From positions 1 to 64,000 of the forward strand of contig CAJNOJ010000377.1 of NCBI GenBank assembly GCA_905250025.1: a stretch of 64,000 nucleotides of DNA, in the 5' to 3' direction. Made by a program: the position numbers and the translations under genes. Below are positions 1-64,000 of this stretch, piece by piece (position 1 is the stretch's first letter; every line of letters begins with the position of its first letter). A model generated the notes under the pieces. That model searched no databases. It was not told the origin of the DNA and worked only from the letters and a program-made list of their open reading frames with translations. Source of the stretch: Adineta ricciae (lineage: Eukaryota > Rotifera > Eurotatoria > Adinetida > Adinetidae).

Positions 1-2745
1 TCTTTGGCTTTCGATCTTTTCGCGTCCACCATCCACTCAATTTACTCGTGTTCAACGATGCACATGTTGTTTTGTTCTGTTGTTTGTTTCAATGTTTCTC
101 AATATCATGTACTATGACTTGACAAATGAAGCCAAATCAACTGGCAGACCTAGTCTATCATTTGGTTCGCTTTATATAACACCACAACAAGTATGTAACG
201 AATTTCTTGACTTATTGATTTCTACGTAATTCTAATTATATTCGAAGATCATTATTGGCATGATTGTTGAACTTTTTGGATTGATTCCAAGTTTGTTACT
301 CGTGCAACTATTCCGACGTACTCGGCCCCGTCAACAGCAACAATCTCCATTACGTCAAGCTCTATCTAAAGCTAATGAAAACATTGAAAACAGTGTCGAT
401 TGTCCGAAGAAGAACAGGAAGGGAACATTGATGTTTCCATGGTGGTGCATATTTATTGCGTATGGTTTATGTATCTTGTTGATTGGCGTGTCGATTCTGT
501 TTATTATTGCTCGCGGTATTGAATTTGGTGATGAAAAAACACAGAAATGGCTAACGTCCATTCTCAGTGGTTTCTTCTCGTCGCTTCTACTCACTCAGCC
601 ATTAAAAGTACGCTTGATTTTTTCTCGATTCTCAAAGTAAAACCTATCTCTGTTGCAGATTGTATCATTAGCCATTGTTTTTGCTTGCTTTTGTCGAAAG
701 TCAAACGATGATCAAGAAGTAAACGAATTGCTAGATGATGATTACGCCGAACTGAAACCCGACGAAGAATATCTGCATTCAACAAAGGTTTCTCTTTCGA
801 TTAGTTCATATACTTTGATAGCATTACATGTTATTCTAGAAGAAATCTCTATTCACTCTCCGATCTGCAAGTCGTGCTCATCGTTTAAATGAAGAAGAGA
901 TCGTTTACCTTCGTCATCAACGTCTGAAACACATGCAAATGTGGGCCATCATTCGGGAAGTTGTGTTATATTTATGTTTTATATCATTTCTCTACGTGGT
1001 CATTTATTCTAATCGTGATGTGAATGCATTTCAGCAAGTAGATCATTTACGAAAGTATTTTCTCAACACAAGACAATCGAATTTCGATTACACTAAAGTT
1101 CGTTGTCCTTCTGAGCGTCTTTCAATTGTCGAACACGATTTGATTTAGATTTCAACGATTGATCAATACTGGAGCTGGTTAGAGAACAGTTTTGTTAATC
1201 AACTTCGTGCACAAGAATGGTACAATGGTGATCCACCCCGGAATCTCACTGGTTATATTGATGATAAATCGAATCGACTGATCGGATGGGCGACGATGAG
1301 ACAGTTGCGAGTGAAAGCAGCGTCATGTCAAATGCAACACCCTATTTATTCTACCTGTGAATATGATTACAGTTTCTCACAAGAAGACAAACGTTCTTAC
1401 GCACCCGGATGGACAAATCAAACAACACAAGTGTACAATGCTTTCATCCAAAAAGCGTTTACCTATCAATCCGGTGATGAGTTGGACACATATGTGTATG
1501 TTGGAGATTATGCAAGTTATGCAAGTGGTGGTTATGTGTATGAATATCGTGGTCGATCGAGTGATCTACAGAGTAATCTTTCTCAACTTCATCAACTTGG
1601 ATGGATCGATGATCAGACTCGAGCGGTGATCATTCAATTGACTTTGTACAACCCGAATGTTCAGTTATTCACAGCTGTCACTGTTCTCGCTGAGTTTTTT
1701 TCATCAAGTGGAGTGTTAACGAGTTCTCGTTTCGAACCGATTAATTTATATGGTAACGATGTCTCTTAACAGTTTAGAAAGTAATTCTTGTTTTTTTCCC
1801 TCTTAGCATTCACATCAGCTTATCAATTAGTATGTACTATTGTTTACATGCTATTGATTTGCTACTTCATGTGGATCGAAATTCGTTTGCTATTTGAATT
1901 GAGATTAAAATATTTCCATCGATTTTGGTCTTATGTTCAAGTTGGCATCATCACTTGTTCATGGACAAGTGTTGGCATTTACATTTGGCGATGCAAAGAA
2001 AGTCAACGCATCGGTGAATTATTCTCGAAAACCAATGGTTATGTTTATATTAATCTACAATTTGCATCGTATATCAACGACGTTCTATCAAATCTACTGA
2101 GCTTTTGTTGCTTTTTTGGAACAGTTCAGTTGATAAAACTATGTCGATATAATCAGCGTCTTTGTTTATTCATTCATACCCTTCAATATTCGGCCAAAGA
2201 GCTATTATCATTTTCGTTTATGTTCGCCGTTGTGTTCATGTCATTCGTTTGCTTATTTTATCTGTTGTTCATAGCAAAATTACCGGAATGCTCGAGTTTA
2301 TTGGGAACAGCACAAATGTTGTTCGAAATGACCTTGATGAAGTTCGACGCATATCAGTTGAGTGGAGCAGCCGCATTTCTCGGTCCGTTTTGCTTCAGTT
2401 TATTTGTTATATTCGTCGTATTCATCTGTCTGAGTATGTTTTTGTCAATTATTGGCGACAATTTTCGTCGTGTGCGAGCGAATCTGAACGGGAAAACGAA
2501 TGGAATGTTTGACTTTATGTTCGAAACATTTCAACGATGGGCAGGTAAGAATCACAGAACCGATCGATAACAAGAGTACTATCGCATGTTTAGGTTTGAG
2601 AACGGTAACCGAAGAAGATATATATAGTGAAAGAGACGCACGAATGCGTGAAGAGTATTATGACCCGATTGAACGATTTCCTGATAAAATGGATAAATTA
2701 TTGGAAGCATTAAATCGAGTATGTCGATCGCCGATCTATTTCTAG
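1..2745 (+). CDS. Polycystin-1/PKD-family channel protein, 3' part (5' end outside window)
   Basis: C-terminal 810 codons of a polycystin-type membrane protein. Seven exons join in frame: 2-190, 248-607, 659-787, 840-1097, 1149-1752, 1807-2544, 2594-2745, all with GT-AG junctions. The first exon has the segment FTRVQRCTCC followed by a transmembrane helix, typical of the region after the PLAT domain in PKD1-like proteins. Exons 4-5 hold the extracellular polycystin (TOP) domain, with a W-W-rich start (DQYWSWLENSF) and a cysteine pair. Exon 6 holds the last five or so transmembrane helices of the TRPP-type channel core, including the LGPFCFSLFVIFVVFICLSM pore-helix/S6 stretch. The last exon is a short charged cytoplasmic tail. 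In animals this family acts in cilia and mechano- or chemosensation at the membrane. A poly(A)-like AATAAA lies at about 2837. The N-terminal ectodomain is not visible, so PKD1-like versus PKD1L subclass cannot be settled. Confidence 0.88.
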
Positions 2746-3350
2746 ATGAAAGATAATTCTTGTTTTCGGTCTTTTACAATATAGATTTACATGAATCAAA
2801 CAGTTGAAGGATCAGTCATAAAACATACAAAACCTTAATAAAATATTTCAGTTGCTTCTATAGTAACGTATAGTGCTCGTCATGTCGTGCATCGTTTTAC
2901 TCTTTCTTTTTCTTGTTGTCTTGCATTATTATATCTTATCTTATCATTAAATACTACAGAAAACCGGAAGAATATTGAATCGGAATAAAAGACAAGGCTC
3001 TCAAGAAAAATTTTTTTCAAATCTCCTGAAAGCACCAGCGATTTGTTCTCTCCGCTGCGCAATGTTTCTTTTACGTCGGATTTTTCTTACACGGTAACGT
3101 GTGACAAAAAGATGAAAATTTGATCCACTATCAAATAAAAATATCTAGTCATTTAACGAGCGCCGTCACGATATCAAAACGTGTATTTGCATTGTTAACA
3201 AACGATTTTTCTCCGTTCTTCAAAGTTATACGCATCAACGTATGGAGATATTCTTTTGCGTTGCGATTTCGACGTGCGGATATAGTTTACTTATAGTCCA
3301 AACCGACGAATATCACGCATGAGTGTAGTCCAATTTAGTTCTTTTGATTG
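2746..3350. other. Intergenic, no gene seen
   Basis: AT-rich spacer between the polycystin and GT32 genes. The reading frame on the minus strand at 2880-3062 starts from no convincing context and matches nothing I recognise. No repeat noticed. Confidence 0.6.
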
Positions 3351-4280
3351 ATGCAAAGACGGAGATATTTCTTTAGGATCCTCTGTGGATCAATGGTAAT
3401 TTGTATTATTTATATGGTTTTGTTGCGTCGTCGTTCGTCACGCGTTTTACTCACTGCGTTCGACATTACGACATTCATCAGGAAAATTCAAGTAAATACA
3501 ACTTCTCCTCATCGAATTCCTCGCATTATTCATCAAACGTGGAAAACCAAGCAAGTGCCAAAACATTGGAAAGAGACAGTTCGAACAGTACGCACGTTAA
3601 ACGCACCTCACTTCGAATATCGTCTGTGGACGGATGAAGACATACATGCATTCGTTCGGCAAGAAGAACCATATCTTTATAACCACACTTTTCTCAAGTA
3701 TCCACTCGATATCCAACGCATCGATGCTTTCCGTTATATTGTTTTGCATCGTCTCGGCGGAATCTATATCGATATGGATAATGGATGTATCCAACCGTTC
3801 GATACTCTACTTAATGTGCTAGAAATGGTTGATGCACAATCGGCTCATCTCGCTGCTTTCCCTCGGACAAGTCCGGTCGGTATTTCCAATGGTTTCATGA
3901 TAGCAACGAAAGGTCATCCTTTATTCAAAACTCTCGTTTCACATCTCTCACTTTTCAATCATAATTATCTCGTGGATTATCTAACAGTGATGTTGACAAC
4001 GGGTCCATTGTATCTTTCAGTCAACGAATTTTATTTTGATAAGTCAATCGAACCATCAGCGGTGCGTATTCTTGATGAAACTGTGTACTCATCGTTGTAC
4101 ACGTGGCATACGCCAGGTAATTCATGGCATGGACGAGACGCTCGCGCAATTTTGTTCATTTATCATTCGTTCAGAAAATATTCGCCTTTCAGGTTTTATC
4201 AATGCTTACTTTTTCTAATCGTTCTTGTTGCAATCATACTATACCGTCGTCGCTATCGACGACGAAGACAATTGTTTTAG
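3351..4280 (+). CDS. GT32 family glycosyltransferase (OCH1/SUR1-like), membrane anchored
   Basis: Single-exon 309-residue protein. The start is the ATG at 3351; a TTG just upstream only lengthens the frame by one codon. An N-terminal signal-anchor (about residues 11-25) is followed by the GT32 hallmark PRIIHQTWKT (about 58-67), then LWTDED, the helix RIDAFRYIVLHRLGGIY and the metal/sugar-nucleotide DxD motif D141-M-D143 followed by NG. The C-terminus has a second hydrophobic segment and an arginine-rich cytoplasmic tail. Family members transfer mannose or related sugars to lipids or glycans in the Golgi; the two-membrane-segment layout resembles yeast mannosyl-inositolphosphoceramide synthase subunits (SUR1/CSG1). 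The lack of introns, unlike the neighbouring polycystin and ADH genes, fits horizontal acquisition from fungi or bacteria, which is inference. Confidence 0.85.
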   Translation: MQRRRYFFRILCGSMVICIIYMVLLRRRSSRVLLTAFDITTFIRKIQVNTTSPHRIPRIIHQTWKTKQVPKHWKETVRTVRTLNAPHFEYRLWTDEDIHAFVRQEEPYLYNHTFLKYPLDIQRIDAFRYIVLHRLGGIYIDMDNGCIQPFDTLLNVLEMVDAQSAHLAAFPRTSPVGISNGFMIATKGHPLFKTLVSHLSLFNHNYLVDYLTVMLTTGPLYLSVNEFYFDKSIEPSAVRILDETVYSSLYTWHTPGNSWHGRDARAILFIYHSFRKYSPFRFYQCLLFLIVLVAIILYRRRYRRRRQLF

Positions 4281-4469
4281 ATTGTAAAATTTATGAGGAA
4301 TAAATGTCCGATCGAACGACATGGTAACAGCATCTTATCTATTGGGCGGAACTCATATGTTATCGTTCTTTTTTTTTCTCATTCTGTTCTATATTTCTTC
4401 GATTAGAAAGTGGTATAGGTGTAAATCGTATATTGCTGCTTGCGCGTCTTGATGATAACGAATAAAATG

Positions 4470-5767
4470 ATGAAGGCAGCCGTTATCACTGAATGGGGAA
4501 AACCATTGCAAATTCAAGAAATGCCAATACCTCGACCAGGGCCGAATGATATTCTTGTTAAAATGGTTGCAAGTGGCATATGCCACAGTGATCTTCATGA
4601 AGCTCGTGGAGGTATAGAGAAGACGAATTTCTATGCACCTTTTGATGATACTTCTATTCAATTACAATAATAGAATGGGGAATCAAATCTACTCTTCCGC
4701 TTATTTTGGGACACGAAGGTGTGGGTAGCATAGTCGAGTTTGGTAGAGATGTTTGCCCAGAAAAATACAATCTGAAACTAGGCGATTTGATCGGTATTCA
4801 ATTGATTCAAGGAAGTTGTCTTGAATGTGAATTTTGCCTTGCCGGCCGTGAGACTTTATGTATGTCAAGAACCAGCAGCGGAATCCACAAGGTAGATTAT
4901 CTTTCTTTCTATATGTTTAACAGCTGACACATCTGACTACTTTAGCACGGTTCTTTTGCCGAGTATGGTTTAATGAACGTCGAGTTTGCTGCGAAGTTAC
5001 CACATGGATTAGATCCGTTCAAATCAGCACCGCTCTACTGTGCAGGTGTTACTATGCACAAGGCATTGAAGGTTTCACATGCGCGAACTAATGACTGGGT
5101 TTCGATTGTGGGTGTGGGTGGTTTAGGTAGAAATTTCTTTCTGATATGTTTAAAGTCGACAGTAAAAATTGTTTCTAGGCTCTATTGGTATTAAGTTTGC
5201 CAAATTAATGGGTTTTCGTGTCGTCGGAATTGTCGCGGAGAACGATCACGTATGTACCTTGCCAGTTGTGAATTCTGCTATGAGACGTGCTTTTAGGCAG
5301 CCGCTAAGCTAGCTCGTGAAATGGGTGCTGACGAAGGTAACATTATTTCGATAGTTTATAATTTGTAGTTCGCATCGGTTTTAGTTTATGATGGACCTAG
5401 CGATCAACACAGTGCGTTCGTAAAAGAGAAGACGAATGGAGGTGTTCAAGCAGCAATTGTTAGTGTTCCTATCATATCTGTCTATGAGCAAGCACTCTCA
5501 TCATTGCGACAAGGCGGTCGTCTTGTCATGATTGCTCTTCCGTCGACGAAACTTTCGATTTCAATAGGTGAATGTATTGGAAAACAATTAGAAATTGTAG
5601 GATCATTAGTCGGTACACGAAATGACCTGAAAGAAACGCTCGACATGGCACAAAAATATCATATCGAATGTCCAGTACAAATGTGTCGACTAGAGGAAAT
5701 CAATGAGGTTCTTAATGACATGGAGCATTCTCGCTATACTGGTCGCAAAGTAATTGACTTTACATAA
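4470..5767 (+). CDS. Zinc-dependent alcohol dehydrogenase (MDR superfamily, AdhP-type)
   Basis: Six exons join in frame to 344 residues: 4470-4611, 4674-4891, 4946-5126, 5179-5249, 5297-5336, 5385-5767. In-frame ATGs at 4452 and 4467 are alternatives; I prefer 4467/4470 because MKAAV begins most family members. Catalytic zinc ligands are in SGICHSDLHEA (Cys, with His later in ILGHEGVG), and the structural zinc cysteines are in CLECEFCLAGRETLC (four Cys). The nucleotide-binding GVGGLGSIG motif is formed across the junction of exons 3 and 4. The protein should oxidise primary alcohols or reduce aldehydes with NAD(P) in the cytosol. The closest look is to bacterial/fungal propanol-preferring ADHs rather than animal class III ADH, so acquisition followed by intron gain is possible. 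It converges on the acetyltransferase gene 17 nt downstream. Confidence 0.87.
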
Positions 5768-5784
5768 CATATACGATCATTTCT

Positions 5785-6315
5785 TTACACTGATTGAACC
5801 TTTGAATAAACGATTGACTGGACTAATCGGCCGTTTAGTTCAATAGGCGGATATTTCGATGAGATACCTTCATTACAAAATCCAAGCCTTTCAGGAATGC
5901 CTCGAGATCTTAAATTGCTATCGCCGCAATGGATTTCCACTCGATTCACGTTCCATTGTTCGAATGCGAACTTTGTTAATGCTTCGACTGCAGCTGTCAT
6001 TAATCCTTGACCTTGAAATGATTCACCTAACCAATAGCCAACATCAGCACAGCCTGTTTCAGGATTTCGCGTCAGACGACATCGACCGATCAGTTGATTT
6101 TCGTTGAGCCATAGTCCGAACTGTAATGAATTTTCTTTTGATACTGTCCAGCGTTTCTGAAGATCTTCTCGTGTTCGAATCCCATCGATACCAGGAATAT
6201 TTCGCTGAAGATAGTCTCGATTTGATTCAAGTAATTCGTATAACTGATCTATATGCTCAGGTTGAATCAATTCAAGATGCACGTTTTTATTTGGTATACT
6301 CAAAAGCACTGCCAT
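5785..6315 (-). CDS. GNAT N-acetyltransferase, RimL/YdaF type
   Basis: Intronless 176-residue protein, ATG at 6315. The order is typical of ribosomal-protein-serine acetyltransferases: an N-terminal LELIQPEHIDQLYELLESN, the central DVGYWLGESFQGQGLMTAA that includes the acetyl-CoA pyrophosphate-binding Q/R-x-x-G-x-A-like loop (here FQGQGLM), and the C-terminal RVEIHCGDSNLRSR-IPERLGF signature. Bacterial RimL acetylates the N-terminus of L7/L12; relatives acetylate other proteins or small amines, so the substrate is unknown here. Compact, intronless and bacterial in flavour, it is a likely horizontally acquired gene. It is convergent with the ADH gene. Confidence 0.82.
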   Translation of the reverse strand: MAVLLSIPNKNVHLELIQPEHIDQLYELLESNRDYLQRNIPGIDGIRTREDLQKRWTVSKENSLQFGLWLNENQLIGRCRLTRNPETGCADVGYWLGESFQGQGLMTAAVEALTKFAFEQWNVNRVEIHCGDSNLRSRGIPERLGFCNEGISSKYPPIELNGRLVQSIVYSKVQSV

Positions 6316-6455
6316 ACTCTCTTTTTAACTTCACTCTGTGCAAATATCTCATATACACACACGTGTTGCTGTTGTCTTTATCAGACTCAGCGTTTTATCG
6401 ATATCATCAATGACACGCATTTATTTTGAAAAAAACAAAATAGAAATTCGTAAAA

Positions 6456-9400
6456 CTAGTCATTTTCAATATGCGAATGACACATGATGTAAACCTAAAA
6501 GAAATAAATGGGACATGAATTCACTTTCTGTATGCGCGGAAAAACGTACCATATCAGTTCGATCCATTTCGTAATTATAAGGTGGGAAGTAGATAACGAT
6601 ACGTTTTTGCTCATTGATTGATCGGTCACCTTTCCAGGTCGGATCATTTTGAAGTAAAACATCCAACAGACGATAAATACCCATGACTACGACACGATGA
6701 TGACGAAGCGAATGACAAAACATTGAACTAAATGTTATTGTTTCTGTCTAAATATAAACTAGCATGTACGCTATTGTTTTGAAACTGAAAGTTCATACGT
6801 TTGTGTCGATGTCCGCAATTAATTGACGAATTGCTACCAACGATATTCGTGCTCGTTTGCGTTTTCCCAATACGTGTGTCGATTCACATGATGTGAACAG
6901 TTTTCCCTCCGCTAAGATATCTTCCAATTGCAGATCAATACCACCAGCAAGAACATTTCGCAGGAGATTCACACTATTCACATTGTAATAAGCCTACACA
7001 TATATGAATCTCAAAGTCCATTGAATATTGTCATACACTATACTTACACAGCTCAACATACAATCCAAGACACTATCAGCAAATGCTGTACCTATTTTAT
7101 ACAAAATAATGGATTAGGTTATCCTGAAGTCACGGAGTTAGTACCTGATGCAAATGGTGTAGTTAAAAAGAACTGAAGATTAACCTCGTCTGTATGACCT
7201 TGTTCAACATATTGTACATTGGAATCGATTGCTACGATGAGAGAAAGGTATATTCTTATAGAAATGGTGAGGTGATTAGGTTGAATTACTGAGTGTTGTC
7301 AGAGTATGGATCCAGTTTTGACGCAGGAGTTTGGAGCCTGTTTTATGTTGACTCAGTTTGTTCATTCCCAATAGACTATGCTGCGAGAGAAGTCCAACCT
7401 TCTTCAATTGAATCTGTCGGATAGTAAGAGCACATAATATCGAAGATTTATCTACTAAATATGTATCTAGATTTCCCCGATCTAAAGTTGAGATGATAAC
7501 GCATTGTCGACAATCATGAATCGAAATTAGTTTCAAATTGTACGGATTGTTCGGTGAACCCTATAATTGCAAAGCAATAGAGTGATACCTACCACACTGT
7601 ATCGGTGTATCTTACATCGAGAATATAGATATCTGGAAACGTTGACAGTGTATCCCATTCGCTTTCAATATACGATCGATTAGTAACAAAGATGATTGTT
7701 GGTAATTCATCTCGCTGGAATGAACTTGCTCGAAGAGGTAAAACGAAATTTCGAAGACCGATGCCTGCAGATGATTGATCAGCATGGAGGCAAACGATGA
7801 TATCTACGATAAAAACAACTCTGATCTGAAGATTCCAAAGCTGCATACTGACGATCTCGAAAACAAAGCGGATGCTTAGGTGGCGAACTTCCTTCACGAT
7901 CCGTTGTGCGATACATTCGAAGTGCGTCTGTACTCTATCGTCAAATAAAACAATTAATCTTTATATTTATCTGTTCGAGCACGCATACAAGAGTAGCATC
8001 GTCAAGACTTCGAGGTGACGTGTAGTAGAACATTCCAGTAGAATCGAAACTGGATACATCCTCTTTCGGTAACCTATGTAAAAGCGAATGAAAACAACGT
8101 CTTCGTCGGCAAGTCATAACTTACTTCTTGCAACAATTTCGACATGGTTTTTGAATGTGTTCAATAAGAGGTCGAGATAATTCAGCATCCGTTATTTCAC
8201 TAAAAAGAGGAATACTAAACAGTTCGATATCTATCCAATTACTTACACAACTGAATGATCATTTGTACGACAACTATACGATTCACCGACAACAGATATT
8301 TCAGGATCTTGTTCTTTATTGATTTCCCTCACTGGACACACTTTTGAGAATTATCAAAATTTCCACTAAATGGCTGACTCACTGTGAACACATTTGCGCA
8401 TACGCTGTAGCTGATCATCAGTTAGATCATCAAGTTTGGGATAACAAATCGAACAGTAGTATTTCACTCTGTTCGCTTCTTCGTTTGACAAACAAACAAG
8501 AAATGCTCGACTTCCACGCCGAATAACACAATCATCGCATGGTATGAGTCCAACAACCATTCGTGTATTGCCGTTCTCATCAGTTCGTTCCATTTCCACG
8601 GCAAGAAGCATCACACGTAAATGAAAGCAAATCCTACAGCATCACATTCGATTTTTATTATTGGCGAATCGCCGATACATACAAAACACTTTCCGCAAAC
8701 GATCTTCCATGGAAAGAGGGCGGCATCTCTTCTAGATATAGTTTCATGCCAGCACCTCGATAATATAAGTCACGCCATGGCCATCCTTGTGTCTATGTTC
8801 ATATAGGCAGAAGATTTGAAATTATTAATGATACATCACCCTTTTGATACCTTTTGTTCGCGTGTTCGTATGTTGTACGAAGACATTCGAAAGATATTTG
8901 TCATCTAGAAAACTCAAACTGCATACTAAATGAGTCAAATATGGATGAATACCATTGTAGCAAATCCAGGAGCCACGCAAGACATACCAATCAGGCCAAG
9001 TTTCAATTCAGAGATACAGATAATTTCATCGTTATACACACTCCAGCCCGGAATGGAAACAACATTTAACTATGACGAGAAAAATCGGATCAAAGAAACC
9101 ATATGTACTATGTGCATTCGTTCATACTTTGTTAATATAACGAAGTAGTTGTAATAGAATACGAATGCGATGGTTAAAATTCTTCAAACTAATTACTCTC
9201 ATGATATTTGCGGAATCATCACTATTTGGATCTGCACATTCTTTGTTAACAATAATCAAACAGGCCGCTGCTTTATCAACCTTCAAATCAGTGAATGAAT
9301 CTGATTCATATTTATGTATGACAAAATTTACTTGTATACGTTGTAAATCGGTAACATTCATAATACTTCCGATGAAATAATGTAATTTTGTATAGTATCG

Positions 9401-10876
9401 TTTAAGTAAAGCTTCCATTTCGAGATCAGGCGTTTTCCTTCGAATAAAAGATAAGGAGATTGACGAGTTAGTAGCTTAATCGTAAGAGCATACATATCCA
9501 TAATGATTACATCGAGATCGTCAACTTCGTCACGGCCTTGATGTAGAAAATCTCGAAGAAATGGTGCCAAAGAATAAGGTGTGATATGTCCACATATGAT
9601 CACATGACGTTTTCCCTTAACTCGCAAATACCGACCGGTATAAGGATGTTTCGAACTGAACAAATTTGCAAATTCTGGAATCATTGTAGTAAATACCGCC
9701 TAAATTCATAAACATCAATGATGATTTTCATCTCGGGTAACATTAACACTTGCCAATCCACCGATAAGAGTCAACAACACAAACGTTTTACCAAGATATG
9801 TCTTGCAAGAGATGTCTCCATATCCTACCTAAAAGAGTGATAAGAAATCTATACTAATTTTTCCAATAATCCTTTTCCTACAGTGGTCATGGTGATTATC
9901 ATATAGTACAGAGCATTGAAGATGCTAATCTCTTGTGCGTTACAAAAGTTACAAAAGAAATCGCCGGAATTTTCAGCGAGATGAACCGCACCCGCAGTTG
10001 CGAATAAAATCGCAGTGAACTTCGATGCTAACTGAACAATTCGAATGGTTCGCGGTCGTTCAATAACATGCATATATTGTAATAAATTGGGAATATCTTT
10101 CAATGGAACAACACGTAAAAACCGTAGACCTATCCAACTTCGATCGAGATAGACGGTCATGAATGAGGGTGGAATAGTAAAAATATCGACAAGAGAATGT
10201 AAACTAAACCAACATCGCCGTTTATCCGGTGCAGCAGCAAGCTAACAAATAGAAAATAACAGAAATATCGGGAAAAGATTTCCTATACTCGAAGTATGAA
10301 ATGAATGAGAAACACGGAATTAAGACCAAGATCGATTTTCATGCTAAGTGATTGGGAAAAGTTGGTACATGATTCCACATATCTAAATATAAAATTGAAA
10401 TCATTCAGGCCAAACAGCTGCTGTCATAATTTACGAATTTCTCTTCGTATCCATACAGTATAAAACCAGCGAAGCAATATTACAAAAAAAGATGATTATA
10501 ACCTAAGAAAGAAACAAATAAGTGATAAAAATAACATCTTTAATCAACGAACGAATGTTTTGCCCATTTTGGTTTGTCCTGAAATAAAACTGTTTCCCCA
10601 ATCTTTCATATCATTCAACCAGTTCGATTCTTGTATAGACATATCATCATCATCCACAACTCGCCGTTTTCGAGATTCAATTTTGGACGATAGTCCCTTA
10701 CGGCGACATATATCGCACACTTTCTTGACCAAATCAAAGATGAATATAGTCATCCATCCACTGCATAGCACAACACACGATGAGAATAGAAAGAGGGGCC
10801 ACACTCGTTGTCCATTGCATAGAGGATCGAGATTGATATTTGAAGTTTCAACAGAACACGTTGGACAATTGCCCAT
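6456..10876 (-). CDS. slo1: Slo1/BK-type voltage- and Ca2+-gated potassium channel alpha subunit with altered sensor residues
   Basis: I could trace 23 exons, total 3252 nt (1083 residues): 10553-10876, 10435-10502, 10289-10382, 9882-10241, 9754-9828, 9494-9699, 9332-9437, 9128-9292, 8953-9069, 8851-8904, 8683-8792, 8383-8633, 8247-8340, 8125-8199, 7989-8073, 7889-7934, 7617-7803, 7290-7560, 7145-7232, 7048-7091, 6799-6993, 6550-6747, 6456-6494. Domains in order: S0, S1-S4, pore with the filter TVGYG split by an intron, RCK1 (KRHVIICGHIT; CADPNSDDSANIMRVIS), RCK2 (DIIVCLHADQ; GLRNFVLPLRAS) and the C-terminal GIYRLLD and PPYNYEM segments. Several key positions differ from animal BK: the third S4 arginine is proline (LRFLRVVPL), the RCK1 Asp of LHKD is Gly (LHQGRDE), and the calcium bowl reads VEQGHTDEVNLQFF instead of an Asp run. 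A GC-AG intron (GC at 9753-9752) is needed after exon 5. Exons 13-16 are the least certain. Confidence 0.9.
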
Positions 10877-13074
10877 TGCGTCAAAATCGAGTTTTTTTTC
10901 TTTTTCTTCAACACGTTGATTTCTTGTTATTGTTTGTCAGCATGGAAAGTGTACGGCGATGAAGTGCAGCTATTTTATCAATACAGTATGTATTTGTTCG
11001 TCCTCCAAAATCAATAGAACACAGATGAAAGCCATTTGCTTTTTCTTTCTTGCGTTCTTTTTGAATTTAATAATACCTACAAGCAAAACACTACCGATTG
11101 ACTGAAAGAATCTGTATAATCTACACGTGCAAACATTAATCATAATAAACGATTTTTTGAAATACTTCCGATAACAACGGTTTCATCTTGAGGATGATAA
11201 GTTAGACGAATACATTGCTTGAATCGTTTTCTAGTCAAACGGAAATTTATGCAATATGTGTAGAAATTCATTAGAAAATTGAGCTTCCGAAAAGATAAGG
11301 ACCAAAATCCGCTACAAATAAAGATTCACGAAAAAATAAACCTCAGATTTCAGATCTTTCACCTTGGTTATCCCTAGGTGCACATAGAATCTGACCCTTT
11401 TCTCAAAATGCAGTAAATTTAGGAATGAATCAGAAAATCTCTAAGACATTGATGACAGGAAAAGCTTAATAGCAGATTAATTTTCTTTCATAATAATGCG
11501 AATTGTATTAATCAGTTCCGTCTCTTTGAAGCCTGATAAAAGAATGAAATGTAATGAGTTATGTCTATTATCAAACGAGAACAAACCATCTAATCAATAC
11601 TAAATAGCCAGCACAATTATGCGCAAGAGAAATTACCTACGTAAAAAATCTTTCTTAACAACGAAGGAAAACAGAGCAAAAAGTCTTTCGAATCCATCAT
11701 TATTGCTTTCGGTTAGAACACGCTTCACTTTACCGCTATTGAATCACGTATCATCATTTGCAAAAGTTTTTTTGTCACAGATATTAAGTGTCCATATTGA
11801 ACACGAAGATCCAATACATGGATATATTTGCTCGTTATGCAAACACGACCGCGATTGCTTGTGTTCTTCTTGGCTGAACATATTTGATTTGCCGAGTGAT
11901 GGAAATGAACGAGTGATTCGTTCGAACAAATCCATTATATCGACAACAAATAAAATACACACATGTAGACATTAAAGCATAATGGAAGCGAATAGATATG
12001 ACATCGACATAGCAATCAAAAGATGTTTCCTGAAGAAATGAATGTAGCAGTCGTTGGCATTCGACTTCGAAACTCGTCACTCAAGTGATTACCATCGATG
12101 AAAGCTGTTCGATTTTCAGTGGACAACGATAGTGCGAGTTTTTCTAATACAGACGTGTGATGTAATTCTGATATGACACGACTATCGTATTCGTATGTAC
12201 GTTGGTAAGAAATCAATGAGGAAAGCACTTGAGTTTTGGCAAAGCTTTCTCATTAGAAATGAAATGTCATTGTGAAAATCAATAAAACATCGATTCGTTG
12301 TTTGTAATTCATATGAGAATCTGCGACAAATGTTAATCTTTCAATCGGTGTAGCTGATTCTTCTCTTCGAAAAAAACTTCTTTTCGTGCAACGAACGTCA
12401 ATATACAAGTATTGACGAAAGAATAGATTCCGACGGTCATCTAGTAGATGAAAGCAATGCAACACTCTGATGCACAAATGCAGTCAAAGGTAAATCTTCA
12501 AATGAAAATGGCAAATATCGAAAATCATTTTTATAACGAAGTTCAAATGAGCAACGCTTTCGAATAGATTCAAAATGCACATATACCAATTCTTGACTAC
12601 CTCAGTTAATGGTGCACTTTCACTCTTGTCTATCAGTGTTACGACAAGATGCAAAATTTGCTCGTTGAAAGTGCGACGTATTGATGATGATTCGAGAGTG
12701 AGACAATCAATATTCTGATGAATTCAAGGTAGAATATTTTCACAGAATTGATCGAGTATGAACCAATCCCTTGTCAGATTATCAAGTTTCCTATTGATAT
12801 CGATTAATGAATATATTCATCGCATCTTATCGTCGTCCGTGAAGACAATGGGCCACCGTTAAATAACTCATTAGTGCGAAACAATTGAGTCAATCACTAA
12901 TTTCAACCAATACAGTAGAATAAGCAAACTATACATGAATGATTGAAGATCGCTCGTTCGATAGGCCTATTCACCACTGTGACAATAAGACAGAATTAAT
13001 CGTAGAATCATCTCAAAATGATGGTTTCAAATCAGAATAATTAATTACATTCCATAATTCTTCATAGATTTTAT
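10877..13074. other. Gene-poor stretch with a decayed minus-strand coding relic at about 11.74-12.48 kb
   Basis: Between about 12,477 and 11,744 on the minus strand, short consecutive open stretches in different frames look protein-like (for example SVLEKLALSLSTENRTAFID and RRNLFFRQYLYIDVR) but are broken by stops and frameshifts. The style recalls the large bdelloid F-box/LRR-like families, but I cannot identify it. The rest (10,877-11,700 and 12,500-13,074) shows no gene. Because the Slo exon 1 relic lies immediately upstream, the whole stretch may be the debris of a tandem duplication plus other insertions. Confidence 0.35.
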
Positions 13075-13376
13075 TTTATCCATCTTAGTCGGACTTGAAA
13101 TGAAATTATTCCCCTAATCTTTCATCTCGTTGAACCCATTCAGTTAGTGAATTGATGCATTCTTATTACTAATCGAAATTCTCTCTTTTAATACTCATCT
13201 TTTATGACAAAACTGATCCCGTATTTTCTGAGTCAAATAAAAAATAGACAATTATCTATCCAAAGAATAGTACAATACATGACGATCAAACAAACATGAT
13301 CCATATTCGTTTTCTATTACACAACAAAGCAAGATTATTACTTGAAATTTCTATAGAACAAGTTGAACAATTATCC
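13075..13376 (-). pseudogene. Decayed duplicate of Slo/BK channel exon 1
   Basis: The minus strand read from an ATG at about 13,376 gives MDNCSTCSIEISSN, then an intervening CNRKRIW, matching MGNCPTCSVETSN and CNGQRVW of the intact channel's first exon at 10,876. The match is interrupted by in-frame stops (for example just after IMFV). At the nucleotide level 13,082-13,140 also aligns with 10,567-10,625 (the end of exon 1, DMKDWGN/S region). No later channel exons were recognised below 13,075. This is a partial tandem duplication that has lost function. Confidence 0.75.
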
Positions 13377-13564
13377 ATCGTATCGTAATTGAGGTTCTCT
13401 TTTTCAATACACTCAATACGTCGCTTTTTCGTATCAACTACCAGGTACAAAGGTTATTTGTCATGTATGGATTTTATCTTTTTCTTCAAATATTGTGATA
13501 ACACAATAAACGACGTCAATCGAAGACGATAAGAAAAAAAAGAACATTCACTTTTACAGTTATC

Positions 13565-14350
13565 ATGCTGCGCGTTAGTAATCGAAAAATTGCAGGTTTT
13601 GAAGTTCGATGGGCATCTTTTCCTGGTTTTTCCATTCTTTTCGATAATCCCGGAGAAAACTACTTAAAGCCACGCTCGTCCAAACTCTTCGAACTTCATA
13701 ACAAAGTTCACGAGGATTCTGCTCTACACTTTTACACGATTCTTGATGAAGGAATGGCACGTTTGAATGTGAATGCACTGCTCAATCAATTTCTTTTTTG
13801 TGCTCTTCCATCAACTACGTATCATGTGACTGTTTGGAGTGGTTTAAATTGTAAAAATATAGTAAACATCGATCCACAATATCGACCAATGGCTGAAAAA
13901 TGGTTATCCGATTTGCCGCAATCGACGTGCAACACATCTGACGACATTCTTCAATTACCTCTGATGTCATCGCTCTGCACGAAACAGGATTGGAATATCA
14001 ATTTCCGTTTCGATCATCTTGATATATGGAACAGTTCAGTACTTGCTGTTGTTTTACGTCCTGATGATGATTCACTCACCATCTTCGAGCAATTTGTAGA
14101 AGAGCGTACTCGATTGAATACACAGTTTCATGAGCGTTTCAATTTATTCACGGATTCGAAAACGTATACTCCACATGTGAGTCTTGGCTATTTCGCGAAT
14201 GAAGAAGGTGCACAGAAGGCTATGAGTTCTCTCCATGACTGGAACACTTGGTTTAAAAGCGCTCTGCAAGATAATGTTCTTTCATTCAATCACGCAAGTC
14301 TCTATGGTCTTACTGATATGATAACGTTTTTTAAAACGGACGCATGTTGA
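13565..14350 (+). CDS. 2H phosphoesterase superfamily protein (LigT/DUF1868-like)
   Basis: Single exon, 261 residues, ATG at 13,565. Two H-x-[ST] motifs at the right spacing define the 2H fold: H87-V-T89 in TTYHVTVW and H204-V-S206 in YTPHVSLGY. Between them are the alternating hydrophobic strands expected of the duplicated beta-alpha-beta halves. Superfamily members hydrolyse cyclic phosphodiesters on RNA ends or ADP-ribose 1'',2''-cyclic phosphate from tRNA splicing; which substrate applies here is unknown, and the ADP-ribose link is worth noting given the rest of the window. No signal peptide. The tail-to-tail neighbour on the minus strand ends 6 nt away. Confidence 0.75.
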   Translation: MLRVSNRKIAGFEVRWASFPGFSILFDNPGENYLKPRSSKLFELHNKVHEDSALHFYTILDEGMARLNVNALLNQFLFCALPSTTYHVTVWSGLNCKNIVNIDPQYRPMAEKWLSDLPQSTCNTSDDILQLPLMSSLCTKQDWNINFRFDHLDIWNSSVLAVVLRPDDDSLTIFEQFVEERTRLNTQFHERFNLFTDSKTYTPHVSLGYFANEEGAQKAMSSLHDWNTWFKSALQDNVLSFNHASLYGLTDMITFFKTDAC

Positions 14351-14356
14351 AAATAT

Positions 14357-15368
14357 TCACAAAAAGTGAAGGAGAGTAATCGAGATAAGCGTTCCTTGTA
14401 TCCAATATGTCTTTACATAAAATAAACCTGACCCATTCCAATACATTTCAATATCACCGGTACTATTCTTAACAGAACTACTAGCCAAACTCGTTTTCGA
14501 TGTACTTTTTGTTGTCGTCGTTTCCGAATCGGTTTGAAGAGCTTCATAGAAAGGTGGCCAGTTATATTGCTTGTCGATAATATCATTGATTTTTTGAACA
14601 TTCGATTGATTCGTACACCAATGCGATGTACACCAATACTGTCGAGTCTGATTGATTTCAGTGATATTGTTCTTTTCTCCGTGTTGATAAATATCGGATA
14701 AGATTATATCAGTAATCATGGAAAGTTCTGATCGATGGTATTCGCCCTGGTAGCAGTTCGATTGATTACGTCGATTAGTTGACGAGAAGGAATTCCAGAC
14801 ACACGAGTGGCATGTCGATATTGTTATATTAATCCCATTATCAACAATACACTGACCTAAACGAAATCTATGGAGAAAATTGTAAGCAAAATATTTTAAT
14901 ACTTGATTTTTTTTTCGATTGAAGTAATGGTCGAAGTGCATCGATTAATTTTGTGAATTGATTATTCACCAGCCAATCGGCATGACCAGAGAAAAATTTC
15001 CGATCACATACATCTTTACTATCACATGTAAAATGAATTCTATTCACTACGTCATTGCCTTTTCCCTTAGTTTTGAATATTATCGATGTGTTAACACGTA
15101 CATGAACGTTTGTTTGTAATTCTACCGGTGGATCACTCGTACCAAAAGTAACATGAAGACTTTGATCTTTCTTTGTGCGAGAATACGTCATCTCAATTCT
15201 GCACATTGCTGTTTCATAGATATCGTGATTGCTCAAACGCTTTTTAAACTCTGATACCAAATGTTTCCCCGACACTGACAATTGTTTCTGCGCATTAATA
15301 CACCAAACTGAATCAACATTTCGAATGAACTGTGTGAAGCCAATCCAAACGATAATTTGCATTCTCAT
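14357..15368 (-). CDS. Unrecognised secreted or GPI-like cysteine-containing protein
   Basis: Two exons, 14,903-15,368 and 14,357-14,856, give 321 residues in frame (intron 46 nt; SKKKS joins SQCIVDNG). The ATG at 15,368 starts a hydrophobic leader (MRMQIIVWIGF) ending near a Cys, consistent with a signal peptide. The mature part has many N-glycosylation sequons (NIT, NQT, NQS, NGS) and about a dozen cysteines, then a Ser/Thr-rich stretch (TETTTTKSTSKTS) and a hydrophobic C-terminal tail (ISITLLHFL), which suggests a secreted or GPI-anchored surface protein. I do not recognise a family. Confidence 0.6.
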
Positions 15369-15661
15369 CTCAGCAAGTCTATACACAATCTAAACTATGT
15401 CATAAAAAATGAAAGTCAAAGGACACAGATAGGCAAATCAACATTTTGTTATTAATCAAACATGTCAGTCGACTATCATCGTGCTGACAGATGTGTTTGA
15501 CACGCTCAATATTTCACGAAGAAACCTTGTGCTGAAATAAAAAAAGCAACATGTATTTTATTTCAGGTTCATAATATTTACAACACATGATGAAGAGCAT
15601 GACTACAGAATAAAAGCTAATAAAAACTAAAAAATACAATATCTATATACGTAGGTGTGAA

Positions 15662-16294
15662 TTATTGAGACATTTGTTTTTGGAAACGATTAAAATAGAG
15701 ATTTAAATGATCTAGCTGTTGAGTTTTCTTGATTTCGATATTCCGGATGATATACGTTAGTTTGCCTTCTAATTCATTCAATTTATCTTTGAACATCATC
15801 TCACTGGCAGTGTTGTGTATGACGAAGCCCATACGAATTGGCGCGATGCCAAGAACATCGGTACCAATGCCAGTGAAAAGAGCAATGATGGAATCGACAG
15901 AATTGAATAAACCGATCGCGGAGAAAATTGTCGACAGAAGAAGTTGTTCGGATGTTTTATTGAATAAATGATCGATTTGTTCGAATAATTCCTGTTGATT
16001 TTCTCCCTGAATTTTCTTCCGATACTCTTTGACTTCAGTGGAAAGTTTTGTCATATATGAATCATACTGTTCTTGAATAAAACTAAGATTGGATTTCAAA
16101 TTTTGTATGTCGTGAAATGACGAATAATGCCAAGAAAACCTTCGGCAACGGTTAATTTCGTTCACACTCGAATTTAAACCTTCGAGCGACTTTTTGAACA
16201 ATCGAGCGAGAAAATCTTCGAAGGCACTCTGTTGATACTAAAACAGAAACATCGTTGAAGTCTTATTTTCGTAAGAAAATCGACTTACATTCAT
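15662..16294 (-). CDS. Unrecognised coiled-coil protein with central hydrophobic segment
   Basis: A tiny first exon of 6 nt (ATGAAT, 16,289-16,294) splices to 15,662-16,237, giving 193 residues. The N-terminal half is helical and charged (coiled-coil-like, to about residue 90). A long hydrophobic/glycine stretch follows (LLLSTIFSAIGLFNSVDSII, then ALFTGIGTDVLGI), and the tail is again helical. The helix-hydrophobic hairpin-helix layout is reminiscent of membrane-inserting helical-bundle proteins, but no family is identified. The 6-nt first exon is inferred only from the clean donor GTAAG and acceptor; a start at the internal Met of MFKKSLEGL is the alternative. Confidence 0.5.
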
Positions 16295-17067
16295 TTGTTT
16301 TGTGATCTAGCGAGTATTATTTAGAAATTCATCTAGAAATATATTAAAATAACAAGCAACATATGTTTCGATCGTCGAACTGTATTCCAGTAATAACTTG
16401 TTTGTTTATTCGTCTGAAGGTCTTTTCGCTGTTCTATGTGATAATGGAATTAGAGAGAAATACGAGAAGACATTGAGCAGAACAAGAAAAAAAAATACAT
16501 ATTACTAGAGATATTTATAGCATGAGAGAAATTCACTGCTGCGACAGATTTTTGTCCTTTTCTCTCGATGAGATCTTATGACTAAAAAAAAAGTATTTCG
16601 ATTGTTGATCAATTAGTTGTGTGTGTTTATGCAACAGAGAAAAAAAAGATTCTTGAACAACAATAGCAGTCAATGCGTGTCTCTATAAAGATTATTTTTT
16701 CCGTAAAAACTAGAAAATAATTTGCGAATACGAGGAGAACAACTAATTCCATTGTAAGTTATTCGTTGTCAACTCGTAGTATTACAACTTAAATACATGG
16801 AAACATGATTTTCCATTTATGAATTCTTCAAATAGCTTTTGACATTTCCATCGAAGAAAAGATGGCGCTAGGTGATGGTATGAGCGCATTCACGTTCGAA
16901 ACAAAGGAAGAACGTCGTCTTGTTTGCAAAAGATAAAACATGTTTTCGCCGATGAGTTATCAGCAGTATAAAACTTCCAACCATACGTATATTTTTACCG
17001 TCATTGTAAAAAAAGTATTATTTGACTTTGTTTCGAAGAGAAAAAAGACGTACGAAGATAACACTCG
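16295..17067. other. Intergenic / putative promoter of the PARG-PBZ gene
   Basis: No coding sequence seen. A TATA-like TATAAAA lies at about 16,967-16,973, roughly 100 nt upstream of the next ATG, and could be the core promoter of the PARG-PBZ gene. The stretch around 16,480-16,700 is rich in A runs. Confidence 0.4.
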
Positions 17068-20000
17068 ATGCAGTCAACAATTTTTTCTGCCCAAACTCCA
17101 ATAGTTTATATTCCGGATTTGCCAACTCGCTTCTCAGAAGATGAATTAAAAGAAGTAATCAAGAGACGGTTACATATCACTGCAAATATTGGAGTCGTTG
17201 AGGTGATCTGTTATCCAAAACTGGGCATAGGAATGATACAAACGGAGAATAGCCAAGACAAAGAAAAGTTGATCACCGGCATACAATCGTTAGCTCTCGG
17301 CAAAAACTACAACATAAGTATAACGTTTGTCGATAAACTCGAACTCGATTCTTACGTAGTATTTGATGAAAATATCTCGAGTATTCCAAACGCTGATGAA
17401 GCGGCCCACCAATTCAAAAAATCCTATAAGACACAAGTAACTCCTGAATGCAAGCCAATCGCCGCACCATTTCCAAATATATTTCACATTGTTTTGGAAA
17501 CACCCGACGAGTTAGTTAAAGTTGCAAACTCACCAGAATTTACCACCCAAGATGGTATTTCGGCCGTAGTCTATCCCAATGCGGAATATTGTTTTTTCGA
17601 AGATTTACCACCGAATGTCAATAGCGACAAACTTGCATCGGCCGTGGCCTCTCAAGCTGGAGTCAATGTCCTCCCACCCACGTCGTTCCATGTCCAATAT
17701 TGCCAATCAAGCAACTCATCTGTTGTTATAGCAGTCAAATCTGAAAGTAAATGGATAGCAGATAACTATTTAAACATTAACGGACAAAATCTGCCGAAAA
17801 AGAAAGATTTTACCTATCGTGTTCTTGTCTCACCCGTTCCGCGTGATATAGATATCAATCTAATTTTAAATCACAGAATGTTCACAAATCACGTTGTTCG
17901 TCATCAGCACATTAACGATCATCTTGTCATTGAACTTGACAATATCGATGTCTATAAAGAATGCATAGACAATGCCGCCATTGGTATTGGTGGTAAACCT
18001 ATGAGCATTACACCGTATACTTCGACGAGCGTTTCAAATTCGAATGAACTTGATGCGACGAATTGGTACGAGACAGTCATGGTCAATATGAAACCGGATA
18101 TTATGTTATATGTCTTTGATTATAAGCATGCCATATTTGATCTACCATGGAATGAAGAAAGTTGGTTAGAGCAAATGGGGAAGATTGAAGGAAAAGAAAG
18201 ACGCTCAAAAACTTACGATCATCAACGGCATTTATTACGCGTGACAGTAATGTTGAATACGATCGGTGTGGTTCGGAAGAGAAAATACGTTGTGGGTGGT
18301 GAAGAAATTTCATTGAAATCAGAGCGTTTACAAACAATCAGGTATGATTGTAAATCAAAGATAGCGCATGGAAGGCAGATTCTTGAATCGGAGTTTAAGA
18401 CACCGTATTCATCGACCACTGTTCGAGTCGTTAATGAAGATTGCCTTGTTCTTTACCAAAGACTAGCATCAGAAGGATGTCGTCCACTACTATTGAACAT
18501 GGCCAACGCGAAAACTCCCGGTGGTGGTTATCGCAAAGGTGATGGAGCACAGGAAGAGAATATTTTCCGTCGTTCCGATTACTATCAGAGTCTTGATCTT
18601 GAGGTTGCTGACAGAGAACGATATGAACGACTTTATCAATCATCGAAAGGCGACATCAAACGTGCAAAAGATCAAGATGTTCTCTATCCCATGAAAGAAT
18701 TTGAAGCAATTTATACATCGGGTATAACCGTGTTTCGTGGAACCGAAGAGAGCGGATATGCTTTTCTGAAGAAACCTCTATATGATGTTTGTGCTATTGC
18801 TATGGCTGCATATCGTGATCCACCGCTAACCGATAAAAATATGTTACAAGACAGATCCGCTATCAATACATTGAAGAAGATTGAAAACGTTTTTACTATT
18901 GCTCATCAACATAAGCATGATTGTTTAGTACTTTCAGCGCTTGGCTGTGGTGCGTTTAGAAATCCGCCGGAGCATGTCGCTTTACTTTTCAAATCAATGA
19001 TTCGTCAATATGCTGGATATTTCAAAACGATCTACTTTGCCATCCTTGACGACCATAATACAGGAAATAGTCTAAATCCTCATGGTAACCTGCTACCATT
19101 TGAAGAAGTCTTTAACAAGTTTAATATTGTATATCCGCCGAAATCATTGCGTGTGAATTCAGCCAGTGGACCATACCGAATTCTAAACAAATCCTCAGAT
19201 GGAAAAGTAACTTTAAGTGACGTATGTATTTTACATCTGCCACCATGTGAAAATGGATCGAAGTGCGCTGAATTCAATGATGCTGGTCATAAGGCCAAGT
19301 TCTCTCACCCGCCAGTGTGTCCACTACTCGAAGAAGGAACAACATGCACGGAGAATAACGACGAAGTACATATGTTCACTTTTCTGCACAATTCCAAGTG
19401 CAAATATGGTGGACAATGTACTAATACAGATGCAAAGCATCTGAGTGATTATGAACATCCAGACTATTGTCCAAATCATTTGCATTGTCATGAGAAGTCA
19501 TCTGAACATTTTATTGCTTATCGACATCTACCCGTCTGCAGAGACGGGGAGACTTGTCTCAAATACCTGAACAGCGACGCCGAACATTGCAAAAGTTATC
19601 GCCATTGCAAATTAATTTGCTCCGATGATAACACTTGTGTTCGCTTCCATGATCAACAACATATGGAAAATACTATTCATACATTTCGACCACCATGTCC
19701 ATTTACACCATATCATTGTTCTCGTATGGTCAAATATGTACAACATGCTGATGGGCAGCCTGTGAGTGAAGACGTTCAAAGACATTGTCTTACATTCAGT
19801 CATGTATGTCCGTATGGTTCTCGATGTACAGCGAATGATAAAAAGCATTATTTAACATTTATTCACATTGCAAGACATATCTGTGCAGGTGGAGAACTAT
19901 GTATGAAAATGAAGCATGAACATCATCTGGAATCATATTCTCATCCTGGTGTAAAAGACATCCGTTTGCTTTGTAAAAATGCAGGTTATGAATGTCGTGA

Positions 20001-22677
20001 TCGTTTAAAAAATGACCATTTGAAGAAATATCGACATGGACAAAATCATAATCATCTTCGTGTAGCTCCATGCAGTAACTTCAATTCATCAATCAATTTT
20101 CCTCGTAATCAAGGCGAGATGATTCGAGCCGTCAACACTTATATTCAAAAAGCAGGATGGAAAGAAACAAATATTTCGCCGGAAATAATCAATTGGATAC
20201 GAGCACTGCAACCTGTACATCGATGCAATAAATTTATCTTCGAATCAATTCTTGTTCATGGACATGTTATGAGTCGTCATTATATGGAACTGTTAAAAAG
20301 GCCACATTATGTAGTTCAGGCTGTTTTACAACATAGTCGTATTCGGCGAATTTTTCTCGAACACAATACTCCTGAAGTGAAGCATAATGTATCTGAATTA
20401 GTTAAAATCTTAGTTCATGCTGAATTTGGTAAAACAGGAGCAGACGGCATGTCGCCTGCTGAACCAGATCATGATTCTAAAGTGCTCAAATTCGAAAAAA
20501 AATTGAAGCCACCACTCACTGATCATGATATTCAGGCTATACATGATTGGACGATAAAAATTGCTCAAGCATCAATTAAATTAACTTCCAGTCCAATGGG
20601 AATTGGATTTGATGTTGATAAAAAGTTAGGAACTGATCATCACATATTCAGCATTTTAGGACCACATCATGGATTTTATTATGGTGATATTGTCATTACA
20701 TTTAAACAAGAAATTATGTTTCATCCAGATTCAAACTTTACTGTTCAAGCTGGAACAAGTTTTCCTAGTGGAAGAATCTACCAGCAACGTCCATGGAAAG
20801 CTGATCCAGGCGGTGACGACAAACGTATTAAAGATTTTCATCATGGAAAATTACATTGTTCTGTTCCACGTTATGAACATGCGGCAGCCGCTGAACTTGT
20901 TGCTGTAACTGGTCTAAAGAAACAATCAATGGGCATCAGTCTCGATGCTGTTATTCACAATTGGAAAACTTTAGACTCGCATTTTGTTTTCGAAAGTCAT
21001 CTGCCACAATTGATTCCTCTTGATTATATTGATAATGTGTATATGCCAAAGACTTTATTTGATACATTAAGTTCTGAAGCTCGAAATTCAGCTCGTGCAG
21101 TTTTTGGTCAATCATTAATCTTAAGTGACCACGCAATTGACCTTAGTATAACTAAATCAACTAGTATGACGGAACCTGATGATAGTCGTAAACCATATTT
21201 AAATTATATATTGGACAAAAATATCGAAAAAATCAAAGACAGAATTGCAGAACCACAAATCTCTCGTGGCATTGTCATTACAGTTCCGGGAACGAAATTT
21301 GAAGAACTAATTGGTATACCAATCACTATTTCTCAATCGTACTATTTATATCGTCTTGATAAATCCGGTAAATCCGAACATCCTGAGATGACTTATATCT
21401 ATTGGCAAGCGATGAATGGCGATATGATGTTAACCATAAGTAATGAAAGAATTAATTCTGATGGAAAAGATCAACCTAGTTTATATTGTTTGATTTGTTA
21501 TGTTGCTGGGAAACCATCTTCAACACGAGATGATTATCATGAAGAATATTCATATTTAAATATTGGTCATCCATATCAACATTATAATAATGTTCATATG
21601 AGTAAATTCAAAGCGAAATCCAATGTATTCTATCGTGGTTGTAATACTGATGATTTTTTAACTTTTTGCTTAAAACTAAATCATAAGACAGGTGATGTAA
21701 CTTTATCACATGTAGGTCCTAATGGAATTTATAATCATACAAAGATCAGTTATCAATTTGATAAACATGAATTAGATCTAACGAAAATTAATTATATTCA
21801 TGTTAGTGGCGGTCACCAAGATGTACCGATTCGTAATTTGACAATAAATCATGAACCTGTAGCAGAATTAGAAAAATTGTGTGACCTAACGTTCAAAATT
21901 GATACTTCGGAATTATTGAAAGCTCAAGTAGCATCGCCGAGTTACATGCCATACGGCCATTATGCTGCTGATGGTGGCAGCATTGAACCTAAGAAAAACG
22001 CCCGTAATCAACGAAGAGAAAAGCCACCGTCATCCGCATCACATGAATCAAAATCATCACCCAAAGAAAAGCTGTCCTTGTTCGCAAAGCTAAAACATGC
22101 AATCTTTGGCTCGTCGAAAAAACCCGAAACAGCGTCGTCACAAAGAGCATCATCAAAACTACGTCCTTGTGCAGACTCAGTTTATTGTCTAAAGCAAAAT
22201 GCTAAAGATCACATCTCTGAATTCAGTCATCCATGTCGCTTTAATGAATTATGTCGAAATCCAGAGAACGAACCTCATTTGACACATGCGCATCATAAAG
22301 CTTCTCTTTGTTCGGACGATAAAGATTGTAGTAGAAAAACAGATCCTGTACACCGTGCCAAGTATCGTCATACAAATTTACCTGATTATCTCTATCCATG
22401 TCGATATCAAGAATCATGCAGAGAACAGTCGAATGAGCATCGAATGAAATTCTTTCATGGCGAGGAATTGCCTTCAGTCAAAAGTAAAAGAGATTTGTTC
22501 ATAGAGAATCGATAGAAAAGAATTTATGCGTTTTTTTTTTCTTCAGAGAACAAGTCTCGAACAGCTGATGGAACAACAAAATCGAAATTAACACCGTGCA
22601 GATATGGTGCTGATTGTCGAATGATGAAGAAATCAGAACACTGTGCACAATATTCGCACCCTACCAATTCATTTTAA
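17068..22677 (+). CDS. Giant RRM-like / microbial-type PARG / PBZ-finger protein
   Basis: Exon 1 is 17,068-22,483. It should splice (donor GTAAAA, acceptor TTCTTCAG) to 22,547-22,677, giving 1848 residues; unspliced reading stops at 22,515. Residues 1 to about 330 look like repeated RRM-like modules (VVEVICYPKLGIGMI), as in large PARPs. Residues about 340-690 form a microbial-type PARG (DUF2263) domain with the catalytic GGG-x7-QEE signature: G485-G486-G487 and Q495-E496-E497. Ten PBZ-like fingers (C-x5-C-x(6-8)-H-x3-[FY]-x-H, for example CKYGGQCTNTDAKHLSDYEH) occupy about 727-988, and five more about 1701-1848; the last is encoded only by exon 2. The 700 residues between are conserved-looking but unrecognised. 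It should bind poly(ADP-ribose) through the fingers and cleave it. A second copy of the 3' part lies at 57,588-58,607. Confidence 0.85.
22484..22546 (+). other. Short 3' intron of the PARG-PBZ gene
   Basis: 63-nt intron with donor AA|GTAAAAG and a T-rich run before CTTCAG. Splicing it out replaces a 10-residue unspliced tail by 44 residues ending in a PBZ finger (CRYGADCRMMKKSEHCAQYS then H). The same intron and downstream exon exist in the second copy (58,418-58,476; exon to 58,607). Confidence 0.8.
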
Positions 22678-22957
22678 TTTGCTATTCGTTGCTTTTTCGA
22701 TAATGTTTAAAAATACGAAGGAATTTATTTAGTACGATAAATGTACAATTGACCGTAAAATCAAAATACGCGCAAGAAAACTGTTTAGTGTTTACACTAT
22801 CAAAGCGGAATCACATGGAGTTCGGGGCTAGAGATTCGTCGGGTTCTGAGGAACTACACGAGCCACGGAGTTTTGAAGTATGCTTTTCCTCTCGTCTAAA
22901 CTGTCCACTTGCAGCTGATGACTCTCGAGCTAAAAAATAAATCAGTCTATTATGAGT

Positions 22958-23200
22958 TCACGTTCCAGAAACTGTAATACACATACGATAGAAATTGTTT
23001 ACTGGTGGTTTCATCCATATATGACCAGCCGCGATGCCAACTCCTACTGCGATTAGGCCGATTCCTAAACCGTAACCTATCGTTCGAGCACCATCGCTAA
23101 GACTATTGGCACCATGGGTGATTCCACCTGCAATACTTTGTGCTGCATCTTTCACTCCTGATTCAACATGCAAAGTGTCAAGATTCACATTAAATTTCAC
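22958..23200 (-). CDS. Small glycine-rich membrane protein, hypothetical
   Basis: 80 residues from an ATG at 23,200: MKFNVNLDTLHVESGVKDAA, an alanine/glycine-rich segment, then one transmembrane helix (TIGYGLGIGLIAVGVGIAAG) and a short tail. The frame is intact in the duplicated block at 58,887-59,129, with about nine base differences, of which roughly half change a residue. That is only weak evidence for coding. The 3' end may be spliced further. No family recognised. Confidence 0.4.
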   Translation of the reverse strand: MKFNVNLDTLHVESGVKDAAQSIAGGITHGANSLSDGARTIGYGLGIGLIAVGVGIAAGHIWMKPPVNNFYRMCITVSGT

Positions 23201-25517
23201 TAAATAAAATCATGATTGGTTTAATCTTGCGAGTAGAGATTCGATGTAATTTTGATATGAAAGCTTCGTATCGGAAAAGACTTTGCCTGTAAGGAATAAG
23301 AGATACTAACTCAGAACAAAAATTTGGACAAAACAGTTGTTAGTTCTAAATCTTTACGTTAGAAATGCTTTACCACAACATCGATTATCATAATTAAAGA
23401 ATTTCAATTCATTCTAAGTTTTTCATCAGATTGATTACTGTCAATATTAACAAACCTATATTTCTGTAGAATATGATTTAAAGATTTGGAATGCTTTCAC
23501 ACAATACCAGTACTGATATTAATATCGATGTTTGAGTATCGTTACGGATCTCTAGAAAGTATAACGAATTACTAAAGGTACTTCTTGACTCTCACTTTTC
23601 GTTATACATCGCATGTAAGGTAAGATTGTGTTATAGAAATTCTCCATTTAGTGTTGTTGGTAATACTCACTTTTTATTCAGTTATTTCAAAAGACGTTTT
23701 GTATGGTTTGTTATCTGATTCTGAAAGAAGACAAAAAAAAACATTGGTTCTTTATGCCGTTTATTCTCTCGCATTTTCACATAACTCTGTAGCGCGTCTG
23801 CAATGAGAAAACTCTTTTTCCTTCAGGAATCATTGAAAAGTCATTTTCAATAATACTTTCTTTTAAAAAGTTCGCTCATTAGAACCATACGGAACATAAA
23901 TAATAAATATTTGATTCACCAAAATCACACTGAGAATTGTGGTTATAATAACTAATATTTAGATCTACTTACGATTTTTTTGTACGATTGATTTCACTAG
24001 AGATAAGTTCTCGACAAAAATCTTGAAAAAGATAAATCTAACTTATTCATATACATATGCCAATATGGCGCAATGGCCTGAGTAAGTAGACTTGCAATTG
24101 AAAGGGCTTATGTTCTAGTCCCACTCGTTGAACAATTCAAACATAAGTATAAAAATCCAATGGACTTTCTATTCAGCGTGGTGAAAGAGATGACGATGAA
24201 AGCTGCTGGAGTAGGATACTTTTGTGGAAAAAGAACGAAACGTGTTCGTGCGGCTGTACATAGGCCTTCGAAAGGTCAACGGTTAGCTAAAATGTCAGCT
24301 GAAAAGCAGCAGATATTCATTAAGAAAAGACCAAAATATGTTGTGGATACCGTTAAAGAAATAAAAAGCGTACAACGATGAAAAGGGAAAAACATTCTTA
24401 CGCGTCGGGATTTTTCCGACGTTGTTTTTGCCTCTTTTATATAGGAACTTGTTGAGCAAGAATAGATTGCATTTATCATTTTTTACACAGAGAACGAGGA
24501 AAAAATTGTAGTGAAGAGAGAGAATATTTCATTTCTCAGTTTTCTCGACAAATATTATTTTTCCTCTAGAGAGTATTGTTTTTAATACGAGTTTCTAAGC
24601 AACATAGACGTCCTTCTATTCTAAACTGAAAACATGAAAGATTTTTTGTTACAAATATTTCCATATGAAACCATTATTTAAAAAACCCTCAAGGCTTCAC
24701 CCGAAACCTTCTGGAATACCAGATCAAATGATTTTGTGTAAGAGATTCGCCAGAAACCGCACTGCACTCTTTGAAATTCATGCATCTACATGTGTAAATA
24801 GATTAATCAACAATCATGACTTCACTCTTATCACTTGAGATCATTTCAAATTTGAGATGTCTATATAAATGTATTCGAGTAATACATTATATGTTGGACC
24901 ACCGATAAAGCTCAAATGAAAGGAATGAACGGAGCTGAGCAGATTGCTTGAAAATCACTGATAGCAACTGTTGTTTGTATCGACACAAAAAATAGACAAA
25001 TGTGGAATATTAACATCTTCTGGTTTAGATCATTGCAAATCGTGGTAGAGCATAAAAGAAATGAATGCTTGCTGGGGAAAACTGCATTAAATGTACGATG
25101 TGATCTTTTCAGATGTAGTTGTACCATCATCATTGCTATACATGTGATGGAACGTATTCTCGTGTAAAATCTCTCGTTGATTGTTACTGAAATATGGAAA
25201 AGTTACAGATAGAGGCAACGCATTTGTATAGAAAGATTTTATCGTCAGTTTCTGCTTCAAATAGAAAAAGTTATTTCAATCGAACACTCTGAGCTGCATC
25301 GATTATGCATACTTCTTATATTTAACTTGATGCTTGCTAGCAGTGATTGATATTCATCATGTGAAACACCCCGTATACCTTCTCGTGCTTTGCCATTCTG
25401 TCAGAGCTTTAATAAATCACAATATTATGTGAAAAAAGACAGATGACATTTTTATAGGAGAAGAGAAAAGAAATGTTATCTTTTATTCACTGATTTTTAT
25501 TACACATGTCATACAGT
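23201..25517. other. Long gene-poor spacer between PARG-PBZ and GH5 genes
   Basis: Holds a tRNA-like sequence (about 24,066-24,131) and a basic 73-codon frame at 24,160-24,381 (rich in Lys/Arg, KKRPKYVVDTVKEI) that remains open in the second copy at 60,239-60,460 but with many amino-acid changes; I cannot call it a gene. Otherwise AT-rich with no recognisable domain. Almost all of it recurs, colinear, at 59,130-61,709. Confidence 0.5.
24066..24131 (+). other. tRNA-like / pol III promoter-like sequence, probably a tRNA relic
   Basis: TGGCGCAATGGCCTGAG resembles a tRNA A box and TGTTCTAGTCCC a B box, at tRNA-like spacing. I could not fold a good anticodon stem, so a functional tRNA is unlikely. 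It is kept, with a few changes, at about 60,138-60,203. Confidence 0.35.
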
Positions 25518-27855
25518 ATGATTTTCGTAAAAGTATTCATAATCAAATTTCTCTTGTTTATTCTCTCGACAAAATGTGGGTCATCAATGCTGTGGTTGCA
25601 TGTTGTGCAGCCCAACTTGACGGAAGGTTTTCGTTTCTGTCTTATTACTACAGAGCATATTTTCGAATTAATCTTGTAGGTCATTACGGCTATATTGCTG
25701 ATGAATACGAACGGCACGTTATATTACGCGGTGTAAATGTTGAAACCGAACAGAGAAATATTCCAGATGATCAAGATCGACCTATTGATCCTCTGTTGTA
25801 CAAAGGACAATGCCCGGTGAACAAAGTTGTCTACCAAGAACCACCGACATGCGGGATAGATTATGGCAAAGGAATGTATAATATGAGTGACGACTGGAAT
25901 AGTCATAATGATTTTGCGCAAATCAGAAAATGGGGGTTTGCTCTTTTGTTCCTGAAGACGAGAAAATTGTTTACTTTTCTCGATTTGTAATAGCTTGAAC
26001 GTTATTCGATTATGTTTAAGTTGGAGTGCACTAGAACCAACACCGGGAACTTATAATGAAATGTATTTACAACGCGTTGAACAGGTATTCTATCTAAGTA
26101 TCCTCAAGTAGTAAAAATGTAAGTTGTCATTTGTACGTAGATTGTTGAATGGGCAGCTGAACAACAAGTGTATGTAATACTCGACATGCACGAAGATCTC
26201 TATTCTCGTTACATCATTGGTGACCGAGAGCATGAAATTCCACCTTACTTAACTGCATCCGACGGGCAAGATGGTGCTCCGCAATGGGCTGTAATGACGG
26301 ATGACTGGCCAGCATTGGCATTGCTTGGTATTGGAAATCTGAATTTAGCAATGATGCGAGCATTTGATCACTTTTACAATAATTCTATTCCACCAAATAT
26401 AACACAGGGAAATGCACCTGGTCCTGGTTTACAAGATCACTACATCGGAGCAATTGCATCGCTCGCAAAACGATTCGTTAATAACAGTGCTGTTCTCGGT
26501 TATGAAGTACGATCGATACTTCGCGTCACTTGATATTCATTTTTGTGTTTTGATTGAAGATTATGAACGAACCTCAACCTGGTACTCATTCTAATCAACA
26601 TACATTTTCCAGTGATTATTTGTATCCATTCTACAAGCGTGTGATTCAAGCGATAACAGGTGTTCGCGATAACTTACCTGATTGTCCAAAAAATGCACCA
26701 ACAGGAACGAACTGTGCTTATCCGAATTTAGGAATCAACGATCAACATCATTTATTCTTCGTAGAACCAACTGCTGTACGAAATCTCTTAGATTTCTCTC
26801 CTCAGAATTCAGTGCCGTTTACATCCTACACCAACGTTGTCTATGCACCTCATGTCTACACGCACGTGTTCACTATTGATGCAGTTCTACACTTAAATCA
26901 ATCAGAATATCCACCATCATTCGAGTAGGAACATAGCGTTTTGATTTCCTTCGAAAATATACTCTCTGCTGTTTTCGAATTAGTTATGCGTATGATACGG
27001 CGTTAAACGAATCGGTTGGCTTACGAACTGCGATTCTCGTAACTGAATTTGGCTGTGGAGCAAATGATGACGAACGTTTATTAGTTCCCACAGTCGAATC
27101 TCAAGACAGAGCAATGGTATCGGCAGCAATCTGGCCGTGGAAAAACAATTGCTTCCAAGCAGGTTGTGAGACAAGCTGGAGTTTATACGATTCAGGTATA
27201 TCGAATGGAACAGTTGCAAATCAGAATGGTCCTGAACGTCCCAACCGTGTTCGAATCATCTCTCGCATACATCCACGAGGCGTCATCGGACAATTGAAGC
27301 AATATTTTTATAACACAACCACATCGTCATTCTATATGACTGTTAACTGCATAAATCGAACATCGTTAGCATTGAGTGATGAAACGCTGGTGTACATTCC
27401 CAAACGATTGAATATATCAACTATTAACATAACAGGAGAAGCGAAATTAAAAACTGTAATGAATAACCCCGATGGAAGCCGATTGGTCGTGATCAACCCA
27501 ACGTGTAATGGACGATATGATGTTTTCGTTGCAAATAGTACAGACGAAATCAATGAATTGCATGAACACATAATCTCGAATGATTTTTCCGACGTTAAAT
27601 TGATCGATCATCATGCGATAAAGTCATCAAAAATAAGAACATATGAATTGTTTCAATTTTTACATTCAACTGCTGTTAAAATCGGTCAAAGCTTCGCTGC
27701 TCTCTCTTCCAAATCTATCAATAAAGTTTGTCTATCTGTTTATTTAAATTTCAACCTCTCTACCTTTGACTTTTGTCTAGTTCAAGGCGGTTCAAAAGGC
27801 TGTGGAAATCAATACACGAGATTTTCAATTACAACTGAACCAGTTTCGTAATTAA
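25518..27855 (+). CDS. Secreted GH5 glycoside hydrolase, endoglycoceramidase-like
   Basis: Seven exons join in frame to 667 residues: 25,518-25,626, 25,680-25,935, 25,994-26,084, 26,141-26,506, 26,560-26,924, 26,984-27,725, 27,781-27,855. The ATG at 25,518 opens a signal peptide (MIFVKVFIIKFLLFILSTKC). The (beta/alpha)8 domain shows HVILRGVNVE, IRLCLSWSALEP, DMHEDLYSR, the acid/base E278 in IMNEPQPG and the nucleophile E417 in LVTEFGCG. The C-terminal part (after about 480) is a beta-sandwich-like domain with N-glycosylation sites, as in endoglycoceramidases that release glycans from glycosphingolipids. The last intron is supported by the second copy, where a 2-nt deletion inside it would otherwise break the frame. 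The donors of introns 1, 2 and 6 are weak (GTTTTC, GTTTGC, GTTTGT). Likely secreted digestive or remodelling enzyme; fungal/bacterial origin possible. Confidence 0.87.
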
Positions 27856-28547
27856 TCAGGAATTGTTTTTAACTGGACTCGAACATTTGTTTAACATATG
27901 TCTGCGTTTAGTATCAACAAATTTCAAAAGCGATATCATAGAGAATACCATCTTTGAAGTAACAACACTACTGACCGAGTTTTCAAGAATGTCAGATTTT
28001 CTGACTTTGCAAATACGCATTCAAAAAGGATGTGAATGTTAATCTGTATGAACAAACTGAAATATCTTGATATCTCAATCATCGATCAACAGTGACATCT
28101 CTATATACATTATGAAATTTTTCAAACAAAATACTCCAAGATATAGTTCAATACAACCATAAGAAAATTACAAAGTAGTACATGTCAGAAATTATTTACT
28201 CTAAGCATGTGTCAGTATAGTGGACCGTTTCTTTAGAAACATGTATAGAGAACGTCACTACGGAATGAAGATGATTTCTAAAACTATTCGAAAATCAGAT
28301 GATAGATCTCTGGTTGTGTGAAACTAGCCGATAAGCAGTCGTATTAGAATTATCAAAGAGTTGATAAAGACAAACAAACGAAGAAAGAACACTGACACAT
28401 GAGATCTTCATACACTGGGCGTTGATTGTTTGATTTTGTTTGTATAAGACTTTTTTCTGTTCTCTCTAACTACATACTGTATGACTATACATACCAAACG
28501 ACACATTCTTTGTTAAAAATAATATAAAACATCTGGCGAGTTGAATC
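27856..28547. other. Intergenic / promoter region of the ankyrin-ART gene
   Basis: No coding sequence seen. A TATA-like AATATAAAACATCTGG at about 28,521-28,536 lies just upstream of the ATG and is conserved in the second copy at about 63,350-63,365, as are most of the 690 bases (62,684-63,376). Confidence 0.5.
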
Positions 28548-29606
28548 ATGAGTACCAGTGTACTGTACGAAGCATGTCGAACTGGTGATATTCAAACTGT
28601 AGAACAGCTACTTTCTGAATTATCAGTACATGAAGTCAATCGAGTTCAATTCAATGGCAGTACTTGTCTCCACATTGCATCTAGCTGTAATCATCCTGAA
28701 ATCGTGAAACTTCTACTCGATCATGGTGCTATGCGATCGACTCTTGACAAAGATGGGCATACTGCAGTCGATGTAGCCGCCTCGGAAGAGATTACACAGC
28801 TTTTTCCGCGTGCATCTGCTAATACACAAGCACGCCTTCAGGAAAACATTCCACCTGAGCAAACTTTCGAATGGATCTCCGCTGAAAATGGGCAGTACGG
28901 CTGGTGGTACAAGAGTCGCATAGCGAACGATGACGTATCTCTTGCTGTTATTCGTATCATGGAAGACGCCAGATTTTCAGATGCTACCAATAAAGTTACA
29001 ATGGAATATTTCCTTAATCGAGCACGAAAGACACAAGATCCAAAATGGTTAATACAAGCGTATACAGCTGAGACAGGATTATATCAGATAATCAACAAAG
29101 CATTCGCGCAAACAGTTTCGAATAGAGAACATTTCGATGTGAAAAATGATTTTCGTGCATTTGCAGGTGTTTTAGCTCGTCATGGTGCTCTGAAACCATA
29201 TCGATATGTAGGTAAATGTTATCGTGGCGTGAAATTGTCCATTGAAGATTTTAAAACGAATTACAAAGTTGATCGCAAACTCTTAGTTAAACCATTTATG
29301 TCAACGTCAAAATCACGTGCGATAGCTGAACATTTTGCCACATTTACGCACGATAATATGCGACCTTTACCCGTTTTATTTATCTACACAGTTCCCAAGT
29401 ATACTTTACAATTCGACGATAATGTAGCTCTAGATGTTTCTCCAATGTCGGAATATCCGCATGAAGAAGAAGTTCTTATTTTACCGTATACTTCATTGGT
29501 CATTACTGCTATTAATCATCTTCCATCAGGATTAATTGAAGTCGAATTTGATTGGTATAGTTTCCGGCGTCGTTTCGAGCGTAGAAAGAAAACAGATAAT
29601 GTTTAA
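28548..29606 (+). CDS. Ankyrin-repeat mono-ADP-ribosyltransferase
   Basis: Single exon, 352 residues. Residues 1-90 carry about two ankyrin repeats (NGSTCLHIASSCNHPEIVKL, then DKDGHTAVDVAASEE). A linker with EWISAENGQYGWWYKSR, possibly part of a WWE-like fold, leads to an ART domain of the R-S-E class: R226 in CYRGV, S252-T253-S254 in FMSTSKSR, and the E-x-E at E306-E307-E308 in YPHEEEVLILP. The intact E-x-E suggests arginine-directed transfer of ADP-ribose from NAD+. No signal peptide, so it should act inside the cell, with the ankyrin repeats choosing the partner. It sits downstream of the PARG-PBZ and GH5 genes in the same orientation, and the same order recurs in the second copy (63,377 onward). 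Confidence 0.85.
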   Translation: MSTSVLYEACRTGDIQTVEQLLSELSVHEVNRVQFNGSTCLHIASSCNHPEIVKLLLDHGAMRSTLDKDGHTAVDVAASEEITQLFPRASANTQARLQENIPPEQTFEWISAENGQYGWWYKSRIANDDVSLAVIRIMEDARFSDATNKVTMEYFLNRARKTQDPKWLIQAYTAETGLYQIINKAFAQTVSNREHFDVKNDFRAFAGVLARHGALKPYRYVGKCYRGVKLSIEDFKTNYKVDRKLLVKPFMSTSKSRAIAEHFATFTHDNMRPLPVLFIYTVPKYTLQFDDNVALDVSPMSEYPHEEEVLILPYTSLVITAINHLPSGLIEVEFDWYSFRRRFERRKKTDNV

Positions 29607-30570
29607 TATTAACGTAATAAAATAAACGATATATACAAGAGGTGCTCATTGATTCTCATAGCTCGATCAGACACACCTGCTAGACAGTGTGTTGGTTTTT
29701 CGAATTAAACTCATCAAAGATTTTCAACAAGTGCTGCGAATGTCTTAAGAATAGCACAATCATGAATACGAGTTTCGCGCGGTTTGTTGCATGAGAATAC
29801 AATTATAGATTTGACGAGTATAATGATCGATCCTACGATCAATGCCAAAATTGGCCAACGCCATATTCTGCAAGTAGTTGTTGAGCATCCAGTATAGGAA
29901 AAATATTTCCAAAAAAAGTAGAGTTAGAGTAATAGCGATCGATGCAGCAAATTTAAGCACTAAACTATCGGATATCTATTTGCTAGTGATAATGATTTCT
30001 ACACTACAGTAAGTGTCGTATTGCGCAGTGGCTGTTTAACTCATAAGATACAGTAGCGCAAATATTTTTGGATACATTACGTTCGAAATACAATGATCAC
30101 GATATTGCAATTCGATCAACAGATATGTCTGTGGGTGTAATAATTACCATACATTCATAAACATTCTCGTTATAAAGTGCTCCGGACAATAATCGATTTG
30201 GAAATGTCATCAGAAATACAAAAGGTTCATTGTCAGTTCATGAACTTGCACTTCGTGTTTCTCCACAACGTATCGAAATTCGATATAGTTGAGATTGTAA
30301 TTCAAGAGAGCGAAAATATTCAACTTGCGATCAGAGAATTTCATTTTCCCAACCTACACGTAATACACAAGACTAGGAAACAGATCGTGGAGAACAGGAA
30401 GGAAGATCGTAAAACAAGCGTACGTCTTGTAACATAGATAAAACGTATACGTGTAATATCATTCATAACTTTTCTAATTTCCTTCAATCGTTATTTAAAT
30501 TTCGTTCCACCAAATAAAAAAGACAAGAATTTTTTAAAGATTATATTTATTCGTTTAAATGAAAGATCTC
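29607..30570. other. Intergenic, no convincing gene
   Basis: Two short frames (minus 29,760-29,960, hydrophobic; plus 30,177-30,437, charged) lack recognisable domains or supporting splice structure. No repeats noticed. Confidence 0.5.
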
Positions 30571-31133
30571 TTAGCAGGGGTTGTTGAAAACAATATCCCA
30601 ATGGTCTTTCTCTCGTGCATAGACATTACCACTACCAGCTTTATACATTGCTGCTCCATCACCACGATTTCCAATGAATGGCCAACGACGAATATAATTG
30701 TCAACACACGCGTTCAAACTGATATCGATTTTATATCCATTCCAGTGGGTGAGACCTGCACCATTACCATGACCAGTTTCGGTTGCTGTGAAAAGAAGCA
30801 CACATCTATTGAAGTTGACTGAAAATCTCAGTACAAACCTCCAGTAATAGTGACTGGACAGCCACTGCTTTGTTTAAAGACTTTAATACAATTGATAGCA
30901 TTGCATGTAATCGTATCAAGTGATGTACACATAGGATTGTTTCGATCGGAACAACCATGTGATGACCAAATTCCAATGCCAACTGATTGAACAGATGAGA
31001 GAGCTTGTGCGTGAGACATTCGACACGCATATGCTTTATCGAAATAAAAATGACTTTATCATCCTTACCGAGTGAACTTTAACTTACCCGCATTGGCCAA
31101 AAATAACGACGCAATGATGAATCCTACGAACAT
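30571..31133 (-). CDS. Small secreted peptidase M15-like protein
   Basis: Three exons (31,088-31,133; 30,839-31,033; 30,571-30,785) give 151 residues. The first exon is a signal peptide (MFVGFIIASLFLANA). The mature protein has six cysteines in the first half and, in the last exon, THWNGYKIDI, which fits the H-x-x-G-x-x-x-D zinc-binding pattern of M15-type peptidases, followed by EKDHWDIVF, where the His could be the third zinc ligand. M15 enzymes cut peptidoglycan stem peptides, so an antibacterial or digestive role is possible. The match rests on short motifs only; a lysozyme-like or other hydrolase fold remains possible. Confidence 0.55.
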
Positions 31134-31627
31134 TCTTTCTTTCTTTTGATGGTTCTGATTGTCCTTCGTTTTATCACCTCTTTTATAGGAGATTGTGATT
31201 CCTTGTGAGAATCGTTGCAATCGGTCTCTGATGCTTATGTGAAAAAAAACACACAAGCTACAAGCCTTATATTTTTAGAGATTCTTTCAGTGTAAAGGAC
31301 AAGATTTAGCATACGTCGAAGGGACCGAACGTCCTTGGTCGTAAACTACCAAAATGTGGGTGTAGTCTGATCGTGTATAAAATTCTGACATATGTGTTTT
31401 TCACAGCATTTAGGCTGAAAATATGTCTATGATTAGACCAAGCAAAAAATGCGAACACATTTCATCATCATGAAACCAATCATGAATATATTTGGGATTT
31501 AGTAAAAACTTCTTTCTATGCAACTAAGTGTAACATAGTTCATGTATAATTACGATGTAAGCTAATGCGTTTTTATCCTGTCCCCACAAGAGAAACGAGT
31601 TACGAGTAAAGAACCATCCAGTTCTCT
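31134..31627. other. Intergenic, no gene seen
   Basis: Spacer between two minus-strand genes; presumed promoter of the M15-like gene. A TATA-like GAGGTGATAAAACG occurs on the minus strand near 31,175. Nothing else recognised. Confidence 0.5.
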
Positions 31628-32261
31628 TCATCTATCCAGTATCATCCCATTGATATCCCAATTGTTAATGTTATCTAATTCAGCTGGTTGAACACCGAGA
31701 GGAGCGTCACCATCGAAGTTATCAGCAGGTGGAGGTGGGGGTGGAGGTGGAGGCTGTGGTAAAGGTGGGGGATTAAGTACCCATCCTGTTAACGAAACTT
31801 CGCTATGGTAGGCAATAAAAATTTCTATCAGCTATCTTACCCATATCCGTGCGACAATTGGGACAGTTTTCACGTTCTCTAAGGTTCCGGCGGTTAGTTA
31901 GCCATGTGAGGAGCTCACCATAATGAAATACTTTATAACACACCCTACAAGTAAGAATTGGTTCATTGGGTTGGACATCATTCAAACAGATTAAACATCT
32001 GAAAATGTATGTGGACTGAAAACTTGTGTGGCTGTGACTAAAATAAAGGAACTTACGTCGGTGGGTCTTGCGGATCAGCATCCTGTGGTAAGAACTCCGG
32101 CGGATGAGGGGGAGGTAGTATGGGTGGCAGCGGTGGTGGCTGAAACAGTGAAAGAAAACAAAATGAGCATTTCACATTGTATTAGCTGTTTCAGACATTG
32201 AATTCTTACATACCTGCGCTTGACCAGGTACTATCATAGGATCGCGAGTTAAATGAGCTAT
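31628..32261 (-). CDS. RING-finger protein with proline-rich flanks (5' end uncertain)
   Basis: Four exons are traceable: 32,214-32,261, 32,057-32,139, 31,841-31,998, 31,628-31,785 (447 nt, in frame). The RING core is CLICLNDVQPNEPILTCRVC, then H, and NCPNCRTDMG, a C3H-type arrangement of eight ligands typical of E3 ubiquitin ligases. Proline runs flank it on both sides (PPPLPPILPPPHPPEF upstream; nine prolines followed by ADNFDGDAP downstream), suggesting SH3/WW/EVH1-type partners. The first visible exon begins IAHLTRDPM; either its internal Met is the start or another short exon lies between 32,262 and 32,420. Confidence 0.68.
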
Positions 32262-32882
32262 CTAAGCGATGCGATATGAAGACGCGTTTATGAGATTACC
32301 CTGAAATTTTGTGACAGCTGACTAATACCTTCAATACCTAAGATCGTCAACAAAACAAGCATAGAGAATACTGTACGAGACACAAAGTACTACTGTGATT
32401 TACTTTTTTTGCATCTGTAGTATTCTGTTTCACTTCTTTTACAATGCACGAGCAAGTTGCAGATTGAGGTTGGATACACTAGTGATAACGAGACGGAATT
32501 GTCACTAACGATTACATTGATATATTACCTGCTTATATTCACTACCTATTTCGTTTTTTTTCGACGTATATAGTAATGTTTTTGGCGCAGTACAAGAAAT
32601 GAAGTGTTGATGCACAAGAAAAAAACAGACAGAAATAAAACTTTCTCTTCTCCTTTTGTAAAGCACGAGTACGTGGTGGACTGTTTTTTCGGTTCTGCAG
32701 ATATCTAGTAATTTCGATAAATACTCTCGTCGCGTATATTTTTCTCGACTTCTTTTTCCATAGAATCACTATCAACTGTTCGAAGTATACGATACGTTGG
32801 CTTTGTTTTCCGCTTGAGAGAAAAGATATTTTTCTGTTTGGTAATAAAATCATTACATACGCAAAAGCCGACAGACTCAAAC
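32262..32882. other. Intergenic between divergent RING and TPR-E2-WWE-ART genes
   Basis: Divergent promoter region about 0.6 kb long, possibly including a short 5' exon of the RING gene around 32,330-32,370 (minus ATG followed by LVLLTIL). No other coding signal. Confidence 0.4.
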
Positions 32883-35278
32883 ATGAATGACACTTGCAAA
32901 GCAGCAATAGCATCTACACAAAACCATACAGACATGTTTAGCCAAGGTGATCTTTTATTTTGGCGATGCGAATATGCACAAGCCAAGCAATATTTCGAAA
33001 CAATTTTAAATCAGTCATCGGCAACTCCTATTGAATTAGCTCGATGCTATCATTCACTCGGTGCAACAAATGCCAAACTAAAGAATTATGCAGAAGCATT
33101 GAAAAATCACGAGAAAGAATTGGAGACATTATTAAAATTGGAAACATCGGATAAGATCGTGACAGATACGGTGAAATGTTACACGTCAATTGGGAAGATC
33201 CATTGTTTGACATCGAATAACGCTGAAGCCATCAATTGGTACAAACAGGCACTTGATCTTATAGCGACTATTACTCTAGATTTTGATCTTATCTCCAATA
33301 TTTATAAAGATTTGGCCAATCTATATACAAGAACACATGACTTTGAACAAGCAATGAGTTATTTCACAAAGGCACTTGACATCGATCGCGAACAACTCAG
33401 AGAGAATCATCCAAAGTTGGGGCAAACATACGCGAATATGGGAGCTATGTATTATCAGCAGCATGATTATAAAAAAGCACTAGAATACTTCTTAAAAGCT
33501 GATGATATATGGCAGAAATCTCTAGCATCAACTCACGCCTATCGTGAATCTATGGGAAAGACGATCTGCCAAGTTGAACGAAAACTAAGTATGTATATAT
33601 TTTAAATACTAAGACTTAGCTGTAAAAGAGTGTAAGTTAAAACTATAGAAGCGCGTATACAGTCAAATCAGCGCATTTCTGCCGTCAAGCAAATAATTTA
33701 TTAATTTTAGGTGAAGTATCTGCTCCACAGTACAAGAACAGATTAAAAGCCATTCGTACGCAATTGGTCTCATTACAAACAAGCATGGAACCGGGGTGGT
33801 CGTTAAAACATTATGATCCTGACGAACTCAGTCCATGGGAACTTATTGTGGAAGGTCCTGCTGGTACACCATATGAAAATGGTCGTTTTCAAGTGATAGT
33901 AAGATTTCCTCTTGATTATCCATTCGAGGTTCAGGAGATATCCTTCATTACCAAAATTCTCCATCCAAACATCGATCCTAATGGACGCATCTGTTTCGAA
34001 GTACTTATGGATGGTGGTTGGAGTCCTACACGGAGTATACGGGTTTTACTACAAAGTATTCAGAAATTACTTGCTAATCCGAATTTTGATGACTTTATCT
34101 ATCCGGAAGCGGCTTTCCTTTTCAAAGAAGATCGTGACAAATTTCAGCAAAAAGCGATCGAGTGGACTAAAACGTTTGCCACTCACGATGTTCCAACGAC
34201 TTCACCGCAATCATCGTCTGCGCTCGAGAAGGTATGAAAGATGTAAATAGATTTTTTAAGAATACATCTTTATATTTTTTTCAAGGCTGAAATAAATGTG
34301 AAACGAACTGAGCAATCACAGCTCAGCGCTGACGGTGCATCAATTTGGCTGTGGAAATTTATATCGCCTGAAAAAGTTCAGTGGCTTTGGTTTTGGAATA
34401 TCGAGATATCGATTCTTGATCATGCGTATTTAAATAAGCAGAAAAGCGTCGAACTAGACAGCTGCATTGTTAATTTGGACGAAGGCTACCGAGTAAACAA
34501 AGAAGATGGAACTAAGACCGAAGTTATTCGTGTTACTGACCCTCAGTACAACGCAGAGATTCGTGAGAAATGGAACGCCAAACAACAATTAGCAGAATAT
34601 GCTACCTTCTACAATGATACATCAAGCGATCAAACGCCCATCCTTGACAAGTGTTTATCATTAGACGTCAACATTTCTGCCGTTGCAAATGGTATTCGTA
34701 ACGAAGGCAGGTTAATTGGAAAGCCGATCGAAGCTAATTATATCGCTGAAGAATTAGAACGTGCTGCCCAAGCTGATCGTTCTTTCGTAGGTTTACAATG
34801 TATTCATCAATATACGCGCAGTTCATTTCTGTATATGAGTCTCAACGAGTTTCTATGTAATAATGACTTAAGTAAACTCGACAATCTTGGACCATATTTA
34901 AAACTACTCTTTTTGCATTTCAAAGAGTATTCTCTCACTGCAGACGCATTAACCGTCTATCGCGGTACTAATCTGTCTTCCACAGAACTGCAAGCTTATC
35001 AGCAAGCAATTGGTACGAATACGTACCGATGGTTTGGTTTTATATCGACGAGTAGAAGCAGAAAAGTGGCGGAATTTTACGATGCAAACACGTTAATGAT
35101 TATTCAGTTGAAAAAACAGTATCCAAATGATGGACGAGCAGTGGATATCAGAGTTTTATCCCAATTTCCTGAAGAGGAAGAGGTACTACTCCGAGCGGGC
35201 GTACAGTTCTGCGTGGAGAAAGTCGAATTCGACGAACAGAAGAAAAAACATATAATACATATTGAGGCCTATGTTTGA
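32883..35278 (+). CDS. TPR - E2 ubiquitin-conjugating - WWE - ADP-ribosyltransferase fusion
   Basis: Three exons, 32,883-33,588, 33,711-34,231, 34,286-35,278, give 739 residues in one frame with good GT-AG borders. Residues 1-235: about five TPR units (for example YHSLGATNAKLKNYAEALKN). Residues about 250-400: a UBC fold with the HPN motif in ILHPNIDPNGRIC, catalytic Cys C330 and the WSPTRSIRVLLQSIQ helix. Residues about 420-500: a WWE domain (WLWFWNIEISILDHAYL, then EVIRV), a poly/iso-ADP-ribose reader. Residues about 540-739: an ART domain with R635 (VYRGTN), S663-T664-S665 and the acid run E705-E708 (FPEEEEVLL), the R-S-E class. One chain could thus load ubiquitin, recognise ADP-ribose and transfer ADP-ribose. 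I do not know a described protein with this order. No signal peptide, so cytosolic or nuclear. Confidence 0.88.
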
Positions 35279-35590
35279 TTTAGTTATAACCCAGCTATCC
35301 TAAGTATTCATGCTTTTAATAAACACCCACACACGTATCTATTCTGATTGTTTTCATGAAACTCAATGTGAATGAAGTGTACTTTCTATAGTTTCTGGGA
35401 TTTAACACATACGAATCGTAAGGAGAGAAAGAGCAGGTAAACGTCATAACATGAAAGAAATCGAAAAGTATTACATTTCTTTCATTCTTTCGCAAGATGC
35501 AATTTCATGTCTTTCAAAACGTGCGTGTATTTATAAAAGCGTATTCACCAATGCATTTAAAAAGTAACGAAAGCAAAAACTGTCAAAGCA
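35279..35590. other. Intergenic, promoter region of eRF3 gene
   Basis: No coding sequence. AATAAA-like signal at about 35,317 for the upstream gene. Confidence 0.5.
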
Positions 35591-37510
35591 ATGGCTCAAT
35601 CACCAGTTCCTTGGGATGAAAACGACGAAGGCAATTCGATTTCAGCAGTCAGCTCCAGTGATTTAAATGCGTATGCGAAAGAATTTGTACCAGGATTTAT
35701 CCCGAAACTTTCGTCTGCTGAACAAATCAATGCTGAAATGGAACAAAAATATGCACGATCGACAACCGCTCCAACGACTACTGCAGAAACGCTCAACGAA
35801 ACAACAAAATCTAACACTTCATCCGTTTCGAAAGGCAAGAAAGCTATTGCTGTTGTTAAACGAGACATTGGGAGACAGAAGGAACCGTTGAACATTCTCT
35901 TCTGTGGCCATGTAGATGCCGGAAAGTCAACCATCGCTGGTCATTTACTGTAATTACGTCTCCTTTCCGTTTCAAGTCTGTTTTATAACTGAATTTTGCT
36001 TTAGGTTCTTGGCTGGTCAAATTGATCAACGAACTTTAGAAAAACATCAAGCAGAAGCTCGTGAGAACTCGCGGGAGTCAGGGGTGCATGCGTTTGCAAC
36101 GGATACTACCGAAGAAGAACGAGCACGCGGTATAACTGTCGAAGTTGGTCGAGCTTGGTTTGAAACCGAGAGAAAACATATCGTTATTCTTGACGCACCT
36201 GGCCATCGACACTTTGTACCAAATATGATTCTTGGAGCAGCTCAAGCAGACGTTGCCGTATTGGTAAGTTGGGTTATGCCACATGGATTTTACCTAAGTT
36301 ACTATTTGGACTATCTCATAGGTCGTATCAGCACGCAGAGGTGAATTTGAAACGGGTTTTGAACGTGGTGGTCAAACTCGTGAGCATACGATGTTAGTAA
36401 AAGCAGCTGGCGTACGTCGTATGATTGTTCTAATCAACAAAATGGATGATTCGACTGTTAACTGGGATCAAGCACGATACAATGAAATCAAAAATAAATT
36501 AATACCTTATTTGAAAAAGTGCGGTTTTAAATCGGACGAAGATATTACCTTCATCCCATGCAGCGGTATGAAAGGATCTTTTCTCAAAACGGCTCCTGAG
36601 GAGCAATGTGCTCCTTGGTACACGTGAGTGTTTTCAAACGGTAGCTTTCAATTAGAAATGTTTTTTGCGCGTGTTTATAGTGGATCGGCATTTGCTCAGT
36701 ATTTGGATAGTTTGCCACCGTTCAGTCGTAATATCGATGGTCCATTTCGTATGCCGATAGTTGAAAAGTACAAAGTAGGTCTTGTATTGAGTTGACAAAA
36801 TGTAATATTTAATTTTGAAAAGGACATGGGAATAATTGTGATGGGTAAAATTGAGTCTGGATGCTGTCGAGTTGGTGATCAATGTGTAATCATGCCCAAC
36901 CGGAATCGTGTGAAAGTAACAAATATCTATTATGAAGATATGGAAACTGATTTTTGTATTTGTGGAGAAAATGTTCGATTGAAACTGGAGAATATTGATG
37001 AAAACGTTTGTATTCCATCCATCTGTTTTAAATTGAATCGCTCATGAAATTCTCTTTTTTTTGTAGAAGATTTCATCTGGATCTGTTCTATGTAGCACGG
37101 AGAGCGAACCATGCCATGTTGGAAAACTATTTGATGCTGAGGTAAATTTCTTGATGAAACATTCACGTGATCTGAAAGTAATGTCTTTTATGATGTAGAT
37201 TGTGGTTGTTGAACACAAATCATTCATATCTCCTGGCTATTCGGCAGCTCTTCACATCTACGGGGCATCCGTCGAAGTTCAGTTGCAAAAACTAATCGTT
37301 TTAGTGGATCGGATGACAGGTGAACGAACACAACCGAATCCACGTTATATTAAACAAGGTCATGCTGCGATTGCTCGATTTCAGTTATCTCAATCAGGAA
37401 AAGGAATCTGTATGGAATTGTTCAAAAACTTTGCTCCACTTGGTCGATTTACATTACGAGAACAAAACGGAACAGTCGCTGTGGGCCACATTCTCAAAAT
37501 AATTGAATAA
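35591..37510 (+). CDS. eRF3: Eukaryotic peptide chain release factor GTPase eRF3 (divergent)
   Basis: Seven exons (35,591-35,949; 36,005-36,263; 36,322-36,623; 36,681-36,774; 36,823-37,005; 37,067-37,141; 37,199-37,510) give 527 residues. The N-terminus has a PAM2 motif ([14 protein letters not shown]) for binding the MLLE domain of poly(A)-binding protein. GTPase motifs follow: G1 [10 protein letters not shown]2 region [13 protein letters not shown]3 DAPGH, G4 NKMD, then the two beta-barrel domains ([23 protein letters not shown]). eRF3 acts with eRF1 in translation termination. The stretch [19 protein letters not shown], just before switch I, departs from the nearly invariant eRF3 wording (which has a Trp-rich YLSWALDT), so this may be a diverged second eRF3 copy. 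Exon 5 ends at an unusual donor (GTTTGT). Confidence 0.9.
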
Positions 37511-37724
37511 AGAATAAGTAACGAAATGATGATTCATTAAACATTTTTTATCTAACGAAACTTTTCTATTGTAAAGTATATGTCCTTCAAATGCACTGTT
37601 AAGAAAAAAGAAATAGACACGCGTGTATTATACGTATAGTCATTTGATTTGTTCCCTTCTATTATTCTTTTCATTGTATGATTTCCTACAAAAAACGACA
37701 ATAGATTTTAATACTATATAGATT

Positions 37725-38150
37725 TATCCGTAGAAGCACTATTTACAGCTGCTATTGCTTTAATGGCACGTGATCATGGAAGACCTTTATTAGAAGATCA
37801 ATTACTTTTTTGTCTAATGCTTCGTGATCGCGATCAAGCATTTTTCTGCTCATCAATACGAAAGTATGAATATATGGGATTGAAAAGCAAATTTAGTTGG
37901 TTGGGCGGTATTACTAGGCAATCAACGAGGCAAAGTTGATGTTTCTCCATATACTGCTTCGGCGTGAGCCCACGATCTTAGTAATTTAGCTTTCGTGATG
38001 AAAGTATTGATTATACTCAACATATTTGGCAAGCGGATGTTATTGCTGAACTACATGTATGGCCAGGTGGCTTTCATAGTTTTCTTCCACACATTTCTCA
38101 TGAACTATTTCTTTATACATTAAATTGCATATTTATTTGGTATGCGTCAT
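37725..38150 (+). pseudogene. Decayed alpha/beta-hydrolase esterase (HSL family)
   Basis: Broken reading frames carry successive hallmarks of HSL-type esterases: TAAIALMARDHGRPLLEDQL, then a GW-VLLGNQRGKVDVSPYTAS stretch, then FRDESIDYTQHIWQADV and AELHVWPGGFHSF, where the last two contain the usual Asp and His of the catalytic triad. They lie in different frames with stops (for example after CSSIRKYEY... and before AHDLS), and the nucleophile GDSAGG region upstream is replaced (DLSVEAL). HSL esterases are mainly bacterial and fungal, so this is a likely horizontally acquired gene now decayed. Confidence 0.75.
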
Positions 38151-40195
38151 ATCATAAAAGAGCTGAATAAAGAAGAAGCAATTCTTAATGCCATTTCTTT
38201 CTTATTGAGAGGTTCGATGTGAGCAAATTATTCAAGATATTTGGCTAAGGTCTTCACAGTTCCATGATAGAATGCATATGTCAATACAAATATGTTGTGT
38301 TTTGATCGGTTGATGCAAGTCCATGTTATTAAACATAGAATAATGCAATATGGACAAAATATAAGATTTGTATTTAATTTTTTTACCTTGGAGACTTAAC
38401 ATAATATTTCATAGATTATTTGTTAGAATATGAATAAATGTTTCGTAGCAATCATGGAATTATATTATCGATAGAAGAAAAAAAAGATCAATATTTTGAA
38501 TACTATACTGTCTTAAGATCAAATACAAGAAGAACGAGCGAACTTCTTTTTTTTCCGTTCTATCGCATCTTGCGGAGCATATATCTTATAGCAAGAAAAA
38601 AAATCAACAGACATTTATTCATATAACTCATACATGTGTACAGCTTATTCCAAGTGATTAGACTGAATGCAAAAGTGGCCGGCACCCAGAAGGTTAAACC
38701 AGTAATACAAATTGCCTTCTTCGTCATTTCGAATGGTAGAAAAATGATGATATATTGAATGAAAATTCATATTTTCCTCTTTGTTGTCTTCTGTCCAGTT
38801 ATATTATCCATTCGAAAATGGCTCATACAGCTAAATGATCAGTAGGTAATTTCCCTTTGTTGGTGATTTGTTCTCGAAAATGGCCAGGATCTAGCCAGGG
38901 AAAATCACCACGTCATCTTGGATTTTATGTAAGAATATTTCCATACACTTTCACGGTATTTTCCTTTCCTTCACATGCGTCAATATATATAGGCAAGTAT
39001 GTGATTTGCTCTCGTGTTACTTCTACCTATTCTGTTCTCGTTCACAGCTATATTTGCTATTCTCATTTCGCTTCTCGTTCGTTTCAAGTTCTTCTTCCTT
39101 TACAAATAAACGAGAGGTTTTCCCTTACATTTCGGAAAACTTACACCCTTATTGTTACTCTTTTGAACGCTACGATTGTAAAATAAAATTTATAGACATC
39201 GGAATTAGTAATCTGCATAATTATCAATTTTGTTCACGATCACCATACTCATTCGTATAGAAGACTTGATAATACCAAAGAATCTTTTATTATTCGACAG
39301 CAGTGTCTCTAATAGAAATTTGAAATACAATGTACAGCTACTCTCTGTTTTTTAGCACTCTGTATACATGTGTAATTTATTTTCAAGAATCAAATACGTA
39401 CACAGTGTATAAGCGCAACAGGTAACCACCTGTACAAAAATAGTTTCATAAAAGAAAAAATTTTTATTTTACCCTTAGATTATTAAATACATGAAGATAT
39501 AACATACGGAAAAAAATAAAGTTTTTCCATCAAAATATCCATAACCTGAATCTTTTGCCAAACACAGTCGCAACAGATACTTTCATCGATCTATATGATT
39601 GATGGAATATATGACATATAAATACAAATGGAATCCGATCGATAAGCACAAGAACAGTTAACCACATAAGAATCTAAGTGAAGGCGGGAACGAAAGTCGA
39701 AAAAAGACAACATTGATATATTCGGTTATCCACAATGATTTATGTTCAGTTTTGGTTTCCTCCGTATTTTAGACATAAATAGTTGAGTACCCATCGTTCA
39801 CTAACACAACTTTTTTGTATATTGTTCGATAAGATATGAAAGGGGCAACGTAATCAAAATATCACTCTACAACTCTCAAGTCGTTTTTTTGCGCTACACT
39901 GCACAATAGATATTTTTTAGTATGTGTGCTAAAACTAATGATTATGAGATGTTTGCAGTATGAGAAAAAGAACAGAACTTGGAGCTCGCGCTCATATCAA
40001 AAGAAGCAAATGAAGGAAGAGAAGAATTTTGAAGAGACCTATTTTAATTTTTCAGTATAATGAAGTACTATAAAACGGCATTTACTAGATCGTATAGCTC
40101 ATGCGTTATAGCAGTTAGCACAACTGCGCTTTCTCATTATGCTCATTAGAGACAAAGAAAGAAAAAAAAAGAAAAAGTACAGAGTGTCTAGAGAA
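38151..40195. other. Gene-poor AT-rich stretch
   Basis: Short plus-strand frames at 38,438-38,626 and 38,857-39,260 are not recognisable. Phe/Ser-rich translations there look like noise from AT-rich DNA. No transposon ends or repeats noticed before the fold-back element. Confidence 0.5.
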
Positions 40196-40465
40196 TAATA
40201 AAGAGAAGTGATTCTAGAACAGTGAAAAACATTATTTATTTATATATTGAATGTCGACGTTTCGACTCAAGTAGAGTCCTTGTCAAGACAGAAAAAATGT
40301 GTGAAAGAAAGTGTTTAACTTTTTGAACGTAATTGGAGATTTCAGTACTTTCTTCTACACATTTTTTCTCTGTCTTGACAATGATTCTACTTGAGTCGAA
40401 ACGTCGACATTCAATACATAAACAAATAATGTTTTTCACTGTTGTAGAATCATTTCTCTTTATTA
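40196..40465. repeat. Near-perfect inverted repeat (fold-back element / MITE-like)
   Basis: The left arm 40,196-40,312 and right arm 40,347-40,465 are reverse complements with scattered mismatches, separated by about 34 nt. Shared landmarks are GAATGTCGACGTTTCGACTC near the middle of the left arm and its complement in the right arm, and TAATAAAGAGAARTGATTCT at the outer ends. The transcript would form a hairpin of nearly 120 bp. No obvious target-site duplication outside the arms. Short frames inside it are artefacts of the palindrome. Confidence 0.85.
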
Positions 40466-40686
40466 CTAAATTACTACCCGTAAATCATCGATCATATTGT
40501 CTGGAGAGTGATTTTTCAAAAAAGAACTGGACTATTTCTGTTACAGCTCGAGCAAAGGAGTCGATTTTTCTTATCAATGATGGAGGTATGTTCAAAGTTT
40601 ATCTTCATAAAGATATGCACAGAGAGAATCTTTATTAAGTACTACTAAGTCAAATTGACAAATCTATACGGATTATTTATACATAG

Positions 40687-41736
40687 ATGTACAGCACAGT
40701 ATCAATACTTTCACACAAACTTCCAATCGTTCTTTTCATCGTGACCTGTTGCACTATATTCTTGATTTCCAGCCAAGTATCGCGTTCTCAAAATCAAACT
40801 AAGCAATTGGCTCTTTTTGGCAGAAACGATTTTCAAACTTTAACTGTTCATTATACACAAAATGAAATTCATTTAGCTATAGTATGTGCAAATAAAAAGT
40901 TTAATAAATTAGCGCTTACTTCTATTAAATCAATCATGTTTAATCATCGCAGATCTTACACTCTAACATTTCATATATTTACTGATGCAAGTGGAAAACA
41001 ATTATTCAACACTTATTTTTCTTCTGTAAAAAACATGTGTACGAAATTTCGAATATATCCCATAGGAGATTTAATGAAAGTGGGTAATCAATTTCTGAAA
41101 AAGCATCAAGTTACTGTTTCACATTATTCTGGTCTTTATGCTTTTTCCAAAGCTTTAATTCATGATTTATTACCAGCTGATGTACCACGAGTCATTGTGA
41201 TTGATTCCGATGTTATTTTTGTTGATGATGTATATTCTATTTGGGAACAATTTCGTTTATTTAAAAGAAACCAAACTATATTAGGTTTAGCAAAATGGAA
41301 TCCATCTCTACCAACTGATTACAAATACAATGGATCAAACCCTGATCCATTTCTCACTGGTATCGTCTTATTAGATTTAAATATTTGCCGACAAGTTGGT
41401 TTTACAGAATTATTAGACGAAGCTATTGATTTTGCATATATCCATCTAGGACTGAGATCATTATGGACTGCAGATCAAGTTGCATTGAGTCTATTTGCTA
41501 CTTATTTTCCACATCATTTTGTGGCTTTACCGTGTTTCGTAAATGGACACACATCTCATTATATAAATAATGGATTGACATGGAAATCGATTTGCAATGG
41601 AGAATATCCTCGTACTCTTCATGTTGTGCCTTCAGACACACTATTAAATAAATCAAATTATTTCGGATATTGGTATGCAGTTTTTAATGATATGCCTCTC
41701 GAATGGCTATCTTACTGCAATATAAAACAACGCTAA
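40687..41736 (+). CDS. GT8 family glycosyltransferase, LARGE/xylosyltransferase-like
   Basis: Single exon, 349 residues, ATG at 40,687. A type II signal anchor (about 10-30, LPIVLFIVTCCTIFLISS) precedes a GT8 fold: IHLAIVCANKKFNKLALTSI, the long loop SGLYAFSKALIHDLLPADV, the DxD site D173-S174-D175 in VIVIDSDVIFVDDV, LTGIVLLDLN and ADQVALSLF. This is the wording of the xylosyltransferase half of LARGE and of GXYLT enzymes, which add xylose to glycoprotein glycans in the Golgi; the second (GT49) half of LARGE is absent. Donor sugar and acceptor cannot be told from sequence. Confidence 0.82.
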   Translation: MYSTVSILSHKLPIVLFIVTCCTIFLISSQVSRSQNQTKQLALFGRNDFQTLTVHYTQNEIHLAIVCANKKFNKLALTSIKSIMFNHRRSYTLTFHIFTDASGKQLFNTYFSSVKNMCTKFRIYPIGDLMKVGNQFLKKHQVTVSHYSGLYAFSKALIHDLLPADVPRVIVIDSDVIFVDDVYSIWEQFRLFKRNQTILGLAKWNPSLPTDYKYNGSNPDPFLTGIVLLDLNICRQVGFTELLDEAIDFAYIHLGLRSLWTADQVALSLFATYFPHHFVALPCFVNGHTSHYINNGLTWKSICNGEYPRTLHVVPSDTLLNKSNYFGYWYAVFNDMPLEWLSYCNIKQR

Positions 41737-42022
41737 TAAGTCTCTCGTGTGCAATGTTTAGTACTAAGGAGTATTTTGTCACTTCAGTTATGTACGTTCT
41801 TTCAAGTATTGATTATAGAATAAAATTAATTAGTATTTTCGGTCTCAACGTGTCTGTTGACGTTGAGGACGCGGAAGATTTGATTTCAATTACAACAAGA
41901 TTGAATCAATATTCTCCGCTTTACATTCTTCGGTAAACAAAAGAGAAGTACTTTTATTTCTTCTCCTTCTTCTTCAACGAACATCTAATGCGTGATTGAC
42001 GATTTGTATGTGTAACATAACC

Positions 42023-42905
42023 ATGAGACAACTGTACTACATTGGATACTTTCTATTCAAATGCACTTTAGCTGTGCAGGTTGGATGCCTCCGAAATGCG
42101 TCATTTTCGGGTATTTCGACGGGTATATGGTTGAACGATTCAATCGATTGCAATAGTTGTATATGTTATATGCTGAAAACAAATTCATGTGCTTTAAATT
42201 GTTATAAAAGTATGATGAATGTCACGAATTGTCTACTATTCAGAAATTATTCGACTGTCTCTGGCGGAGTTCAAGTGGTTGCGACGTCAAACAGCTCTTC
42301 AGCTTGTTTCATAGAATTTCCACCAACATCGGTCGACACTACCACCTTATTACCAACTACCACGCAAGGTAAGTGTCCGAACTTACGTTGCGCATATCCA
42401 TATTATCGCTCTCGAATATTCAGCAGTGACTACTGTCGGGCCAGTGTGTGCTGGGTACATCAAATCCACTGTTCTCCTACAACTTTACAATGCTGCGAAT
42501 CAATCATATATTCAATATTCATACACATATCGAGCGATAGGTGCAATAACAACGCTGATGTTTTGCTTTCAGAATCAGCAATACTTCTGGGCTTTAGATA
42601 GCGTCTCCATGAAGGATTCCCAGAATCATATGGAATTAATAAAAAATGGAGGATTTGAGACGGGTGGTTGGGATTATTGGACATATTACTGTAGTAAATA
42701 TGATGGGAGCGGTATGAGTAACAGTTATCTTTCATGTTCACCAAAATCTGGAAGCTACTTTTATCTCGACATTCAATATAGCGCAGCGGATGGAATATAT
42801 CAAAATGTAACTACAGTCGTCGGCAGGAATTATACGATCAGTTTTTATTTAGCCAGTCCTTTGGGTGGTAATGTGTCCGTGGCTATAGTTTCTGTTGGGC
42901 CCTAA
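42023..42905 (+). CDS. Secreted N-glycosylated protein, unrecognised family
   Basis: Two exons: 42,023-42,368 and 42,424 (or 42,427)-42,905; 275 or 274 residues. The tandem acceptor CAGCAG allows either, both in frame. The ATG at 42,023 begins a signal peptide (MRQLYYIGYFLFKCTLAV). The first exon codes a module with eight Cys (CNSCICYMLKTNSCALNC), then a Thr-rich linker (TTTLLPTTTQ). Exon 2 codes a module with NGGFETGGWDYW, which resembles the start of galactose-binding-like or DUF642-type beta-sandwich domains, and many N-glycosylation sequons. A secreted or surface carbohydrate-binding role is a guess. Confidence 0.6.
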
Positions 42906-43291
42906 TTTGTATATATTCTAACTGAAACCTTGATTTTACTCAGATCTTTCTTTTCTGTTTGATGTTGTCTTTATTCTTGTTGATTTTACTGTAACGACAT
43001 TCGCCAAAATATTCACAAATATCACAAAGAGAAAGAATGCCCGAATCGACGCATCATGATTATGCCGATTCATTGATTTTTCTAGTTTTACTTTCATCGG
43101 TGTGAAAGTAAAAAGAAATTAAAAAAAACATCAGCGTTTCCCTTGTGCTCCATTTGAAGCATTTTTCGTAATGACATTACGCGATATTTTTTGTGTAAAT
43201 ATACATTCATATCACGCGCACATGCTCTATCTAACGTTATCTTTTTTGTTCGCTTCTCAGTGCATGCTACACAAAGATAAAAAAAACATTC
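42906..43291. other. Intergenic, promoter region of GH28 gene
   Basis: No gene seen; minus-strand frame 43,094-43,351 overlaps the GH28 start and is not convincing. Confidence 0.5.
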
Positions 43292-44497
43292 ATGCAAATT
43301 GAAGACCTGTTTACATTGGTTTTGTTTGTTTTTGCTTGCAAATTTGATCAAATATGTTCCTTAACGAATGAAAACACTTGTACACCCACATCAGCTGGGA
43401 ATAGTTCTATAGATGACGTACCTGCTATTAACAGCGCTTTGTTAACATGTGGCAACGGAGGAACGATTATCATCTCTTCAAATACAATATTCATGATTCG
43501 AAGTCCGCTTGACTTCGCTAATTGTCGACAATGCAGCTTTCAAATCGAAGGAACGCTTAAAGTATCAGATGATCTCAATTACTGGAATGGTAAAACAGCG
43601 TTTATCCTATTACAGAATATCACTGGTGCTACCATTCAATCGTTAACTGGAATGGGAATTATTGACGGAAGCGGGCAAGTGTACTGGGACTATTTTGCCA
43701 AACATAAAACCTATAAAAGACCTCTGCTTATGTTCTTCAGCAATGCTTCAAATATTACGTTCAATAACATCAAACTGAAAGATGCCCCGATGATGTTCGT
43801 CACTGTCAAGGATAAGTCGTATAATATTTCATTCTCTGATTTGATTTTAAGTGCTGTATCGACATCTGTCAATGATCCTAAGAACACTGACGGTTTTGAC
43901 ATCGGTGAATGTTCTCACGTTACATTAAATAACATTCACGTGACAAATGGCGACGATTGCGTGGCGTTTGAAAATGGCGCAAACTACATCACGGTCAACA
44001 ATATCACTTGTGTCGGATCACATGGTGTATCTGTCGGAAGTCTCGGTCTAGGTGCCGGGGAGACGTACGTAGTGCAAAATGTGTACGTATCTAAAATCAA
44101 GATGATTAATTGCTCCAAAGCAGCTGGTATCAAATTGTGGCCCGGAGGTTCATCTCATGGATCAGTATTTGTGACTAATGTGACATATGATGGTGTGATC
44201 GTGGACAATTGCGATTACGCTTTTCAGATAATGAACTGTTATGAATCGGAGAGTAAAACATGTGAGAAACATCCGTCGACAGCTCGACTCTCCCGAATTC
44301 ATCTGATGAACTTTACGGGGAAAACATCAAGAAAATACGAACCTCACGTTGCCAATATCGATTGTCCACCGAACGGAACTTGTGATTTAACGTTTACAGG
44401 ATGGGATATTATCGCTCCGCACCGAAAATCAGTTGTTCTTTGTGCTCACTATGATCATCCTTCTGGTGTAAAATGTACACCAGGTGCTTTCGGGTGA
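43292..44497 (+). CDS. Secreted GH28 polygalacturonase-like hydrolase
   Basis: Single exon, 401 residues, with an N-terminal signal peptide (DLFTLVLFVFACKF). The parallel beta-helix carries the GH28 motifs: N198-T199-D200-G201, G220-D221-D222-C223, G242-S243-H244-G245 and I280-K281 in AAGIKLWPGG. The three catalytic Asp (D200, D221, D222) and the His are in place. The usual Arg of motif IV (RIK) is Gly279, so substrate binding may differ; exo-acting or xylogalacturonan-type activity is possible. GH28 enzymes cut pectin and are mostly plant, fungal and bacterial; in an algae/detritus-feeding rotifer it is best explained by horizontal transfer, supported by the absence of introns. Confidence 0.87.
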   Translation: MQIEDLFTLVLFVFACKFDQICSLTNENTCTPTSAGNSSIDDVPAINSALLTCGNGGTIIISSNTIFMIRSPLDFANCRQCSFQIEGTLKVSDDLNYWNGKTAFILLQNITGATIQSLTGMGIIDGSGQVYWDYFAKHKTYKRPLLMFFSNASNITFNNIKLKDAPMMFVTVKDKSYNISFSDLILSAVSTSVNDPKNTDGFDIGECSHVTLNNIHVTNGDDCVAFENGANYITVNNITCVGSHGVSVGSLGLGAGETYVVQNVYVSKIKMINCSKAAGIKLWPGGSSHGSVFVTNVTYDGVIVDNCDYAFQIMNCYESESKTCEKHPSTARLSRIHLMNFTGKTSRKYEPHVANIDCPPNGTCDLTFTGWDIIAPHRKSVVLCAHYDHPSGVKCTPGAFG

Positions 44498-44859
44498 AGT
44501 TTTCTTTCGAATAAATCTATTTTTTTCCGAGAACCAGGTATTTGTCTATAAAATTCACTCTCGTTTTTCTGTTTCCGTTTGATGATGTCTCCATTTCAGA
44601 AAAAGCAGACAGTCTGATCCGATGAGTAGCAGCAATTCGATTATTTTTGTTCACTGCCTCAATTTTTCCTACGCAACGCGAGCCTTTGTCTAGATTTGTC
44701 ATAATTTCATTATTAAATCTCACACAATTATCTCCTCAAGAATGTCGAGTTTATATTTATTGAGAAAGGACAAACATATACGCTCTCCACTCATTTCCAG
44801 AGTATCTTTATTCAAAATATTTTCCACAAAAATTACGACAAAGTAGCCAATTGAAGAAC
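44498..44859. other. Intergenic between convergent genes
   Basis: Contains AATAAA signals (about 44,510 for GH28). No gene seen; the minus frame 44,517-44,723 is not convincing. Confidence 0.5.
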
Positions 44860-45813
44860 CTAACAACACCCAGTTTCCTTCTTTGGTTTTTTAACAGGAG
44901 GTCTCAGCTGAATTGATCCTCTTCGATTCTGACGGTCAATAGTTGTATTGCTACCATTTTTCTTTAATTGGTCTAACAAAGAACGACTAGCCAGTATACA
45001 TAACACTAATTGATTAAACATTGCTTGTATATTTTTTTCAGTAACCGCCGACGTATGAAATAGAGATATATCGTTTTCCGTCGCAAATTGTTCGGCGTCT
45101 TTGAATATTTGATCTTCCGGATCTTCAGATAGATCAGTTTTATGACACAGAAGTACCGATTGGCACCCAGTAGAGTGATGTTGTTTGAATTTAGGATACC
45201 ATCCATCTATTACATCTTTCAACGTTTCCGGTTGGCTTACATCACAAACAAATATTGCACCATGACATCTATATTGATCTGTCCAAACGTTAGTGTATCT
45301 CATGTTACCTGGTAGATCGACAACTGTGATGGAAACGGCATACCGTTCTTGGAATAAATCATCCAGATGCAGCGCTATCATATCAGGACCTATAGTAGTG
45401 CTATATTGATCTTTCCGAAACCGAGTTGGAAATTGTAAATATCGGACAATCGTTGTTTTACCTACGCTTCTATCACCCAACATACATATTTTAATCCGCA
45501 ATTGAGGATATTTCTTGTCTTGGAACTCTTCTGGCAATCCTCCAGGCTTAATAACTAATTCACGTGAGAGTAATTCACAATGCTGTGCTTTTTCTTGTTT
45601 TTCGCGAAACTCTTCGATAGCGTTCTTGAGACTAATATTTAGAATAAAACCTTCGTTGATCAGAACTTTACCTGTCATGGGAGATGTATTATTAGTACTT
45701 AACCAACGTTCTATTTGACACTTTTCGTAACTACGACCATCTTCGATTAATATAACAGGCATTTCCATAACGGCAAGCGATATTGGACATAAGAAATCCC
45801 TCGGCGTTTCCAT
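44860..45813 (-). CDS. U-box E3 ligase domain fused to a Rab-like GTPase
   Basis: 317 residues from the ATG at 45,813; the open frame extends upstream only as far as a probable intron acceptor (TTTTTAG near 45,841), so a 5'UTR intron is likely. Residues about 5-72 are a U-box (PRDFLCPISLAVMEMPVIL, CQIERWL, SPMTGKVL), the E2-binding fold of E3 ligases. Residues about 105-275 are a Rab/Ras-type GTPase: P-loop G113-DRSVGKTT, switch I YSTTIGPD, and TSA at 254-256. G3 reads D166-L-P-G169-N170, so the catalytic Gln is Asn, and G4 reads HKTD instead of NKxD. The C-terminus TGCC fits double geranylgeranylation. The protein would be a membrane-anchored E3 whose activity or location may follow the GTPase state. 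I know of no described U-box-Rab protein. Confidence 0.88.
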   Translation of the reverse strand: METPRDFLCPISLAVMEMPVILIEDGRSYEKCQIERWLSTNNTSPMTGKVLINEGFILNISLKNAIEEFREKQEKAQHCELLSRELVIKPGGLPEEFQDKKYPQLRIKICMLGDRSVGKTTIVRYLQFPTRFRKDQYSTTIGPDMIALHLDDLFQERYAVSITVVDLPGNMRYTNVWTDQYRCHGAIFVCDVSQPETLKDVIDGWYPKFKQHHSTGCQSVLLCHKTDLSEDPEDQIFKDAEQFATENDISLFHTSAVTEKNIQAMFNQLVLCILASRSLLDQLKKNGSNTTIDRQNRRGSIQLRPPVKKPKKETGCC

Positions 45814-47253
45814 TTCTTTGCTTCGTTCGTCCGAGCTTCTAAAAATATTATTATCACCCAACAACTTGTGATGTTTTCCAACGTATATTCGTCGTTACCT
45901 TATAGTTGAAGATAAAGACTTCAACACTTCTAATCGTTCTTATCACTAATGTATTATTTGTAGACATACTTTGTCATGCTCGCATTGACTATTTCAAAGT
46001 TCACTTTTACTCTCGAAGAATTTGCCATACAAGAATGGGAATGTATCTACAACGGATTCTGATTAAGTTATAACAAAACCCAAATGCACACATATATAAT
46101 ACTAATGGAATATTTCCCGGAAATAACAATTGTTACCCATAAAAAGGTGAATACTTTGTTGTTGTGTTAAGCAACCGTTACAATCTAACATGTGATCTTG
46201 CGTTACACATCTATTTTTGACAAGTGGACAACAACACCGTTTTTCCTCACTCTCATAACGTCACTCACTGAGATTTGTTTCGGTTGATTCCTATCAAGAA
46301 CCTGTGTCGAGTCCAACTTATGCAAAAAATGTTGGCATACATATACAACGTACTTTTAAGTTGCATTTGTCTGCTAACAAAGCAAATGTGCATATGGTTC
46401 ACACAAGTTTAATCGCACCACTTTTTTTCTGATTGGTAGTTCAGATAGACTTTATCAACAACGTTAAGCGAATACATGTGATCTAGAAGAGATGACTCTA
46501 ACTTTATGATCGGCTTTTGAAATTCGTTCGTATGGGTAAAATGATACTCTACTGCAATATCCACGATAAATATTATGAAAATTGAGATTCGAAGCGAAAA
46601 CGACTGTGATAATGTTTTTCACCGGTGCCTTCTCAACGTATGCAGCGAAACTTCACGAAGTCGATTCAGATGGTAGATCAATGTGCCGACATTTGTGTTC
46701 CGCGAAAATCGTCGATTTCATGTCTGAAATACCTCAAAAGCTTGGGAAAAAGCACCTTTCCTAAGAGCACAAGACAAATATTACCGTCCCGAAAGTCTTT
46801 TATATGTCTGGGAAAGAATGAAAAGGAAAACAACGGTGTGGTTGCTTTACTTAACACCCACATTTATTCTTGATCATCATGCCATGTAAAAACCTTAATA
46901 AATCTATGTTCAAAGGTTCAACAGTACCGCGAAATCAATATCTGTATACTTTTATTTTGGTACATTCAAGGCATACTAATTCAATATTCCCGAATGTCCT
47001 ATATGAACGTATGCTATAAGTATTCAGCATAAAAGAAAGATAAATCAAAATTGTACAGGAGTTGATTTTGAATTATTTAAAATAAAAAATAGTGAACAGT
47101 TGACATTTTGAAAATTTGTTCCAATGTCGTTCTCTTTCTTCACATGATTAAATCAAATGTTTATAAATGATTTATAAATGAAGTGCACGCAATATCATTC
47201 GTTTTACGGAATAAAGATAGAAATAGACAATGATGGTCACAATTCATCAGAGC
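45814..47253. other. Intergenic, no gene seen
   Basis: 1.4 kb AT-rich. Short overlapping frames at 46,582-46,873 on both strands show nothing recognisable. The upstream 5'UTR exon of the U-box-Rab gene probably lies near 45,895. Confidence 0.5.
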
Positions 47254-48721
47254 TCATATGTAAAGAACGAATCCGCCTCGTTTCGCTGCTGTTCGGATTC
47301 GGTCCTGACCTGCGGGCGTCAAACTGCAATGACATAAATGCAATTGATGAAACGCGATATTGGTGGATATAGCAGAGCATATCACATCTACACTGTCGTC
47401 AGTTATCAGGCTGTTGCCGGACAAGGTTAGCATTGTTAAACCACACTGACCCGATCTAATTTTTTCGAGTAATACTCGAACTCCCCGATCGGTAATCTCA
47501 TTGTTGTTTAGAAATAAGTAGATTATGCAATGATTGATTCCGATCGCTTCAGCGAGGTATTCACAACCGGCATCCGACATTCCAACAGAATTCAGATAAA
47601 GAGTACGAAAATAGATGTTCACATCCGATAATCCTTTGGCAACTGACTGAACACCTGCATCCAGTATGCGATTTCCATCGAGAATCAGCGACTTAAAAGT
47701 GGGATTTGCAGGAAATGCTTCCGATAAGATAGATGCACCGACAGAAGTTATTAGATTGTCACGAAGCGATAGAATCATACATCTCTTTTCGATTAGACCT
47801 AATTTGACGACAATCTCCATATCTTGATCATTTAGATTCATCGAGTCTAAAGTCAATTTACCACGAGTTGGGGACGCTTGAATTATTTTTTCTAGCTCCG
47901 GATTACGATATTCATCTGCTACTAGAATGGTGTCTGCCATTATAAATTCATCAGGCAAACCTACCTCACGCAACTGAACTATCTGAATTCCGTCTTCACC
48001 CTTCGACGACCCAATCACTTTCACCGTTACGCCAGGAAGAAGAACTATCTCATCGTCATTCTGAACATGCGAGTGTTCTCGAATCGACTTTCCATACTTC
48101 GTCTCGATCGAAAACACCGTCTGCACTTCTTCTCTTCCCAAATACATCGGAGACTGAAGAGCATCGAACGAAGATGTCATCGAAGTTAACGACCACCATG
48201 TCACTTCATCTCCTTCGCGAAACTCTTCAACAACGTCCTTCGCCACACCGTGCCACAGTGTATTACATTCAGCATACCTACAACTCATTCACTCGAACCT
48301 GACTTTCTTAGAACTAAGCATTCACTTACGGTAGTTTGAAGAGTGCTGTGTAGAATAGTTTGAGATAGTTGAGCCAAGGTTGCAGTTGATTGGGATCGAG
48401 AGAAGAAAGAGCTTGATTGAGAAGAACGTGAAGACTGTGGTGTGGCTCGTTCCATTCCATTGTGTACAAATAGATGGATGCTGATTCATCTTGTGTGAGG
48501 CCTTGTTTGGGCTGTTGGCAATTGAGATTGGCGATCGTCATGTAGAGTTGTAGTTCGGTGCCGAGAATATCGTGGAGTGGTTGACAAGCTTGTTCAAGAG
48601 GTAGGAGTGGATGCTGTTGGTAGTCATAGATAGGATGGAGAGCTTGATGGGATGGTAGAGGAGGAGGAGGAGGAGGAAGATCGGTCAAAAGTCGTGGATT
48701 GATTTCGAAGGAAAAGGACAT
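47254..48721 (-). CDS. ADP-ribosyltransferase-like / leucine-rich-repeat protein, copy A
   Basis: Two exons, 48,330-48,721 and 47,254-48,277, give 471 residues. The N-terminus has a proline run and helical region (1-130), then an ART-like fold: TLWHGVAKD with His140 where the R-S-E class has Arg, WWSLTSMTSSF (S163-M-T165 for the S-T-S), and NDDEIVLLPG with D205-D206-E207 in place of E-x-E. The LRR part (about 255-465) has NLRC3/RNI-type repeats (LSLRDNLITSVGASILSEAF; LYLNSVGMSDAGCEYLAEAI). The fold is that of an arginine ART, but the replaced Arg and first Glu make activity uncertain. It is paired with copy B 2 kb upstream in the same orientation: the ART parts are almost identical and the LRR parts are not. 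Confidence 0.85.
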
Positions 48722-50139
48722 TGCGTCTGGTAAGAAATACTTGTTTTTGAATATTTTTATCAGATGCAATAGTCACGAGAGCACAAATGTTGATGAAGAA
48801 AAAAAGTTGGTAAAAACCAAGGTGGAAAAGAATGAGTCATGGCGCATGCAATGATTAGAAAAGGGAAAAAAGTGTACCTATAGGTGAATGAATGTCGCTT
48901 ATTCACGGTAATGAATAATAGGCTGTTTTTATGGTTTTGTTCCAGTATAGTGACGCTAATACCAAAGGTGGAGAACTTTCCAAAATCTTAAACTGTGTTT
49001 TCGTCGCCGTTCACAAACTAATTTAAGTAAACGAATGTATGCATGTATGTGTAAAGAAACTGAAATAAAACATCTACATGATGAATAGAAGATTGTAGAT
49101 AAATTTCAACGCAGAGCGCGTACGTGATATGTTCAGAAGGAAAAGAGATGTGCCATTTCAAGATCACCCGCATGACAGTTTTCCAAAATTTTCCCCCCGT
49201 GCGAGCACCTATATGAAAAATTATGTACCATTGGTGAATACGTTTGCTGCGATATAACAGGGAAAAAGATGAAAAAAACTAAATTTTAATTCGGTGTTCA
49301 TTCTTAGTTGAAAATTAGCGCGATGTAAGTTCACAGGATAGGCCCGCTTCTTCATCATGTGTTTCTCATTATCAGTGTTTGCACAATTGAAATGAGCAGG
49401 ATACAAAGGATATTTTAGATTATTTGAATGAAATGAATGCATTGATCATTGTATAAATATGAATTGGACCAAGAGATATATGGCTATATTTAATAACAAG
49501 AGCACACTATGGAACACAGGCCATTCTGAATTCGACGACAGTAATTCAGAAGGTGGAAATAGTTCCCAGGATGCTCGAAAACTAATAGTCAGTATCACAG
49601 TTACGCAAGAATTATTAGCATCTCATGAAATCCTGTGGATAAGCTCATTCTAAGTTAAAATTCAAGAAGTTCGTCCACTACGAAAACATTTGCACCCGCA
49701 GCTATGATCACGTTGAAATAGTATGATAATGCATACTCTAACAACGCATCAAAATAAAATAAAATATTTGCATATTAAATTTTCAGTTTTACTCTTCACC
49801 CTCACCTCTGATACTCATATGTATATTGACGTCACCACCCACTTACTCAACAATACGAGCGCATACGAAAATAGCGATATCACGAAAAGCACTCAGGCGG
49901 TTTACTGAATAGACTGTTGACTGTTACACTACGAATTTGTATGATTTTTTTGTTTACTCAGGGATTCATGACTAGACAACGTGTTTCTAGACATCGAACA
50001 CTTCCGTGGCTTTAGCATATAAATATCTCCAGTATGCATAGATACTCTCATCATACCAACCAAAGCAATTTATCCATACGAAAAAGGTAATCTATTCGTT
50101 TTTTCGCTATATTCTTTGTTGATATTCCGTTCTGCGTAG
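48722..50139. other. Intergenic, no convincing gene
   Basis: Frames at 49,459-49,653 (plus) and 49,221-49,442 (minus) have no recognisable features. Presumed promoters of copy A (minus) and of the small secreted peptide (plus). Confidence 0.5.
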
Positions 50140-50382
50140 ATGAAACAATTCTTGAAAGTCTTTCTCGTTTGTATATTGTTGACAAGCCAAGTATTAGGCG
50201 ACTGCAGATCTGCATGTACAGCAGCTGGCTACAAGGAATCAGTCGTATTGGGTACTGGTCCGTTTTGTAATGGTCGATGTGCTGATTGCGAAGCAGGTGG
50301 TGTGTGCTTATCGAATAAATGGTCGGAAGGACGAGGATGCTGGACAGGTAGTAAAGCCTGCTGTTGCTGGGGAAAAATCTAA
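50140..50382 (+). CDS. Small secreted cysteine-rich peptide
   Basis: 80-residue protein, intronless. Residues 1-20 (MKQFLKVFLVCILLTSQVLG) form a signal peptide. The 60-residue mature part has ten cysteines, beginning DCRSAC and ending with a CCCW cluster, and many glycines, a pattern of disulfide-rich defensin-like or other small secreted peptides. No family recognised. It lies between the two ART-LRR genes on the opposite strand. A TATA-like ATATAAATATC is about 120 nt upstream (50,018-50,029). An AATAAA follows at about 50,486. Confidence 0.75.
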   Translation: MKQFLKVFLVCILLTSQVLGDCRSACTAAGYKESVVLGTGPFCNGRCADCEAGGVCLSNKWSEGRGCWTGSKACCCWGKI

Positions 50383-50619
50383 ATGATAGATGCTTGGAAA
50401 TGAAAACATTTGTTTTTATTTTTCTTTTTTGCATCTTTTTACAACAAGAACAGAAGTGTATTCGAATTATTTAAGATCCTTCGAAATAAATCATTATAAA
50501 CTGCTAAGTGGCTTATGTTTAATCTGTTGAAGTATGATGCATATAATGTTAACAGAGCATAGACCGGCGTCATTCTTGTTCCAAATAAAAAAAAGTACGC
50601 ATATCATTTGAGTTTTGAA

Positions 50620-52078
50620 TTACACATAAATGGTAAAACCACGACGTTGTTGAGCTGCAAGCTGAAGTTTCTCTTTGCCCGCACTGGAAAAGCTACAGTT
50701 ACGCACATGCATTTGCTGGAAATAATGGCGTGCGAACATCGAAGAGCAGATGATGTCAACACTTGCATCAGTTATTCGTTTGTTGCCAGACAAAGTCAGA
50801 AGTGAGGTATTGCAGTCAGGAGACATTATTGTTTCAAGCAATATGCGAACTCCTCGATCGCTAATATCATTGTCGTTTAAAGTTAGATACATGTTATAGG
50901 GATTTCTTTGTAGCATTTCGGCCAGGTATTCGCAACCAGCGTCGGACATTCCTACCGAATTCAAGTGAAGCATTTTCATAGCACCTCTATCAGTTCCCAA
51001 TCCTTTAGCAAGCGACTGAACGCCTGCATCCAGTATGCGATTTTCATCTAATTTTAAACAGAAAAAATAACGTCCAGGAAGTGCCTGAGCCAAGATAGAT
51101 GCACCCACAGATGTTATCCTATTGTTGCGAAGATCGATTGCCCCACAATTCTTTTCAACTAGAGCTAATTTGACGACAATCTCCATATCTTGATCATTTA
51201 GATTCATCGATTCTAAAAGTAAATGTTCGTGCTCTCCTAACGATCGAATGATTCTTTCAAGGTTTGGATTATGGTATTCTTCTATTGGTGAACAAGAGTT
51301 CACTAAGTTACCTCCATCTAGGTCAACCTCACGCAACTGAACTATCTGAATTCCGTCTTCACCCTTCGACGACCCAATCACTTTCACCGTTACGCCAGAA
51401 AGAAGAACTATCTCATCGTCATTCTGAACATGCGAGTGCTCTCGAATCGACTTTCCATACTTCGTCTCGATCGAAAACACCGTCTGCACTTCTTCTCTTC
51501 CTAAATACATCGGAGACTGAAGAGCATCAAACGAAGATGTCATCGAAGTCAACGACCACCATGTCACTTCATCTCCTTCGCGAAACTCTTCAGCAACGTC
51601 CTTCGCCACACCATGCCACAGTGTATCACACTCAGCATACCTACAACTCATTCACTCCAACCTGACTTTCTCAGAACTAAGCATTCACTTACGGTAGTTT
51701 GAAGAGTGCTGTGTAGAATAGTTTGAGATAGTTGAGCCAAGGTTGCAGTTGATTGGGATCGAGAGAAGAAAGAGCTTGATTGAGAAGAACGTGAAGACTG
51801 TGGTGTGGCTCATTCCATTCCATTGTGTACAAATAGATGGATGCTGATTCATCTTGTGTGAGGCCTTGTTTGGGCTGTTGGCAGTTGAGTTTGGCGATCG
51901 TCATGTAGAGTTGTAGTTCGTTGCCGAGAATATCGTGGAGGGGTTGACAAGCTTGTTCAAGAGGTAGGAGTGGATGCTGTTGGTAGTCATAGACTGAGCG
52001 GAGAGCTTGATGGGATGGTAGAGGAGGAGGAGGAAGATCGGTCAAAAGTCGTGGATTGATTTCGAAGGAAAAGGACAT
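50620..52078 (-). CDS. ADP-ribosyltransferase-like / leucine-rich-repeat protein, copy B
   Basis: Two exons, 51,693-52,078 and 50,620-51,640, 468 residues. The same architecture as copy A: helical N-terminus with a shorter proline run, TLWHGVAKD with His at the Arg position, TSMTSSF, NDDEIVLLSG, then LRRs (IDLRNNRITSVGASILAQAL; LHLNSVGMSDAGCEYLAEML). Up to QIVQLREV (end of the ART domain) only a handful of residues differ from copy A; after it the linker is unrelated and the LRRs keep the framework but differ at many surface positions. Both copies keep the same intron and junction (FKLP|YAEC). Unlike the intact ARTs elsewhere in the window, it lacks the canonical Arg and E-x-E. Confidence 0.85.
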
Positions 52079-53634
52079 TGCTCGCATATACGCACTTTGT
52101 TTTCTTTCTTTCCAACGTTATTCAAATCTGAGTATGGTGTTTTTAGTGCGTGCCGTAGACAGTGCAAATAGAGAAGAGAAAAACAAAGAACGAAAAAATT
52201 TGACGCTTATGCATGGGCTGTTATAGAGAGGGATGACTAATAACTATCAATGTATTTCAATGTTTTTTATTTCATATTTTGGAAATTGTTAGGTTTGTGT
52301 ATCTACCTTTCACTAAATATCGATCTAAGACATTTTTCTACGGTGCAAAAGTTCCTCTTGGTATCCAGTTAAAGTAGAAAGAGAGAAAAGAATGGCATGC
52401 GAGAAAGATTCCTATCTTTCATACTGTGATTCATCGTACGTTATATAAAGGACAGTATTTGTATTTGTTTAGCTTTTCTCCGTCTATAAAATGACAAATA
52501 CGGCCAATGAAGAATTTCAATATATTGAATATGGCGTACTCAGCGCTTCAGTTGTAGATAATTTCTGTTAGTAAGACTTTGACCTAACTCTAATGATGAA
52601 CGATTAGAAATACACGAAGCTAAAGTATTTCGTGAGAAGTCTATTAGTCAATGGTATAAAAAAGTCAAATATTGATAGAGTACTTCTTTCAATTTGGTCT
52701 GCAGCAATACTGATGCATATTTTTTATCACTATGTTTTCGATCACAATATACAACATGCGAAGTGACTTTGAAACTTGTGACTAGAATATTTTCAGACAG
52801 CGTCGCTTGACTTAAACGTCCCACTGAAAGTGAAATCTGGAAGAAACGTTCTACTATTGAATAATTTAGAAGTGTCAGCGCTCTTTGTTGCCAATCGCTG
52901 CCTTGAAGTGTTGAAGAAAGTGAAAATTCCTCGTACAACCTTTGTTTGAAGAGTTCTATAACTGTATATACACGAATATTTTTCTTGTTAAGAAAAACAA
53001 TTGCCTTGTCATGCACATTACATATGGTTATTCAACAAGAGAGACGACTTATGTAAAAAAAAAACGAAATAAACGTTATCTGTACTGTCTTCGTGTGATT
53101 TTTTTGCAACTGTAGAACGCCAATGGCCACTAACATATTTATGAAGCCGATCTCGAAAAATGAATAAATCACAAACAGTAACGTTTTAAGGTACAAAGCA
53201 CCCATATTCTCAACGCGCATATTCCTTTCAGAAGATGTCGATCGTGTACATTCCTCACTTGTTACGCATTCTCTTGATTTGTTCGTTCGCTCTTCTAATA
53301 CTGTTGCACTTCGCAATAATTACCAAGTTTGTCAAATAGGTACATTCACATATTTATAATTGCAAATGTGCCACCAAACAACATGCTCGAAATGCAACAA
53401 GCCAACCTGGGCAGGTTGTACACATCAATTCGCGTGGTACAAGCAACTGTATAATCTCATTTCTATTTAGGTTGTGGTCAACATATAGAACAAGCATTGA
53501 AAAATGTTCCGATTGAGCAGCGTTGCCAATGTCCAAGATCAATTACTCAAGGGCAATGTGCAATTTTATAGAGCTTCGACAGTGTGCATTTTATTCTAAG
53601 ATAAATAAAGCAAACAGAAAAGTATCTACAGATA
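52079..53634. other. Region with unassigned minus-strand frames
   Basis: Minus-strand frames at 52,648-53,016 (122 codons, IRVYTVIELFKQRLYEEF...) and 53,032-53,316 (one or two hydrophobic helices around LKTLLFVIYSFFEIGFINML) look protein-like, but I could not join them by splicing and recognise no domain; they may be one decayed gene. A TATA-like TTATATAAAGG at about 52,442 has no assigned gene. Confidence 0.4.
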
Positions 53635-54696
53635 TTAATCATCTACGAATGACAGATCGTCGAGTTGTTCCTTCACTAGCCATTGCTTGTCTTTCATACC
53701 GACTTTTTTCTTCTCTTGAAAAGGAACTGGTTTCGTTCCACCTTGTTGAAGATCACCTGTTGCTGCACATCGATGTCCTTCTAAAGCTAACGTTGACCTA
53801 GCTCGTTGTTTCCCTGATTTTGTTTCTGTGTGTCCGTGTCTTGATGATCGTCGTCGTACTGAATCATCATTAGCTATTGTGAATGCACGTTGATGTCTCG
53901 TATCACTATCAAAATTAACTTGTTGTACAGGTACGGATCGCATTTGTGTTCGATTGAATCGAGCTCGCTGGTATTGATTCTCTTCGTGTAGTTGCTCACG
54001 TACTGATTTCTCCCATAAAGATTTCAGTTTGAGATTGACCTCAGTAATATTGACGTTGACTTTCAGCGGCTTCACTCGGATTTGTACTTTAGGATTATGT
54101 GCTAATATAAGTGCATTTGTACTGGTGAGGATTTTCAGCGCAACTTTATGTTCTTTTTGAAATTCTTTCAAGTTAGCACCTTGCTTGCCAATAAAACGAC
54201 CAATAACAGCTGCTGATTTAGTACTGAAATCCATTATGAATGGTTCCGGCTTTTTTGCTAAAAAATAGTATTAGAATAAGAACATATGTTAATTTAAATA
54301 TCTTTTACCTTTTTGCTTTGGTGGTTTCGGCTTGATCTCATCAACTTGCAGTGAACTTTTCTTTACCTGATTGTGTTTGCTTTGAACATGTTCGTCTAAT
54401 AAGTTTTTGCTGGTAAAGGCTTTCAGCCGTGCGCATCCTGGGATTGGACACATCAAAACACGATGTCTGATGTTGATTGCTTCATCCTCTGCTCCATCTG
54501 GACGCTGCACTATATGAAAGTCGAACAATTCACCAACAAATGTTGAACCTTCTTTGTTAACATATCGTCGTGAGTTCTTTTTCAAACTGTAAAAATGGAA
54601 TTTCAAACAACGCTTATTACTTTCATCATCTGTTTGAATAAGACCGTAATTCGTTTCGGGATTGAATTCGGTGATATAACCAGACGAGGAAGTCAT
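53635..54696 (-). CDS. RNA-binding protein: cold-shock-like, C2H2 zinc finger and KH domains
   Basis: Two exons, 54,309-54,696 and 53,635-54,257, give 336 residues. Start ATG 54,696 (MTSSSGYITEFNP). Residues about 4-75 resemble a cold-shock domain (GYITEFNPETNYGLIQTDDE). A C2H2 finger follows (CPIPGCARLKAF, then H-x4-H in EHVQSKH). After the intron comes a KH domain with its GxxG loop (VIGRFIGKQGANLKEFQKEH). The C-terminal third is basic and Arg/Gln-rich, likely disordered. A single-strand RNA-binding and post-transcriptional role is inferred from the domains; I do not know the exact family. Confidence 0.75.
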
Positions 54697-54932
54697 GCGA
54701 ATTTCGACAATGACTCCGAAAGAATGACAGGAAGTAGTGCAAATAGATCTTTTTATATCTCTTCTGATTTCTTGCACAACAAACAAGTCAGAGTTACATG
54801 TGATGCAATGTTGTTTTCTCCAACCTCACAAATCGTGAAATTCTGAGTAGTAAATGAGTCATCCATTGTGGGAAAGAGAATCAAACAGAACGAAAGAGAA
54901 AAACATTGACATTACAGTCATATATATGGGAA

Positions 54933-55985
54933 TTAGTTCGTATGTTCTATTGTTTTCATAATCCAATTGTAATAGTACGATATATTGATGTAAATATCCG
55001 GCCATGTAGAATTCCATCCGCAATCGATTGTTTTCGATGCGATACCAACTTGTTCCCAATGATAACTGTCGTTATGAAGCGAGAGAATCTTTCGCATCAA
55101 TGGACCACCACTGTCGCCGTAACAAGCGTTGTGCTTTGGTCTTCCTGCACACATTTGTCCTGGATGAAGGCCGACGATTGGCTGAAAGATTTCCGAACAG
55201 TTTGGGTGTGAAGCGGAAATGTAGGATAATTCCACTTGTTGAAGGTCATTTGCGTAAATATTGGCTCCAGGTTGAGCAGAAATGCGACCCCAACCAATAG
55301 CGATTAATTCGTCATTCGTTTGTAGAAGAGGTGACTTCGACGTTGCCAGACAAATCGGACGAAGATGTGAATCAAAACGAAATGGCTGATCAACAGTGAG
55401 AATCGCCAAATCATGCTGAAGTAAAACATTATAACGCTCGTGAATAAAAACTTGTGTAACTGGATAGCCTAACGAAGGTGAAATACTCATATTCAATTGA
55501 TGTTGGCCTGGAAAAACGAAGATAAACGGAGGCATGAATTGATGAACACAATGTGCTGCTGTTAGTATATGTCGATCAGTTATCAACGTTGCTCCACAGA
55601 ATGTCAACGGTTGACGATGCAAATCATAGATAATCAAAAGCATTTGCCAGGGCCATGAATGTTCACGTACTGTTTCGCCATTAATAATCCGCCCGGATCC
55701 TTTAGTACGATTGTCAAATACTGGTTCAATAGTTGAACATCCACACAAACAAGATTCATCGAATGGATCTGTAGAAACGTTTTTGAGATGTACAGGTGCG
55801 GAACCATTCTTCTGTAGTCCAGTCACAAAAGCTAAGATAATTGCAACACCAAGGACGGTGCCAAGAACAATAAACAATAATAATAATCCGACTATACTAC
55901 ACTTAGTGAACTTTTTACGAGGCAAATCTTCTACATTGTAACTTGGATTAGGACGCTCGATGTGACGAAACAAATGATGTTGCAT
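54933..55985 (-). CDS. Type II transmembrane S1 serine protease with altered specificity pocket
   Basis: 350 residues from ATG 55,985, which directly follows a probable intron acceptor (CTGATCAG). Cytoplasmic tail 1-29, membrane anchor about 30-55, a short Cys-containing stem, then the protease domain starting after R99|IINGE. Catalytic triad: H145 (TAAHC), D192 (HDLAIL), S292 (GDSGGP). The position equivalent to chymotrypsin 189 is Asn286 (NACYGDSGG), so cleavage after Arg/Lys as in trypsin is doubtful. N-glycosylation sites are present. Architecture resembles matriptase/enteropeptidase-type surface proteases without the extra stem domains. No intron within the protease domain. Confidence 0.87.
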   Translation of the reverse strand: MQHHLFRHIERPNPSYNVEDLPRKKFTKCSIVGLLLLFIVLGTVLGVAIILAFVTGLQKNGSAPVHLKNVSTDPFDESCLCGCSTIEPVFDNRTKGSGRIINGETVREHSWPWQMLLIIYDLHRQPLTFCGATLITDRHILTAAHCVHQFMPPFIFVFPGQHQLNMSISPSLGYPVTQVFIHERYNVLLQHDLAILTVDQPFRFDSHLRPICLATSKSPLLQTNDELIAIGWGRISAQPGANIYANDLQQVELSYISASHPNCSEIFQPIVGLHPGQMCAGRPKHNACYGDSGGPLMRKILSLHNDSYHWEQVGIASKTIDCGWNSTWPDIYINISYYYNWIMKTIEHTN

Positions 55986-56994
55986 TCTGATCAGTAAAAA
56001 ATGAAAATGAAAAAAATATTTCTTATACATATTCGATATCAAAGGACAGGTTGTAATCTGAGATGTTGAACAATGTCATAATCGCAGACAACAACAACAA
56101 CATATAATCCTTCAGAAAAAAAAGATATTATTAGTTTAACAAAAGTATTCTTTCGCACACTTGTTCATAAAAAAAGAAATACACATGAATGATTCTGTAT
56201 CGAATGACGAGAGACAGAAGTATTGAAAATCCTTTGGGTCAATAAAGCTAAAAGTCTGCATGTAGTGGAAAGTTTGAAAAACAAATATCGTAACTTCTGC
56301 AAAAAGCACAAAATTGACTATACATATATGGAACTGTATAGAAATTCAAATATCTATCTTGGATCGATTTGAGCGTTGACAAGAAACAGGTCATAGTCCC
56401 GGTTTTCTGTTTCACCTAAAATCATATTTCTACGCATTTTTTCATCATCATCATCACTAAGGTATATCAAGCCATTATTGTGATTTTTTTATGGTAAGCT
56501 TTCTTTATTTGTACGGTTTCACTTCTCGAGATTTTGAAATATTTCTCTCTGAGATGAGAATTAGTCGCTAGAAAAAATATTATTGTTTGCAATTCTAAAA
56601 CGAAGACTGTTCTCCGTGCTTCATTGTTTGCTTAGCAACATGACCATTACAGAAAAATACTTAAAGTTTGTTACAAGTTTTTCTCCACAACAAAATTGAA
56701 TTTCAGTCATACTGAGTAACTGCAGGTCAATCCATCTGTTATCTGTTAATACACTCAGTTCAATATTGATACTGATATACAACCGATGGAAGCATAATGG
56801 AGTTTTCAGTGCATGTTATATAGAACACAAGTAAAATAGAATAAAGCAGCACAAAAACAAGTACAAAAGAAAAAAGTGAAAATCAGGAAGAAAAAGAAAT
56901 AGACGCAATAAGAAAAATAAAAGAGAATATGTATATATCTGTGTAGTTCACAGATAATTGTTCTGTAACGATTTCAATAATAATGTTATAACTG
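55986..56994. other. Intergenic, no gene seen
   Basis: AT-rich spacer of about 1 kb between two minus-strand genes. No recognisable coding sequence; AAUAAA-type signals on the minus strand for the upstream TSP1 gene were not clear. Confidence 0.5.
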
Positions 56995-57586
56995 TTAACA
57001 AGTAGGATAGAAACAAGGCCGAGTGCTATTGATTGAAGTTGACGGCTCCTCGCACCTATCGCAAGAAACACCAGTTGTGTCAATACAGTTACGCTGCCGT
57101 CTATATACGCCATTACCACATGTGACGCTGCACGGACCACTGACCCATTGTGACCATGCACAAGCTAAACGATAGATTGCTGTCGATAATACATAACAAT
57201 TTATAAAAAAAGGTAATTTTTTACATAATTTCTATTCATCTATGAGTATAGCCTTGACTCAAAGAGAATCTGTTTAGTTAAGATTCGACATGTACATCTA
57301 ACTCGTGCTCCGTTTTCATCCAGCTGTGAGAATATTTAAGCTGGGATCGTCAATATTGACGAATATTACTTACGTATGGCCGTAGTTGTCGTAGTAGTGG
57401 TGGTAGTTGTTGTTGTAGCTAAATAAAAAAATAACCAATAGAGTGTTGAACACCGGCCTTCTAGTCGGTAGAAACGGTGAAATTCTACGTACTTGATGTA
57501 GAACTCGTTGTGCTTGTTGAGGTAGTTGAACTAGTGGAGCTAGTGGAACTGGTAGAACTAGTGGAGCTAGTCGAGCTGGTAGAGCT
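56995..57586 (-). CDS. 3' end of mucin-like, thrombospondin type-1 repeat protein (cut at N 57,587)
   Basis: Three minus-strand exons are visible: 57,493-57,586 (Ser/Thr repeats, SSTSSTSST...), 57,374-57,418 (TTTTTTTTT linker) and 56,995-57,179. The last encodes a TSP1 module: CAWSQWVSGPCSVTCGNGVY, then RRQRNC and further Cys, ending FYPTC and a stop. WSxW, CSxTCG and RxR are the diagnostic positions. The acceptor of the last exon is ambiguous (57,179 or 57,161; both in frame). The 5' part is lost at the N. Presumably a secreted or surface glycoprotein. Confidence 0.75.
57493..57586 (-). repeat. Low-complexity Ser/Thr codon repeat
   Basis: Short degenerate tandem repeat (units close to AGCTCCACT/AGTTCTACC on the minus strand) encoding the Ser/Thr linker of the TSP1 gene. 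It ends exactly at the N at 57,587; such a repeat is a natural place for an assembly break. Confidence 0.7.
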
Positions 57587-57587
57587 N
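57587..57587. other. Single N: assembly junction
   Basis: The only ambiguous base in the area. To its left is the TSP1 gene, to its right (ttttttactttttgc) sequence matching copy 1 from about 21,655. Real gap length unknown. Confidence 0.9.
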
Positions 57588-58607
57588 TTTTTTACTTTTT
57601 GCTTAAAACTAAATCATAAGACAGGTGATGTAACTTTATCACATGTAGGTCCTAATGGAATTTATAATCATACAAAGATCAGTTATCAATTTGATAAACA
57701 TGAATTAGATCTAACGAAAATTAATTATATTCATGTTAGTGGCGGTCATCAAGATGTACCGATTCGTAATTTAACAATAAATCATGAACCTGTAGCAGGA
57801 TTAGAAAACTTGTGTGACCTAACGTTCAAAATTGATACTTCTGAATTATTCAAAGCTCAAGTAGCATCGCCGAGTTATATGCCATACGGTCATTATGCTG
57901 CTGATGGTGGCAACACTGAGCCTAAGAAAAACGCTCGTGATCAACGAAGAGAAAAACCATCGTCCTCAGCACCACATGAATCAAAATCAGCACCCAAAGA
58001 AAAACTGTCCTTGTTCACAAAACTAAAACATGCCATCTTTGGCTCGTCGAAAAAATCCGAAACAGCGTCGTCACAAAGCGCATCATCAAAACTACGTCCT
58101 TGTGCAGACTCAGTTTATTGTCTAAAGCAAAATGCTAGAGATCACATCTCTGAATACAGTCATCCATGTCGCTTTAATGAATTATGTCGAAATCCAGAGA
58201 ACGAACCTCATTTGACACATGCACATCATAAAGCTTCTCTTTGTTCAGACGATAAAGATTGTACTAGAAGAACAGATCCTATACACCGAGCTAAGTATCG
58301 TCATACAAATTTACCTGATTATCTCTATCCATGTCGATATCAAGAATCATGCAGAGAACAGTCAGATGAGCATCGAATAAAATTCTTTCATGGCGAGGAA
58401 TTGCCTTCAGTCAAAAGTAAAAGAGATTTGTTCATAGAGAATCGATAGAAAAGAATTTATGTTTTTTTTTCTTTAGAGAACAAGTCTCGAACAGCTGATA
58501 GAACAGCAAAATCGAAATTAACACCATGCAGATATGGTGCTGATTGTCGAATGATGAAGAAATCAGAACACTGTGCACAATATTCGCACCCTACTAATTC
58601 ATTTTAA
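57588..58607 (+). CDS. Second copy of PARG-PBZ gene, 3' part only
   Basis: Matches 21,655-22,677 with a few percent base differences. The frame runs to 58,417, splices to 58,477-58,607, and ends in the same final PBZ finger. The fingers at the C-terminus are all kept. The N-terminal RRM-like, PARG and first finger array are missing because the sequence starts at the N. Substitutions are frequent in the Ser/Lys-rich linker (for example S/A, K/S changes) and rarer in the fingers. Confidence 0.85.
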
Positions 58608-61600
58608 TTTGCTATTCATTTCTTTTTCGTTAATGTTTAAAAATATGAAGGAATTTATTTAGTACGATAAATATACAATTGAACGTAAAATCAAAATACG
58701 CACAAGAAAACTGTTTAGTGTTTACACTATCAAAGCAGAATCACATGGAGTTCGGGGCTAGAGATTCGTCGGGTTCTGAGGAACTGCAGGAGTCACGGAA
58801 TTTTGAAGTATGCTTTTCCTCTCGTCTAAACTGCCCACTTGCAGCTGATGACTCTCGAGCTAAAAATAAATCAGTCTATTATGAGTTCACGTTTCAGAAA
58901 CTGTAATACACATACGATAGAAATTGTTTACTGGTGGTTTCATCCATATATGACCAGCCGCGATGCCAACTCCTACCGCGATTAGGCCGATTCCTAAACA
59001 GTAACCTATCGTTCTAGCACCATCGCTGAGACTACTGGCACCATGGGTGATTCCATCTGCAATACTGTGTGCTGCATCTTTCACTCCCGATTCAACATGC
59101 AAAGTGTCAAGATTCACATTAAATTTCACTAAATAAAATCAAGATTGGTTTAATCTTGCGAGTAGAGATTAGATGTAATTTTCATATGAAAGCTTCGTAT
59201 CGGAAAAGACTTTGTCTGTGAGGAATAAGAGATACTAACTCAGAACAAAAATTTGGACAAAACAGTTGTTAGTTCCAAATCTTTACGTTAGAAATGCTTT
59301 ACCTCAACATCGATTATCATAATTATAGAATTTCCATTCATTCTAAGTTTTTCATCAGATTGATTACTGTCAATATTAACAAACCTATATTTCTGTAGAA
59401 TATGATTTAAAGATTTGGAATGCTTTCACATAATACCAGTACTGATATTAATATCGATGTTTGAGTATCGTTACGGATCTCTAGAAAGTATAACGAATTA
59501 CTAAAGGCACTTCTTGACTCTCACTTTTCGTTATACATCGCATGTACGGTAAGATTGTGTTATAGGAATTCTCCATTTAGTGTTGTTGGTAATACTCACT
59601 TTTTATTCAGTTCTTTCAAAAGACGTTTTGTATGGTTTGTTATCTGATTCTGAAAGAAGACAAAAAAACATTGGTTCTTTATGTTGTTTATTCTCTCGCA
59701 TTTCCACGTAACTCTGTAGCGCGTCTGAAATGAGAAAATCCTTTTCCCTCCAGGAATTATTGAAAAGCCATTTTCAATTATACTTTCTTTTAAAAAGTTC
59801 GCTCATTTACTCTAATAAATCTTATCCATCTTTGTGTCGAAATTCTTAGGCTGTTCATTCGATACTACCGAGTTTATATGATTATAAAGATGAGAGAATA
59901 TAATGATTGATCGAAAGTTTGAACAAACTTTGTGGTGGTCACTGAGAGTCGCTCATTAAAATCATACGGAATATAAATAATAAATATGTTATTCACTAAA
60001 ACCGTACTGAGAATTGTAGTTATAATAATTGATATTTAGATCTATTTACGATTTTTTTCTACGATTGATTTCACTGGAGATAAGTTCTGGACAAAAGTCT
60101 TCTTGAAAAAGAGAAATCTAAACTTATTCATCGATATGCCAATATGGCGCAATGGTCTGAGTAAGTAGACTTGCAATTGAAAGGTCTTATGTTCTAGTCT
60201 CACTCGTCGAACAGTTCAAACATAAGTATAAAAATCAAATGGACTCTCTATTCAGCGTGGTGGAAGAGATGACGATGAAAGCTGCTGGAGTAGGATACTT
60301 TTGTGGAAAAAGAACGAAACGTGTTCGTGCGGCTATACATAGGCCTTTGAAAGACCAACGGTTGGCCAAAACGTCAGCTCGAAAGCAGCAGACATTCATT
60401 AAGAAAAGACCAAAATATGTTGTGGATACCGTTAAAGAAATACAAAGCATACAACAATGAAAAGGGAAAACCATTCTTACGTGTCGGGAATTTTCCGACG
60501 TTGTTTTTCCCTCTTTTATATAGGAATTTGTTGAGTAAGAATAGATTGCATTCATCATTTTTTACAAAGAGAACGAGGAAAAAATTGTAGTGAAGCGAGA
60601 GAATATTCTGTTTCTCAGTTTTCTCGACAAATATTATTTTTTCTTCAGAGAGTATTGTTTTTAATATGAGTTCCTAAGTAATATAGATGTGCTTCTATTC
60701 TAAACTGAAAACATAAAAGATTTTGGACAAATATTCCCATATGAAACCATTATTTAAAAAGAACTCTCAAGGCTTCACACAAAACCTTCTTGGAACATCA
60801 GATCAAATGATTTTGTATAAGAGATTCGTCAGAAACCGCACTGAACCCTTTGAAATTCATACATCTACGTGTGTAAATAGATTAATCAACAATCATGACT
60901 TCACTTTCCTCGCTTGAGATCATTTCAAATTTGAGATGTGTCTATAAATGAATTCGGGAATACTTTATACGTTGGACCACCGATAATGCTCAAATGAAAG
61001 AAATGGATGGAGCTGAGCAGATTGCTTGAAAATCATTGATAGCAACTGTGTCTGTATCGACACAAAAAATAGACAAATCTGGAATATTAACATATTCTGG
61101 TTTAGATCATTGCAAATCGTGGTAGAGCATAAAAGGAGTGAATGCTTGCTGGGGAAATTGCGTTAAATGTACGATGAGATCTTTTCAGATGCAGTTGTAT
61201 CATCATCATTGCTATAAATGTGATGGCATGTATTCTCGTGTATATGTGTCTCATCGAAAACTAGCAGTAAGATGAGAATCATCGTTCAATGGAAATGGAT
61301 CTATTCTGAAGGCTGATATGAAACCGAGAAAAGAAAAGATGTCGTAATTTGGCTAAATAAATCTATCATTGATTGTTATTGAAATATGGAAAAGTTACAG
61401 ATAGAGGCAACGCACTTGTATAGAAAGATTTGATCGTCAATTTCTGTTTTAAATAGAAAAAGTTCTTTCAATCGAACACTCTGAGCTGCATCGATGATGC
61501 ATACATCTTATATTTCACTTGATGCTTGCTAGCAGTGATTGATATTCATCATGTGAAACAGCCCGTATACCTTCTCGCGCTCTGCCATTCTGTCAGAACT

Positions 61601-61709
61601 TTAATAAATCACAATATTATGTGAACAAAGACAGATGACATTTTTATAGGAGAAAAGAAAAGAAATGTTATCTTTTATTCACTGATTTTTATTACACATG
61701 TCATACAGC
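58608..61709. other. Second copy of the PARG-GH5 spacer
   Basis: Corresponds to 22,678-25,517. Includes the small minus frame 58,887-59,129 (80 codons), the tRNA-like sequence (about 60,138-60,203) and the basic frame 60,239-60,460. Carries two insertions relative to copy 1. No further gene. Confidence 0.6.
58887..59129 (-). CDS. Second copy of small glycine-rich membrane protein, hypothetical
   Basis: Open like its counterpart at 22,958-23,200, with the transmembrane segment TIGYCLGIGLIAVGVGIAAG. Five of nine differences are non-synonymous, so purifying selection is not evident. Confidence 0.38.
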   Translation of the reverse strand: MKFNVNLDTLHVESGVKDAAHSIADGITHGASSLSDGARTIGYCLGIGLIAVGVGIAAGHIWMKPPVNNFYRMCITVSET

Positions 61710-62683
61710 ATGATTTTCGTAAACGTATTCATAATCAAATTTCTCTTGTTCATTCTCTCGACAAAATGTGGGTCATCAATGCTGTGGTTGCATGTTGTGC
61801 GACCCAACTTGACAGAAGGTTTCCATTTCTGTCTTATTACTACAGAGCATATTTTCGAATTAATCTTGTAGGTCATTACGGCTATATTGCTGATGAATAC
61901 GAACGGCACGTTATATTACGCGGTGTAAATGTTGAAACCGAACAGAGAAATATTCCAGACGATCAAGATCGACCTATTGATCCTCTGTTGTACAAGGGGC
62001 AATGCCCGGTGAATAAAGTTGTCTACCAAGAACCACCGACATGCGGNAAATCAGAATGGTCCTGAACGTCCCAATCGTGTTCGAATCATCTCTCGCGTAC
62101 ATCCGCGAGGCGTCATCGGACAATTGAAACAATATTTTTATAACACAACAACATCGTCATTCTATATGACTGTCAACTGTATAAATCGAACATCGTTAGC
62201 ATTGAGTGATGAAACGCTGGTATACATTCCAAAACGATTGAATACATCAATTATTAACATAACAGGAGAAGCGAAATTGAAAACTGTGATGAATAACCCC
62301 GATGGAAGCCGATTGATCGTGATTAACCCAACATGTAATGGACGATATGATGTTTTTGTTGCAAATAGTACAAACGAAATCAATGAATTATATGAACAGA
62401 TCATCTCGAATGATTTTTCCAACGTTAAATTTATCGATCATCAAGCGACAAAGTCATCAAAAATACGAACATATGAATTATTTCAATTTTTACATTCAAC
62501 TGCTGTTAAAATCGGTCAAAGCTTCGCTGCTCGCTCATCCAAATCTACCAATAAAGTTTGTCTATCTGTTTATTTAAATTTTAACTTCTACCTTTGACTT
62601 TTATCTAGTTCAAGGCGCTTCAAAAGGCTGTGGAAATCAATACACGAAATTTTCAATTACAACTGAACCAGTTTCGTAATTAA
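61710..62683 (+). pseudogene. Second copy of GH5 gene, catalytic core missing at N 62,047
   Basis: Exon 1 61,710-61,818 and exon 2 from 61,872 match copy 1 up to EPPTCG. After the N at 62,047 the sequence resumes in the part of exon 6 after the catalytic domain (NQNGPERPNRV), then exon 7 62,609-62,683. The acid/base and nucleophile glutamates are absent. Because the break coincides with an N, this is probably an assembly gap of about 1.37 kb and not a true deletion; labelled broken as given. Confidence 0.7.
62047..62047. other. Single N: second assembly junction
   Basis: Joins copy-1 equivalents 25,853 and 27,224, skipping about 1,370 bases of the GH5 gene. Confidence 0.9.
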
Positions 62684-63376
62684 TCAGGAATTGTTTTTAA
62701 CTGGACTCGAACATTTGTTTAACATATGTCTGCGTTTAGTATCAACAAGTTTCGAAAGCGATATCATAGAGAATACCATCTTTGAAGTAACAACACTACT
62801 GATCGAGTTTCCAAGAATGTTAGATTTTCGGACTTTGTAAGTACGAATTCAAAAAGGATGTGAGTGTTAATCTGCACAAACAAACTGAAAATATCTTGAT
62901 ATCTCAATCATCGATCAACAGTGACATCTCGAAACACATTATGAAATTTTTCAAAAAAATACTCCAAGATATAGTTCAATAACAAACCATACGAAAATGA
63001 CTACAGTAGTACATATCGGAAACTAATTACTCTAATCATGTGTCAGTATAGTGGACGGTTTCTTTAGAAACCTGCATAGAGAACGTCACTACGGGATGAA
63101 GAAGATTGCTAAAATTATTCGAAAATCAGATGATTGATCTCTGGTTGTGTGAAAGTAGCTGTGATAAGCATTCATATTGGATTTATCAGAGGGTTGATAA
63201 AAGATGAACAAACGAAGAGAGAACACTGATACAAACGACCTTCATAGACTGGGCGTTGATTGTTTGATTTTGTTTGTATAAGACTTTTTTCTGTTCTCTC
63301 TAACTACTTATGACTATACATACCAAACGACACATTCTTTGTTAAAAATAATATAAAACATCTGGTGAGTTGAATC
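62684..63376. other. Second copy of the GH5/ankyrin-ART spacer
   Basis: Matches 27,856-28,547 with small indels. No gene. The TATA-like stretch before the ART start is conserved. Confidence 0.6.
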
Positions 63377-64000
63377 ATGAGTACCAGTGTACTGTACGAA
63401 GCATGTCGAACTGGTGATATTCAAACTGTAAAACAGTTACTTTCTGAATTATCAATACATGAAGTCAATCGAATTCAATTTAATGGCAGTACTTGTCTCC
63501 ACATTGCATCTAGCTGTAATCATCCTGAAATCGTGAAACTTCTACTCGATCATGGTGCTATGCGATCGACTCTTGACAAAGATGGACATACTGCAGTCGA
63601 TGTAGCCGCCTCGGAAGAGATTAAACAGCTTTTTCCTCGTGCATTTTCGAATACACAAGCACGACTTCAGGAGAACATTTCACCTGAGCAAACTTTCGAA
63701 TGGATCTCCGCTGAAACTGGGCAGTACGGCTGGTGGTACAAGAGTCGTATAGCGAACGATGACGTATCTCTTGCTGTTATTCGTATCATGGAAGATGCCA
63801 GATTTTCAGATGCTACCAATAAAGTTACAATGGAATATTTCCTTAATCAAGCACGAAAGACACAAGATCCGAAATGGTTAATACAAGCATATACAGCTGA
63901 GACAGGATTATATCAGATAATCAACAAAGCATTTGCGCAAACAGTGTCGAATAGAGAATATTTCGATGCGAAAAATGATTTTCGTGCATTTGCAGGTGTG
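63377..64000 (+). CDS. Second copy of ankyrin-ART gene, 5' part (runs off the window)
   Basis: 208 codons, open to the window end. Matches 28,548-29,171 with a few amino-acid changes (for example E to K in the first ankyrin repeat, and H to Y near the end). The ankyrin repeats and the EWISAE-GQYGWWYKSR linker are kept; the catalytic R, STS and E-x-E lie beyond the window. Confidence 0.85.
   Translation, partial: MSTSVLYEACRTGDIQTVKQLLSELSIHEVNRIQFNGSTCLHIASSCNHPEIVKLLLDHGAMRSTLDKDGHTAVDVAASEEIKQLFPRAFSNTQARLQENISPEQTFEWISAETGQYGWWYKSRIANDDVSLAVIRIMEDARFSDATNKVTMEYFLNQARKTQDPKWLIQAYTAETGLYQIINKAFAQTVSNREYFDAKNDFRAFAGV

Follow-up and report, generated by a model that had tools for sequence, protein, structure and literature searches.

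In the sources available to us, ADP-ribosylation and ubiquitylation are connected for the most part by way of E3 ligases. In a gene of the bdelloid rotifer Adineta ricciae, an animal with a large ADP-ribosyltransferase (ART) family (at least 150 and at least 149 matches to two profiles, from scoring 150 among 553 candidates and 150 among 359), an E2 is itself tied to an arginine-type ADP-ribosyltransferase. The gene lies in a stretch of 64,000 nucleotides of contig C377, which we call the window. A sequence-only reading had taken it for a single three-exon frame in which an E2 is coupled directly to a WWE reader of ADP-ribose chains and an R-S-E transferase.

The gene and its predicted protein

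The TPR-E2-WWE-ART chain of the window is one gene encoding one predicted protein. Splicing 32883-33588 to 33711-34231 and 34286-35278 gives an open frame of 739 amino acids with GT-AG at both introns, which bears out the three-exon single frame, and the residues that the reading had singled out (HPN, C330, R635, STS 663-665 and the acidic run 705-708) all lie in the translation where it had placed them. The features are as follows.

32883..33588, forward: exon 1, from the start codon through the TPR region (residues 1-235); its last base opens codon 236, and the donor GT is at 33589
33589..33710, forward: intron 1, 122 nt, GT-AG
33711..34231, forward: exon 2, E2 (UBC) domain; UQ_con 118-122 bits, UbcH5 fold
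33755..34165, forward: UBC core, residues 251-387 (Pfam UQ_con)
33962..33970, forward: HPN motif, residues 320-322
33992..33994, forward: predicted catalytic cysteine C330, which lines up with the Cys that Ubc4 chains conserve
34232..34285, forward: intron 2, 54 nt, phase 0, separating the E2 from the WWE
34286..35278, forward: exon 3, WWE and ADP-ribosyltransferase; aligns with single-frame bdelloid WWE-ART genes over most of its length
34346..34531, forward: WWE domain, residues 430-491, with pocket substitutions C469, R478 and E488
34796..35272, forward: ART catalytic domain; ADPrib_exo_Tox and ART above cut-off
34961..34963, forward: R635 of the R-S-E triad; invariant in 16/16 sequences and in at least 90% of 40
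35045..35053, forward: STS 663-665, triad serine S663; S663 invariant in 16/16 and in at least 90% of 40
35171..35182, forward: EEEE 705-708, E-x-E pair E706 and E708; both invariant in 16/16 and in at least 90% of 40

A second copy of the gene is present further along the contig (C377:67730-70124, 91% identical), and the same three-exon splice of this copy is the annotated protein P0001, letter for letter. This bears on whether separate neighbouring genes might have been misread as one. Without removal of intron 2 the frame does meet a stop shortly past exon 2, but the annotated structure of the twin is identical, the same phase-0 intron scores best in relatives on contig C114 that are 34-40% identical, and the E2-WWE junction is crossed by predicted proteins of two other species. 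On these grounds we rejected separate genes, which we consider extremely unlikely. Within the 64-kb window, Rfam at gathering thresholds gave no match.

Chance adjacency of E2 and ART genes was also rejected, given that close pairs on the same strand occur twice on C377, twice on C114 and once on C281 when the lists of matches are compared by eye. At C367 and C218, E2 and ART matches are likewise separated by a few kb, and they lie on different strands. The contig searches covered a genome of 130.5 Mb in 1033 contigs; the E2 list used for this comparison held the best 150 of 154 candidates scored, and the ART lists came from scoring part of the candidates.

Catalytic domains and divergence of the E2

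Exon 1 is matched by Pfam TPR_12 (E 1.1e-26), and the transferase by both ADPrib_exo_Tox (E 5.6e-11, 42.6 bits, cut-off 23.4) and ART (E 3.9e-10, 39.9 bits, cut-off 22.3). UQ_con recognises the UBC domain with E 2.6e-34 (118 bits, cut-off 27), and the HPN motif and catalytic Cys are retained in 6/6 E2-linked sequences that cover the sites. Structure prediction, which the sequence-only reading had proposed as a check, was in agreement for the most part. Searches with Foldseek found a KLC/LGN-like TPR fold and an ART fold in the full-length AlphaFold2 model of P0001, but this model is poor over the UBC domain, with pLDDT below 50 at residues 240-278, 283-295 and 303-341. Since the alignment behind it contained only three E2-bearing rows, exon 2 was modelled separately, and this model gave the E2 fold with UbcH5 chains matched at a TM-score by target of about 0.84. 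VIA-align, run with the full-length P0001 model only, covered little outside residues 7-248, and a viral fold search added nothing useful.

The transferase belongs to the R-S-E (ARTC) type. An E-x-E pair is a mark of arginine specificity in ADP-ribosyltransferases. When exon 3 was scanned alone up to E=1, the only families reported were ADPrib_exo_Tox, ART, WWE and DUF6324, with no PARP family among them, and the window protein lacks the ARTD/PARP catalytic domain that defines the PARP6/8 type. The direct coupling of an E2 to an R-S-E transferase stands, with catalytic residues conserved in both. It is less clear that the protein is the 'self-contained' device that had been proposed. An E2 of the Ubc4/UbcH5 kind requires an E1 and usually an E3 too, so this description is doubtful. 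Mammalian ARTC enzymes, where active, attach mono-ADP-ribose to arginine according to the text available to us (PMC9404506), which also weighs against it.

Comparison of the two C377 copies reports on the constraint acting on each part. Overall dN/dS is 0.36, with values of 0.22 for the TPR region, 0.15 for the WWE and 0.19 for the ART, against 0.73 for exon 2 and 0.60 for the UBC core; the linker at 388-428 gives 2.1 on 7 changes. Exon 2 is 92.5% identical between the copies, which is below both intron 1 (96.7% over 122 gap-free aligned columns) and intron 2 (96.2%; 53 nt in the second copy vs 54). Around the E2 active site, residues 298-350 hold 15 of the 58 amino-acid differences, a clustering with a binomial P of 1e-5 for a region that was picked after inspection of the data. 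The excess of change has p=0.025 for exon 2 vs the rest, yet p=0.13 for the UBC core vs exons 1 and 3. Possible causes of this divergence are positive selection, a relaxation of selection, and gene conversion elsewhere.

Another reading of these data is an E2 that is dead or in decay and acts as a scaffold, which would make the protein, in practice, an arginine ADP-ribosyltransferase docked by its TPRs. The raised dN/dS and the low identity of exon 2 would fit with this, as would the loss of the flap prolines in the window copy (V309-Q310 in place of the twin's A-P and of the PP seen in most of 16 aligned E2s) and the erosion of a DD pair near the active site in the C114 relatives, of which C114a keeps 0 and C114b keeps 1. 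Set against this are the HPN motif and catalytic Cys in all six sequences, the intact frame, a UBC dN/dS that remains below 1 and the more canonical E2 of the twin. We consider a dead E2 unlikely, though it deserves to be kept in mind.

How much weight the twin can bear depends on what it is. Some 30 kb of the contig recur as a direct repeat (window 21655-51650 vs C377 57588-87923), in pieces that are mostly 90-96% identical, and this is either a tandem duplication or the joining of haplotypes. If the two copies were alleles or haplotypes placed end to end by the assembler, then the twin would provide little independent evidence. The direct repeat, at about 93%, does reach the contig end and we take this reading seriously, at somewhat short of an even chance, but the conclusion that the domains are fused rests also on the genes from C114, Rotaria and A. 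steineri.

The WWE domain and its pocket

The WWE domain scores 15.3 bits in the whole protein and 15.9 bits in exon 3 alone, below the Pfam cut-off of 21.1, so other evidence was required. Exon 3 can be aligned with WWE-ART frames of bdelloids, and in several of these the WWE passes the Pfam cut-off; a profile built from ten WWE regions (three of them E2-linked) found Deltex, TRIP12, RNF146 and HUWE1 chains as its first matches. As judged by this homology the WWE is genuine, although it falls under the Pfam cut-off. Retention of W430, W442 and R491 suggests that the fold is probably kept; W432 is retained too.

Whether it can read ADP-ribose chains is a separate matter. In RNF146, Q153, Y107, R163 and Y144 touch the AMP half of iso-ADP-ribose (PMC8853533), and the same four residues are deemed crucial in a review (PMC11088682), as far as the available text of each goes. 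The window protein retains a Trp (W432) at position 107, but has C469 at Tyr144, R478 at Gln153 and E488 at Arg163, so it lacks the RNF146-type pocket (Tyr or Trp at 107, Y144, Q153 and R163); two other alignment modes agree.

This is not peculiar to the window copy. Among ten E2-linked or orthologous sequences, W107 is kept in 10/10 and Cys stands at 144 in 10/10, with Q153 in 2/10 and R163 in 0/10. Among 100 WWE-ARTs without a detected E2, by comparison, W/Y107 is found in 98, Y144 in 97, Q153 in 97 and R163 in 92. The counts are the same in three alignment modes and change little when near-copies are merged (94 and 9 rows). Of these positions, 163 is the least secure, as C114 has an Arg one position past this column and the surrounding rows contain gaps. 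The 110 rows comprise the ten E2-linked or orthologous sequences, of which four (P0096, P0099, P0102 and P0112) are metagenome exon-3 frames known from that exon alone, together with 13 WWE-ART frames of the A. ricciae genome and 87 proteins (P0009-P0095, proteins after P0095 being left out). Some A. ricciae genes may be present in both of the latter sets, the 100 rows reducing to 94 when those at least 90% alike are merged, and the lack of an E2 was judged from Pfam labels or single frames rather than full gene models. Because the rows came from a homology search, relatives without the pocket may be under-sampled.

Loss of the pocket is a property of the clade on these alignments. Given that all ten E2-linked sequences lack equivalents of Tyr144 and Arg163, and eight of them lack Gln153, we do not accept the window WWE as a PAR reader; this role is not supported, and what stands of the original claim is the domain itself. 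The idea built on it was that the WWE reads ADP-ribose chains and guides the E2 to modified targets, much as RNF146 does with its RING. Homology to the WWEs of Deltex, TRIP12, RNF146 and HUWE1 and the four retained residues speak for such a device, but the positions lost are the very contacts to iso-ADP-ribose described above, and we find it highly doubtful. The clade does offer a natural experiment, with pocket-keeping WWEs in genes without a detected E2 beside E2-linked WWEs without the pocket, and the role of a WWE without its ligand is therefore directly testable.

Origin of the fusion and a possible function

The two C114 relatives have the order E2-WWE-ART and are 34-40% identical to the window protein over the E2 and the WWE-ART. 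In both, the best-scoring splice uses a 55-nt phase-0 intron placed as the 54-nt phase-0 intron of the window is, among other chains that are also open, and no TPR match was found upstream of these genes in stretches of 9.9 kb. In a predicted Rotaria protein (P0002) a WWE-ART follows the last part of an E2 (24.8 bits, cut-off 27), and a predicted A. steineri protein (P0003) joins TPR, E2 and WWE. As annotated, P0003 is without the ART active site and extends into LRRs; this could be either a mistake in the annotation or a genuine exchange. The matches listed included no A. vaga protein. So far the TPR exon has been seen in the genes of C377 and A. steineri alone, so that one branch of the fused genes appears to carry it in addition. 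At C281 (L017 3857-6212) the best-scoring splice chain encodes an E2-ART that has no WWE and whose E2 is followed by a phase-0 intron; because 346 chains are open there, this possible third kind of E2-ART gene is a lead and not proof.

A tree of 36 ART rows unites both C377 and both C114 genes, those of Rotaria and C281, P0127 and four metagenome orthologues in a single clade (support 95/88), with C281 as its deepest branch. Three changes of the E2 label are needed on this tree when only the six named genes carry it, because P0127 and the four metagenome rows, whose upstream parts were not seen, were not labelled as E2-linked. In a tree of 29 E2 rows, the C377, A. steineri and C114 sequences group together (86/76), but since C281 has no settled place, no more than 8% of bootstrap trees unite the six E2-linked rows. 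A single gain of an E2 in front of a bdelloid WWE-ART gene is probably the best account of these data, though it is not proven.

Coupling of an E2 to an ADP-ribosyltransferase has precedent. The accessible parts of two papers describe clade 6 (PARP6/8-type) PARPs with UBCc in Ascomycota, Basidiomycota, Physcomitrella and Chlamydomonas (PMC2964712, PMC4245714). Like the window protein, these have both domains in one chain, with an active Cys in fungal group 6A, but their transferase is a PARP (ARTD) whereas ours is R-S-E (ARTC), the E2 of group 6A is C-terminal whereas ours lies ahead of the transferase, and the same parts mention no TPR or WWE in them. Bdelloid WWE-ARTs resemble exon 3 over most of its length and have the same catalytic residues, but they show no detected E2 or TPR and mostly keep the iso-ADP-ribose pocket. 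RNF146 (RING-WWE) with UbcH5 is a further parallel in which a WWE acts with a Ubc4/UbcH5-like E2, and complex 4qpl was among our matches; RNF146 differs in having an E3 rather than an E2, an intact pocket and no transferase. PARP11-type mono-ADP-ribosyltransferases share the order of WWE then transferase, according to the accessible text (PMC9404506), but have an ARTD catalytic domain and no E2. In the literature searched, which left most subscription journals outside, we found no report of a bdelloid or TPR-E2-WWE-ART protein, nor of an E2 with an R-S-E (ARTC) transferase and a WWE, with or without TPRs, so the precedent extends to the coupling and not, in that literature, to the ARTC, WWE and TPR version.

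The reading we favour, to which we would give about an even chance, is of an intracellular protein whose TPRs hold a partner for modification by the E2 and by an arginine-type mono-ADP-ribosyltransferase, the E2 having been gained in front of a bdelloid WWE-ART. The TPR superhelix would dock this partner, which could be a substrate or an E3. Ubiquitin would be loaded onto C330 of the E2, which would then ubiquitylate the docked complex together with an E3 of the RING or U-box class. Through R635, S663, E706 and E708 the ART would move single ADP-ribose units from NAD+ to nearby arginines on the partner, the protein itself or ubiquitin. The WWE, having lost its pocket residues, would no longer be a PAR reader and may serve as a spacer or bind something else. 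Together, the E2 and ART might both modify the same docked target, the E2 might be regulated by self-modification, or ubiquitin itself might be modified. A more specific form of the last option is that the ART ADP-ribosylates an arginine of its own E2's ubiquitin or of E2~ubiquitin, such that NAD+ gates transfer in cis and the WWE is repurposed; we regard this as quite unlikely. Deltex E3s make a hybrid ubiquitin-ADP-ribose mark in the text available to us (PMC12407064), so chemistry joining the two exists, but there it is the work of an E3 whereas the window protein has an E2.

The gene is surrounded, within 17062-51651 of the window, by other ADP-ribosylation and ubiquitin genes.

17062-22515: frame of 1817 amino acids with a microbial-type PARG domain
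28545-29606: Ank-ART
31803-32171, reverse: RING-like frame (26.7 bits vs 27.3)
44860-45894, reverse: U-box and Ras-like GTPase
47254-48288, reverse: ART frame with LRR
50620-51651, reverse: ART frame (ART 22.1, slightly below the 22.3 cut-off)

The repeated block of about 30 kb starts inside the PARG-like frame, and in its second copy the frame at 57465-58448 carries a PBZ motif (PAR-binding zinc finger). Elsewhere, L012 (4018-6957, reverse; 979 amino acids) and L013 (2033-5368; 1111 amino acids) are single frames with an E2 near the C-terminus and, by eye, a von Willebrand A-like stretch, L012 also having a ubiquitin-like N-terminus. Near a C114 copy, L011 (633-2102, reverse) appears by eye to have an ART-like part followed by TPRs, with the TPR similarity found by tblastn.
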